Assembly: GCF_000340565.2 (NCBI RefSeq)
Contig: NZ_CP007203.1
Coordinates: 3,516,699 to 3,563,275 of the forward strand
Direction: 5' to 3'
Origin: Nodularia spumigena CCY9414
GTDB taxonomy: Bacteria > Cyanobacteriota > Cyanobacteriia > Cyanobacteriales > Nostocaceae
Length of the DNA stretch: 46,577 bases
The notes beneath the pieces are model-generated. The model was not told the origin of the DNA. It ran no database searches and worked only from the letters and a program-made list of their open reading frames with translations. Below are positions 1 through 46,577 of the stretch, one piece after another (positions within the stretch are counted from its first letter, which is position 1; each line of letters begins with the position of its first letter). The position numbers were made by a program, and so were the translations under genes.

Positions 1-936
1 CAGTTCCGCAATATCCAACTCTACGAGAATCAGAATAACATCAGCGTCAATATCAACGGTAATAGCAACGAATACGCTCTTTCCGCCGCCTCCCAAAATG
101 TCACAAATGAATTCACTATCTCTGCTGATAAAACTGAACTAGGACTATCCGGTAACACCTGGAAAAAACTGGACATTGGTAGTTACAATATTACCAACAA
201 CACCATCCTGGAATTTGAATTCCAAAGCAGCAAACGAGGAGAAATTCACGGTATTGGTTTTGATACTGACAATGATGTAGTCAATAACCCCCAAAACTTA
301 TTCCAACTCAGTGGAACTCAAAATTGGGGACTAAATAACTTTAAAAACTATAGCACTGGTTCTGGTTGGCAATCTTACAGTATTACCGTAGGAGATTACT
401 TCACCGGAGATTTCAACTACCTCACCTTTGCCAATGACCATGATGTACTTAATCCTGATAGTAATGGTCAGTTCCGCAATATCCAACTCTACGAGAATCA
501 GAATAACATCAGCGTCAATATCAACGGTAATAGCAACGAATACGCTCTTTCCGCCGCCTCCCAAAATGTCACAAATGAATTCACTATCTCTGCTGATAAA
601 ACTGAACTAGGACTATCCGGTAACACCTGGAAAAAACTCGACATTGGTAGTTACAATATTACCAATAACACCATCCTGGAATTTGAATTCCAAAGCAGCA
701 AACGAGGAGAAATTCACGGAATTGGTTTTGATACTGACAATGATGTAGTCAATAACCCCCAAAACTTATTCCAACTCAGTGGAACTCAAAATTGGGGACT
801 AAATAACTTTAAAAACTATAGCACTGGTTCTGGTTGGCAATCTTACAGTATTACCGTAGGAGATTACTTCACGGGCAATTTCAACTATCTCACCTTTGCC
901 AATGACCATGATGTACTTAATCCTGATAGTAATGGT
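1..936 (+). repeat. 468-bp tandem repeat (two copies, third begins at 937)
   Basis: The segment starting CAGTTCCGCAATATCCAACT occurs at 1, 469 and 937, exactly 468 bases apart, so the repeat keeps frame (156 codons). Comparing 1-468 with 469-936 by eye shows about seven substitutions, six of them synonymous. This indicates recent duplication or ongoing gene conversion. More copies probably lie upstream of the window. Confidence 0.95.
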
Positions 937-969
937 CAGTTCCGCAATATCCAACTATTGACAGAGTAA
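1..969 (+). CDS. C-terminal part of a modular repeat protein (5' end outside window)
   Basis: The frame is open from the first base to a TAA at 967-969, so the gene begins upstream. It encodes two consecutive 156-residue modules and a short third start. Each module has a Ser/Asn/Thr-rich beta-strand pattern, a WKKLDIGSYNI segment, a GEIHGIGFDTDND segment, NWGLNNF, GWQSYSI, VGDYFTG and NYLTFANDHD. The aromatic spacing and Asp/Asn-rich loops suggest a calcium-dependent, carbohydrate-binding-like beta-sandwich as found in large secreted bacterial proteins. That is inference from pattern; I cannot name a family. No membrane anchor or sorting signal is visible at the C-terminus, which ends RNIQLLTE. 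The two modules differ at about seven bases and only one residue (D to N). The catalytic part of the protein, if any, is not in the window. Confidence 0.8.
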   Translation, partial: QFRNIQLYENQNNISVNINGNSNEYALSAASQNVTNEFTISADKTELGLSGNTWKKLDIGSYNITNNTILEFEFQSSKRGEIHGIGFDTDNDVVNNPQNLFQLSGTQNWGLNNFKNYSTGSGWQSYSITVGDYFTGDFNYLTFANDHDVLNPDSNGQFRNIQLYENQNNISVNINGNSNEYALSAASQNVTNEFTISADKTELGLSGNTWKKLDIGSYNITNNTILEFEFQSSKRGEIHGIGFDTDNDVVNNPQNLFQLSGTQNWGLNNFKNYSTGSGWQSYSITVGDYFTGNFNYLTFANDHDVLNPDSNGQFRNIQLLTE

Positions 970-979
970 CAAAATAGTG

Positions 980-1081
980 GATTCAGGACTTACGCAAAAA
1001 CTATCTCAAACCCTGATTCCTCTGTGTCCTCTGCGTCTGGTGTGGTTCGTTATTCCGTAATTTGTGCGTAAGTCCTGAATC
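980..1081. mobile_element. MITE with GGACTTACGCA-type inverted ends
   Basis: A perfect 17-bp terminal inverted repeat, GATTCAGGACTTACGCA at 980-996 and its reverse complement at 1065-1081, bounds a 102-bp element without coding capacity. The interior carries the CTCTGTGTCCTCTGCG type of sequence common between genes of Nostoc-like genomes. It lies just after the stop of the modular gene. Confidence 0.8.
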
Positions 1082-1154
1082 ATTTTCCCCAGACAGCGAC
1101 TTTCTATTGCGAAGATAAAGCCTATGGCTAATAATACAAATGTACTTTAATTTA

Positions 1155-1205
1155 GCGTAGGCGTAGCCCGCCGCAGGCATCGCCTGTGCCAGTTGCGTAA
1201 GTCCT
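1155..1205. repeat. Palindromic GC-rich repeat plus a solo MITE end
   Basis: 1155-1184 reads GCGTAGGCGTAGCCCGCCGC followed by AGGCATCGC. This is a GC-rich interspersed palindromic repeat typical of Nostocales. Immediately after it, 1194-1205 (TGCGTAAGTCCT) is a lone copy of the inverted end seen in the MITE at 980-1081, so it looks like the remnant of a second copy. Confidence 0.6.
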
Positions 1206-1249
1206 AATCAATTCCAAATCCCCCCTGGTCCCTGCTCCCTTTCCTCTTA

Positions 1250-1437
1250 TATAGCAACCGCCAAGGTTGTTAGGACATGGGAAAAATCTCAAACCCATTC
1301 ACAGCAAGTCTTTCATTTTTGATTTTTGATTTTTGACCCCTTCGGGGTTCGCCAGTCGCTCATGAGGGAAACCCCCTTGGCGCTAGCCTCTCCCTTTGGG
1401 AGAAGACTGCGCTGGCTCACTTTTGACTTTTGCTATA
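1250..1437. mobile_element. TATAGCA-type MITE carrying nested palindromic insertions
   Basis: The element begins TATAGCAACCGCCAAGG and ends TTTTGACTTTTGCTATA; a second copy lies at 6372-6505. Its tail is interrupted at about 1337-1420 by a palindromic repeat (CCTTCGGGGTTCGCCAGTCG and onward) related to the one at 13984-14038. That repeat itself has about 26 extra bases at 1377-1402 (core CTCTCCCTTTGGGAG) absent from the 13984 copy. So three layers of repeat are stacked. The 3' end of the neighbouring minus-strand gene runs into this element. Confidence 0.65.
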
Positions 1438-2123
1438 CCTCCCTGGTGTTCACACTTAAAATTTCGGCTCTGCCAAGCTTGCATATCTACCTCAGCAAGT
1501 CTGGTGACATTTGAGCATTGTGGCCAGATAATGTGACTAAACACTGCCCAAATTAAGCTTCGGGTGACATCTAGCCCCGTTTTCCACCCAGACTCATAAT
1601 TACCCGGTATGCCCTGCTCTGGAACGATATCTGTCTCAACCCAAATACCATGAGCGCCTAAAAGAATCTGTGCTAGCCATTTAGCTCTGGGTAGGTGAGT
1701 TGGTGAGGTTATTAGTGTTACCTTATGTACTTTCCATTGCCGCAAAATGGGAATTCCATAGTAAAAATTCTCAAAAGTTGAATTCGCACAATTTTCTACC
1801 CAAACGTTTTGTAACTCTGCTGCTTCCCTCTGAAAAATTAGCCATATACAGGGTAGTTGGGAACCACTGGAAATTAAAACTGGAATTTGGGGATATTTTT
1901 TTGTAGCTTCGGCAACATAAATTTCTCGGCGAATACTACCACCCAGCACAAAAAAGGCATCTACTGGCTCAGATGATGCCCAAACCAGAGTTATAGTAGT
2001 AAAAATTAGCCAACCAGCCAATATTAGGCAGAAAACACCCGCTATTTTTTGTAACAATTGCCACTGTTTACGGAATTTTCTCCAGGGAGAAATGGATGAG
2101 GTTTTTGTAAATTTATGTCTCAT
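1383..2123 (-). CDS. DUF218 (YdcF/SanA/ElyC-like) membrane-anchored protein
   Basis: This 246-residue protein has a single hydrophobic segment at about residues 27-49 (IAGVFCLILAGWLIFTTITL), then the DUF218 hallmarks: a DAFFVLGG strand, the EATKKYPQIPVLISSGSQ region, and a TSPTHLPRAKWLA motif near residue 140. DUF218 proteins are linked to envelope or polysaccharide biology, but the reaction is not settled, so the role is inferred only at that level. The start ATG is at 2121-2123. About the last 17 residues (from IAKVKSEP onward) are encoded by the MITE at 1250-1437, so the native C-terminus has been replaced or extended; the conserved domain looks complete. Confidence 0.8.
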   Translation of the reverse strand: MRHKFTKTSSISPWRKFRKQWQLLQKIAGVFCLILAGWLIFTTITLVWASSEPVDAFFVLGGSIRREIYVAEATKKYPQIPVLISSGSQLPCIWLIFQREAAELQNVWVENCANSTFENFYYGIPILRQWKVHKVTLITSPTHLPRAKWLAQILLGAHGIWVETDIVPEQGIPGNYESGWKTGLDVTRSLIWAVFSHIIWPQCSNVTRLAEVDMQAWQSRNFKCEHQGGIAKVKSEPAQSSPKGRG

Positions 2124-2456
2124 GAAATAGGTAATAAAAGCTTGGTTAAATAATATCGAGAAGACCTACAATTCAGTCAGACAAGTGCTATCTTATAAAG
2201 AGAATATAGGGTATAACGCTGATATCTATAAAATTGTCAAAATATAGTCACACAAAGGTTACTGTAACTTGATGGTGTCATATTAGACTACTATGAAAGC
2301 TCACAGTTCGAGAAATAATCGTTAATAAGGTATCAGATAATGAACAGGAGAAAATGATGAGGGTAACATAAGTAAAATTAAGTCTAAAAACGGAAAAACT
2401 TCCCAAAAGCCTGATTGCTAAACTATCAAAAACATAACTATATTCCACTGATATAC

Positions 2457-3794
2457 ATGAACCAATCTGCGAAACGTTACTCGCCACTCCAAATAGTCTT
2501 GATTGGTGGAGCGATTGCCACAACCGCCACTGTCTCTGTGTTTGGCTCTGCTTGGACTCGCTGCGTTCTGGCCGCCTTAGAAGATAGCCCGAAAGCGTTA
2601 GTTGACCAAGTATGGCAATTGGTAAATCGTGAGTATGTTGATGGCAGTTTTAATCAACAAGATTGGATAGCCACTAGGCAGAGCTTGTTAAGCAAAGAAT
2701 ATTCTTCTAATGAACAAGCTTATGTGGCAATTCGCGAAGCTTTACAAAAACTGGGTGATCCTTATACGCGGTTTATGGATCCCCAACAATTTAAAGCTCT
2801 CACTAACCAAACATCCGGCGAAGTCTCCGGGATTGGCATTCGCATGGAAATGAACGACCAAACTCAGCGCCTCACCGTTTTGGAAGCTATCGAAAATTCT
2901 CCGGCGCTCAAGGCTGGGATCAAAGCAGGCGATGAGATTTTGGCAATTGATGGCAAATCCACGCAAAAAATGTCGGTGGAAGAGGCCTCTGGGTTAATTC
3001 GTGGTAAAGTCGGTAGTCCCATAAAGCTGCAATTAGGAAGAACGGGGCGGAGTGCTTTTGATGTGAAGCTGACACGGGCAATAATTGAAGTCCCAACAGT
3101 GCGCTATACCCTCAAACAAGAAGGAAATCGCCGCGTTGGCTATATCCGGTTGCGGGAGTTTAGTGGCCACGCGTCGGAGCAAATGCGCCGAGCTATTCAA
3201 GATTTAAACGCTCAAGAACCGGATGCTTTTGTTTTAGATTTGCGTGGAAATCCTGGGGGTTTGTTAAATTCCAGTATTGAAATTGCTCGGATGTGGTTGG
3301 ATAATGGTGGTATTGTCCGTACAGTTAACCGTGCCGGAGGTAGTGAGCTGACTAATGCTAATCGCACCGCCCTGACGCAACGACCTTTAGCAATCTTAGT
3401 AGATGGTAATTCGGCCAGTGCTAGCGAAATTCTGACTGGGGCGCTCAAGGATAATAACCGAGCAGTGGTTATTGGCAGTCAAACCTTTGGCAAAGCAATG
3501 GTGCAGTCTGTTCATCCACTGGCAGATGGTTCAGGTTTGGCAGTTACCATTGCCCACTATTACACTCCTGATGGCACAGATATTAATAAAAAAGGGATTG
3601 TACCAGATATTAAGCTAGATTTGACAGCAGCACAAGAGCGTCAGCTGGCGACTAATCCCAATTTAGTTGGCACTCAAAACGATCCGCAATATGCTAGAGC
3701 GATCGCAGCACTATCAAGTAACAACTTCGCTCTACCTCCAGCCAGCCAAACTAACCAACCTGTCAGTTCTGGGGCTAGAGATTTAAAATTTTAG
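2457..3794 (+). CDS. ctpB: Carboxyl-terminal processing protease (S41 family), CtpB-like
   Basis: The product is a 445-residue serine protease of the C-terminal processing family, which trims the C-termini of exported or thylakoid proteins. A hydrophobic N-terminal segment (residues about 10-35) should export or anchor it. A PDZ domain follows (GIGIRMEM to VGSPIKLQL), then the S41 core. The catalytic Ser-Lys dyad is visible as Ser321 in NSASASEI and Lys346 in TFGKAMVQ. I chose the ATG at 2457 (MNQSAKRYSPLQ) rather than an in-frame start 14 codons upstream because the later start gives the family's usual N-terminus. The ctpB name (rather than ctpA or ctpC) rests on remembered N-terminal similarity and is less sure than the family. 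It is transcribed alone. Confidence 0.88.
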   Translation: MNQSAKRYSPLQIVLIGGAIATTATVSVFGSAWTRCVLAALEDSPKALVDQVWQLVNREYVDGSFNQQDWIATRQSLLSKEYSSNEQAYVAIREALQKLGDPYTRFMDPQQFKALTNQTSGEVSGIGIRMEMNDQTQRLTVLEAIENSPALKAGIKAGDEILAIDGKSTQKMSVEEASGLIRGKVGSPIKLQLGRTGRSAFDVKLTRAIIEVPTVRYTLKQEGNRRVGYIRLREFSGHASEQMRRAIQDLNAQEPDAFVLDLRGNPGGLLNSSIEIARMWLDNGGIVRTVNRAGGSELTNANRTALTQRPLAILVDGNSASASEILTGALKDNNRAVVIGSQTFGKAMVQSVHPLADGSGLAVTIAHYYTPDGTDINKKGIVPDIKLDLTAAQERQLATNPNLVGTQNDPQYARAIAALSSNNFALPPASQTNQPVSSGARDLKF

Positions 3795-3904
3795 CTAGGA
3801 CGATTTTGGACTGGGAATACTGCTGAGTAATCCCATCTCCCTATAAAACTCATATTTTTTGACACTCTCAGGTCTAAAGACACTGAGATTCTTAAGAGAT
3901 TTTC

Positions 3905-4036
3905 ACTCGTAAAGGCTGTGCCAAACAGCCACTAGACACTCCGCTTAAAGCATTGTGCTTACTTTCTCGAAAGAATATTGTCCGCACCTTTACAGTCTGC
4001 ATTCACCAAAATACCATACTGAGATGGAGATGGTCA
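3905..4036 (-). pseudogene. Relic of a TnpB (IS200/IS605 or IS1341-type) C-terminus
   Basis: In the 331-bp gap between the protease and the glycosyltransferase, the minus strand reads SQYGILVNADCKGADNILSR, then, after a frameshift near 3965, KVSTML and a stop. The NADxxGAxNIL pattern is the third RuvC motif at the end of TnpB proteins, with the catalytic Asp codon at 3995-3997. The rest of the gene is absent. The remainder of the gap shows no other recognisable feature. Confidence 0.5.
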
Positions 4037-4125
4037 AGATGCACAAAGACCACAGAGGTTAAAACCGCCCGTGTCGCTTCCCTCTCAGCACCCTTCGCTG
4101 AGTTTCCCGCATACCGAGAGGTCTT

Positions 4126-5088
4126 ATGAATCAGCCTGTTGATTCAACCACTACCAAAAGTTTCTTGCCAATGGTATCAGTGGTTGTTCCTATTTATAAC
4201 GGTGAGGCAGATTTACCAGAGTTAATCAAGTGTCTGCTATCTCAAACTTACCCTCAAGACCGGGTAGAGTATTTACTGGTTGATAATAACAGCAGCGATC
4301 GCACTCTGAGCCTGCTGAAAGCTTCGGCGGAAAATTGCCCTGTAATTCATGTTTTGAGCGAAAATCACATTCAAAGCTCTTACGCTGCCCGAAATACGGG
4401 AATTCGCGCTGCTGTGGGCGAAATTATCGCTTTTACGGATGCTGATTGTCATCCCCAACCGCAGTGGCTAGACTCGTTAATCCAGCCTTTTCGTGATTCA
4501 AATGTGGTAATTGTGGCTGGTGAAATTGCGGCGCTACCGGGTGATACTATCTTAGAACAACACGCAGAGCGTCAAGAAACTTTATCTCAGAAGCATACTC
4601 TGGCTAATTCCTTTTGTCCTTACGGTCAAACCGCTAATTTAGCAATTCGTCGCATGGCGCTAGAAACAGCAGGTCTATTTCGACCATATCTGACCACTGG
4701 TGGCGATGCCGATATTTGTTGGCGGATTCTGCGGGCAAATATCGGACGTTTAGAATTTGCCCCAGATGCAATTATCCAGCACCGCCACCGCGCCACACTC
4801 AAGGAACTAGAAAGTCAATGGCGACGCTACGGACGCTCTAATCGCTATCTGCATGAACTGCACGGTGTAAAATTAATGCCAGAGATCACAGCCAAAGATT
4901 ACAGTTATCGTTTGGTACGTTGGTTATTGAAGGAACTACCACGGGATATTTTGCAGGCGATCGCGGGTCAAGCCACTATTGTAGATTTATTAAATACTCC
5001 CATTAGTTTGTTCACTGCTAGAGCGCGTTGTGCTGGACAAAAAGATGCTAAGTTGCCAGAAAATGCCCAAAATATTGACTGGCTTTAA
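4126..5088 (+). CDS. Family 2 glycosyltransferase
   Basis: The 320-residue protein has a GT-A fold signature: VSVVVPIYNGEADLPELI at residues 17-34, DNNSSDRT near 60, FTDADCHP near 104 (the DxD-like metal and nucleotide-sugar site), a GGDADICWRI acceptor-side motif near 199, and HRHRATLKEL. It would transfer a sugar from a nucleotide donor to a glycan or lipid on the cytoplasmic side; donor and acceptor cannot be told from sequence. No transmembrane segment is obvious. It starts at ATG 4126 and stands alone, 57 bp before the next gene's start. The RHR motif after the ED-like segment resembles GT2 enzymes of exopolysaccharide and cell-wall clusters, but there is no such cluster here. Confidence 0.85.
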   Translation: MNQPVDSTTTKSFLPMVSVVVPIYNGEADLPELIKCLLSQTYPQDRVEYLLVDNNSSDRTLSLLKASAENCPVIHVLSENHIQSSYAARNTGIRAAVGEIIAFTDADCHPQPQWLDSLIQPFRDSNVVIVAGEIAALPGDTILEQHAERQETLSQKHTLANSFCPYGQTANLAIRRMALETAGLFRPYLTTGGDADICWRILRANIGRLEFAPDAIIQHRHRATLKELESQWRRYGRSNRYLHELHGVKLMPEITAKDYSYRLVRWLLKELPRDILQAIAGQATIVDLLNTPISLFTARARCAGQKDAKLPENAQNIDWL

Positions 5089-5145
5089 ACCCAATACCTA
5101 CCAAATTTCGCTAAATTGGAAACAGGTAAACACAAGGAAATTTCC

Positions 5146-5835
5146 ATGTCAGCACAATTGTTACTGGTAGATGATGAACCGGGATTGCGGGAAGCCGTGA
5201 GCGACTATTTACAAGAAAGCGGCTTCAGTGTTCAAGTTGCCAGTAACGCCCGTGAAGGCTGGGATTGGATGCAGCAGAATACACCTGATTTAGTGATTTC
5301 TGATGTCATGATGCCGCAGGTGGATGGGTATCAGTTCCTCAAACAACTGCGAGAAGACCCCCGTTTTCAAACAGTCCCAGTCATATTTTTAACTGCTAAG
5401 GGAATGACAGGCGATCGCATTCAGGGCTACCAAGCCGGTGTTGATGCTTATCTACCGAAGCCTTTCGATCCAGATGAGTTAGTGGCAATAGTTGAGAATT
5501 TACTGTCTCGTCGGCTCACTAAAGCCACCGGTGAAGAGAGCGAAACCATTGATATTGCTGAACTAGCTAATCAAATTGCTCAAATTAAGGCTTTATTAAC
5601 TCAAAGAAGTGCAATTTCTCAATCTCCAGCCCCGTTTAAAATCGACTTGACCCCCAGAGAGCAAAGTGTTTTAAATTTGGTAGCTGAGGGGTTGATGAAC
5701 AAAGAAATCGCCCGACGCTTAGAAACGAGCGTCCGTAATGTTGAGAAATACGTCAGCCGTTTGTTTAGTAAAACTGGCACTAATAGCCGCACCGAATTAG
5801 TTCGTTTTGCATTGGAACACGGTCTGGCTAAGTAG
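5146..5835 (+). CDS. NarL/LuxR-type response regulator (Ycf29/TctD-like)
   Basis: A 229-residue two-component response regulator. Residues 1-120 form the receiver domain, with acidic DDE (9-11), phospho-acceptor Asp53 in ISDVMMPQVDG, and the conserved Lys in YLPKPF. The C-terminal LuxR helix-turn-helix begins LTPREQSVLNLVAEGLMNKE and ends EKYVSRLFSKTGTNSRTELV. The C-terminal sequence closely fits the Ycf29-type regulator kept in cyanobacteria and red-algal plastids; that assignment is from memory. The start at ATG 5146 has an AAGGA ribosome-binding site about 8 bases upstream and removes ten unlikely leading residues from the longer frame. No partner kinase is adjacent. Confidence 0.85.
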   Translation: MSAQLLLVDDEPGLREAVSDYLQESGFSVQVASNAREGWDWMQQNTPDLVISDVMMPQVDGYQFLKQLREDPRFQTVPVIFLTAKGMTGDRIQGYQAGVDAYLPKPFDPDELVAIVENLLSRRLTKATGEESETIDIAELANQIAQIKALLTQRSAISQSPAPFKIDLTPREQSVLNLVAEGLMNKEIARRLETSVRNVEKYVSRLFSKTGTNSRTELVRFALEHGLAK

Positions 5836-5917
5836 AAATTCAACCCTTTGAGCCTAGCCAAACAATTGTTACTCCCACTGAGTGCAGTGATTAGGAGAAT
5901 ACCAGAAAAGAAATTAT

Positions 5918-5939
5918 CCCATCTTCTCAGATGGGTTTT
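5918..5939 (+). terminator. Rho-independent-like hairpin after the response regulator
   Basis: The stem CCCATCT pairs with AGATGGG across a TCTC loop and is followed directly by TTTT. It lies 82 bases after the stop of the response regulator gene. A second hairpin (GCGGGCA/TGCCCGC) sits at 5960-5977 without a T tract. Confidence 0.55.
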
Positions 5940-6045
5940 CTGAAAATCTTTTGAGATTAGCGGGCATATTTGCCCGCACCACAAGAAATTTTTGATCATC
6001 GCTCCAACCAAAAGCCAAACTTTATTTACAGCTTGAGATTGTGAT

Positions 6046-6327
6046 CTATTGATTGTTGTCCACAGCGTTACGTAAGCGCATCAACTGGCGACGCATTTGG
6101 GGCGAGGCCTTGAATTCAGACACTTCCTGCGCCTTAACAGAGGCTTGCAGCGTCTCTAGAAACTCATCAGAGCCTTCGGTCAAAGCGTCCAGCAATACCT
6201 GTAATAGTTGCTCGCGATCGCCTAATAAACTTTTTTCTTCAATCAACCGAAACTTGAGATGTATTTCGCACTCATAAACACCTACTTCGATATTATTTAT
6301 CTGGCGTGGTAATGCTTTCGAGTTCAT
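6046..6327 (-). CDS. Small conserved protein resembling the Npun_R1517-type heterocyst regulator
   Basis: A 93-residue soluble protein starting MNSKALPRQINNIEVGVYEC and containing HLKFRLIEEKSLLGDREQLLQVLLDALTEG split over two predicted helices, then FKASPQMRRQLMRLRNA at the C-terminus. I recognise the N-terminus and the charged helix as those of the small cyanobacterial family annotated as a heterocyst-differentiation regulator (Npun_R1517 family). This is memory-based and not proved here. There is no obvious DNA-binding motif. It faces the response regulator gene tail to tail. The upstream side carries a TATAGCA-type MITE 45 bp before the start, which could separate it from an older promoter. 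Confidence 0.65.
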   Translation of the reverse strand: MNSKALPRQINNIEVGVYECEIHLKFRLIEEKSLLGDREQLLQVLLDALTEGSDEFLETLQASVKAQEVSEFKASPQMRRQLMRLRNAVDNNQ

Positions 6328-6371
6328 AATTTTTAGGATGAGATTACTTAGTGGTCGTCAGGGTGAGGAAC

Positions 6372-6505
6372 TATAGCAGCCGCCAAGGTGGTTAGGACGT
6401 GGAAAAAGTTTAAAACCCAGTCACAGTAGGGGCGGGTTTACTAATATGTAGCTTGCGTGGCCTAGCCATACCCGCCCCTACTTTTGACTTTTGACTTTTG
6501 CTATA
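6372..6505. mobile_element. TATAGCA-type MITE, second copy
   Basis: It begins TATAGCAGCCGCCAAGGTGG and ends TTGACTTTTGCTATA, matching the element at 1250-1437 at both ends. The interior holds a different hairpin insert at 6426-6481, whose arms GTAGGGGCGGGT and ACCCGCCCCTAC are perfectly complementary. The two copies have therefore taken in different palindromes. Confidence 0.65.
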
Positions 6506-7247
6506 TCTCCCCAGCCAAAATCCTTTATATTTTTTTTGTATCCACAGTTCTGGAATTAAAAGTCTTTGTTCAATCCACAACAGTTGTATTCTATATTCAC
6601 TCTCCTGTGTTTTTTCTATATAGACTTTCAGGGCGAAGTCGTGATCTTCCTGAGCCAGATGTGCTTTTAGCTAAACCATAACTATTATTCAGTTTTTGAT
6701 ATCTTATACAATAAAGTTTCTGTAAGAACTTGTTGAACCTTTTTAAATGTTTTTACATTAACTTTATTTTTCATTTAAGTAGGTTAACTTTTTACTAAAT
6801 TTTTGGTATTTATACGTAAAATAAATGGCTGTTATTTTCGCTTTTATTAAAGCCAGAGGGAGTTTTACCATAATTACATATAATGACTTCATGTACCTTT
6901 TGTTCAACCAAAAAATTCCAGAGATGTTGATGAACAAATTAAGCATAAGTAAAATCTGAATGTTATAAATATTATCAAAACTTCAAGCTGATCTATTCCA
7001 GTAGAGTAGCTGAATCTGGGAATATTCTAGATTTAACGAGTAAAAATACTGAGGTTTTATGGTATATTAAATATGAATGGGAGTGTAATCAAGATTTAAT
7101 ATTAATTTGTCTCCAACTGCCAGATTAGTGTTGTAAAAACCGAAAAAAGTACGTTTGCGCTCCCTACTTGTAATTAACGGGCATTTAAGTCCACGGATAA
7201 CGTCTACAATTATTTCAGTGTAATTAAAGCAAAGCTTACACCCTTTT
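6506..7247. other. AT-rich intergenic region upstream of ndhM
   Basis: About 740 bp without a supported gene; the short open frames are AT-rich and lack credible starts. A TATATT hexamer at about 7062-7067 could be a -10 element for a long ndhM leader, but no matching -35 is clear. I see no tRNA, riboswitch or repeat here. Confidence 0.4.
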
Positions 7248-7607
7248 ATGGACAACCCGATGCTCCTCAAGTCCACAACCCGGCATATCCGAATTTTCGC
7301 GGCAGAAATTGACCGGGATGGCGAACTGGTTCCTAGTAATCAGGTCTTAACGTTAGATATTGACCCAGACAACGAATTCAATTGGAACGAAGATGCTCTA
7401 CAAAAGGTTTATCGCCAGTTTGATGAACTGGTAGAAGCATCTAGTGGCGTTGATTTAACAGATTATAACTTACGCCGCATTGGTTCAGACTTAGAGCATT
7501 ATCTGCGATCGCTCTTGCAAAAAGGTGAAATCAGCTACAATCTCTCGGCTCGTGTCACTAACTACAGCATGGGACTTCCCCAAGTTGTCGCTAACGAAAA
7601 TCAGTAG
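7248..7607 (+). CDS. ndhM: NAD(P)H-quinone oxidoreductase subunit M
   Basis: NdhM is an oxygenic-photosynthesis-specific subunit of the thylakoid NDH-1 complex, which takes electrons from reduced ferredoxin in cyclic electron flow and respiration. The 119-residue sequence carries the family core [35 protein letters not shown], and the near-invariant tail [20 protein letters not shown] then [17 protein letters not shown]. Length fits the family. Two starts are possible, 7248 and 7260 (MLLKSTTRH); I keep the first because MDNPMLLK occurs in Nostoc homologues as I recall them. It is monocistronic, with a strong hairpin terminator 23 bases after the stop. Confidence 0.95.
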
Positions 7608-7629
7608 AGATTGTTAACTTCAATCCCCT

Positions 7630-7661
7630 GGGGCATGGTATCACCATGCCCCTATAATTTT
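7630..7661 (+). terminator. Terminator after ndhM
   Basis: A perfect 10-bp stem, GGGGCATGGT with ACCATGCCCC, a three-base loop and a downstream TATAATTTT. It separates ndhM from the tmRNA gene. Confidence 0.7.
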
Positions 7662-7717
7662 CTGAATGAGAAAAGCGCAAATTTTTTGGCTCTCCACACA
7701 TTTCCCCAACCGCGTAT

Positions 7718-7723
7718 TATAAT
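7718..7723 (+). promoter_or_regulatory. -10 box of the tmRNA gene
   Basis: A consensus TATAAT lies 18 bases before the mature tmRNA 5' end, so the transcript would start a few bases upstream of 7741 and be trimmed by RNase P. No good -35 is visible at the usual spacing. Confidence 0.5.
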
Positions 7724-7740
7724 GGATATATGAACCTCAT

Positions 7741-8130
7741 GGGTCCGTCACGGTTTCGACAGGTTGGCGAACGCTACTCTGTGATTCAGGTCGAGAGTGA
7801 GTCTCCTCTCGCAAATCAAAGGCTCAAAACAAAAGTAAATGCGAATAACATCGTTAACTTTGCTCGTAAGCCTGCTCTAGTAGCAGCTGCCTAAAAACCT
7901 CTTACAGGTTCGAGCGTCTCTGGTTTGACTCCGTTAAGGACTAGAGACCAACCCCCAACGGAAGCTCTAACAAGTGTTCTCTGGTTGGCTTGTTAGCTAA
8001 GACTTAATCAGAGCATCCTACGTTCGGGATAATGAACGATTCCCGCCTTGAGGGTTAGAAAGGCTAAACCTGTGAACGAACGGGGTGTAAATACCCAATT
8101 TGGACAGCAGTTCGACTCTGCTCGGATCCA
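7741..8130 (+). ncRNA. ssrA: Transfer-messenger RNA (tmRNA)
   Basis: This RNA rescues stalled ribosomes and tags the unfinished protein for proteolysis. The 5' end GGGTCCGTCACGGTTTCGAC and the 3' end TTCGACTCTGCTCGGATCCA pair as the tRNA-like acceptor stem (GGGTCCG with CGGATCC). The T-arm GGACAGCAGTTCGACTCTGC is clear. CCA is not encoded (the DNA continues CTT) and must be added. The tag frame runs from GCG at 7841 to TAA at 7892-7894 and reads ANNIVNFARKPALVAAA, a cyanobacterial-type tag with the Ala-Ala end recognised by Clp proteases. The one-piece order and 390-nt length fit a non-permuted cyanobacterial gene. Confidence 0.97.
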
Positions 8131-8147
8131 CTTAAATCAAAAACAAG

Positions 8148-8185
8148 TCCACCAAACACTCAGAAGTTTAGGTGGATTTTGTTTT
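8148..8185 (+). terminator. Terminator of ssrA
   Basis: The arms TCCACC (8148-8153) and GGTGGA (8171-8176), extended by AAAC/GTTT pairing, are followed by TTTTGTTTT. It begins 17 bases after the tmRNA 3' end. Confidence 0.7.
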
Positions 8186-8207
8186 GCTGCTTATACCTGA
8201 TTTAAGG

Positions 8208-10502
8208 TCATTTGACCTGCAAGCGAACTTCCTGAAACTGTTCAACTTCTAAACAATTGTTTTGGCAATTAACTTTTCGAGTGTCTACCCAGGCTTGTTG
8301 AACCTCTATACCGTGAAAGTGGAGTTGAACTGTGGTATATGGGAAAGTATAATTTCCCTGCTGTTGCCATGTAATTTCGAGAATATGGCGATCGCGCTTC
8401 AGGTAAAATTCATCTAAGCGCCATTCACCATATCCATCTCCAGCATCGCTATAAACCCGACCTTCACTGGTGAGACTCATAGGTGCGTAAATGTGAAGTA
8501 TAAGTTGTTTTTCTACCGACATGGGCAAAATACTCCCCGCCTTCACAAGTAGAGGTATCTGCTCAATGGGTGCTGCTATATTTACTGTTTTTGCTCCCTC
8601 CAATAAGGTATCATCCCAGAAGTTATACCAATATCCTTTCGGTAGGGTGATGGAACGAGAAGTTGCGCCTGACTCCACAATGGCAGCAACTAATATAGCA
8701 TCACCCAATAAAAAAGCATCTTCCACATCCCAAAGATCCTGGTCTGTACTATCAGCCCAAAACAATGGACGCATCAGAGGATATCCTTTCTGGTTAGCTT
8801 CCCAGGCGAGGGTATATAAATAAGGCATCAGTCGGTAGCGCAACTGTAAGAATTCCCGGACAATACTCAGAGTTGGTTCACCAAAACCCCAAGGTGTACG
8901 CGGCTTGACATTATTGGCGGAATGGGTGCGAAAAAATGGTAAAAAAGTTGACATTTGAAACCAGCGTAAATACAGTTCGGCGCTGGGATTACCTTTAAAT
9001 CCGCCAATGTCTGCGCCACTGTAGGGAATCCCTGATAGACCAAGATTCAGGACAGTAGGGATAGTTTGGCGTAACCCTGACCAACTGGTTTCAATATCTC
9101 CCGTCCAAGTCCAGGCGTAGCGTTGTAAACCTGCCCAACCTGCCCGTGAAACAATGAAAGGGCGTAACTCTGGTTTGTACTCACTGAGTGCTTCATAAGC
9201 AGCTTCAGCTTGGAGTAATCCATAAACATTATGAGCTTCCCGGTGGTCGCCACCTCTGCCTTCCATAAAATGCTGGGTTGAGTGCTGCGGTAAACTGGGA
9301 TCTCCCCATAAAACAAATACGCCTGGCTCATTCATATCATGCCAGAAACCAGTAAAGCCTAAATCAAGCAGATATTCATACTGACGACTCCACCAGTGGC
9401 GGGCTTGGGGGTTTGTGAAATCGGGAAAAGCGCACAGTCCAGGCCAGACAGGAGCAATCACGAGTTTACCATTGGGGAGTTGGCAAAATACTTCTTGGGC
9501 GCGACCTTCCTCAAATAATTCACTCTTGCGGTCAGCTTTCACGCCGGGATTAACAATATCTAGATGAATTGCGCTTAATGGTAGGTCATGGGTGATAAAT
9601 CCTTCCGCAACTTCTCGCACTGCTGTTTCTGTTTCATATCCCCAGCGTGACTGATGATATCCCAGTACCCAACGAGGTGGTAGGGCTGGACGACCTGTTA
9701 ATTCTGTGTATCGGTCTAGTAATTGGGGGGGTGTGCCAACACTGAGGTAATAACGCAGCGCTCCGCCTGTAAAATCAGCTGCGGCATAACCATTAAAGCT
9801 AAATGTGGCTTTATAACTATTTTCGTAGAAGATTAAGTAACTGCCAAGGTCATGTAAACCCAAATAAGCCGGAATACACAGGTAAAGCGGGTCAGTTCCT
9901 GGGCAATATCTACCGCCAGCATCATAGTTCCACATCTGATAACTGCTGGTTGCGGATGTGGTGCGGAGGTTCAGAGGCGCAGCCCGTTCTCCTAATCCGT
10001 AAATATGTTCAAGCGATCGCAATTTGGCCTGATGTAGCCAACCAGAAGTTTTTTGCTGGGGCGGTAATTCCTCACGGATGGTTTGCCCAAAAGCATTTTG
10101 TAATTCCAAACTGCCATTTAGGGATATAATCACCTGGAGAGATGCCGTAGAAATTAGCCAGCGATCGCCTAGTTCCTGAAATTTTACCGCTATTTCTGGC
10201 CAATCTTTACGAGCGCTAGCATAGGGAATCGGAAGTACTCCAGGTTGCCAATCAATCCGAACTAAATCCTCAGCCAAAAAGCATATTTCCAATTCAACAT
10301 TCTGAAAATAAAATTTTCCACCCCTTTGAGTAGTTTCCGCGCGGAGAATGTCGCCAATTTCTGCAAACACCTCTATATTTGGCGAACTCTGAAACCGACG
10401 CTCTAAAGCGTCCCGTTGCAGGGGATAAAAGAATGAGCCTAAAAACCGTCGTACTTTGATTAAGCGGAGGTTTAATAAGACCTGTTTCCAGAAATTCATC
10501 AC
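8208..10502 (-). CDS. GH31 family alpha-glucosidase
   Basis: A 764-residue glycoside hydrolase that should release glucose or xylose from non-reducing alpha-linked ends. The N-terminal beta-sandwich contains IYGLGERAAPLNLR. The catalytic barrel has the nucleophile Asp389 in FWHDMNEPG and the acid/base Asp469 in WTWTGDIETSW, with SRAGWAGLQRYAW just before. The conserved FFRTHS and YLYTLAWE segments and C-terminal beta-domains (TLPKGYWYNFWDDT, VYSDAGDGYGEW) follow. Length is normal and no signal peptide is seen, so it probably acts in the cytoplasm on glycogen-derived or imported oligosaccharides. It is transcribed towards ssrA and ends just after the ssrA terminator. Substrate specificity cannot be read from sequence alone. 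Confidence 0.92.
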   Translation of the reverse strand: MMNFWKQVLLNLRLIKVRRFLGSFFYPLQRDALERRFQSSPNIEVFAEIGDILRAETTQRGGKFYFQNVELEICFLAEDLVRIDWQPGVLPIPYASARKDWPEIAVKFQELGDRWLISTASLQVIISLNGSLELQNAFGQTIREELPPQQKTSGWLHQAKLRSLEHIYGLGERAAPLNLRTTSATSSYQMWNYDAGGRYCPGTDPLYLCIPAYLGLHDLGSYLIFYENSYKATFSFNGYAAADFTGGALRYYLSVGTPPQLLDRYTELTGRPALPPRWVLGYHQSRWGYETETAVREVAEGFITHDLPLSAIHLDIVNPGVKADRKSELFEEGRAQEVFCQLPNGKLVIAPVWPGLCAFPDFTNPQARHWWSRQYEYLLDLGFTGFWHDMNEPGVFVLWGDPSLPQHSTQHFMEGRGGDHREAHNVYGLLQAEAAYEALSEYKPELRPFIVSRAGWAGLQRYAWTWTGDIETSWSGLRQTIPTVLNLGLSGIPYSGADIGGFKGNPSAELYLRWFQMSTFLPFFRTHSANNVKPRTPWGFGEPTLSIVREFLQLRYRLMPYLYTLAWEANQKGYPLMRPLFWADSTDQDLWDVEDAFLLGDAILVAAIVESGATSRSITLPKGYWYNFWDDTLLEGAKTVNIAAPIEQIPLLVKAGSILPMSVEKQLILHIYAPMSLTSEGRVYSDAGDGYGEWRLDEFYLKRDRHILEITWQQQGNYTFPYTTVQLHFHGIEVQQAWVDTRKVNCQNNCLEVEQFQEVRLQVK

Positions 10503-10554
10503 CTAAGTTCTGAGTATTTTGGGGACTAGGCGGGTGATTTTATCAGTAAGTTAC

Positions 10555-10640
10555 CTGCTAGATAAATACTAGACAAAGCTAGACATTTACTTCTTACGTC
10601 AAAGGGAGCATGGGAGCGGTTATCCCTCGGTAAGCGTTCA
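10555..10640 (-). ncRNA. Possible omegaRNA (TnpB guide RNA) 3' segment
   Basis: TnpB elements make a guide RNA from the end of tnpB and the right end of the element. Here the sequence just after the TnpB stop (minus strand GAGGGATAACCGCTCCCATG) is shared, with few changes, by the ORF-less copy at 24181-24230. That conservation outside coding sequence is what a structured RNA would give. No folding or expression evidence is available. Confidence 0.3.
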
Positions 10641-11717
10641 AGGTTTAGCCAACCTCGATAAAACTATTGCTGCGTTTAAATCTCTGTCCATTGAATGCCC
10701 ACAATTTTGGCAATTGTAAACTCTTTCTGAAAGTGGCATATCTTGAATATGTCCACAATTGGAACAGGTTTTGGTCGATGGAAACCAACGGTCAGCAATG
10801 ATTATTTCACAACCAAACTTCTTAGCTTTGTATTCTAGCTGACGCTTGAATTCATAAAATCCGCAATCAGCAATTACTTGAGCTAATTTATGATTAGATA
10901 GCATCCCTGAAACATTCAAATTCTCTACGACTATCTTTGCGTGGTTTTTGCATAAGTAAGTAGTGATTTTGTGAAGGGTATTCTTTCTCAAGTTAGCTAT
11001 CTTGGCATGGTGTCTAGCTAATGTAATTTTAGCTTTATACCTATTGTTGGAACCCTTGATCTTTCTGGCGAGTTTCCTAGAAAGTCTTTTAAGTTTTCTC
11101 AGGTTAGTTTTGTAGTGTTTGGGGTTAGGAAATACTACACCTGTAGAAAGAGTAGCTAATTCTTTTACCCCAATATCCACACCTACAACTTCATACTTTT
11201 TAAGGGTTGGTTCATGCTCTTGTTCATAAGCAAAGGCGATAAACCAACTGTCAGCAGTACGAGATATAGTGATTGATTTACAAGTGGTATGCGGTAAACC
11301 TTCGTAAGCAAAACGACACATTCTATCCTTATGAGCTATGACAATAATTGCGATTTCGCCTTGAAGCATAGACATCATAATTGATAAGAACTTCTTTCTT
11401 TTAAAGTTCAAGCCTCCGCCAATTTCCGATACCCATTCGTCAACAGCTAAACCCCTATTTAAACAAAATGTTTCCATAGCGGTGATTTGATTCCTCAATT
11501 CCGGTTTCTGTCCATTAGAAGAAACGCGACAATAAACGATATTTTTACGATGTTGCTCTGTGGGTTTTAATCCCTGAATAATCAATAAGTCGTTCTCTGT
11601 ATAAAACCGATGCCCCGATGGTGTTCTTTTTGCTGGTAATTTTCCAGAATTGTCCCATCTTTGTAGTGTTTTAACAGAAACTCCAATTTTCTCGGCAAAT
11701 TCATGTGGTTTAAACAT
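10638..11717 (-). CDS. In-frame fusion of IS607 TnpA (serine recombinase) and TnpB (RuvC nuclease)
   Basis: Residues 1-45 are the MerR-like helix-turn-helix of IS607 TnpA (FAEKIGVSVKTLQRWDNSGK). Residues 58-138 are the serine-recombinase domain, with catalytic Ser66 in YCRVSSNGQ and IAHKDRMCRF. At about residue 140 the sequence jumps to TnpB (KSITISRTADSWFIAFAYE). TnpB then runs to its end: RuvC-I Asp181 in GVDIGVKELAT, RuvC-II Glu265 in VVENLNVSGM, a CxxC...CxxC zinc ribbon at 318-339, and RuvC-III MDRDLNAA. Missing are the end of TnpA and the N-terminal RNA/DNA-recognition part of TnpB. The natural reading is a deletion that happened to keep frame. All three RuvC acidic residues and the recombinase serine survive. 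Function is unlikely but not excluded. Confidence 0.85.
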   Translation of the reverse strand: MFKPHEFAEKIGVSVKTLQRWDNSGKLPAKRTPSGHRFYTENDLLIIQGLKPTEQHRKNIVYCRVSSNGQKPELRNQITAMETFCLNRGLAVDEWVSEIGGGLNFKRKKFLSIMMSMLQGEIAIIVIAHKDRMCRFAYEGLPHTTCKSITISRTADSWFIAFAYEQEHEPTLKKYEVVGVDIGVKELATLSTGVVFPNPKHYKTNLRKLKRLSRKLARKIKGSNNRYKAKITLARHHAKIANLRKNTLHKITTYLCKNHAKIVVENLNVSGMLSNHKLAQVIADCGFYEFKRQLEYKAKKFGCEIIIADRWFPSTKTCSNCGHIQDMPLSERVYNCQNCGHSMDRDLNAAIVLSRLAKP

Positions 11718-11816
11718 AAATACACTTAGATATTTGTCTATAAGTGTATAAGTATGTCTATTTAATTGTCAACTTAGGATAGCTCATTGCTTAATTTTTA
11801 ACGTAACGCCGTAATT

Positions 11817-11839
11817 CCCCATCCCTCTACAGGGTGGGG
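11817..11839. other. GC-rich stem-loop between IS607 and the kinase gene
   Basis: CCCCATCCCT pairs with AGGGTGGGG across a CTAC loop with one bulge. There is no T tract on either side, so it is not a classic terminator. It resembles the end hairpins of IS200/IS605 elements and may be another transposon relic. Confidence 0.35.
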
Positions 11840-11895
11840 ATGTGAGTCAGAAGGCGACGAAACCAACTCCGACCAATTAAGCAGTTCTTGGGGTA

Positions 11896-13467
11896 CTACT
11901 CGCCAGGTACGACTATGGGACTTGGCTTGTTTTCTACCGTGGGGACTACCACAGTCGGAGGATCTGAGCGTTTGGCTTCGGGAGATGGTGGCGCTGTGGG
12001 TATAATTATCGGATTTGATTGCTTCACCGGTGGGGGTGAGGTGGAATTGTTGCCAGTAGTGGGTAAACTATTTTCCGGCGATGGCGGGGGTAAAGCCTCA
12101 CGAGTTTCACGGACTTCTCGCAGCCTTTCGACTAATGACGGTGTGGGAGCAACGCTAGGTGTAACTGACGATTCCGGAGAACTGGGTTTTGGCGCACTGT
12201 CCGTTGAAGTGCTGCTACTGGTATTGGGAGTTTGATCTTCAGGAACAGGAATAGGACGCTGGCGTTGTCTGGAAGTTCTCACGGGTGCAGAGTTACGCGG
12301 CGAAGAAGTGCGCCGATTTTGTCTGCTGTTATTTTCTTCTTCTTCAGATGAAGATGGCGAATCAGCGAATGGTTCTGTTTGCTCCGACTCAATTGTGCGC
12401 TTCTCAAACAGAGGTGGTGAAGTTGACTGTGGCTGAAAATTAGAAAATACGGTAGTGATGCCAAAACCTGCTGCGCCAGCAACAACGATTATACTTAAAG
12501 CGATGAAGATTTTAGGATTCGGCAGGTTTTGAGGCATTGATGGCTTTTTCAGCCGACTGAGCAGAGGTTTTTGGGGAATTTTTTGGCGCTGTTGCTCGAC
12601 AGGTAACACTATAGTTGACACTGCCTCAGTTGGAACTGCCTTATTTTGTGTATTCATTGTACTTCCAGGCAATAATTGCAACCATTCGGCAACTGTTGCT
12701 GGACGAAATTGAGGTTCTACAGCCATCCCACGCATGACAGCTTGATTAACTGCTGCACTCAGGTGGGGTTGCAGTTCGCGAGGAGAGGGCATTTGTTCGC
12801 GATCGCGCAATAATGCTGGTAAGGGAACTTGTGCTGTCAACAAAGCATACAATGTTGCTGCCAAACCATAAACATCTGTAGCGGGTGTGCGCTCTGCTTG
12901 AGTCAAATACTGTTCCAGGGGAGCATAGCCTTCAGAAACCATGCCAGTGTGAGTTTGCCTGACACCATTATTAAATTCGCGAGCAATTCCAAAATCAATC
13001 AGTACTACTTCCTGAGTTCCTTGACGCAAAATAATATTGTCTGGCTTAATATCCCGGTGTAGCAAACCATTCTGATGTACTACCTGTAACGCTGACCCAA
13101 TTTGACGAATATAATGAATGGCTCTGGCTTCTAGTAAGGGTATCGCTGGCAACACAAATGCGTCTCCCAATGTATCGCCACGGATGTATTCCATCACCAT
13201 GTAAGGCAGTCCATCTTCGACAAAAAAGTCACTGACCCTGACAATATGAGGATGAATACAAGTAGCCAATCTTCTGGCTTCGTCTTGGAATTGGCGCTCG
13301 AACTTGGGAAAATCAGGATGTTGACGGAGTTTTTCATTAATAGTTTTCATCACTACCTCTTGACCTAAGTAGTGATGAGTCGCTTTAAAAGTAATACCAA
13401 AACCACCGCGCCCTATTTCCTGGTTCAGGGTATATTTGCCACCCTGCAAAGTTGTGCCTGCTAACAT
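11896..13467 (-). CDS. Membrane-anchored Ser/Thr protein kinase (Hanks type)
   Basis: A 523-residue eukaryotic-type kinase. From the chosen start ([20 protein letters not shown]), residues 12-270 form the kinase domain: glycine loop [12 protein letters not shown], Lys41 in VVMK, Asp139 in HRDIKPDN, Asp158 in IDFG, and the [13 protein letters not shown] activation segment common in cyanobacterial kinases. A single transmembrane helix ([21 protein letters not shown]) near residue 310 is followed by a Pro/Ser/Thr-rich tail of about 180 residues, probably periplasmic and disordered, without recognisable PASTA or WD repeats. I reject 21 extra N-terminal codons because they are encoded by a CTCAGCACTCAGCA-type intergenic repeat. 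The target proteins are unknown. Confidence 0.9.
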
Positions 13468-13701
13468 AGGAAGTGCTGAATGCTGAGTGCTGAGTAAGCA
13501 AATATTATTGATTCTTGAGTCTTCAGGCAATTGTAAATCGCCAGTTTTCCCATATATTTATACAGGGATAATTTATATTTTGAATTCCCGAAGTGGAAAA
13601 CCTCCCGTTTATATTAACAGCTTTGTCTTGTTCATCATACAGTAGGGGTTAAATGATGCCCATTGGTATTGCTCTATGGCGCTCACTGAGTAGTTCTTTT
13701 T

Positions 13702-14611
13702 ATGCGTAGAGATTCGATATTTTACAAACTATTTCAACAATCTCCCAATTTACTGTTTGAACTTTTGAGAGATTCTCCAGAAAATGCAGGTGAATACAAA
13801 TTTGACTCGGTAGCTGTCAAAGAACCCAAATTTGAGATTGATGGCGTATTTCTCCCACCGGAAAGTGAAGGTGCTGGAGTTGTATATTTCTGTGAGGTGC
13901 AGTTTCAAAAAGATGAGAGGCTGTATGAAAGAGTATTTGCGGAATCTTCATTATATTTTTACCGCAACCGTCACAGGTTTAGTGAGACAGCGCGGTCTTG
14001 GGGGTTTCCCCCATGAGTGACTGTCGAACCCGAAGGGTGATTGGCAAGCAGTCATAATTTATCCATCTCGCAATATTGAACAAAGTGATATTTATCCCCA
14101 TCGCAACCAACTTAATGGAGACCAAGTACATTGTATCTATTTAGATGAGTTGGGAGATATTCGTTCCTTACCTTTGTGGGTAGCATTAATGGTGTTAACT
14201 ACGATAGATGCAGAACAAGCGCCGCAAGAAGCCAGGTATTTATTAGCCAGAAATCAACAGGAAGTGCGATCGCCATCAAGTCGCGTCATAATTGAGTTAG
14301 TGACGACAATAATGGTGTACAAGTTTGAACAATTAAGCCGAAGGGAAGTAGAAACCATGCTAGGGATTACACTTAAGGAAACGCGAGTTTACCGGGAAAT
14401 TAAGGAAGAGGGGCGAGAAGAAGGACGAGAAGAAGGAGAAAGATCGCTTGTTCTGCGTCAACTAACTCGAAGGGTGGGAGAATTACCTCAAGAGGTGCGT
14501 TCGCGGGTTGAAACTTTGTCTTTAGAACAATTAGAAAATCTCGGCGAAGCATTGCTTGATTTTAGCAGTATGGCTGATTTGCAAGTTTGGTTAGAAACAC
14601 CAATGCATTAA
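13702..14611 (+). pseudogene. DUF2887 / Rpn-family nuclease-like gene broken by a palindromic repeat
   Basis: The first part starts MRRDSIFYKLFQQSPNLLFE and includes EIDGVFLPPE, VYFCEVQFQKD and SSLYFYRNRHRFS, the PD-(D/E)XK-like core of this family. After codon 13981-13983, 55 foreign bases (13984-14038) add a stop at 14014-14016. The protein then resumes in another frame as DWQAVIIYPSRN at 14039 and runs through YLDELGDIRSLPLW, a coiled REEGREEGREEGE stretch and a DUF4351-like C-terminus (LEQLENLGEALLDF). Removing the 55 bases would restore one frame of about 284 codons. Such proteins are cyanobacterial homologues of recombination-promoting transposase-like nucleases. The downstream part could in principle restart at ATG 14150. 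Confidence 0.8.
13984..14038. repeat. 55-bp palindromic repeat inserted in a gene
   Basis: The insert contains the dyads GGGGG-TTT-CCCCC and GACAG...CTGTC and, read on the minus strand, starts ACCCTTCGGGTTCGACAGTC. It is the same family as the insert at 1337-1420. Its length (55, not a multiple of three) and an internal TGA inactivate the host gene. Confidence 0.75.
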
Positions 14612-14613
14612 AT

Positions 14614-16641
14614 TTAAAATCTTTGACCTATACCTAAATGCACCTTGCTTTCTCCCTGGTCATTAATGCCATAATCAGCGCGGATTAAGCCCAGAGGGGA
14701 GTCTATACGCACCCCAGCGCCATAACCAAAACCTTGACCAGGTTTTCCTCGCGCACCCGCCGGATCTCCTAATACAGTCTCACCAGAACCTAAGTCTGAG
14801 GCAAAATCGGCAAATACCACACCCCCCAATACTGGCACAATGGGGAAGCGATATTCTGCGGTAGCTAATACATAACTGCGACCACTCCCAATATCTCCGA
14901 CATCGTAACCCCGGACTGAATTAGAACCACCCAAGTTAAAACTTTCATAAGGTGGTAAATCACCAATGACTGTACCCGCTTGAAAATTCACAGCAAATAC
15001 TTGTGGCTGAGTATTATTAGTATTAAATAATTTGACTGGCACATACTGAGTAAAGTTAGCCTTGAGGCGATTCATGGCAATATTACCTTGACCAACGGGT
15101 ACAGATTGTTCTGTACTCAGACTCAGTAAAGAACCTTGAGTAGGATTAAATATATTATCTCGGTTATCTTGAGAGGCGGTAAAGGATACCGTAGCTAGAT
15201 CATCAATACCGGTTTCACTTGCAGTGAGGCGATTGCCTTGTGCGTCTGTTGGGGTAATATTACCTTGGCGATCGCGAATACTGGTGCGAGTATAATTAAA
15301 TCCCAAAGTGGTATCCCAATCATCAAGGGGTTGCACAAAGCTGATACCAGTACCAATCTGACCTTCCCGCACTTTATCGCCATTGGGGAGTGTAATTTTT
15401 TCATCCAAGGTTTCGGAAACTTCCCGGCGACGAAAAGCATTAACTGTGTAGCCTAAACGGTCAGGTTCAGTAGCACGATAAGGACTGCTTAATTTAGTAT
15501 TAAACTGCAAGTCATTACGACTCAAACCCACATTTACCGACAAATTCTCATTAATCCCCCGAATATTCTGATCTTGATAGCTTAACGTACCTAACAAGCC
15601 CAAGTCAGCGTTATAGCTACCACCTACGTTAATCGCACGCGCGCCAAATTCTTTGACTTCGTAAATTAAATCAACTTGATTCGCCTCACGTTCAAAGGCA
15701 ACATTCACACTTTCAAATAAGCCTGTACGATATAACTGCTGCACATCTTGGCGGACTGCATTTTCTTGATAAATTTGCCCAGGCTTGAGTTTTAATTGCT
15801 TTCGCAGAAAATCGGGCTGGGTGCGTCCTTTAACTGGTTCACCTTTGCTATCAATGGTTTGACCATCGTCATTAATAAAGCGAAACTTAATGTCACCCAC
15901 CACACCTTCAGCGACATTTACTGTGAGGATTCCTTCGCTGTTGGGTTGAATGGATAACACGTTTGCTAGCTGATAACCATTGTCGGCGTACCATTGGTCA
16001 ATTTGTTCTACAGCTTGTTTGAGTCCTTCGGGACTGATAGGTTTACCGATTTGCGATTGAAACCGTTCTTGGGCTACCTGATAAGTGAGTATTTTCGCCC
16101 CTGAAAGTTGCAGCGATCGCACTACCACCGGTTGCACCTGATACACTACATTTAATCCATTTGGATTAGTGGTGCTATTAACGTTAGCACTAGCAAATAA
16201 ACCAGTTTCTAAAATTGCCTCTACATCCTTTTGTAGCTGACTTTGACTGGTTTCCCCCCCGACTTTGGTTTTAACCACTTGGCGGACAATCTGCTGCAAT
16301 TCCTGAGTAACTCCCACTACCTGGACATCTGTAGCAGTGACAAATAAATTATTATCAGTGCTAGAGGAGGAGACGACCACAGGGGGAGGTGAAGAGGTAG
16401 GGTTTTTTTGTCCACCTGTTTGCACAACTACAGAATTTTGGGAAAATTGTTGCGTAGCTAAAGTTTCTGGGGATGCAATAGTCTCAATTCTTGCAGGTGT
16501 TTCGAGAATAACTGGCACTACTGAATTTTTAGTAGGTTGATCCTCAGAAGCAACTGTAATCAATGTAGCCTTTGCTTGTTGAGTAAGATTGCTAGCTGCC
16601 AAAGTAGCTAAAGTCAGAATTGCAGCAGAAGAAACTCGCAT
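14614..16641 (-). CDS. Omp85/BamA-type outer membrane protein
   Basis: A 675-residue outer membrane insertase of the Omp85 superfamily. A signal peptide is plausible at residues 1-25 (ILTLATLAASNLTQQAKA). A low-complexity Ser/Thr/Pro segment precedes POTRA repeats at about 100-340 (VQVVGVTQELQQIVRQVV; VRSLQLSGAKILTYQVAQ; GVVGDIKFRFINDDGQ). The C-terminal 16-stranded barrel has the lid-lock motif VRGYDVGDIG and ends with Phe (LGIGQRF), the usual outer membrane signature. Three POTRAs are typical of cyanobacterial members. It would fold beta-barrel proteins into the outer membrane; cyanobacteria often have several paralogues, and which one this is cannot be told. It ends 2 bp from the convergent broken gene. 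Confidence 0.9.
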   Translation of the reverse strand: MRVSSAAILTLATLAASNLTQQAKATLITVASEDQPTKNSVVPVILETPARIETIASPETLATQQFSQNSVVVQTGGQKNPTSSPPPVVVSSSSTDNNLFVTATDVQVVGVTQELQQIVRQVVKTKVGGETSQSQLQKDVEAILETGLFASANVNSTTNPNGLNVVYQVQPVVVRSLQLSGAKILTYQVAQERFQSQIGKPISPEGLKQAVEQIDQWYADNGYQLANVLSIQPNSEGILTVNVAEGVVGDIKFRFINDDGQTIDSKGEPVKGRTQPDFLRKQLKLKPGQIYQENAVRQDVQQLYRTGLFESVNVAFEREANQVDLIYEVKEFGARAINVGGSYNADLGLLGTLSYQDQNIRGINENLSVNVGLSRNDLQFNTKLSSPYRATEPDRLGYTVNAFRRREVSETLDEKITLPNGDKVREGQIGTGISFVQPLDDWDTTLGFNYTRTSIRDRQGNITPTDAQGNRLTASETGIDDLATVSFTASQDNRDNIFNPTQGSLLSLSTEQSVPVGQGNIAMNRLKANFTQYVPVKLFNTNNTQPQVFAVNFQAGTVIGDLPPYESFNLGGSNSVRGYDVGDIGSGRSYVLATAEYRFPIVPVLGGVVFADFASDLGSGETVLGDPAGARGKPGQGFGYGAGVRIDSPLGLIRADYGINDQGESKVHLGIGQRF

Positions 16642-16812
16642 AATATTTAGCCTAAATCACTGGTAGTTAGTTGTCTTGAGGTGAAGTAATGAGGATAATA
16701 CTAACTTCCAGCTGCTTGGCCGATTGATATCCTCATTTATACCTCTTACTCAAACAGACAGTTAATTTTCATATTTTGTTTCTTATCCCTATTCCCCATT
16801 CACAGTATTTAT

Positions 16813-18162
16813 ATGAGTAATATTTCCCCATTATCGTTAGAAGCAACTTCTGGTTTGCAGTTACTGGTTTTAAGCAATGGTCATGGAGAAGATGTGATTG
16901 CTACCAGCATTTTGCAGAAATTCCAGCAACAAGAAAACCCCCCAGATATGTTTGCATTACCTTTGGTGGGTGAAGGGCGTGCTTACCAAAAGTTAGGTAT
17001 TCCCTGTATTGGTTCAGTCCGCACTATGCCTTCTGGGGGCTTTATTTATATGGATGGACGGGAATTAGTCAGGGATTTACGTGGCGGTTTGTTGCAACTT
17101 ACCCTGAATCAAATTCAAGCTGTGCGTGGTTGGGTGGGTTCCCAAAAAAAATTAGGTAACAAGAGCGCTATTTTAGCTGTTGGGGATATTGTCCCTCTGT
17201 TATTTGCTGCTTTTAGTGGTGCTAATTATGCTTTTGTGGGGACGGCAAAATCAGAATATTATGTACGGAATGAAGTGGGACTATTACCGAGGAAATCCCA
17301 ATCTGCACGTTGGGAAAACTTTTCTGGTTCAATTTATCATCCTTGGGAACGGTGGTTGATGAGTCGTCGCCGTTGTCAGGCGGTGTTCCCTAGAGATGCG
17401 TTGACTACGGAAATATTACAAAAGTGGTCAATTCCGGCTTTTGATTTGGGTAATCCGATGATGGATGATTTAGAAGCGAAGGTTTCCAAACCAAAATTTC
17501 CTAGTTCCGCCGCCCATGAGCCAGAAGTGGCTAAACCATTAGTGGTCACTTTATTACCTGGTTCCCGTCCCCCGGAAGCTTACGCTAACTGGGAAATTAT
17601 TATGCTTGCTGTGTCTGCATTGATGGCGAGTTTCTTAGCCGGTGATGGAATTTTACAAAGTTATGGAAATATGATATTTCTGGGTGCGATCGCTCCTGGT
17701 TTAGACCAAGGTATTTTATCCGCAAGTCTGAAATCCCAAGGCTGGGAAACCCATACAGAATCTCCTCTTGCCATTGCTGATGCTGATGCGTTGATATTTG
17801 GGCAAAGAAGCTGTTATGTTGTCCTGACACAACAAGGGTATAATGATTGTCTCTATTGGGGAGATTTAGCGATCGCAATGGCTGGGACAGCAACAGAACA
17901 ATTTGTTGGTTTAGGAAAACCCGCGATCGCAATTCCCGGTAATGGTCCCCAATATAACCCAGCTTTTGCCGAAGCTCAAAGCCGACTTTTAGGCGCGTCT
18001 CTATTTTTAGTAGACAATCCAGGACAAGTTCCCCTGGTGGTGCAATCGCTGTGGCAAAATCCTAATACTTTGCAAATAATTTCCGAAAACGGCATCCGGC
18101 GCATGGGTAAACCAGGGGCAGCCCGTAGAATTGCTGATTGTTTACGTCAAAAGTGGTGTTAA
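16813..18162 (+). CDS. Lipid-A-disaccharide synthase-related glycosyltransferase
   Basis: A 449-residue protein whose N-terminus LLVLSNGHGEDVIATSIL and following VGEGRAYQKLGIPCIG match the LpxB-related family of cyanobacteria and plants. TLLPGSRPPEAYANW in the middle and the C-terminal nucleotide-sugar site AMAGTATEQFVGLGKPAIAI with GNGPQYNPAFAEAQ are GT-B-fold features. The protein is longer than, and distinct from, true LpxB, and its acceptor is not known. It starts at ATG 16813, divergent from the Omp85 gene with a 171-bp shared upstream region, so both envelope-related genes may share regulation. It ends 18 bp from the convergent regulator gene. Confidence 0.85.
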   Translation: MSNISPLSLEATSGLQLLVLSNGHGEDVIATSILQKFQQQENPPDMFALPLVGEGRAYQKLGIPCIGSVRTMPSGGFIYMDGRELVRDLRGGLLQLTLNQIQAVRGWVGSQKKLGNKSAILAVGDIVPLLFAAFSGANYAFVGTAKSEYYVRNEVGLLPRKSQSARWENFSGSIYHPWERWLMSRRRCQAVFPRDALTTEILQKWSIPAFDLGNPMMDDLEAKVSKPKFPSSAAHEPEVAKPLVVTLLPGSRPPEAYANWEIIMLAVSALMASFLAGDGILQSYGNMIFLGAIAPGLDQGILSASLKSQGWETHTESPLAIADADALIFGQRSCYVVLTQQGYNDCLYWGDLAIAMAGTATEQFVGLGKPAIAIPGNGPQYNPAFAEAQSRLLGASLFLVDNPGQVPLVVQSLWQNPNTLQIISENGIRRMGKPGAARRIADCLRQKWC

Positions 18163-18179
18163 TCAAAACACATTTATTT

Positions 18180-18902
18180 TTATCCAACTAAACCAGAACG
18201 TAAAGCCCGCACGGCGGCTTGGGTACGGTCATCAGCACAGAGTTTATTCAGGATATTACGCACATGAGTTTTCACTGTACCCACTGTGATGTATAATTTT
18301 TCCGCAATTTGCCCATTGCTGCATCCAGCGACAATTAACTCTAAAATTTCCAGTTCGCGTTGAGTTAGAGGATAGGTTTCTAAGACTTGTTCGTATTCAC
18401 TGGCTAAAGCTTCAATTTTGACGGTTTTGTGCTTATCGGCAGTTTGGGTTTCTCCGGGAATACCTTGGCGCATTTTCCGTAGTACCACATTGGCGATCGC
18501 TGGATCAATCCAAGAGTTACCGCCATGAGTTGCTTGTATGGCTTCGGTTAATTTATTGATGCTGGTTTCTTTCATGTAATAAGAGTCTGCACCTGCGGCA
18601 AAAGCAGCCAGTACGGCATCTTCTGTGTGATCCATAGTCAAAATCAGGATTTTTGTGGCAGTTTGCCCTGTTTCGGCTTGATAGCGTCTAAACTTGCGGG
18701 TGAGTTCAATACCATCCATGTCAGGTAAGCCAATATCTACCACTGCCACATCTGGTTTAGCCGTTTCCAAAAGTTTTAGTCCTTGAGTTGCATTTGCCGC
18801 CTCACCAATGACTTTGAGAGCGCTGTGAGATTGTAAGGCAGCTCTGAGTCCCATTCTGGTCAGATCATGATCTTCAATTAAAATAATGCTTATTTCATTC
18901 AT
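18180..18902 (-). CDS. NarL-family response regulator
   Basis: A 240-residue regulator. The receiver domain has acidic residues at 10-11 (IEDHD), phospho-acceptor Asp56 in VVDIGLPDMDG, and Lys in YYMKET. A linker of about 50 residues leads to the LuxR-type DNA-binding domain LTQRELEILELIVAGCSNGQ ending GTVKTHVRNILNKL. It presumably activates or represses transcription when phosphorylated by a separate kinase. The REC-kinase at 19977 is 1 kb away on the other strand and could be a partner, but the sequence does not prove pairing. Confidence 0.9.
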   Translation of the reverse strand: MNEISIILIEDHDLTRMGLRAALQSHSALKVIGEAANATQGLKLLETAKPDVAVVDIGLPDMDGIELTRKFRRYQAETGQTATKILILTMDHTEDAVLAAFAAGADSYYMKETSINKLTEAIQATHGGNSWIDPAIANVVLRKMRQGIPGETQTADKHKTVKIEALASEYEQVLETYPLTQRELEILELIVAGCSNGQIAEKLYITVGTVKTHVRNILNKLCADDRTQAAVRALRSGLVG

Positions 18903-19304
18903 TGTTATCTTGCTCTTGATAATTGCATCTTGCGGAATATTACCTTTTTTAAGCAGTTTATCTTATTTTCCCAAACCAAAGGTAGATGATATTTTCACAA
19001 TCCGGCATCCGTCGATAGAAATAGTAAACCTGCTGATTTTTCACCCTAGATTTCGTTAAAAATCTAGCTAAAGATATATCGTCATTTTCCCAATAAACAT
19101 GGAATATTGAAACGAGTTATAATTTTTGTCATGTCTCCAGGAGTAGAACCTTATTTAATACTATTCTAAAGCTTTAATAAAGATTTAAAAAATGAATAGA
19201 TTAAAACAATTTAAAAGTTCTATAGCAGGGAAGATCAGACTAATTGACCATAGCAGATGCTGACCACAGTATTCTCCCGGTGTCTTTTTGTGAGTTTTCT
19301 AACT
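18903..19304. other. Intergenic region upstream of the NarL regulator
   Basis: About 400 AT-rich bases with no supported gene or repeat. It should contain the promoter for the minus-strand regulator, but no convincing -35/-10 pair stands out. Confidence 0.4.
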
Positions 19305-19457
19305 ATGTCAATTCGCGATCGCCAAAAAAATACAGGCCTTAGCCTAGCGCCCGGCCAAAAAATTGTGGAAACAGCACAAAGCATCATGAATTTGGATGAT
19401 ATTGCTGAAATTGTCCATACTTTCAGCTTAACTTTCCCTCCGCAACCCAGTGAGTAA
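19305..19457 (+). CDS. Possible small protein of unknown function
   Basis: A 50-codon frame starting MSIRDRQKNTGLSLAPGQKI and ending FPPQPSE. It has balanced composition, an amphipathic middle (IMNLDDIAEIVHTFSL) and a HIP1 site near its start, all mildly in favour of coding. I do not recognise it. A longer version beginning at 19257 is possible but adds a Cys/Phe-rich stretch that looks non-coding. There is no clear ribosome-binding site. Confidence 0.35.
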   Translation: MSIRDRQKNTGLSLAPGQKIVETAQSIMNLDDIAEIVHTFSLTFPPQPSE

Positions 19458-19976
19458 AACTGCTCAAGCTTACGGTACATGATTTTGGTACGTAACTCTC
19501 ACTAATGACTGAGGACGGGCGTTAGCACACTCATTTACAATGGTTTTGAGGGTTAACAAAGTATTTTATGTGACTTTATGTCAATTTCCTCTACTTGAGC
19601 CACCAGCGATAGTAAATTGCCAACAAATTCCGTAGTTTTGATCACGAATCAAAGCAAGAGCAAAACAAAATGGAGGCTAAAAAATTAAAAATTGCAAGTT
19701 ACTGGCTATATTTTAATCCTTTAACCTGCACTAATTTAGGAAAAAGTATGGCATTAGTGAATAAACATTGGGTATTATACAAAATTTTTGAGTCAATCAC
19801 ATCCCTATTGGGAAATATTCTGATTTTGGAGAATTTGAGTATAAAAATTCAACTCCATAGAGTAGAGGGCAAAAGTTGATGAACACCACATCTAAAAATC
19901 AAAATTATTTAGTGGGATAGTTTGAAAATAGAGATGCTATACATCAACCTGTATTTGACAGCGAAAATAAAAACCA
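19458..19976. other. Intergenic region before the REC-kinase
   Basis: About 520 AT-rich bases. A 69-codon frame at 19670-19879 has no family features and AT-driven composition, so I do not call it. Nothing else recognisable. Confidence 0.4.
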
Positions 19977-21311
19977 ATGAAAGAAACGCTGAGAATTTTG
20001 GTTGTAGACGATGATGAGGTAGATCGGATGGCGGTACGTCGATCCTTAACTCAAGCAGGTGTGTGTATGGAACTGTCTGAGGTGACTGATGGACGGGAAG
20101 CACTGGCGACTTTAAAAACGAATACTTATGATTGTGTTTTCCTTGATTATCGTTTACCAGATCAAGACGGTTTAGCACTAATCCAAAGACTACGTTCTGC
20201 GGAAATCAAAGTTCCTTTAGTAGTCCTCACCGCCCAAAAAGATGAACAAATCGCTGTTGAGTTGATGAAAGCTGGTGCTACAGACTATCTTTCTAAGTCT
20301 AGGGTGTGTTCAGAAACTTTAGCGCAGGTTTTACGCCATGCTATTCGGATACACCGCGCTGAAATGCAGACAGCTTTAGCAAACCAGCAACTCAGAGAAA
20401 CTAACGAGCAGCTGCTTCGGAAGAATCAAGAATTAGAACAACAACGTCAACAAATTCAGTTACAAAACTTCAAGCTGTTGGAAGCATCACGGCTGAAATC
20501 GCAGTTTTTGGCAACTATGTCTCATGAATTGCGGACTCCGATGAATGCGATTATTGGGTTTTCCCAAATATTGCTGCGCCCTAAGTTCGGTAAGCTGACT
20601 CATCAGCAAACAGATATGGTGGAGCGCATATTAAATAATGGTAAGAATTTATTGATGTTGTTAAATGAAGTTCTGGATTTTTCTAAGCTGGAAGGAGGAC
20701 GACTAGAGTTAAAGCCGGAATTATTTGATTTAACAAAAATTATTAATATCGTCGTTGCTCAAATGCGTTCTCTGGCTGAAGCAAAAAAGCTGTCTTTGCG
20801 AGTCGATATTGATATGCAACAACCTTTGGTATTTAATGATTCTGTGCGTGTGCGCCAGATTTTAATCAATTTATTATCCAATGCGATTAAATTCACTGAA
20901 TCTGGTTGTATTTGGATTGAAGTGAAAGAACTTCCTCAAAACCAATTGGCGATCGCCGTTCGGGATACAGGTATTGGCATAGCTTCCAGAGATTTTAAAC
21001 ATATTTTTGAAGCTTTCCGACAAGTGGATCAAAGTATCACGCGCAAATATCCGGGGACAGGACTAGGGTTAGCAATTATAGATTCTTTGGTGCAAATGAT
21101 GGGGGGCAGAATTATTTTGGAAAGTCAATTAGGGGTAGGTTCTATGTTTAGAATTGAAATACCACGGCAACTATCGTTACCAAGCACAGTGGGTAAACTC
21201 CCAGTTTTAAATTTGGATGGTCACGATATTTTTTGCTCTGTTCAAAACCCTCATCAGTCTTTGCCGAAATCTCACAAAGCATCGATGAGTTTTCCCAATC
21301 TCAAGCTCTAA
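19977..21311 (+). CDS. REC-histidine kinase (hybrid sensor)
   Basis: A 444-residue signalling protein. An N-terminal receiver (acidic DDDE at 11-14, phospho-acceptor Asp57 in FLDYRLPDQDG, Lys107 in YLSKS) is joined by a coiled coil (residues about 125-170, Gln/Glu-rich) to a histidine kinase core. That core has H-box His183 in MSHELRTPMNAIIGFS, N-box LINLLSNAIKF, G1 DTGIGI, F-box and G2 GTGLGLAI. There is no transmembrane or sensor domain, so input probably comes through the receiver from another kinase. It is followed 27 bp later by a second REC-kinase on the same strand, suggesting one transcript and a phosphorelay. Confidence 0.92.
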   Translation: MKETLRILVVDDDEVDRMAVRRSLTQAGVCMELSEVTDGREALATLKTNTYDCVFLDYRLPDQDGLALIQRLRSAEIKVPLVVLTAQKDEQIAVELMKAGATDYLSKSRVCSETLAQVLRHAIRIHRAEMQTALANQQLRETNEQLLRKNQELEQQRQQIQLQNFKLLEASRLKSQFLATMSHELRTPMNAIIGFSQILLRPKFGKLTHQQTDMVERILNNGKNLLMLLNEVLDFSKLEGGRLELKPELFDLTKIINIVVAQMRSLAEAKKLSLRVDIDMQQPLVFNDSVRVRQILINLLSNAIKFTESGCIWIEVKELPQNQLAIAVRDTGIGIASRDFKHIFEAFRQVDQSITRKYPGTGLGLAIIDSLVQMMGGRIILESQLGVGSMFRIEIPRQLSLPSTVGKLPVLNLDGHDIFCSVQNPHQSLPKSHKASMSFPNLKL

Positions 21312-21338
21312 ATTATTCTTATAAACTGTTGATAAACC

Positions 21339-22475
21339 ATGTCTGTTGTGGAAAAGCCGAAAATTGATCGTATTCTCGCCGTTGATGATACTAGAGATAA
21401 TCTCATTTTGGTGCAAACTATTCTAGAAAGTGAGGGATATGAGATTGACTTAGTTGCAGATGGTTTAACAGCTTTGCAACAAATTGAAAAATCTCCACCT
21501 GATCTGATTTTACTAGATGTGATGATGCCAGGAATTGATGGTTATGAAGTGACTCGGCGCATTCGTAAAAATCCCCAATTTAATGCCAGCTATATTCCGA
21601 TTCTGCTAATTACTGCTTTTCACCAATCCAGTGTGGTGGAAGGGTTGGATGCTGGTGCAGATGATTTTATTCGTAAACCATTTGATACTGATGAACTTTT
21701 GGCCAGAGTGCGATCGCTGTTGCGCCTCAAACACAGTCTGGATGAACAAAAAAAGATGGCGCGCCAACGCGAAGACTTTGTTTCGCGTTTAACTCATGAT
21801 TTGCGTACTCCTCTAGTCGCTGCTGATCGGATGCTGGGTTTGTTTCTTGAGGAAACCTTCTGCAAAATTTCCCCAGAAATGAAACAAGCGATCGCTGTGA
21901 TGATTCGCAGTAACAAAAATTTAATGCAGATGGTAAACACCTTATTAGAAGTCTATCGCTTCGAGGCAGGTAAAAAGACTTTAAACGATGACGTGTGCAA
22001 TCTCCGAGAAATTATTCAAGAAGTCAGTGGCGAACTTACTCCTCTTGCTAGTGAGAAAAACTTGGCTCTCAAAATAGATACGAGTAAGTTAGATCCACAG
22101 CAAGAAAGCGCTGGTGTAGTAATGGGCGATCCCCTAGAACTGCGACGGGTATTTAACAACTTAATTGGTAACGCCATCAAGTTTACAGATACAGGAGGGA
22201 TAGAAGTTTGTATTTCCGAAAAATCAGCTAATTTTCAGGGTCAAGATTGTGTAATAATTGAGGTTATAGATACAGGTTATGGGATTGCGCCCGAAGACCA
22301 AGCAACTGTTTTTGAGCGGTTTCGCCAGGGTAAAAATAAACGCTCTGGTAGTGGTTTAGGTCTGCATCTATCGAGCCGAATTATCGCAGCACACGGTGGC
22401 ACAATTACACTGACATCGGAACTAGGCCGTGGTAGTGTATTCACAGTGACGCTACCAAAATGTAGTAGTCATTAG
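21339..22475 (+). CDS. REC-histidine kinase (hybrid sensor), second in tandem
   Basis: A 378-residue protein with the same architecture as its upstream neighbour: receiver with Asp60 in ILLDVMMPGIDGYE and Lys in FIRKPFD, a short coiled coil, H-box His153 in RLTHDLRTPLVAADR, N-box NNLIGNAIKFT, and the ATP-binding G1 DTGYGI and G2 GSGLGLHLS. It is cytoplasmic. The THDLRTPL H-box differs from the neighbour's SHELRTP, so the two are not recent duplicates. The last codons and stop (22473-22475) lie inside a heptanucleotide repeat array. Confidence 0.92.
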   Translation: MSVVEKPKIDRILAVDDTRDNLILVQTILESEGYEIDLVADGLTALQQIEKSPPDLILLDVMMPGIDGYEVTRRIRKNPQFNASYIPILLITAFHQSSVVEGLDAGADDFIRKPFDTDELLARVRSLLRLKHSLDEQKKMARQREDFVSRLTHDLRTPLVAADRMLGLFLEETFCKISPEMKQAIAVMIRSNKNLMQMVNTLLEVYRFEAGKKTLNDDVCNLREIIQEVSGELTPLASEKNLALKIDTSKLDPQQESAGVVMGDPLELRRVFNNLIGNAIKFTDTGGIEVCISEKSANFQGQDCVIIEVIDTGYGIAPEDQATVFERFRQGKNKRSGSGLGLHLSSRIIAAHGGTITLTSELGRGSVFTVTLPKCSSH

Positions 22476-22556
22476 TCATTTGTCATTAGTCATTGGTCAT
22501 TAGTCATTAGTCATTTGTCATTTGTCATTGGTCATTTGTCATTTGTCATTTGTCAT
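22466..22556 (+). repeat. Heptanucleotide tandem repeat (STRR), 13 units
   Basis: Thirteen consecutive 7-bp units of the types TAGTCAT, TTGTCAT and TGGTCAT fill 91 bases. The first unit overlaps the end of the kinase gene and supplies its stop. Such arrays are characteristic of heterocystous cyanobacteria and can change length by slippage. Confidence 0.9.
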
Positions 22557-22579
22557 TGGGTTAATTTACTTCTGATTAC

Positions 22580-23014
22580 TCAGCACTCAGCACTCTTCAG
22601 AACCGAGGGAGAATTGAGCTTACTACGTAGCAGGCTGCGAATTATTGCCTCTAGATCCTCGATCATGTAAGGTTTACTGATATAGTCATCAAAGCCCACC
22701 GAAAGGAGGCGTTCTCGATCCTCTCTAGTAGCTAAAGCCGTAACTGCTATGACTGGAATTTTGGCAGTTAGTGGTTCTTGTTTGAGATAATGCACAATAT
22801 CAGTGCCGCTCAGACCTGGTAATAGAATATCTAACATGATCAGGTCTGGCTGATGGTCTTTTGCCACTAATAATGTCGTGGAACTGTCGTTTTGACAAAT
22901 ATATCTACAGCCAAGTGACTCAAGGGCATAACCAATCAGCAGTAGACTATCATCATGATCTTCTACTACCAAGATTAAAGGCTGCTGAGAGTTTTGCTTC
23001 TTGTCACCACTCAT
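22580..23014 (-). CDS. Single-domain response regulator (CheY-like)
   Basis: A 144-residue receiver without an output domain. From MSGDKKQNSQQPLILVVEDH, the acidic residues are at 19-21, phospho-acceptor Asp62 lies in IMLDILLPGLSG, the Thr switch in AVTALATRED, and Lys in YISKPYMIEDL. It probably shuttles phosphate to or from the REC-kinases that end 105 bp away on the opposite strand. I prefer the ATG at 23014 over one seven codons upstream because the extra residues do not belong to the domain. The final residues (LKSAEC) are read from a CACTCAGCACTC-type intergenic repeat. Confidence 0.85.
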   Translation of the reverse strand: MSGDKKQNSQQPLILVVEDHDDSLLLIGYALESLGCRYICQNDSSTTLLVAKDHQPDLIMLDILLPGLSGTDIVHYLKQEPLTAKIPVIAVTALATREDRERLLSVGFDDYISKPYMIEDLEAIIRSLLRSKLNSPSVLKSAEC

Positions 23015-23035
23015 GTATGAATGTGCCAGATACAT

Positions 23036-23362
23036 CTCTTCTCCAGAAGATTGAATTGGGATTTACGTCTTGCTTGAGATAATAACCGAGACATCCCGCA
23101 AGGATAGAATAGAGCTAATCCAGGATTGGCTCAGGCTTTGCTTTTGCCTATTTGATGATTCTTACCCACGCCACAAACATAGGTGAAAGAAAACTTCAAA
23201 GCTATAGGTTTAGCAAGTACTTCTTGATTATACGCAAAATTACAGAATATTTTTCGCCGAATTTATAATAACTCGATATCACAATTCTAATTCACCATAG
23301 TATCTCTAGTACTACTTATTTTCTGAAAGTTAAAGATACAGAATTATCAGTAGATTTTTGGC
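23036..23362. other. Intergenic region
   Basis: About 330 bp between the CheY-like gene and the AAA relic. No gene, hairpin or repeat is recognisable. Confidence 0.4.
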
Positions 23363-23818
23363 GTTGCTGATACAGTACAACAAGCTATTCTGACTCAGAA
23401 TCAGTTAGCTATTGTGGTACATGGTGTCCCGGCTAGAGTTAAAACTGTATGGACACAGGCAGTAGCAAAGCAGGTTATTGTACTTTTAGGGTATGTAAAT
23501 TTTATTTTAGATCACGATGCGATCGCTAATTTTGTCCCGCCTAATTATTTAGAGCGTATTTGCATTATCATCAATGAGGCTGATAATTTAGCCCAAAATC
23601 GGGCTTCTGAAGTGGCACAATATAATAACAAAACGGAACATATTTTGAGTTTGTTGGATGGCACTTTATACCAAAGTATCATTGATGATTCTGGTATTCA
23701 ACTCCAGCAAAGGTTAGTGGTTTTGATGACTTGCAATACTACTGAACGCTTAGACTCGGCTATGTTAAGGAAAGGTCGGGTTGATTTAATCTATGAGTTT
23801 ACTGAGCGATTTTTCTAG
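23363..23818 (+). pseudogene. Relic of an AAA+ ATPase with a mutated Walker A motif
   Basis: The frame from 23363 (after a TAG at 23351-23353) reads VADTVQQAILTQNQLAIVVH, then GVPARVKTVW, where a Walker A (GxxGxGKT) is expected; both inner glycines are replaced (Ala, Val). It continues with FILDHDAIANFVPPNYLERI, the Walker B-like ICIIINEADNLA, and a second region of homology TCNTTERLDSAMLRKGRVDL. The N-terminal part of the ATPase and the C-terminal lid are missing. A GTG at 23414 could start a 134-residue product. The defective nucleotide-binding loop and truncation at both ends argue for a decaying gene. Confidence 0.7.
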
Positions 23819-23837
23819 TTTCTATTTTGCTGTTTTT

Positions 23838-23930
23838 TTAAGGAGGAACGAACCGCAAAGGGCGCAAAGTACACAAAGAAAAGAAGAAAAGAAGGAAGGA
23901 ATTTCGGCACGGTTCCTCACAAAGAAATGA
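23838..23930. repeat. GGAGGAACGAACC-type intergenic repeat
   Basis: It starts AAGGAGGAACGAACCGCAAA and continues in A/G-rich AAGAAAAG units before CGGTTCCTC. It is related to the element at 41447-41638. No coding capacity. Confidence 0.5.
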
Positions 23931-23953
23931 TGGAAAGTCTATATATTTCTGAA

Positions 23954-23983
23954 TGTAGAGACGTTGCATGCAACGTCTCTACA
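23954..23983. repeat. 30-bp perfect palindrome, first copy
   Basis: The arm TGTAGAGACGTTGCA is followed by its exact reverse complement. A second copy at 35875-35904 has the same arms except for the centre. As RNA it would form a long hairpin, but there is no following T tract. Confidence 0.85.
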
Positions 23984-24150
23984 AAGGTTTGGTCAGACGT
24001 TTATTTGACTGTTAATTCAGTTCGTTGAGGTTTTTGCTAAAATTAGTTACACAACTTAACAGTCTGCATTCAGTTCGGACGCTTATCTCGGTATGACCCC
24101 TACAACAACTGTTTTCAAGTCTCATTCAGAGGAAGTTACTCGATTATGTT

Positions 24151-24450
24151 CTGCTATATAAAACCTAGACAAAACTAGACTTTACTTTCTACTTCAACGG
24201 GAGCATGGGAGCAGTTATCCCTCAGTAGACTTTCACGCCTTAGCCAGACGCGATTGTGTTCCAATTAAGTTTCTGAAAAAGACTACCACCATCATTGCTT
24301 GGTTTTCGCGTCGGCAATAGTCTCAATTCAATACTTGATATCACCGTATTATATATCAAGTAGTTGATTTTTTCCTAAAATATATATTGATTTTTGTCAA
24401 TATAAGTATAGTTTTGTCTATGAAATTGTCAACTTAGGACTTGCTCATTG
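24151..24450 (-). mobile_element. IS607 deletion derivative (ORF-less, MITE-like)
   Basis: The right-end sequence (CTAGACAAAACTAGAC, GGGAGCATGGGAGCAGTTAT) and the left-end sequence (AATTGTCAACTTAGGA, GCTCATTG) match the IS607 element at 10550-11790, in the same orientation, but only about 300 bp separate the outer edges. The minus strand keeps a stub of the TnpB C-terminus (RLAKA and stop, near 24239). No recombinase or nuclease remains. It would need a related element in trans to move. Its left edge covers the start codon of the next gene. Confidence 0.65.
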
Positions 24451-25682
24451 AAAATAAGTTAAGTCATCAACCGGGTAGTGTGTGGGGAAATACGGCGCTA
24501 ATTGCTGGAACAACGGTTGGGGCTGGTATTTTGGCTTTACCTGCGGTGACTCTACCTTCTGGCGTTGTACCATCTACAGTGTTGTTAATTGCTGTGTGGC
24601 TCTACACTGTGATTTCTGGTCTGTTGCTTGCAGAAGTGTGTGTCAATGCTATGCGTCTAGAAGGGCGTTTGAGTGTTGGTTTGTTAGCTATGGTGGAAAG
24701 AACTTTGGGGTTTGTGGGGGCGCGTATTGCTGGCGCTGCGTATTTGTTTTTACACTATGCTTTGCTGGTGGCTTACATGACTGAAGGAGGAAATATTTTA
24801 GTCTCTGGGGTTTCTCAGGTGTGGGGACTTCAAAATATTCCGCCTGCTTGGGTGGGGACAATAGCCTTCACTTTGCTATTTGGTGGCATTATGTACCTGG
24901 GGCGAGAAAAATTCCTTGAGAAACTCAACAGCACCTTTGTCGCCATTGTCATTACTTCATTTCTGGGACTATTGTTGCTGGGAGGAGGACAGGTTAAGAC
25001 TGTGCAACTTTTGACTCACAACTGGACAGCCTTGGGGAGTGCTGTGTCGGTGATGTTAGTGGCGCTGTTTTTCCATAATATTGTCCCTGTGGTTGTGACT
25101 CAGTTGGAAGGAGATATCCCCAAAATTCGCCAGTCTATTATTATTGGTTCTTTAATTCCTTTAATGATGTTTCTGCTGTGGAATGCGGTAATTTTGGGCA
25201 GTATTAGTCCTGATATACAAAGCACAGGTAATTTTGACCCATTGCAAATACTGCGGGCTGGTGGTGCTGGGGAATGGTTGGGAATCTTATTATCTATTTT
25301 CTCAGAGTTTGCGATCGCTACTTCATTTATTGGTTTTGTCTACGGGTTGCTAGATTTCTTCCAAGATATGTTCCCAGTTGTACGGGGTAAACCTTCTAGC
25401 CGTCTGCCAATTTATTCATTAATTCTGCTACCTCCCATGAGTTTGGGCGCAATTAATCCCAGCATTTTCTTTAGCGCCCTAGATTTTGCGGGAACCTTTA
25501 GTATTTCAGTTTTAGGCGGGATAATTCCGGCATTAATGACTTGGAAACAACGTCAAGAACCACAGTTAAATAGTATTAATCAACCACTTGTTCCTGGTGG
25601 TAGAGTGACATTGATAATCATGATGGCAATTGCTTCTGTATTGATTATCAAACAAATACTGGCAATGAGTGGACATAAGTAA
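24441..25682 (+). CDS. Aromatic amino acid permease (Trp/Tyr permease family)
   Basis: A 413-residue integral membrane transporter with about eleven hydrophobic segments. The N-terminus GNTALIAGTTVGAGILALPA is the hallmark of the TyrP/Mtr/TnaB family, which imports tyrosine or tryptophan with protons; FFHNIVPVVVTQLEGDIPKI in the middle also fits. Only non-ATG starts are available: TTG at 24441 or GTG at 24480. The frame is closed by TAG just upstream (24435-24437). The TTG and the next bases are shared with the IS607 left end, so the insertion appears to have removed the native promoter, ribosome-binding site and start. The rest of the frame is intact, so expression may be low or lost. Confidence 0.85.
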   Translation: MLIENKLSHQPGSVWGNTALIAGTTVGAGILALPAVTLPSGVVPSTVLLIAVWLYTVISGLLLAEVCVNAMRLEGRLSVGLLAMVERTLGFVGARIAGAAYLFLHYALLVAYMTEGGNILVSGVSQVWGLQNIPPAWVGTIAFTLLFGGIMYLGREKFLEKLNSTFVAIVITSFLGLLLLGGGQVKTVQLLTHNWTALGSAVSVMLVALFFHNIVPVVVTQLEGDIPKIRQSIIIGSLIPLMMFLLWNAVILGSISPDIQSTGNFDPLQILRAGGAGEWLGILLSIFSEFAIATSFIGFVYGLLDFFQDMFPVVRGKPSSRLPIYSLILLPPMSLGAINPSIFFSALDFAGTFSISVLGGIIPALMTWKQRQEPQLNSINQPLVPGGRVTLIIMMAIASVLIIKQILAMSGHK

Positions 25683-25699
25683 GCTTCCTAGCCTTCGCA

Positions 25700-25720
25700 G
25701 AACAGGCAAGATGCCTGTTC
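25700..25720. repeat. Short palindromic repeat after the permease
   Basis: GAACAGGCA and TGCCTGTTC form a 9-bp stem around AGA. This palindrome is common in Nostoc-like genomes. It could also act as a transcript 3' hairpin between two convergent genes. Confidence 0.6.
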
Positions 25721-25752
25721 CACAAGTAAAACATCATGCACTATTTTAGCAT

Positions 25753-27825
25753 TTAAGTATTTCCTAAACCCAATCTATCGAGAATAAAAGCGTCTTCAAA
25801 AGCTAATTCTCGCAAGCTTTCATAACGTCCAGATGCACCACTATGTCCTCCTTCCATGTTGGTTTTGAGCAACAAAATATGATTATCTGTTTTGATTTCT
25901 CGGAGTTTGGCTGTCCATTTGGCGGGTTCCCAATATTTGACGCGAGAATCATTTAAACCAGCAGTGATTAATAAATCTGGGTAATTTTTGGCTTCCACAT
26001 TATCGTAGGGCGAGTAAGATTTCATGTAGTCATAATAAACTTTGTCGTTGGGATTTCCCCATTCTTCCCATTCTATTGCTGATAGGGGTAGGGAGGTATC
26101 TAAAATTGTTGTCACTACGTCTACAAAGGGGACATTGGCGATTACTGCTTTAAATAAATCAGGACGCATATTCATTACTGCACCCATTAATAAACCGCCT
26201 GCACTTCCACCAGTAATTACTAAGCGATCGCTTGCTGTCCAACCTTTAGTAATTAAATATTCTGTACAGGTGATAAAATCTGTAAAGGTATTCTTTTTCT
26301 GTAAGAATTTGCCTTCTTCATACCACTTGCGCCCCATTTCTTCGCCGCCACGAATATGAGCTATGGCAAACACTATTCCCCGGTCTAATAGTGTTAATCT
26401 GGTGGATGAAAACGATGCTGGGTAAGATGACCCATAAGCACCGTATCCTGTAAGTAACAAAGGATTTTTACCATCTTTGTTAATTCCTTGTTTGTAAACA
26501 ATAGAGATGGGAACTTTTGTGCCATCAGTCGCAGTAGCCATTAGCCATTCACTCTGATATTGAGTTTTATCGTAGCCACCTAATACTTCTGTTTGTTTTT
26601 TCAATTCCCGTTCATTTGTTTCCATGTTGTAATCAAACACAGAATGGGGAGTAATTAAAGAGGTGTAATGAAAGCGCAATATATTAGTGTTAAATTCTGG
26701 GTTATTGCCTTCATCAAATTCATAAGTTGGTTCAGGAAAACTAATATTACTTTCTTCACCTGTGGATAGGTTATGCACCCTTGCAGTTTGCAAGCCGCCT
26801 TTTCTTTCATAAATTACTAAGTGATTAGCAAACAGGCTCACCCCTAATAGCAGCACATCTTCTCTGTGGGGAATTATCGTTTGCCAATTTTCTTTTAATG
26901 GCGAAGCTACTGGCGTTTTCAGTAGTTTAAAATTAGTGGCTTCGTCGTTGGTAACAATGTAGAAGTTATCGTTGTGATGGTCAACATCATATTCTACCCC
27001 TGTAGTTCGGGGGTGAATTATTTGAAAGTCACTCTGGGGATGATTCGCATCCAAATAGTGAACTTCTGTCGTGATGCTACTTTGCAAAAGCATCAATATA
27101 TATGATTCGCTGCGGGTTTTGCCAACATATAAATGATAAAGATCATCTTTTTCTTCATAAATCAGCACATCTTCTTGAGGGGAAGTTGCTAATGTGTGTT
27201 TGAGAAGTTGGTAAGGACGATTAGCGTCATCAATTTTGGTGTAAAATCCAGTTTGATTATCGTTACCCCAAGCAAAGGAAAAATAAGTTTCGGCAATTGT
27301 TTCTGGATATAACTGATGTGTATTCAAATCCAGAAAATACAGTGTATATTGTTCTGAACCGCTAGTATCAAAGGAATAAGCTAATATTTGATGATTGGGG
27401 CTAACGTCAAATACACCCAATTCAAAAAAATCGTGCCCTTTAGCTAATTCGTTTTCATCTATTAGCACTTCTTCAGGAGCTTCTAAACTCCCCTTTTTCC
27501 GACAATGAATTGAATAACCTTTGCCTTCTTCTGTGCGGGAATAGTAATAATATTCATCTTTCCGAAATGGAACTGATAAATCTGTTTCTTTGATTCGCGC
27601 CAGCATTTCGTTGTATATCTGGGTTTGCAATGCTTCTGTATGCTCCATCATTGCTGCTGTGTAGGCGTTTTCAGCTTCCAGATAAGCGGTAACTTTCGGG
27701 TTTTCTAGGTCGTTCATCCAAAAGTAGTTGTCTATGCGGCGATCGCTATGCAATTCTAAAACCTCTGGCTGTTGTTCCGCAATCGGTGGCGTGACTATTT
27801 TTGGTAAAACTTTATCTTTATTCAT
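25753..27825 (-). CDS. Oligopeptidase B-like prolyl oligopeptidase (S9 family)
   Basis: A 690-residue serine peptidase that cleaves short peptides, in the oligopeptidase B group usually after basic residues. The N-terminal beta-propeller (about 10-420) starts PEVLELHSDRRIDNYFWM. The alpha/beta-hydrolase domain has nucleophile Ser541 in ITGGSAGGLLMG, Asp in TAGLNDSRVKYWEP, and His in MEGGHSGASGR. No signal peptide, so cytoplasmic or periplasmic location is uncertain. I choose ATG 27825 (MNKDKVLPKIV); a TTG ten codons upstream would abut the previous gene's stop. It lies 30 bp after the membrane protein gene on the same strand, probably one transcript. Confidence 0.9.
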   Translation of the reverse strand: MNKDKVLPKIVTPPIAEQQPEVLELHSDRRIDNYFWMNDLENPKVTAYLEAENAYTAAMMEHTEALQTQIYNEMLARIKETDLSVPFRKDEYYYYSRTEEGKGYSIHCRKKGSLEAPEEVLIDENELAKGHDFFELGVFDVSPNHQILAYSFDTSGSEQYTLYFLDLNTHQLYPETIAETYFSFAWGNDNQTGFYTKIDDANRPYQLLKHTLATSPQEDVLIYEEKDDLYHLYVGKTRSESYILMLLQSSITTEVHYLDANHPQSDFQIIHPRTTGVEYDVDHHNDNFYIVTNDEATNFKLLKTPVASPLKENWQTIIPHREDVLLLGVSLFANHLVIYERKGGLQTARVHNLSTGEESNISFPEPTYEFDEGNNPEFNTNILRFHYTSLITPHSVFDYNMETNERELKKQTEVLGGYDKTQYQSEWLMATATDGTKVPISIVYKQGINKDGKNPLLLTGYGAYGSSYPASFSSTRLTLLDRGIVFAIAHIRGGEEMGRKWYEEGKFLQKKNTFTDFITCTEYLITKGWTASDRLVITGGSAGGLLMGAVMNMRPDLFKAVIANVPFVDVVTTILDTSLPLSAIEWEEWGNPNDKVYYDYMKSYSPYDNVEAKNYPDLLITAGLNDSRVKYWEPAKWTAKLREIKTDNHILLLKTNMEGGHSGASGRYESLRELAFEDAFILDRLGLGNT

Positions 27826-27855
27826 AATTGTTAACCGATAGTAAATATCAAGCAA

Positions 27856-28602
27856 TTAGCTGTTGCTAAGGGTAGATGAACTAGAACTTTTAGTTGGGCG
27901 ATGAGAGTTTCTTTTTAAGGTACACAAGCCAATTGCTGGTATCACTCCGAGAATAATAGCCGTAAATGTTTGTTCACTCCAATACAATATAGGAGTGCGA
28001 TTCACTTCTGGAATTAAATCTTGCACAAGAGACAGCAACCAAACGAAAATACTAATCAAGAAGAAGGACACAGAAGGTAGGAAAATCCAGAGCCACGCTT
28101 GTTTTACGTAGCGCCTTAATGCTAACCATTGGCAAAATCCTAGCCAAATTCCGGTCAAAATGTATGAAAACGTTGACAAAAATCCCCAGATGAAGGCTAA
28201 TTCAGGAGATACGCCTTGATTAAAGGAATTGGCAATTGAGGAAATATAGTTGATCCAGGCGATGGCCACACTATTGGCAATCAACCAACCTATACTAGTA
28301 GCCAGTATCCATAGCCTACCGGAGATATAACGACGCAGCACAAGGGCTTGATCTGCGGCAAAAACTACCGCAAACACAATGTTACCGAGGATTTTCGCCC
28401 AATGAAAGGAATCAGCAGGAGGTAGGCCGCCCAGGATGCTTTTCTCTAAACCTATGCTAGCAATACCACCTACAACCCATCCCAAGACAGTCATTAAGGT
28501 AAACTGGAAAAAAAACTTTTGTCTGTGGGAGCGCGGGATCAACAATTTTCCTGAGTGGGGGGTAGCTCCAACATGAGTTGGGCTATTTGAGTCAGTTTGC
28601 AT
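27856..28602 (-). CDS. Multi-pass membrane protein of unknown function
   Basis: A 248-residue protein with about six transmembrane segments (for example FQFTLMTVLGWVVGGIASIG and WLWIFLPSVSFFLISIFVWL). It contains an internal duplication: ADQALVLRRYISGRLWIL in the first half and CQWLALRRYVKQAWLWIF in the second. That Q-x-LxLRRY-x-W pattern recurs in a poorly characterised cyanobacterial membrane family. The C-terminus is Ser/Thr-rich. No catalytic motif is visible. It is the first gene of a pair with the oligopeptidase and is divergent from hemE. Confidence 0.75.
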   Translation of the reverse strand: MQTDSNSPTHVGATPHSGKLLIPRSHRQKFFFQFTLMTVLGWVVGGIASIGLEKSILGGLPPADSFHWAKILGNIVFAVVFAADQALVLRRYISGRLWILATSIGWLIANSVAIAWINYISSIANSFNQGVSPELAFIWGFLSTFSYILTGIWLGFCQWLALRRYVKQAWLWIFLPSVSFFLISIFVWLLSLVQDLIPEVNRTPILYWSEQTFTAIILGVIPAIGLCTLKRNSHRPTKSSSSSTLSNS

Positions 28603-28720
28603 ATGAAGTTAAGTAAAACATTAACTATTGTTCTATGAGGCCTACCTCCTGAAAAAGCTTAATCTCAGAATGATAAGCTAAGGAGTGGCATAAAAATAAT
28701 GACTTAGGATGAAGTTTTAA

Positions 28721-29776
28721 ATGGGTGTTTCGTTAACGGCTCCTCATCTCCTTCGGGCTGCGCGTGGTGAAGTAGTAGATCGTCCCCCCGTCTGGATGAT
28801 GCGACAAGCGGGACGATATATGAAAGCATATCGAGATTTAAGGGAAAAATATCCTTCTTTCCGCGATCGCTCGGAAATCCCCGAAGTGGCTATAGAAGTT
28901 TCCCTGCAACCTTGGAGAGCATTCGCGCCAGACGGAGTGATTTTATTTTCCGACATTGTAACCCCGTTGCCTGGTTTGGGCATTGAGATGGACATTGCGG
29001 AAGGTAAAGGCCCAATTATTAACTCGCCCCTTCGTAGTCAAGAACAAATTGATCGTCTGCGTCCTTTAGAACCAGAAGCATCACTACCGTTTATTAAAAC
29101 TATATTGCAAGCGTTACGCCAGGAAGTAGGCAATCAGTCAACTGTTTTAGGCTTTGTGGGTGCGCCGTGGACTTTAGCCGCTTATGCGGTGGAGGGTAAA
29201 GGTTCTAAAACCTACTCCGTGATTAAAAATATGGCGTTCTCAGATCCGACGATTTTACATCAGCTATTAGGTAAATTTGCTGATGCGATCGCTGTTTATG
29301 CACGCTATCAAATTGACTGCGGCGCTCAAGTTGTGCAAATGTTCGATTCTTGGGCTGGTCAATTGAGTCCCCAAGATTATGACACTTTTGCTCTGCCTTA
29401 TCAGCAAAGAGTTTTTCAGCAAGTCAAACAAACTCACCCCGATACACCGTTAATTTTGTTAGTTAGCGGTAGTGCCGGTGTGCTAGAAAGAATGCCTAAA
29501 TCTGGTGCAGATATTGTCACTGTGGATTGGGCTGTGGATATGGCTGAAGCACGAGCGAGATTAGGTAAACACGTCAAAGTTCAGGGAAATCTTGATCCAG
29601 GTGTGTTGTTTGGTTCTCAAGATTTTATCCGCGATCGCATTCTTGATACAGTGCATAAAGCTGGTAATTGGGGTCATATTCTCAATCTTGGTCATGGTGT
29701 ACTACCAGAAACTCCAGAAGAAAATGTGGCTTTCTTTTTTGAAACTGCAAAACAACTCAAATCTGTAGGCGTTTAA
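28721..29776 (+). CDS. hemE: Uroporphyrinogen decarboxylase
   Basis: HemE converts uroporphyrinogen III to coproporphyrinogen III in heme and chlorophyll synthesis. The 351-residue protein has the two family signatures, [20 protein letters not shown] near residues 21-40 and [20 protein letters not shown] near 145-164. It also has the catalytic Asp in [14 protein letters not shown] and the C-terminal [15 protein letters not shown]. Length matches the family. The start [17 protein letters not shown] is at ATG 28721. It is transcribed alone, divergent from the membrane protein gene, with a MITE starting 2 bp after its stop. Confidence 0.97.
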
Positions 29777-29778
29777 CT

Positions 29779-29860
29779 CGTAGGGTGTGTTATGGACTTT
29801 AGTCCTAACGCACCGAAAATTTTAAATGGTGCGATCGCCTGTGGCATAATACACCCTACG
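29779..29860. repeat. MITE-like element with CGTAGGGTGTG ends
   Basis: The 16-bp ends CGTAGGGTGTGTTATG (29779-29794) and CATAATACACCCTACG (29845-29860) are inverted repeats with one mismatch. The interior holds a HIP1 site. It lies directly after hemE and could serve as its 3' hairpin. A degenerate ACAGAGGC-type repeat follows at about 29890-29925. Confidence 0.7.
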
Positions 29861-29992
29861 AAACTATTGTTTAAAAATCCATTATCTAACCACAGAGGCA
29901 CAGAGGCACAGAGAACACAGAGTTAAGAGTGGAACTTTTGACTTAATTTTTAACTCTTAAGTTTTAATTACTAATTTATTTTAAATAATACT

Positions 29993-30949
29993 ATGAATCA
30001 GAAACGGATTTTAGTGACAGGTGCAAGCGGTTGTGTAGGTCATTACATCTCAGAAGCCTTAATTCAAAATACTAATCACGAGTTATATTTACTGGTACGA
30101 AACCCGAAAAAACTGCAAGTTGATATTCAGGCGCGTCCAGGTATCACCGTTTTGCAGGGTGATATGCAAAAAATTAACCTTTTGGCTGATTTACTCCCAA
30201 CAATTGATACAGCAGTCCTCACGGCTACGGCTTGGGGTGGTGAGCAGACATTTGATATTAATGTCTCCAAGACTCTAGAATTAATTAAAATGCTAGATCC
30301 GCAGCGCTGTGAACAAGTAATTTATTTTTCTACAGCAAGTGTTTTGGATAGATACAATCAACCCCTCAAAGAAGCTGGGGAAATTGGCACAGATTATATT
30401 CGTTCCAAATATGATTGTTTACAAAAAATGTCACAACTAGAAATAGCCCCGAAAATTACGAAAGTTTTCCCAACTTTAGTTTTAGGCGGTGACGATCAAA
30501 AACCTTATTCTCATCTGACATCGGGAATACCAGAAGTAACTAAATATATTAATTTAATTCGCTGTTTGCAGGTAGATGGCAGTTTTCATTTTATCCACGG
30601 GCGAGACATTGCCACTGCTGTACAATATTTAATTGATTCTCCTCCCCAGGAAAACGAACCACGCCAGTTTATTTTGGGACAACAAGCGTTAACAGCTAAT
30701 CAAGCAGTGGAAGAAGTCTGCGCCTATCTGGGTAAAAAGATTTATTTCCGCATTCCTCTATCGATAGCATTAGCTAATTTAATTATTGCTGTCTTTCGGA
30801 TTCAAATGGCTGCTTGGGATAGATTCTGCATGAACAATCGCCATTTTAGTTATGAAAATGTGGTCAATCCCGCCAGTTTGGGCTTACCAAATTACTGTGC
30901 AACTATGAGCGATGTTTTAAAAATTAGTGGTGTGAAAGCGGTAAAATAA
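29993..30949 (+). CDS. NAD(P)-dependent epimerase/dehydratase (extended SDR)
   Basis: A 318-residue Rossmann-fold protein. The N-terminal nucleotide-binding motif is ILVTGASGCVGHYISEAL, with a glycine pattern typical of atypical or extended SDRs. TAWGG and a YFSTASVLDRYNQ segment follow, with a DYIRSKYDC motif where the catalytic Tyr-x-x-x-Lys is expected (YIRSK). The C-terminal half would bind the substrate, which is unknown. There is no operon partner: hemE upstream is 216 bp away and the next genes are on the other strand. Confidence 0.82.
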   Translation: MNQKRILVTGASGCVGHYISEALIQNTNHELYLLVRNPKKLQVDIQARPGITVLQGDMQKINLLADLLPTIDTAVLTATAWGGEQTFDINVSKTLELIKMLDPQRCEQVIYFSTASVLDRYNQPLKEAGEIGTDYIRSKYDCLQKMSQLEIAPKITKVFPTLVLGGDDQKPYSHLTSGIPEVTKYINLIRCLQVDGSFHFIHGRDIATAVQYLIDSPPQENEPRQFILGQQALTANQAVEEVCAYLGKKIYFRIPLSIALANLIIAVFRIQMAAWDRFCMNNRHFSYENVVNPASLGLPNYCATMSDVLKISGVKAVK

Positions 30950-30991
30950 AAGGAGGTTATTTTTATACAAAATCAGCGAAAAATTTTTCAA

Positions 30992-31333
30992 CTAATAGTC
31001 TCCACTGATCTCAACTAAATCTTCACCTGATTTTAAAAGCTCTAACGCCTTTGGGAGAGTTTTTATTAAAATCTCTTGTAATCTAGCATTGGAAGTATTT
31101 CCACAAGTTAACCAAATAATTTGCGGTGGTGTTCCCAGACGATCTACCAGTTCAATAAAGTCACTGTCTTTAGTGATAAAAATAACACCTTGAGATTTTG
31201 CCGCCTCGAAAATTTCAGGATCTTCCGCATCTCTTCAACCCAGATCGCGTCAAGCAAATGCTGTAATACCAAAGGTAGCAGTAATCCAAGTTGCGATCGC
31301 TGGTGATAGGTGTGCATCTACCCAGATTGTCAT
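30992..31333 (-). pseudogene. DUF5615 PIN-like toxin gene with two in-frame TGA codons
   Basis: Reading from ATG 31333 gives MTIWVDAHLSPAIATWITAT, FGITAFA, TGA (31250-31252), RDLG, TGA (31235-31237), RDAEDPEIFEAAKSQGVIFI, TKDSDFIELVDRLGTPPQII and on to TAG at 30992-30994, 113 codons in all. Apart from the two TGA codons, both at positions where I expect Leu, the frame is complete and has the family motifs (Asp6, EDPEIF, TKDSDF). It overlaps the upstream DUF433 gene by ATGA, the usual antitoxin-toxin coupling. Two stops five codons apart suggest an inactivated toxin; recoding is much less likely. Confidence 0.8.
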
Positions 31334-31554
31334 GCTACTAGGACTGGATGATTGAGTTTACGAGAAGCATAGGAAAGTGCTGCTTTTAAGTCATCAGCCT
31401 CAAGATCAGGCATTTCTGCTAATATTTCTTCTGCACTGAGTCCAGCCGCAAATAAATCTAAAATATCTGATACTCTAATTCTCATACCTCGAATGCAGGG
31501 ACGACCACCACATTGTTTGGGATTGATTGTGATTCTTTCCAGTAGGACTGACAT
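31330..31554 (-). CDS. DUF433 antitoxin-like protein
   Basis: A 74-residue protein, MSVLLERITINPKQCGGRPC followed by IRGMRIRVSDILDLFAAGLS, the DUF433 signature (GRPxIRGxRIxVxDIL), with a helical C-terminus EEILAEMPDLEADDLKAALS. DUF433 proteins contain a winged-helix-like fold and are typically encoded just before a DUF5615 PIN-like protein, as a presumed antitoxin. Here the partner toxin gene overlaps by four bases and is interrupted, so this antitoxin may be an orphan. It has starts and spacing like the other two pairs in this island. Confidence 0.85.
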   Translation of the reverse strand: MSVLLERITINPKQCGGRPCIRGMRIRVSDILDLFAAGLSAEEILAEMPDLEADDLKAALSYASRKLNHPVLVA

Positions 31555-31620
31555 TCAAAATAACTCCATAATCTCTCTCAAGATGCGCGATCGCACTCCT
31601 CTAGTTTAGCCCATGCGAAC

Positions 31621-31680
31621 TTACAAGTCAGTGAGTTCTTGTTTAAGGCGAGTGAGAATAGGCTGAAGGTGAATGTTCAT
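31621..31680 (-). pseudogene. Possible N-terminal fragment of a nucleotidyltransferase-type (MNT) antitoxin
   Basis: ATG 31680 starts MNIHLQPILTRLKQELTDL and stops after 19 residues. The segment resembles the first helix of minimal nucleotidyltransferases found in HEPN/MNT toxin-antitoxin pairs, and the nucleotide-binding GSxxxG motif that should follow is gone. It is short, so the match is only suggestive. Confidence 0.3.
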
Positions 31681-31713
31681 GCTTATGAGGATGATCTCAA
31701 CTTTTCACAGGAA

Positions 31714-32058
31714 TTAGGCATATAATACCTGATTTTTAATTTCATCAGCCATTAAGGTACTTACCAAAATGCCAACCCGTTGTGCAATTTCATAAGCATT
31801 TTTCTGAGGAACAACGATAATTCCAAAATGCTGTTTTTCTTCCTCTATAAATTGAAGATGCAATCTTTCAAAATCAACTCGGTTATGGGTGAGGAGACAT
31901 CTACATAGAGAAGTTGCAAATTCTAGCTGTTCACGATCAGTTTTTCCCAGGGTTGCTTGTTCAGGAACGGTTGTCACATCCAAACCACGAGAACGTAAAA
32001 GGGTGGCGACTAATGCGGACATATCCTCATCTATATAAAGTGCAGCAAAGATGGTCAT
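31714..32058 (-). CDS. DUF5615 PIN-like toxin
   Basis: A 114-residue protein with the PIN-like pattern of DUF5615: acidic ALYIDEDMSALVATLLRSRG at the N-terminus, a THNRVDFERL segment corresponding to the second acidic cluster, and FGIIVVPQKNAYEI. These proteins are presumed RNases acting as toxins. The start ATG overlaps the stop of the DUF433 gene by four bases, so translation is coupled. The frame is intact, unlike the related gene 400 bp downstream. Confidence 0.8.
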   Translation of the reverse strand: MTIFAALYIDEDMSALVATLLRSRGLDVTTVPEQATLGKTDREQLEFATSLCRCLLTHNRVDFERLHLQFIEEEKQHFGIIVVPQKNAYEIAQRVGILVSTLMADEIKNQVLYA

Positions 32059-32348
32059 ATTGTGCCTAATGTATTTTTTACAGAAGAATGTATCAATTCA
32101 TGAGGCACTTGATTTCGTTCAATATAATCATTAATTTCTGCTTGATGGTCAAGATAAAAACTCAGGGCATCAAATACTTGTGCTAGTGTTAAATGAGGTA
32201 AATGATTGAGGATTTCTTCTGGCATAATTCCCAATCGCCATAAACCAACAATAGCGCGGATAGATGTACGAGTTCCTGTAATAATTGGCTCTCCACCTAA
32301 AATTTCAGGATTGCGGGTAACATAGCGTGAGGAAGTTTCAGCAAACAT
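32055..32348 (-). CDS. DUF433 antitoxin-like protein
   Basis: A 97-residue protein with RYVTRNPEILGGEPIITGTR then TSIRAIVGLWRLGIMPEEIL, the DUF433 signature in a longer variant, and LTLAQVFDALSFYLDHQAEI at the C-terminus. It overlaps the downstream DUF5615 gene by ATGA. It is only distantly similar to the other two DUF433 proteins here, so the pairs were probably acquired separately rather than by local duplication. Confidence 0.85.
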   Translation of the reverse strand: MFAETSSRYVTRNPEILGGEPIITGTRTSIRAIVGLWRLGIMPEEILNHLPHLTLAQVFDALSFYLDHQAEINDYIERNQVPHELIHSSVKNTLGTI

Positions 32349-32431
32349 AGGACAAGTTGCTCAGGTAGTCTGATGTTTTCTCTAGTTTATCAAGAGATTC
32401 GGTTATTCTGCGCCTCTAATACTCAACGAGT

Positions 32432-32584
32432 TCAGTCTCGATCAAATTTATTAAGTTTCCTATCAATTCTCTCTAGTGCTTCAGCAATACGCACAATAGC
32501 AAGAATAGCATTCGTAACTATACCTATCATGTAGGATATCCATACAAAACTTATTATAAACAATAATAGATTAATCCAATTCAT
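32432..32584 (-). CDS. Small single-pass membrane protein
   Basis: A 50-residue frame starting MNWINLLLFIISFVWISYMI and ending RIDRKLNKFDRD. One hydrophobic helix (residues 3-33) is followed by a charged amphipathic helix (AEALERIDRKL). An AAGAGG ribosome-binding site lies about five bases before the ATG, and the hydrophobic/charged organisation is not what random AT-rich DNA gives. The function is unknown. It lies upstream of, and in the same orientation as, the second DUF433/DUF5615 pair, so it might be co-transcribed with it. Confidence 0.55.
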   Translation of the reverse strand: MNWINLLLFIISFVWISYMIGIVTNAILAIVRIAEALERIDRKLNKFDRD

Positions 32585-32777
32585 CGTGCCTCTTACGATT
32601 ATTTTATAATTGTGGAAATTATTAAATAGGATCTTTCAAAACTTAGAGTAGTGAAACAATCACAAACATTTCAACCATATGTACCATAATAACTGGACAA
32701 TATCAATAAAATCTCTGTATATCCTCAATATCCAAGGATTGTAGTGGCGTGGCAAGCTTAAAATGATGCAAAAAATT

Positions 32778-32850
32778 GTAGGTTGGGTTGACGTAAGGAA
32801 ACCCAAAATCATTGGCAGCGTTGGGTTGCGCTGCGCGTAACCCAACCTAC
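32778..32850. repeat. MITE-like element with GTAGGTTGGGTT ends
   Basis: Perfect 12-bp inverted ends, GTAGGTTGGGTT at 32778-32789 and AACCCAACCTAC at 32839-32850, bound a 73-bp element that is a widespread type in cyanobacteria. No coding capacity. Confidence 0.8.
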
Positions 32851-33020
32851 GTTTAATGCACTGTTTTAGGCTTGTCAGTCCACTATGGATCTTTTCAAAA
32901 ATCAAACCGGATTCCTATATTAAATACCTACAGATATACTCATTATCTAAATATTAGACACAAATTGTCAGGATATTTAGTCTATTTATATAGGCAATTA
33001 CAGGCATTATCTTCAAATTA

Positions 33021-33395
33021 TCAACGAATTGGCAGCTTACGAATACGTACAGAATTATCATCAATTGTCAGGGCTGAACCTTGAGTAAGTTCTTCCTCTA
33101 ACTGAGGTAAAACATCCAACAATCTTTGTGTAATCACATCAGGTTTTGCAGAAGATAACCGCAATGTCACCAAACTTGGTTGGTTATACTTACCAACAGC
33201 TATCAACATCGAAAAATCTAAATCTTGGGTGATAATAACTCGACCTTCAACTCTTGCAAGTTCCAAAATATCTACATCAGCCGCAGTGTTAGGGAGCAAA
33301 TCTGTACTCCGCAAAATGTCATAGCCCTTCAATTTTAAAGCTGCAACTGTTAGAGGGGAAATATGCACATCAGCAAGAAAGCGAAGGTTATTCAT
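33021..33395 (-). CDS. DUF5615 PIN-like toxin
   Basis: A 124-residue protein with FLADVHISPLTVAALKLKGY, then DILELARVEGRVIITQDLDF, the two acidic clusters of the DUF5615 PIN-like fold (Asp in LADVH; TQDLDF). It would be a presumed RNase toxin. Its ATG overlaps the stop of the preceding DUF433 gene by four bases. The frame is intact. Confidence 0.85.
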   Translation of the reverse strand: MNNLRFLADVHISPLTVAALKLKGYDILRSTDLLPNTAADVDILELARVEGRVIITQDLDFSMLIAVGKYNQPSLVTLRLSSAKPDVITQRLLDVLPQLEEELTQGSALTIDDNSVRIRKLPIR

Positions 33396-33625
33396 GCCGA
33401 AGGAATACCGACAATTTTATCTGAAACTGTCCAAGCAGCGTAGTTAAGCGCCTGTCGGATATCTTCATCCTCTAATTCGGGATAAGCTGCTAAAACTTCT
33501 TGAACCGAAAGGTGGCTGGCCAGCAATTTCAGAATAAAGCCCACAGTGATACGCATTCCCCGAATTGTTGGTTGTCCAAGGCAAACGTTAGGATTAACAG
33601 TAATGCGATCTAATTGAGCCAGCAC
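33392..33625 (-). CDS. DUF433 antitoxin-like protein
   Basis: A 77-residue protein, with ITVNPNVCLGQPTIRGMRIT and VGFILKLLASHLSVQEVLAA carrying the DUF433 signature (GQPTIRGMRI). The start is GTG (33623-33625). It overlaps its DUF5615 partner by ATGA, making the third such pair in 2.6 kb. Confidence 0.85.
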   Translation of the reverse strand: MLAQLDRITVNPNVCLGQPTIRGMRITVGFILKLLASHLSVQEVLAAYPELEDEDIRQALNYAAWTVSDKIVGIPSA

Positions 33626-33685
33626 TGTGGGACTCCTGAACTATAAAATTCTTTTTCTATTTTTACATACAACAGACAAATTGCG

Positions 33686-34038
33686 AAAAAACTCAATTAG
33701 TCTTAATTTTGGTTACAGTTAGATTCAGAAGGAAAACGGATTGTTAAAGCTTCGCGTTCCATAACGCTCTTTGCAACCAAATAATGATATTAGTTATTGT
33801 AACTATTTGATTTTTCTGAACAAAAATGTCAAATAATGTGCTATGGGTGAGCGATCGCTAGGTGAAGCTGAATGCGATCGCCACCAATTTCAAATATCCT
33901 CTGCAATAATTTGATTCTTAATTGGAACAGAAAACTTGGCTATCAGGTCACTGTAGTATAATTGCCAAGTCAAAAAAATAACGGTAAACTGAAGCAAATT
34001 TAAGAAAAAGTCAATAAGTCTTAATTTTGGTTAAAGTT
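33686..34038 (+). repeat. Pair of ~34-bp direct repeats flanking an intergenic block
   Basis: AGTCTTAATTTTGGTTACAG at about 33699 and AGTCTTAATTTTGGTTAAAG at about 34017, with similar leading AAAAA-TCAAT, are direct repeats about 318 bp apart. The block between holds an antitoxin-like fragment and HIP1 sites. The second repeat ends 35 bp before the radical SAM gene, so it may also be part of that promoter. Confidence 0.6.
33721..33762 (-). pseudogene. Possible N-terminal fragment of a CopG/Arc-type antitoxin
   Basis: ATG 33762 starts MEREALTIRFPSES, which resembles the beta-strand start of a small ribbon-helix-helix antitoxin family. Homology ends exactly where the direct repeat at 33686-33720 begins. 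Fourteen residues are too few for certainty. Confidence 0.3.
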
Positions 34039-34072
34039 GGGATAACAATCATAGTGTGAGGATTAATACTAT

Positions 34073-35671
34073 ATGCGAATCTTACTGGTATATCCAATAT
34101 TTCCCAAAACCTTTTGGTCTTATGAGAAAATTCTAGAGTTAGTTGATCGCAAGGTTCTGTTACCACCTTTGGGTTTAGTCACAGTAGCGGCGATTCTGCC
34201 GCAAGAATGGGAGTTCAAGCTGGTTGACCGCAACATTCGCGCCATCACAGAAGCAGAATGGGCATGGGCAGATGTGGTAATTCTTTCCGCTATGATTGTC
34301 CAGAAGGAAGATTTATTAGGGCAAATTCAAGAAGCAAAACGACGTGGTAAGTTAGTTGCTGTGGGTGGTCCTTATCCTACTTCTGTTCCTCATGAAGTGG
34401 AAAATGTCGGTGCTGATTTCCTGATTCTCGATGAAGGGGAAATCACCTTACCCATGTTTATTGCGGCGATTCAACGGGGTGAAACTTCTGGTGTTTTCCG
34501 CGCCACAGAAAAACCAGATGTCACAGGTACGCCAATTCCCCGGTTTGATTTATTAGAATTGAATGCTTATGACATGATGTCGGTACAGTTTTCGCGCGGG
34601 TGTCCTTTCCAGTGCGAATTTTGTGACATTATTGTTCTCTACGGACGCAAGCCACGCACTAAAACCCCTGCACAACTATTAGCAGAGTTAGATTGTCTGT
34701 ATGAATTGGGTTGGCGGCGGGGTGTATTTATGGTGGATGACAATTTTATCGGTAACAAGCGCAATGTGAAATTGTTGCTGAAAGAGTTGAAAGTCTGGAT
34801 GGAAGAACATCAGTATCCTTTCCGCTTTGATACCGAAGCTTCTGTAGATTTAGCACAAGATCCAGAAATGCTGGAATTGATGGTTGAGTCTGGCTTCTCT
34901 GCGGTGTTCTTAGGAATTGAAACCCCGGATGAAGATAGTCTACAATTAACGAAGAAGTTTCAAAATACTCGCAGTTCCCTAGCCGATGCAGTGCAAACAA
35001 TTATTAAGGCTGGATTGCGGCCAATGGCTGGGTTTATTATCGGGTTTGATGGCGAAAAAGCAGGTGCTGGCGATCGCATTGTTAGATTTGCCGAACAAGC
35101 CGCTATTCCCTCTACTACCTTCGCTATGTTACAAGCTTTACCAAATACAGCATTGTGGCATCGTTTGAAAAGAGAAGGACGACTGCGAGAAAATCAAGAT
35201 GGTAACATTAACCAAACAACGTTGATGAATTTTCTTCCTACCCGTCCTCTAGAAGATATTGGCAGAGAATATATTGAAGCGTTCTGCACTTTATATGATC
35301 CAATTAACTATTTGGATCGTACCTATCGCTGTTTCTTAATGATGGGTTTACCAAAATGGAAAGCACCTTCCAAAATGCCTGAATGGATAGTTGTGAAGGC
35401 GTTACTAATTGTAATTTGGCGACAAGGTATTGTACGCGAAACTCGCTGGAAATTCTGGCATCACTTGTTTAGTATCCTCAAGCGTAACCCAGGAGTTATA
35501 GAGCATTATATCTCTGTCTGCGCTCACAATGAGCATTTTCTAGAGTATCGCCAAATTGTCCGCGATCAAATTGAAAGCCAGGTAGCTGCGTATTTGGCAC
35601 AAGGGACAGAAGAACCTTATGTATTGGTAGATAAAAAAGCTGAGGAAAAAGCCGAGGCGATCGCTAGTTAG
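34073..35671 (+). CDS. B12-binding domain radical SAM protein
   Basis: A 532-residue enzyme. The N-terminal Rossmann-like B12-binding domain spans about 1-150 (ILLVYPIFPKTFWS, GGPYPTSVPHEVENVGADFL). The radical SAM domain has the 4Fe-4S motif CPFQCEFC near residue 182, a following VDDNFIGNK and FLGIETPDEDSL. A C-terminal DUF4070-like region (DPINYLDRTYRCF) completes it. It would use B12 and SAM radicals to alkylate or rearrange an unreactive substrate, as in hopanoid or pigment methylation, but the substrate is unknown. It starts at ATG 34073 and stands alone, with a MITE 18 bp after its stop. Confidence 0.9.
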   Translation: MRILLVYPIFPKTFWSYEKILELVDRKVLLPPLGLVTVAAILPQEWEFKLVDRNIRAITEAEWAWADVVILSAMIVQKEDLLGQIQEAKRRGKLVAVGGPYPTSVPHEVENVGADFLILDEGEITLPMFIAAIQRGETSGVFRATEKPDVTGTPIPRFDLLELNAYDMMSVQFSRGCPFQCEFCDIIVLYGRKPRTKTPAQLLAELDCLYELGWRRGVFMVDDNFIGNKRNVKLLLKELKVWMEEHQYPFRFDTEASVDLAQDPEMLELMVESGFSAVFLGIETPDEDSLQLTKKFQNTRSSLADAVQTIIKAGLRPMAGFIIGFDGEKAGAGDRIVRFAEQAAIPSTTFAMLQALPNTALWHRLKREGRLRENQDGNINQTTLMNFLPTRPLEDIGREYIEAFCTLYDPINYLDRTYRCFLMMGLPKWKAPSKMPEWIVVKALLIVIWRQGIVRETRWKFWHHLFSILKRNPGVIEHYISVCAHNEHFLEYRQIVRDQIESQVAAYLAQGTEEPYVLVDKKAEEKAEAIAS

Positions 35672-35688
35672 TTCAAATATTCTTCTTA

Positions 35689-35861
35689 GAGGATGTTTGA
35701 AAAGTTTTGGGCGAATATAATTCGCTACTACACAAGCAAAGTCCGCCTCCGCGGACTAACGCAAAATTAAGGTTTTTAACCCGCGCAGGCGGGTTTTGTA
35801 TGTGTAGCCGCGACTTACAGTCGCCAAGGTGAGTAATAAATTAGACGTTTCAAACACCCTC
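35689..35861. mobile_element. 173-bp MITE with TTA target duplication
   Basis: The ends GAGGATGTTTGAAA and TTTCAAACACCCTC are inverted repeats with one mismatch, flanked on both sides by TTA (35686-35688 and 35862-35864), a likely target-site duplication. Inside are TCCGC/GCGGA and AACCCGC-GCAG-GCGGGTT hairpins, the latter followed by TTTG, so the element may terminate transcription of the radical SAM gene. Confidence 0.8.
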
Positions 35862-35874
35862 TTAGATTAATCTT

Positions 35875-35904
35875 TGTAGAGACGTTGTATACAACGTCTC
35901 TACA
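35875..35904. repeat. 30-bp perfect palindrome, second copy
   Basis: The same arms as at 23954-23983, except that the centre is GTATAC instead of GCATGC, so both copies remain perfectly self-complementary. It lies 13 bp from the MITE. Confidence 0.85.
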
Positions 35905-36015
35905 TTCTTTTTTATCCAGAAGCTTGTAAATATCATTAGAGCCTATATTTTGCCTTAATGGTGAGGTGAGGAATAATTATTTTGATTGTTGACAGTTTCA
36001 AAGCGCAATTATTAC

Positions 36016-36405
36016 TTATTTGAGCGTCTTGACATCAGGATAATTAAGAATCTTTGCATCAACAGTTAATAAATGACAATAATAAAACCTGGCTGTTGCT
36101 ACGATAAGTTGGTCAAATGGGTCACTATGAAAACCTTTTAATTGAGTTGAATCAACAACTATTGGTAGAGTCAAATCTAATAGCTGTACTCCAGGATAAG
36201 CCAAAGCAACTTCTAACCATTCATTAATAGATAAGGGCAGAATTAGTCTATTTTTTTCAACTAATTTTGCTACTTCCCAACAAGAAAGAATGCTGATTCC
36301 TAGTCCTGATTTCTGATAATCTTGTAACCATTGTCTGTGTTTTGCGGTCAGTCGTGAATCGTTTTGTACCCACCAAACCCAGATGTGAGTGTCAAGTACA
36401 ATCAT
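36016..36405 (-). CDS. PIN-domain toxin (VapC-like)
   Basis: A 129-residue PIN-domain ribonuclease. From MIVLDTHIWVWWVQNDSRLT, the first acidic residue is Asp5, the second cluster is SCWEVAKLVEKN, and the third is FHSDPFDQLIVATARFY with a C-terminal LLTVDAKI. This fits type II toxins that cut RNA. I use the ATG at 36405, which overlaps the antitoxin stop as ATGA, rather than five codons upstream. The upstream partner is the small protein at 36402-36644. Confidence 0.9.
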   Translation of the reverse strand: MIVLDTHIWVWWVQNDSRLTAKHRQWLQDYQKSGLGISILSCWEVAKLVEKNRLILPLSINEWLEVALAYPGVQLLDLTLPIVVDSTQLKGFHSDPFDQLIVATARFYYCHLLTVDAKILNYPDVKTLK

Positions 36406-36644
36406 TGCAAAACTTCCCAATCTTCTAAAGCAACAGGTTCTGTGGGGTCATCATACTGATATGGCTGTGTGTCATGCAAAGGATAAAGATTTTTATCTGA
36501 TTGGGATTTTGGATCGGCTTGATTTTGTAGCGTTTTAGCTGGCAAAATTATCACTTCCACAGCTTCGCCAGCATGAAAGGGTAAACCTTGCAATTTCAAA
36601 GTTCCATCTTCAGTTAAAATAACTTCGATTTTATGAGCGTTCAT
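36402..36644 (-). CDS. VapB-like antitoxin
   Basis: An 80-residue protein beginning MNAHKIEVILTEDGTLKLQG, with a short beta-rich N-terminus (LKLQGLPFHAGEAVEVIILP) like AbrB/MazE-type antitoxins and a disordered acidic C-terminus (QYDDPTEPVALEDWEVLQ) that would wrap the toxin. It overlaps the PIN gene by four bases. A GTG five codons upstream is a weaker start. It would repress its own promoter as such antitoxins do. Confidence 0.85.
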   Translation of the reverse strand: MNAHKIEVILTEDGTLKLQGLPFHAGEAVEVIILPAKTLQNQADPKSQSDKNLYPLHDTQPYQYDDPTEPVALEDWEVLQ

Positions 36645-36776
36645 CTGACAATTCCTCACGCTAAAGAATTTTAGATTATGTTACAAATAACCAGCCTTAT
36701 TAACCTGTTATCTGTAAAACTAATTCTGATGCTTTAGTTATTAACGAAGTATGAATCTCTGCATTATTCCTAACAG

Positions 36777-38837
36777 CTAATTCGTTGCTTGATGGCTTTC
36801 TTGATAAATTATTTCCTGAAACTGAATCATATCTTTTTGCGGGTCAGCGTGACTAACTTTGACTAATACCTGTTCTCCTAATCCTACAGAACGTTTAAAG
36901 AACATCGGCAACTGTAAGCCCAAATCTTCTAACAGAATTAGTGCTAAATTGCTGTCTTCTCGTAACCACATTAAAACTGTCACGTCCCAAACTTGGTCGG
37001 GATGACGGCGCAAATATTCTAAAGCCCAATATCTATTAGTTTGCCGTTCTACCATTGTGACTTCTTGGGTGGTAGAGGTGACTGTCATCATCACTTCTCG
37101 GAGTTGGTCGGCTGTAAAGGGTAAACTTTCACCCCGTAAGTGGGCTTTAAGTTGAAAGTGAGTCAGTAAGTCACTGTAACGGCGAATGGGAGAAGTTGCT
37201 TGAGTGTACGTATTTAAACCTAAACCAGCATGGCGTAAAGGCGTAATGCTCATTTCACTCTTGGGCATACAACGACGCATGGCGCAGGAGCGAACAAATC
37301 CGGCTGGGAGTAAAAGTAATTCTTCGTCTGGGGGTAATTCTGGTTGTGGTTGACCGCGAAAGGGCAAAGGTATATTGTGAGCTTGACCGTAACGGGCTGC
37401 TACTTCACCCGCCATAATCATCATTTCTGCTACTAATTGCCGCGATGAGGAATCATCTAAAATATCAATATCGATCTGGTCATTTTTGACTTTGATCGTC
37501 GCCTCTGGCATATTGATGCTGATGGCTCCTTGATTATACCGCCAAGATTTGCGCCGCTTTGCCCAGTTAGCGATCGCCTCAATTTCCGGTTCTGCTTCCA
37601 CACCTAACTCCAACATCTCATCCACATCTTCGTAGGTGAGGCGATAAGTTGGCTTGATAAAACTAGGATGAATGGTGTAATCTTCTACACCACCGCTTTC
37701 ATCTAAAACCACGCCAAAACTTAAGGCGCAAGAAATCCTTCCCTGTACCAAACTCATGGGACCAGTTGCCAATAATTCGGGGAACATGGGAACCATCCCC
37801 GTTGGTAAATATACGGTACTGCCCCGTTTTCTGGCTTCTAAGTCTAATTCATCTTCTGGGACTAACCACCGGGTAGGATCGGCAATATGCACCCACAACC
37901 GTTCTCGCCCATCTGGTAGTATTTCCCAACTTAGACCATCGTCTATCTCTGTGGTGCTTTCATCATCAATTGTATAAACCTTTAAATGAGACAAATCTAG
38001 GCGATTTGTATCTAAGTCAGTGGGGGGGAAATCCAAACGCTGTTGCGCCACTTCTAATACCTTGCTAGGAAACTGAACCGGAATTGACGAACGACGCACA
38101 AACAAGTTTTCATGGGCATCCCACCAACCTAAATCTATTAATAACTGAAAGGCTCCTGGAGGAGTTGCCGGACGACCCAGCATATTCATTGTTTCTAACA
38201 CTGGGGCTGGCGGCGGATAGGCACGAGCTAAAGTATCATAATTTACTCCCATTCGCACGACATCAGCCAGCAATGCTGCGTATTTTTCCAGGGCTTCTAA
38301 TCGCTGGCGGTCGTGGCGTTGCCATTCCACTGCTTCGCCTTGGAGGGCTTGCTCTACGCGAGCTAAAAATTCTTCTTGTCCCTTGGCTTTGAGTGCTTTT
38401 ACTTCTGTCTGGTGTTTGAGTTCTGCTACCTGCGCCGCCGTGCGTGGTTCATAGGCTTCTCCTTTTTGTTTGAAATAGAGTTTGTCTTCTGATAACAAGC
38501 AATGGGCAGCATAACAAGCAGCCGCTTCTGATTCGGAAAACAGCAGATTCGCCATTTGGGCTGGTGTGACTGTTTCTCCATCCTCCACCAGTAATTCCCA
38601 AGCTACTTCCAGACTGGAGGGATCTATATAAGGTTGAACTTGCCCTTGAAAACTGGCAATTTCAGAGGGTTTATAGGTTTGTCCGTTAACTGTATAAGTA
38701 ATTTGTCTAGGCGCGAGGCTGTGAGATTGACCACGTTCGTCTACTATAAACCAACGGGTTTTACCGTCCGGGCGGTCTACTACTCCCAGACGGCGATCGC
38801 CTTGAACCCTAAATTCAACTAGCGTACCCTTATCCAC
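36777..38837 (-). CDS. RNase II/RNase R-family 3'-5' exoribonuclease
   Basis: A 686-residue exoribonuclease that degrades RNA from the 3' end. The N-terminus starts MDKGTLVEFRVQGDRRLGVV. The catalytic RNB domain has the acidic cluster TIDDESTTEIDDGLSWEI near residue 292, HIADPTRWLVPED, a central RRKSWRYNQGAISINMPEA, and ATSPIRRYSDLLTHFQLKAH, all typical. A C-terminal S1-like segment follows (VGLGEQVLVKVSHADPQKDM). Length suits cyanobacterial members, shorter than E. coli RNase R. It is 283 bp downstream of rpsR on the same strand. Confidence 0.92.
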   Translation of the reverse strand: MDKGTLVEFRVQGDRRLGVVDRPDGKTRWFIVDERGQSHSLAPRQITYTVNGQTYKPSEIASFQGQVQPYIDPSSLEVAWELLVEDGETVTPAQMANLLFSESEAAACYAAHCLLSEDKLYFKQKGEAYEPRTAAQVAELKHQTEVKALKAKGQEEFLARVEQALQGEAVEWQRHDRQRLEALEKYAALLADVVRMGVNYDTLARAYPPPAPVLETMNMLGRPATPPGAFQLLIDLGWWDAHENLFVRRSSIPVQFPSKVLEVAQQRLDFPPTDLDTNRLDLSHLKVYTIDDESTTEIDDGLSWEILPDGRERLWVHIADPTRWLVPEDELDLEARKRGSTVYLPTGMVPMFPELLATGPMSLVQGRISCALSFGVVLDESGGVEDYTIHPSFIKPTYRLTYEDVDEMLELGVEAEPEIEAIANWAKRRKSWRYNQGAISINMPEATIKVKNDQIDIDILDDSSSRQLVAEMMIMAGEVAARYGQAHNIPLPFRGQPQPELPPDEELLLLPAGFVRSCAMRRCMPKSEMSITPLRHAGLGLNTYTQATSPIRRYSDLLTHFQLKAHLRGESLPFTADQLREVMMTVTSTTQEVTMVERQTNRYWALEYLRRHPDQVWDVTVLMWLREDSNLALILLEDLGLQLPMFFKRSVGLGEQVLVKVSHADPQKDMIQFQEIIYQESHQATN

Positions 38838-39119
38838 AACTCTCGCAATTATTTGGTGAACATTTTTTATATTTTTAAGTTCAGAGTTAGGAGTTTTGAT
38901 TCTTAACTCATCACCTCATTTTAGATTTTAAATTTTGGATTTTGGATGGAAAAATCAAAATTTAAAAAGGTTTGAAGCCACTGATTTGATTCATGGCACA
39001 AATTTAAAATCCCAAATCCCAAACCCCAAATCCCAGATTCTAGATTTTGAGCAACTACCTTCAGGTATGAAGTCAATCTAAAATCTAAAATCTAAAATCC
39101 AAAATTGAGTGACTTTTTC
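38838..39119. repeat. Low-complexity intergenic region
   Basis: About 280 bp of degenerate short repeats of the TAAAATC/CCAAATCC type, for example ATCTAAAATCTAAAATCTAA near 39077. Typical Nostoc-like intergenic filler; no gene seen. Confidence 0.6.
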
Positions 39120-39335
39120 TTAAGCTTCTGCATTGACAAATGGCAATAAAGCCACAATCCGCGCCCGTTTAATTGCTAATGTCAAGTCTCGCTGTTGCTT
39201 ACAGGTAAGTCCAGTAATCCGGCGTGGTAATATTTTTCCCCGCTCGGTAATATACTTACGCAACAAATCAACATCTTTGTAATCAATTGGGTCTCCTGGC
39301 TTAATGGGAGACAGGCGACGACGATAATAACTCAT
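39120..39335 (-). CDS. rpsR: 30S ribosomal protein bS18
   Basis: A 71-residue basic protein with [20 protein letters not shown], then [20 protein letters not shown] and [23 protein letters not shown], the complete bS18 pattern. It binds 16S rRNA next to bS6 in the small subunit. It starts 2 bp after the rpmG stop on the same strand; this rpmG-rpsR pair is conserved in cyanobacteria and plastids. Confidence 0.97.
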
Positions 39336-39337
39336 CT

Positions 39338-39532
39338 TTACTTAATTTCCTTGTGTACAGTGTGTTTGTTGCAATGGGTACAGAACTTTTTCAGTTCTAA
39401 GCGGTTAGTCGTGTTGCGACGGTTCTTGGTGCTGGTATATCTGGAAACACCAGGCGATCTCTTATCTGGGTTAGTACGACACTCAGTACATTCGAGTGTC
39501 ATTATTATGCGGGCACCTTTACTCTTAGCCAT
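39338..39532 (-). CDS. rpmG: 50S ribosomal protein bL33
   Basis: A 64-residue protein with [20 protein letters not shown] and [20 protein letters not shown] then [13 protein letters not shown]. The four cysteines (CxxC...CxxC) mark the zinc-binding form of bL33. It is the first gene of the rpmG-rpsR pair. Confidence 0.97.
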
Positions 39533-39576
39533 AATCTTACAATACAGTCAAGCCTGAAGGGAATTAACACAAATTA

Positions 39577-40134
39577 CTATCTTCTCACACTTCGGCGCAT
39601 TTTTTCAACTAATCGCTGAATTTTTATATCTAACGAATAGCCCCGGCGCGACGAAACTATGAAAGTTCCAGCATAGCGGTCGTGTAGAGCTTGCTCCATC
39701 TGATTATCAGATAAAGCAGCACCACAATCAATTGCTAGGGGAAGTAATAGCAGTATAGCCGTGGGGTTAGCTCTGATGTTGCCCAAGGCAATTGACACCA
39801 AAAGCGCACCAATTCCGATTATAGCTTCTCGTTTGAGCAGCGATCGCAAGGTGGGAATTCTGCCTGTAATTTCGCCATTCCTAACTTCGAGTATTTTCAG
39901 GTCAAAAGCCCAACGCCCTAAGCTCTGCCCTTGATTGTTGTAAACTACCAGTATCCGAAAAATCACCCAACAGAACAGAAAAACGAGAATTTGCACCCAC
40001 TGGATACCGATTTGATTGCCTCCCAATATAGAACTGATTAACCAGACTCCCAGGAAATCTAGCCCTAATGCCATTCCTCTCCGGACAATATCAGCTTTGG
40101 GATAGTGTATTTCCGGGACTCGTTCTATAGTCAT
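39577..40134 (-). CDS. RDD-family membrane protein
   Basis: A 185-residue protein with four to five hydrophobic segments. The RDD domain is recognised by ADIVRRGMALGLDFLGVWLI (arginine and aspartates in the first helix) and by NNQGQSLGRWAFDLKIL, the usual GxSxGK-like loop. The function of the family is unclear; some members are ion exchangers. I choose ATG 40134 (MTIERVPEIHYP); a start 16 codons upstream adds a Ser/Phe-rich segment overlapping the divergent moeA leader. Confidence 0.82.
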   Translation of the reverse strand: MTIERVPEIHYPKADIVRRGMALGLDFLGVWLISSILGGNQIGIQWVQILVFLFCWVIFRILVVYNNQGQSLGRWAFDLKILEVRNGEITGRIPTLRSLLKREAIIGIGALLVSIALGNIRANPTAILLLLPLAIDCGAALSDNQMEQALHDRYAGTFIVSSRRGYSLDIKIQRLVEKMRRSVRR

Positions 40135-40187
40135 AAAAAAATAGAAATTTATTTTACTTGAAGATGACAAAATTGGAGTCATTCGCC

Positions 40188-41435
40188 ATGCTATCAGTTA
40201 GCGATGCCGAGGCAATTATTTTAAATTTGGTGCGACCGTTAGATCCGCAACGGGATATAGAAATTATAGATTTATTGGCAGCAGATCATCGCATTTTGTC
40301 CACCCCCGTCACCAGTAAATTAGATTTTCCCCATTGGGATAATTCGGCAATGGATGGCTACGCAGTTCGTTACGAAGATGTCCAGCAGCCAACCAGTTTA
40401 GAAATTGTCGAAGAAATTCCCGCAGGATATCAACCCCAGTCTACAGTCAAAGCGGGGCAAGCAGCGCGTATTTTTACAGGTGCGGTGATGCCAATGGGGG
40501 CGGATACTGTGGTGATGCAGGAGAAGACGCGCCGGGAAGAAAACCGGGTATTTATTTTGGCTGCGCCACAACCACAAGAATTTGTTAGACACAAAGGGGC
40601 TTTTTACCAAGCAGGAAAACAACTTTTACCTAGAGGAGTTAAATTACATCCGCCTGAAATTGCGGTGTTAGCTGTGGCGCAATGTGCAAAGTTAAGTGTT
40701 TACCGTCGTCCTCGTGTGGCAATTTTTTCTAGTGGTGACGAGTTGGTAACGCCTGATAAGCCCCTCCAACCTGGTCAAATTGTCGATTCTAATCAATATG
40801 CTTTAGCTGCTTTGGTGAAAGAGGCGGGGGGAGAACCATTATTGTTAGGTATTATTCAAGACAATCCAGATGCTTTGAGGGAGGCGATCGCCTACGCCAT
40901 AACTCATGCTGATATAGTTTTATCTTCTGGTGGTGTGTCTGTAGGTAATTATGACTATATTGATCAAATTCTAGAATCTCTGGGAGCTAAAATTCATATT
41001 CAGTCTGTAGCCATCAGTCCCGGTAAACCCCTCACCGTCGCCACTTTCCCCACTCCCCACTCCCCACTCCCCACTCCCCACTCCCCAATTTACTTTGGTT
41101 TACCGGGAAATCCTGTTTCGGCTTTAGTAACTTTCTGGAGATTTGTGCAGCCGGCTATGAGAAAGCTTTCGGGGTTGGCTGGAGGCTGGGAACCGGAATT
41201 TCTGAAAGTGCGATCGCATCACGAGTTAAAATCCAATGGCAAGCGGGAAACATACATTTGGGGTAGCTTGCATTTAATTAATGGAGTTTACGAATTTCAC
41301 AAAGCCGATGGTAGTCACAGTTCGGGCAATTTGATTAATTTAGCACAAACTAATGCCTTAGCTGTTCTACCTGTGGGTACAAAATTGATTTTTCCCCAAG
41401 CAGAGGTGCAAGTTTTACGGGTTGCGCTCGGATGA
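40188..41435 (+). CDS. moeA: Molybdopterin molybdotransferase
   Basis: MoeA inserts molybdate into adenylated molybdopterin to make molybdenum cofactor, needed for nitrate reductase in cyanobacteria. The 415-residue protein shows LDFPHWDNSAMDGYAVRYED near residue 45, GQAARIFTGAVMPMGADTVV, the VAIFSSGDELV and QIVDSNQYAL segments, ILSSGGVSVGNYDYI-like VLSSGGVSVGNYDYID, and FGLPGNPVSALVTFWRFVQP. I prefer ATG 40188 (MLSVSDAEA) with GGAG nine bases upstream over earlier starts. A heptanucleotide repeat at 41048-41089 adds a Pro/His/Ser-rich loop (PTPHSPLPTPHSPI) just before the conserved GLPGNP motif. Expression depends on that repeat keeping a multiple of three units. Confidence 0.95.
   Translation: MLSVSDAEAIILNLVRPLDPQRDIEIIDLLAADHRILSTPVTSKLDFPHWDNSAMDGYAVRYEDVQQPTSLEIVEEIPAGYQPQSTVKAGQAARIFTGAVMPMGADTVVMQEKTRREENRVFILAAPQPQEFVRHKGAFYQAGKQLLPRGVKLHPPEIAVLAVAQCAKLSVYRRPRVAIFSSGDELVTPDKPLQPGQIVDSNQYALAALVKEAGGEPLLLGIIQDNPDALREAIAYAITHADIVLSSGGVSVGNYDYIDQILESLGAKIHIQSVAISPGKPLTVATFPTPHSPLPTPHSPIYFGLPGNPVSALVTFWRFVQPAMRKLSGLAGGWEPEFLKVRSHHELKSNGKRETYIWGSLHLINGVYEFHKADGSHSSGNLINLAQTNALAVLPVGTKLIFPQAEVQVLRVALG
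41048..41089 (+). repeat. CCCCACT heptanucleotide repeat inside moeA
   Basis: Five CCCCACT units and a sixth CCCCAAT fill 42 bases, which is 14 codons and so in frame. Gain or loss of one unit would shift the frame of the last third of MoeA. Confidence 0.92.
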
Positions 41436-41446
41436 AATGTGTTTTT

Positions 41447-41638
41447 TAGGAGGAACGAACCACGAAGGACACATTCGCGCAGCGTCTCCCCTTGGGAGAA
41501 GAACACAAAGGAAAGAGGTTTCACCAGAGTTTTTGCGTAAGTCCTAAGTTTTTCTCAAGACTGCACCAAAGTAATTTCTTCCTTTCTTCCTTTCTTCCTT
41601 TGCGAACTTTGCGAACTTTGCGGTTCGTTTTTTCCTAA
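41447..41638. repeat. Inverted-repeat-bounded intergenic element
   Basis: TTAGGAGGAACGAACC at 41447-41462 and GGTTCGTTTTTTCCTAA at 41622-41638 are imperfect inverted ends. Inside lie a solo TGCGTAAGTCCTAA (the MITE end of 980-1081), a CGTCTCCCCTTGGGAGAAG segment like that in the nest at 1377-1402, and TTCTTCCT and GCGAACTTT tandem units. It fills the gap between moeA and the large kinase. Confidence 0.55.
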
Positions 41639-41651
41639 TTTTCCATCGTCG

Positions 41652-44600
41652 CTACTTCAATCTCCCAGCCAAAGTAGCGACTATAGATAATAATTGAGCC
41701 GGCGGAATAGGTTTAGCGAGGTGCATTTGAAAACCTGCGGCTAAAGCTTCTGTATGGTCTGCATATTCAGCATAGGCTGTGAGGGCGGCGGCGGGAATTT
41801 GTCCCCCTGCTTCCGGACTCAACTTTCTCACCTGACGAATTAAGCTATAACCGTCCTCTTCTGGTAAACCAATGTCAGATAAAAGTACATCATACCCACC
41901 GGGGTTAGCTTTCAGTGTTGCTATAGCTTGTTTTGCTGATTCTACTCCTGTCATTTCCGCTCCATACTCTTCTAGCACGATTTTAAATAACTGGCATATA
42001 TCTGCTTGATCATCTACGACTAGGACTCGGACTCCTTCCAGAGATGGAATTTCATCCATTGAGAGTTCTGGCTGATTTATGCAGGTGGCTGGTTCCGTGG
42101 ATATCGGCAGAGATATCTGTTGCTGGGGAGCTTGCAGAGGTAGCCTGACGGTAAAAGTTGCCCCTTGACCTTCACCCTGGCTTTCGGCATCAATTGTACC
42201 ACCGTGGAGTTCTACCAAATAGCGGACAATGGAAAGCCCCAGCCCCAATCCAGGGTTGGAGCGAGTTCTGCTACCATCTGCTTGACGGAATCGCTCAAAG
42301 ACGTGGGGAAGAAAGTCAGCACTAATGCCATAACCAGTGTCGCTGATTTGAATCTGAGCCTGAAAATCCGTGTAATCTAGGCTGATGGTAACTTTACCCC
42401 CGCTTGGGGTGAATTTTATGGCGTTAGAAAGTAAATTCCAAAAAACCTGCTGTAAGCGATTTGCATCGCCTACCATACTTCTGGGTGCAGGAGCTAGGTT
42501 GGATTCAATTTGAATATTTTTGGCTTCTGCGGAGAACCGGACAACCTCCATAGCAGATTCAATTACGGAAACCAGATCAAGTTTTTGGGCATCGATCCGC
42601 AGCCTCCCGGCACTAATGCGGGAGATATCTAACAAATCTTTAATCAGATGGGCTTGAGCTTGGGCGCTGCGCTCAATAGCTGCTAACCCCTTATTAATTG
42701 TCGCTTGATCAAATTGCTTCTTTTGTAATAACTTCGACCAGCCCAGCATAGAATTAAGTGGGTTCCGCAGTTCGTGGGAGAGAATCGATAAAAACTCATC
42801 TTTGGCGCGGTTGGCGGCTTCCGCAGCATTGCGAGCTGACTGTTCTTGACCTAAAAGGTGGGTGCGTTCTGCTTCTAATTGCTTTTGCTGAGTAATGTCT
42901 TCAATTACCAGCAGAATCATTTCCCTATTGTCTGTTAGGGTCATTTTTCGGGCATTGAGCCGCATGATTTTGTGTCCAATTTGCTCAAAGTTGTGTTCAA
43001 CTTCCAGACCTTGAAACTGGTTGTGATGGGGGAGAATTTCTTCTAAAAGCGATCGCAACTGGGGAATATTCCACTGTCCATTCCCCATTTCATAAATTAG
43101 GCGTTGTTCTGTTTCTGCTGGTGAAACCTGGAATGTATCGTAGAAAAATTCATTAGCACTAATGACTCTTAAATTAACATCTAGCACCACTAAAGATTCC
43201 CGCATGGTATCGACAATGGCCTGCACATAATCTCTGGATGTTCTTAGCTGTTCCGAACTGCGTTTGAGGTCGTCAATATCAACTAAAATCACCACAGCAC
43301 CATCAATTTTGTTGTCTATTGTCCGATAAGGTCGAATCCGCAGGTCATACCAACGCCCGTTTTTGTCTTGAACTTCTTGCGTTTTAAAATTGAGAGTACC
43401 AATTACATCTAAAATTTGTTTCTCTAAGTCAGGAATATTCAAGTTGTGATTAATATCACTGATTGGTCGCCCCATATCACTGGAAATTAGGTTAAAAATT
43501 TTCTCAGCTACCGGGGTATAGCGGCGAATTTGCAGATTTCCTCCCAACATCAGGATGGGAATATTAATACTGCTGAGGAGATTTTGTAAATCGTTGGTGA
43601 CTTCGTTTGACTGGATATTACGCCGTTGCAGTTCGTCATTAATCGTATTCAGTTCTTCGTTGGTAGCCTGAATTTCTTCCTTGGCTGTTTCTAATTCCTC
43701 ATTGGTGCTTTGTAATTCTTCGTTGCTGGAGAGAATTTCTTCGTTAGCGGCTCGTAAATCTTCATTGGTGGCTTGCTGCTCTTCAATAATTGATTGCAGA
43801 TACTCTTTATTAGCTGCTAACTCTTGTTTAAGTCGTTTAATCTCCTGCTCTTGCTCGTTGGGCTTGCGTCGCCCAGTCCGCCCAGGAGGGCTAACAGCTT
43901 CTAAAATAGCGGTTGAGGAGGATGATGATGCAAGCAGCACTAAAAAGTACCATTCTCTAGCCGCAGGAGGTTTAAATGGCACAACATCAATTTTTATCTG
44001 TCTAACTTGCTCATTATCTCTCATTTGTATGCCTGACTTACTCACCGGCACTTCTCTATTTTTGGCTTGATGAATAGCAGTACGTAACTCTAACCGTAAT
44101 TCATCTTTCGCCATCTTCATTAAGTTAAAATTGGGTCTGCCTAGTGGTGGTTGCAGATAAGGACTGGTATTTCCCCGGAATTGCAAAATTTCCCAATCTT
44201 CGTTAATAATTACACCCACCGGAGCGTAGTCATTTAACACAATCAGATCAGCTGCTTTATACAGTTCCACATCATTCCAGGTATCTGCGCTGACTGGTGG
44301 CTGGGTATTGACAGTTTCTAAAGGATAGTTGTTGGTAATCAGATCCATACCCAAGCGAGTTGCAGTGATTTTGCGGGAGTATATTTTATTCTTTCTATCC
44401 ACTAAAGCAAACAAGTCCGGGAACTCACCGACTGTTTCCGATGTGCCTAACATCAAAAAACCATTGGAATTCAGACCGTAGTGGAAAATCGGCAGCAGCT
44501 TTTTCTGCACAGCGCTGCCCAAATAAATTAGCACATTGCGACAGGTAATTAAATCCAACCGGGAAAATGGGGGGTCGCCAATCAGGTTTTGTCTGGCAAA

Positions 44601-45821
44601 AACGCACAGTTCCCGCACTGGCTTGCTAATTTGATAACCGCCCTCGACGGGGACAAAGAAGCGCTGGAGCCGTTCTGGTGAAATATTTGCTACTTGATTT
44701 TCTTTGTAAATACCGTTGCGCGCTTGTTCAATTGCTAATTCGTTGATATCACTGGCAAAAATCTGGATGGGAAGATTAATTCCCTGATTAGTTAAAAACT
44801 CTAGCAAGCAGATAGCGATAGAGTAGGCTTCTTCACCTGTAGAACAACCAGCTACCCAAATGCGGATGGGTGAGTTTGGGGTTCTATTTTTGGTAATTAT
44901 GGGAAAAATTTCTGTCTTTAAGGCTTCAAAGGCTTCGGGATCGCGGAAAAAACTGGTGACAGTAATTAATAAATCTTGATATAAAGCTTTAATTTGTGCG
45001 GGGTTCTCTTGGAGATAACTGACGTAATCTTCTAGCTTGTCTAGTTTAGATAACATCATCCGTCGCTGGATGCGCCGCTTCAGGGTGGTTTTTTTGTAAT
45101 GGCTAAAGTCAACTTTGGTCGCAGTTCTCAGCAAACTGAAGATGTTTGTCAGAGCATCTCCGGTTTCAGGTGTTGTATCTATGGCTTTAACAGGGGTGGG
45201 ATGATTAACGTAGGGATGATGACTGATATTAGCTAATTCTGCGGCAATTTGTTTTGGTGTTAAAATAAAATCTACATATCCAGAAGCTACGGCTGTATTC
45301 GGCATACTATTAACTTTTGCCGATTCTTCACACTGAGCAAAAGTGATGCCCCCAGCTGCTTTGATTGATTCTAGTCCCTTTGTACCGTCAGAGTCACCCC
45401 CGGACAGTACAACCCCAATGGCTTTGTTTCCCCGTTCTTCGGCTAAGGAAATAAAGAAAGTATCAACTGTCATGGAAAATCCATGCGTCTTTTTTCGTGG
45501 ACTCAGTTGCAGGATTCCTTGACTAATGGTCATCATGCTATTGGGCGGAATCACATAAACATGATTTGGTTCTACAACCATGCCATGCTCGACTTCTACC
45601 ACAGGCATTTGGGTGGTGCGAGCCAGAATCTCTGTCAACAAACTTTTTTGATGGGGGCTGAGATGCTGAATTAAGACAAATGCCATACCTGTATCAATAG
45701 GTAAATGGCTAAGTAGTTCTCTAAATGCTTCTAATCCTCCCGCAGAAGCACCCATTCCCACAACGGGAAATAATTCGTTTTGGCTAACCTTCCCGTGAGA
45801 AGAGTTGGATTGAGAGTTCAT
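41652..45821 (-). CDS. CheB-CheR-PAS-histidine kinase-REC hybrid
   Basis: A 1389-residue cytoplasmic signalling protein. In order: a CheB methylesterase domain (Ser26 in GMGASAGGLEAF; SGGDSDGTKGLE), a CheR methyltransferase (KKTTLKRRIQRRMMLSKLDK; VAGCSTGEEAYSIA; LDLITCRNVLIYL), PAS-like regions, a long coiled coil near 670-740 with repeating EEL-x-STNEEL units, two PAS domains, HisKA His1016 in LSHELRNPLNSMLGW, ATPase NLLSNAIKF, DTGYGI and LGLGLSIV, and a receiver with Asp1316 in LLSDIGLPEEDGY. Such CheB/CheR-kinase fusions are known in many bacteria, but the signals are mostly undefined. The start MNSQSNSSHGK at 45821 is preferred over 14 codons upstream. Confidence 0.93.
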   Translation of the reverse strand: MNSQSNSSHGKVSQNELFPVVGMGASAGGLEAFRELLSHLPIDTGMAFVLIQHLSPHQKSLLTEILARTTQMPVVEVEHGMVVEPNHVYVIPPNSMMTISQGILQLSPRKKTHGFSMTVDTFFISLAEERGNKAIGVVLSGGDSDGTKGLESIKAAGGITFAQCEESAKVNSMPNTAVASGYVDFILTPKQIAAELANISHHPYVNHPTPVKAIDTTPETGDALTNIFSLLRTATKVDFSHYKKTTLKRRIQRRMMLSKLDKLEDYVSYLQENPAQIKALYQDLLITVTSFFRDPEAFEALKTEIFPIITKNRTPNSPIRIWVAGCSTGEEAYSIAICLLEFLTNQGINLPIQIFASDINELAIEQARNGIYKENQVANISPERLQRFFVPVEGGYQISKPVRELCVFARQNLIGDPPFSRLDLITCRNVLIYLGSAVQKKLLPIFHYGLNSNGFLMLGTSETVGEFPDLFALVDRKNKIYSRKITATRLGMDLITNNYPLETVNTQPPVSADTWNDVELYKAADLIVLNDYAPVGVIINEDWEILQFRGNTSPYLQPPLGRPNFNLMKMAKDELRLELRTAIHQAKNREVPVSKSGIQMRDNEQVRQIKIDVVPFKPPAAREWYFLVLLASSSSSTAILEAVSPPGRTGRRKPNEQEQEIKRLKQELAANKEYLQSIIEEQQATNEDLRAANEEILSSNEELQSTNEELETAKEEIQATNEELNTINDELQRRNIQSNEVTNDLQNLLSSINIPILMLGGNLQIRRYTPVAEKIFNLISSDMGRPISDINHNLNIPDLEKQILDVIGTLNFKTQEVQDKNGRWYDLRIRPYRTIDNKIDGAVVILVDIDDLKRSSEQLRTSRDYVQAIVDTMRESLVVLDVNLRVISANEFFYDTFQVSPAETEQRLIYEMGNGQWNIPQLRSLLEEILPHHNQFQGLEVEHNFEQIGHKIMRLNARKMTLTDNREMILLVIEDITQQKQLEAERTHLLGQEQSARNAAEAANRAKDEFLSILSHELRNPLNSMLGWSKLLQKKQFDQATINKGLAAIERSAQAQAHLIKDLLDISRISAGRLRIDAQKLDLVSVIESAMEVVRFSAEAKNIQIESNLAPAPRSMVGDANRLQQVFWNLLSNAIKFTPSGGKVTISLDYTDFQAQIQISDTGYGISADFLPHVFERFRQADGSRTRSNPGLGLGLSIVRYLVELHGGTIDAESQGEGQGATFTVRLPLQAPQQQISLPISTEPATCINQPELSMDEIPSLEGVRVLVVDDQADICQLFKIVLEEYGAEMTGVESAKQAIATLKANPGGYDVLLSDIGLPEEDGYSLIRQVRKLSPEAGGQIPAAALTAYAEYADHTEALAAGFQMHLAKPIPPAQLLSIVATLAGRLK

Positions 45822-45922
45822 TATTTTTAGCCGAGTAGGTTTCGGAAAATTCTTTATTATCAATTCAACTTTGATGACTCTGATTCTACTCTAGCTAAAA
45901 CCGTTTGACCGAAAAACGAGAC

Positions 45923-46290
45923 GCAAGCCCCTGACTTTAGGCATGGGGAGAAGGCGGTAAGAACTTTTAAGTTCCGTCAAACGATTGCGTGGCTTTAGCC
46001 ACAGTGTTAAAATAGATTAGCGAGAAAACAAGTAGGAATAACCTTCAGCGCATTGAAGTATCCTAGTACGGAGCAATCCCGGCAACGGACATATCCGACT
46101 CGATTCGGAATAGTTAAAGGGCGAATAATGGCAGGATATGGAGCGTTCATCTTTAAAATATGAAGGACTCAGAAAGTATGCGCGAATGAGAGCAAAAGCT
46201 CTTTGAGTGAGTAGAGGGATACTTGAATGTCCCGTTGTCGCCTTTTTCAGGTAGGCAAGAATCCCCTGGCTTTAGACGTGGGGAGGTTCA
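45923..46290 (+). mobile_element. IS200/IS605 right-end relic with omegaRNA-like sequence, no tnpB
   Basis: Two direct copies of the characteristic end hairpin occur: CAAGCCCCTGACTTTAGGCA then TGGGGAG (45925-45950), and AAGAATCCCCTGGCTTTAGA then CGTGGGGAG (46256-46284). Between them lie GTATCCTAGTACGGAGCAAT, GAGAGCAAAAGCTCTTTGAG and TGAGTAGAGGGATACTTGAA, the pattern that follows tnpB in many cyanobacterial IS605-type elements and corresponds to the guide RNA scaffold. A GTGGCT-TT-AGCCAC hairpin sits near 45990. No tnpB or tnpA frame is present. The gap 45822-46420 has no other gene. Confidence 0.55.
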
Positions 46291-46420
46291 AAAATTAGAC
46301 GAGAAGTGAATTCATGTAACGCACCAGTCGCAGAGAATAAGAGTTAAAGAAATGTAAGTTAATTTTTCTTGTACAGTCCTATGATGGAATTAAGCTGTTT
46401 AAGTGGTTAGAGTATTCAAG

Positions 46421-46577
46421 ATGGTTTCCACCGAACTACTTAGTAAACTCCAAGGACTCAACCGTGCCGATAAATTATACATTGTTCAGGTTTTAATTTC
46501 AGAATTAGCCCAACAAGAAGCTGATCTAATTAAACCAAAGCAATCTTATCCCGTTTGGTCTCCCTACGATGCTTTGA
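46421..46577 (+). CDS. Small protein, possibly antitoxin-like (3' end outside window)
   Basis: The frame from ATG 46421 reads MVSTELLSKLQGLNRADKLY then IVQVLISELAQQEADLIKPK and QSYPVWSPYDAL, and runs off the window. It resembles small cyanobacterial proteins that pair with toxins (helix-rich start, then a YPVWSPYDA motif), but I cannot name a family. No toxin can be seen because the window ends. Confidence 0.7.
   Translation, partial: MVSTELLSKLQGLNRADKLYIVQVLISELAQQEADLIKPKQSYPVWSPYDAL

Follow-up and report, generated by a model that had tools for sequence, protein, structure and literature searches.

A chimeric open reading frame is found in the window, the stretch of 46,577 nucleotides from Nodularia spumigena CCY9414 that was analysed here. 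Its front part comes from TnpA, the serine recombinase of IS607-type elements, and its rear part from the RNA-guided nuclease TnpB. Very probably, the DNA that carries it arose by internal deletion from a recently active element of the IS607 family, is non-autonomous, is moved in trans and encodes the chimera as an inactive by-product. One 658-bp deletion created the chimeric ORF by restoring one frame by chance; in this scheme, the TnpA of intact copies in the same genome would move the deleted element in trans. The reRNA (omegaRNA) of the deleted element could guide the intact TnpB to the empty donor sites of that element, and the chimeric protein would be a by-product, inactive and too young for decay. 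The features are collected in Table 1.

Table 1. Features of the deleted element and of the miniature element (window positions).
Feature	Position	Strand	Basis
Full extent of the deleted IS607 element (1231 bp), ends at 11785 (left) and 10555 (right)	10555..11785	-	Both ends common to intact copies and 296-bp miniature element
In-frame fused ORF, 359 aa, TnpA 1-137 + TnpB 137-358	10638..11717	-	ORF, Pfam, alignment to intact copy
TnpA portion: MerR-type HTH and first half of serine recombinase domain	11307..11717	-	Pfam, alignment
TnpB portion: WED tail, whole RuvC, zinc ribbon	10641..11306	-	Pfam, alignment, structure model
Deletion joint, 658 bp missing against intact copies, 1-nt overlap	11302..11309	-	Alignment to intact copies
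Left end, putative TnpA-binding end by analogy	11718..11785	-	Sequence common to intact copies
Right end with candidate reRNA (omegaRNA) gene, overlapping 3' end of ORF	10555..10661	-	48-row alignment
296-bp IS607-type miniature element, one copy in window	24151-24446	-	Ends like those of deleted element

The genome itself (5.46 Mb) provides the parents. Three intact copies of about 1.89 kb encode a TnpA of 216 aa and a TnpB of 358 aa, and the fused version differs from them by a single deletion whose two sides overlap by 1 base. This deletion removed the region coding for the TnpA C-terminus and the 5' portion of tnpB. A frame-preserving deletion had been proposed in an earlier note as the simplest cause of the fusion, and the comparison with the three intact copies confirmed it. 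The loss of 658 bp puts the TnpB frame into the TnpA frame, for which a random deletion has a chance of 1 in 3. Both the left and the right end common to the intact copies are present, as in the IS607 family, and TnpA stops at residue 137 of 216, so that the complete serine recombinase (core and helix E) of that family is absent. Like IS607, IS1535 and ISC1926, the element has an N-terminal HTH before the serine recombinase domain, a right-end reRNA and, in its intact copies, the order tnpA-tnpB; unlike them, it has one internal deletion that leaves neither enzyme complete. MITEs and Ds- and KP-type elements are internally deleted, non-autonomous derivatives of transposons. The window element resembles them in that its ends are kept, its inside is deleted, intact helpers reside in the same genome and more than one insertion site is likely, but differs in the long in-frame chimera left by the deletion. 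Because both ends and the reRNA gene are kept, the element should be movable in trans by the TnpA of the intact copies. Promoter-like hexamers in the left end, at 11772 and 11743, are no more than expected by chance.

The fused ORF is open across all 359 aa with no stop codon, as had been reported. Pfam recognizes MerR (residues 6-39), Resolvase (60-137, covering only profile positions 2-79 of 145), OrfB_IS605 (162-274) and Cas12f1-like_TNB (287-352). When aligned to an intact copy of the same element, identity to TnpA extends to residue 137, and residue 138 onward corresponds to TnpB from its residue 137 with 1 residue different; the junction, formerly placed near residue 140, therefore lies directly after residue 137. 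On the TnpA side, Y62, R64, S66, D131, R132 and R135 are kept, and the residues around S66 and D131-R135 are presumably the serine recombinase active site. On the TnpB side, D181, E265, D344-R-D346 and Cys 318/321/336/339 remain. All the key residues that had been listed (Ser66, Asp181, Glu265, the RuvC-III DRD and four Cys) are thus present. The description of the TnpB part as the whole RuvC and zinc ribbon was also right. That of the other part as the DNA-binding and catalytic part of TnpA claimed too much. The sequence of the MerR-type HTH is intact, but only about half of the catalytic domain is there, the cut falling where helix D begins.

What the fused protein has lost can be read from its structural relatives. 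In the alignment to the IS1535 TnpA domain (6dgb, chain numbered 51-193), F136 of the fused protein corresponds to F126 of IS1535, which is placed just before helix D in the published description of that domain (PMC6188088). The same source describes a dimer interface made of helices B and D. It also describes an IS1535 TnpA without helix E alone, which is defective for paired-end complexes, a little being formed at very high protein, and which still forms complex 1 on the right end (PMC6188088). Helix D, beta-4 and helix E are all missing from the fused protein. In the model of intact TnpA, helix D spans 132-147, the next strand 151-155 and two further helices 162-182 and 189-200, and nearly all of this is lost in the fusion; in an alignment of 11 TnpA rows, 15 of the 50 invariant columns fall in the lost part. 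On the other side TnpB 1-136 is gone, in agreement with the claim that the N-terminus of TnpB is missing. This removes REC and over half of WED, the boundary being extrapolated from the ISDra2 alignment (fused residue 167 = ISDra2 178). In the account of ISDra2 TnpB cited here, WED comprises 1-12 and 117-176 and REC 13-116, and Y52A, K76A, Q80A and T123A, TAM-recognition mutants within the region lost here, abolish cleavage (PMC10097598). The fused protein is like ISDra2 TnpB and Cas12f in its RuvC I-III residues and its CxxC...CxxC, and unlike them in being without REC and more than half of WED and in having a serine recombinase piece in front. Judged from these alignments, about half of the recombinase fold is missing and both enzymes are incomplete. 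Since the chimera is without parts needed by both enzymes, it is most likely an inactive by-product.

The surviving RuvC triad and zinc ribbon might instead suggest an active new enzyme, either an HTH-directed RuvC nuclease or a fused transposase, that drives its own spread. In the AlphaFold model of the fused protein, the RuvC part (171-359) has a pLDDT of 79-95 (means of ten residues), and it matches TnpB structures, the Foldseek hits being 8iaz, 8h1j and 8exa. Such an enzyme is nevertheless highly improbable, given the missing half of the recombinase fold, the missing REC and WED parts and its occurrence, in the searches made, in one species only, without divergence. The TnpA part of the model has low confidence, but the comparison with intact TnpA is confounded: the pLDDT of the HTH also falls from 73-90 in intact TnpA to 30-43 in the fused protein with its sequence unchanged, and the fused-model alignment had 11 TnpA rows among 53 (52 used of 123 prepared). 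This low confidence may reflect the thin alignment rather than the cut.

Truncated transposases of deleted elements act as repressors elsewhere, as in the case of KP of the P element. By analogy, the fused protein could be a trans-acting repressor whose HTH binds IS607 ends and blocks the intact TnpA. The sequence of the HTH is intact, the active-site residues that precede the cut are present, deleted copies lie beside intact ones in one genome, and complex 1 formation by the IS1535 protein without helix E is in keeping with residual binding to a right end. On the other hand, helix D belongs to the dimer interface and helix E serves cooperative end binding, and without them the protein is less likely to bind the ends strongly; the paired-end defect of the IS1535 protein points the same way. 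In addition, the fusion was not found in other genomes searched and is too young for a selection test. A repressor, as proposed in the earlier note, is reasonable in kind and possible, but nothing favors it over the by-product reading, and it is regarded as unlikely.

The age of the fusion is indicated by how little it has changed. Between the two complete fused copies, all 1232 shared bases agree. Over the shared ~1.23 kb, one fixed difference separates the fused version from all three intact copies, with 1-2 differences from each; the fused base at this position is the base in a relative in G001, and two more positions differ, each in one intact copy alone. Of the two options offered before, that the fusion is very young or that it is under selection, the first is borne out by the single fixed difference from the intact copies, and for the second the differences are too few for a selection test. 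Youth accounts for the absence of stops in the fused ORF and no other explanation is needed, although an intact frame would also be expected of a functional protein.

The same junction had been suggested to be sought in related genomes, and in the searches made it was not found beyond the own genome. A 32-base joint sequence, allowing up to 3 mismatches, matched three times in the own genome and in no other of the 388 genomes of the order (1/388), and a 25-base version had no exact match in viral contigs. A protein search of 5 genomes of the genus and 386 of the phylum gave, among the matches listed, one-piece TnpA-through-TnpB matches only in the own genome. In the phylum, 42 of 386 genomes matched at E<=1e-72 and at most the best 5 candidates per genome were scored; the only exceptions listed were matches that began at query 88-126 and lay in open frames as long as a usual TnpB. 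Likewise, a TnpA search of the 388 genomes of the order, in which 98 matched at E<=1e-40 and at most the best 7 candidates per genome were scored, gave no further TnpA-TnpB frame among the matches listed. Among plasmids, 146 records matched and none covered more than 80% of the query. Among phages, 33 of 411 matching records reached 80% coverage by tblastn, the best 20 of the 33 all in two pieces, and none of 21 did so by blastn. Searches of these kinds would miss distant fusions. Among the papers listed for IS607 TnpB fusions, no title or abstract opening reports a TnpA-TnpB or IS607 serine recombinase-TnpB fusion.

At the 142 loci examined, the ORFs containing both TnpA and TnpB were those of the fused places in the own genome (six loci, three places) and one ORF that crosses a run of N (L017), which was rejected. 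Several other candidates were dismissed on inspection. L010 matches query 95-357 at 52% identity and resembles a second fusion, but it is an ORF for TnpB alone, the N-terminal part of which aligned by chance. The "596-aa" TnpA+TnpB frame of G062 (L194-L197) consists of TnpA, a stop codon and TnpB in the same frame and does not count as a fusion. The 734-aa TnpA frame of G028 (L212, 1927-4131) is a tnpA remnant, to about residue 192, followed in frame by a PAS/GGDEF/EAL-like signaling gene (domains by eye). A 534-aa TnpA frame in G388 crosses a run of N, and one of 304 aa in G316 owes its length to an extension upstream. The G062 arrangement occurs in four near-identical copies, and read-through of its stop would yield a TnpA-TnpB protein of 596 aa. 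In L198 of G265 the two genes are arranged likewise, and tnpA is interrupted by an additional stop.

The earlier note had allowed that the fusion might be unique to this copy, or an assembly error joining two ORFs. Neither fits simply: the joint is assembled at three places in the own genome, two complete and the third running into N, and these appear to represent about two sites. Both flanks of the window copy match one locus of the sister genome G003. That locus has no copy of the element; its matched flanks stand 258 bp apart, with unrelated sequence in between, so it is no clean empty site. In G001, the one sister genome compared for this site, the sequence left of the third place continues directly, with no duplication, into that right of the second. 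In three sister genomes, 16-31 bp lie between the counterparts of the second place's left flank and of one intact copy's right flank. By these flanks, the second and third places seem to be the halves of a single insertion site that inter-copy recombination or mis-assembly has split. The three independent fused copies first counted are cut to about two insertion sites by this comparison with sister species. About two sites with the same joint imply that the element has moved at least once since the deletion, as far as the assembly can be trusted; such a move is probable and holds only if more than one fused copy is real.

At several copies the assembly has runs of N, and flanks are swapped or duplicated at repeats; the number of fused copies, and the pairing of flanks with versions, are uncertain for this reason. 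Together with the exact identity of 40 scored miniature-element copies (below), as collapse could give, these faults raise the question whether the joint or the copies are artefacts of collapsed repeats. The overlap at the joint is only 1 nt, which is not what a mis-join of k-mers would give; both complete fused copies differ from all three intact copies at a base 336 bp downstream of the joint; and both flanks of the window copy match a single sister-genome locus. An artefact is quite unlikely on these grounds. Repeat copies with one common flank and a different other flank were also seen at L031, L033 and L036, and at L217/L233 and L218/L219/L225; such sharing reflects either recombination between copies or assembly mis-joins.

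An adjacent reRNA is present at the right end, as expected beside TnpB. The RNA used by IS607 TnpB is a right-end reRNA (omegaRNA), as described in PMC10711439, and it is by position that the structured RNA of the deleted element is identified with it. Of 52 right ends found among relatives with a TnpB identity of at least 69% and a readable end, L073 and L109 (odd ends) and L072, L074 and L103 (near-duplicates) were left out and the window was added, giving 48 aligned right ends (47 distinct). The predicted structure, which covariation supports, has 25 pairs, and 98.6% of cells are paired, compared with 92.4% when shuffled and 37-58% when slid, the structure being favored by its prediction on the alignment used to score it. 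Cells with two-sided changes number 72 against 16.6 in shuffles, and 9 pairs have two-sided changes against 6.3, a value reached by 12 of 500 shuffles; further pair types (22 against 21.9) show no excess. At the gathering threshold, Rfam found only a tmRNA in the window. With its ends and this predicted guide RNA, the deleted element keeps what cis function would need.

A wider role could be imagined, in which a spreading derivative makes a chimera whose HTH, not RNA, directs the RuvC nuclease to IS607 ends, where it represses or scavenges sibling copies, and the derivative's own reRNA recruits the TnpB of intact copies for its preservation. Such a double parasite of both IS607 enzymes, making its own regulator, is very unlikely. 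With the by-product reading, the chimeric-enzyme candidate is removed, and the case shows how ORFs of this kind come about, when a deletion derivative that is still young has restored a frame by a chance of one in three.

Loss of enzymes is seen in relatives too. Of the 80 loci from named genomes (L061-L140), 63 have a near-complete TnpB and 46 of these are at least 69% identical. Among the 42 of the 46 with 1 kb upstream (4 were dropped), TnpA is intact in 4, a remnant in 16 and absent in 22. A near-complete TnpB without intact TnpA is thus found at 38 of 42 loci, a count in which TnpA-only copies are under-represented since the loci were found mostly by TnpB peptides. From these sequences, loss of tnpA with tnpB intact appears to be a common fate among the relatives examined. 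The cyanobacterial tnpA-less, tnpB-bearing relatives are likewise derivatives of the IS607 clade of the window element, but they keep a whole TnpB, whereas the window copy is broken in both enzymes. The derivatives keep both ends and the reRNA and drop enzymes (here both, in most relatives only TnpA), which hints at the parts of IS607 that are required in cis.

The miniature element in the same window is more interesting than the fusion itself. At 296 bp, it is too short for tnpA or tnpB, and its ends match those of the deleted element at 79% over 58 bp and 82% over 97 bp. Its 34-base core has 70 exact matches in the own genome and none in four congeners, even when up to 2 mismatches are allowed. 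The best 40 of 128 candidate copies are identical over 296 bp, and two further copies are 99.0 and 99.7% identical. The right end folds into hairpins similar to the reRNA, and the right flanks, the would-be guides, are 19 different sequences in 20 copies, one being common to two copies. Each copy would then carry its own guide, and the copies would possibly form a guide RNA set served by TnpB in trans. Flanks common to some copies are a warning of rearrangement or mis-assembly. A miniature element with many copies and a reRNA-like right end offers a direct test bed for the support of non-autonomous elements by TnpB in trans. Beside the insertion of the deleted element, at ~11797-11877 of the window, lies a hairpin-rich sequence with similar stretches in sister genomes, which we take to resemble an IS200/IS605-type end or a palindromic element.
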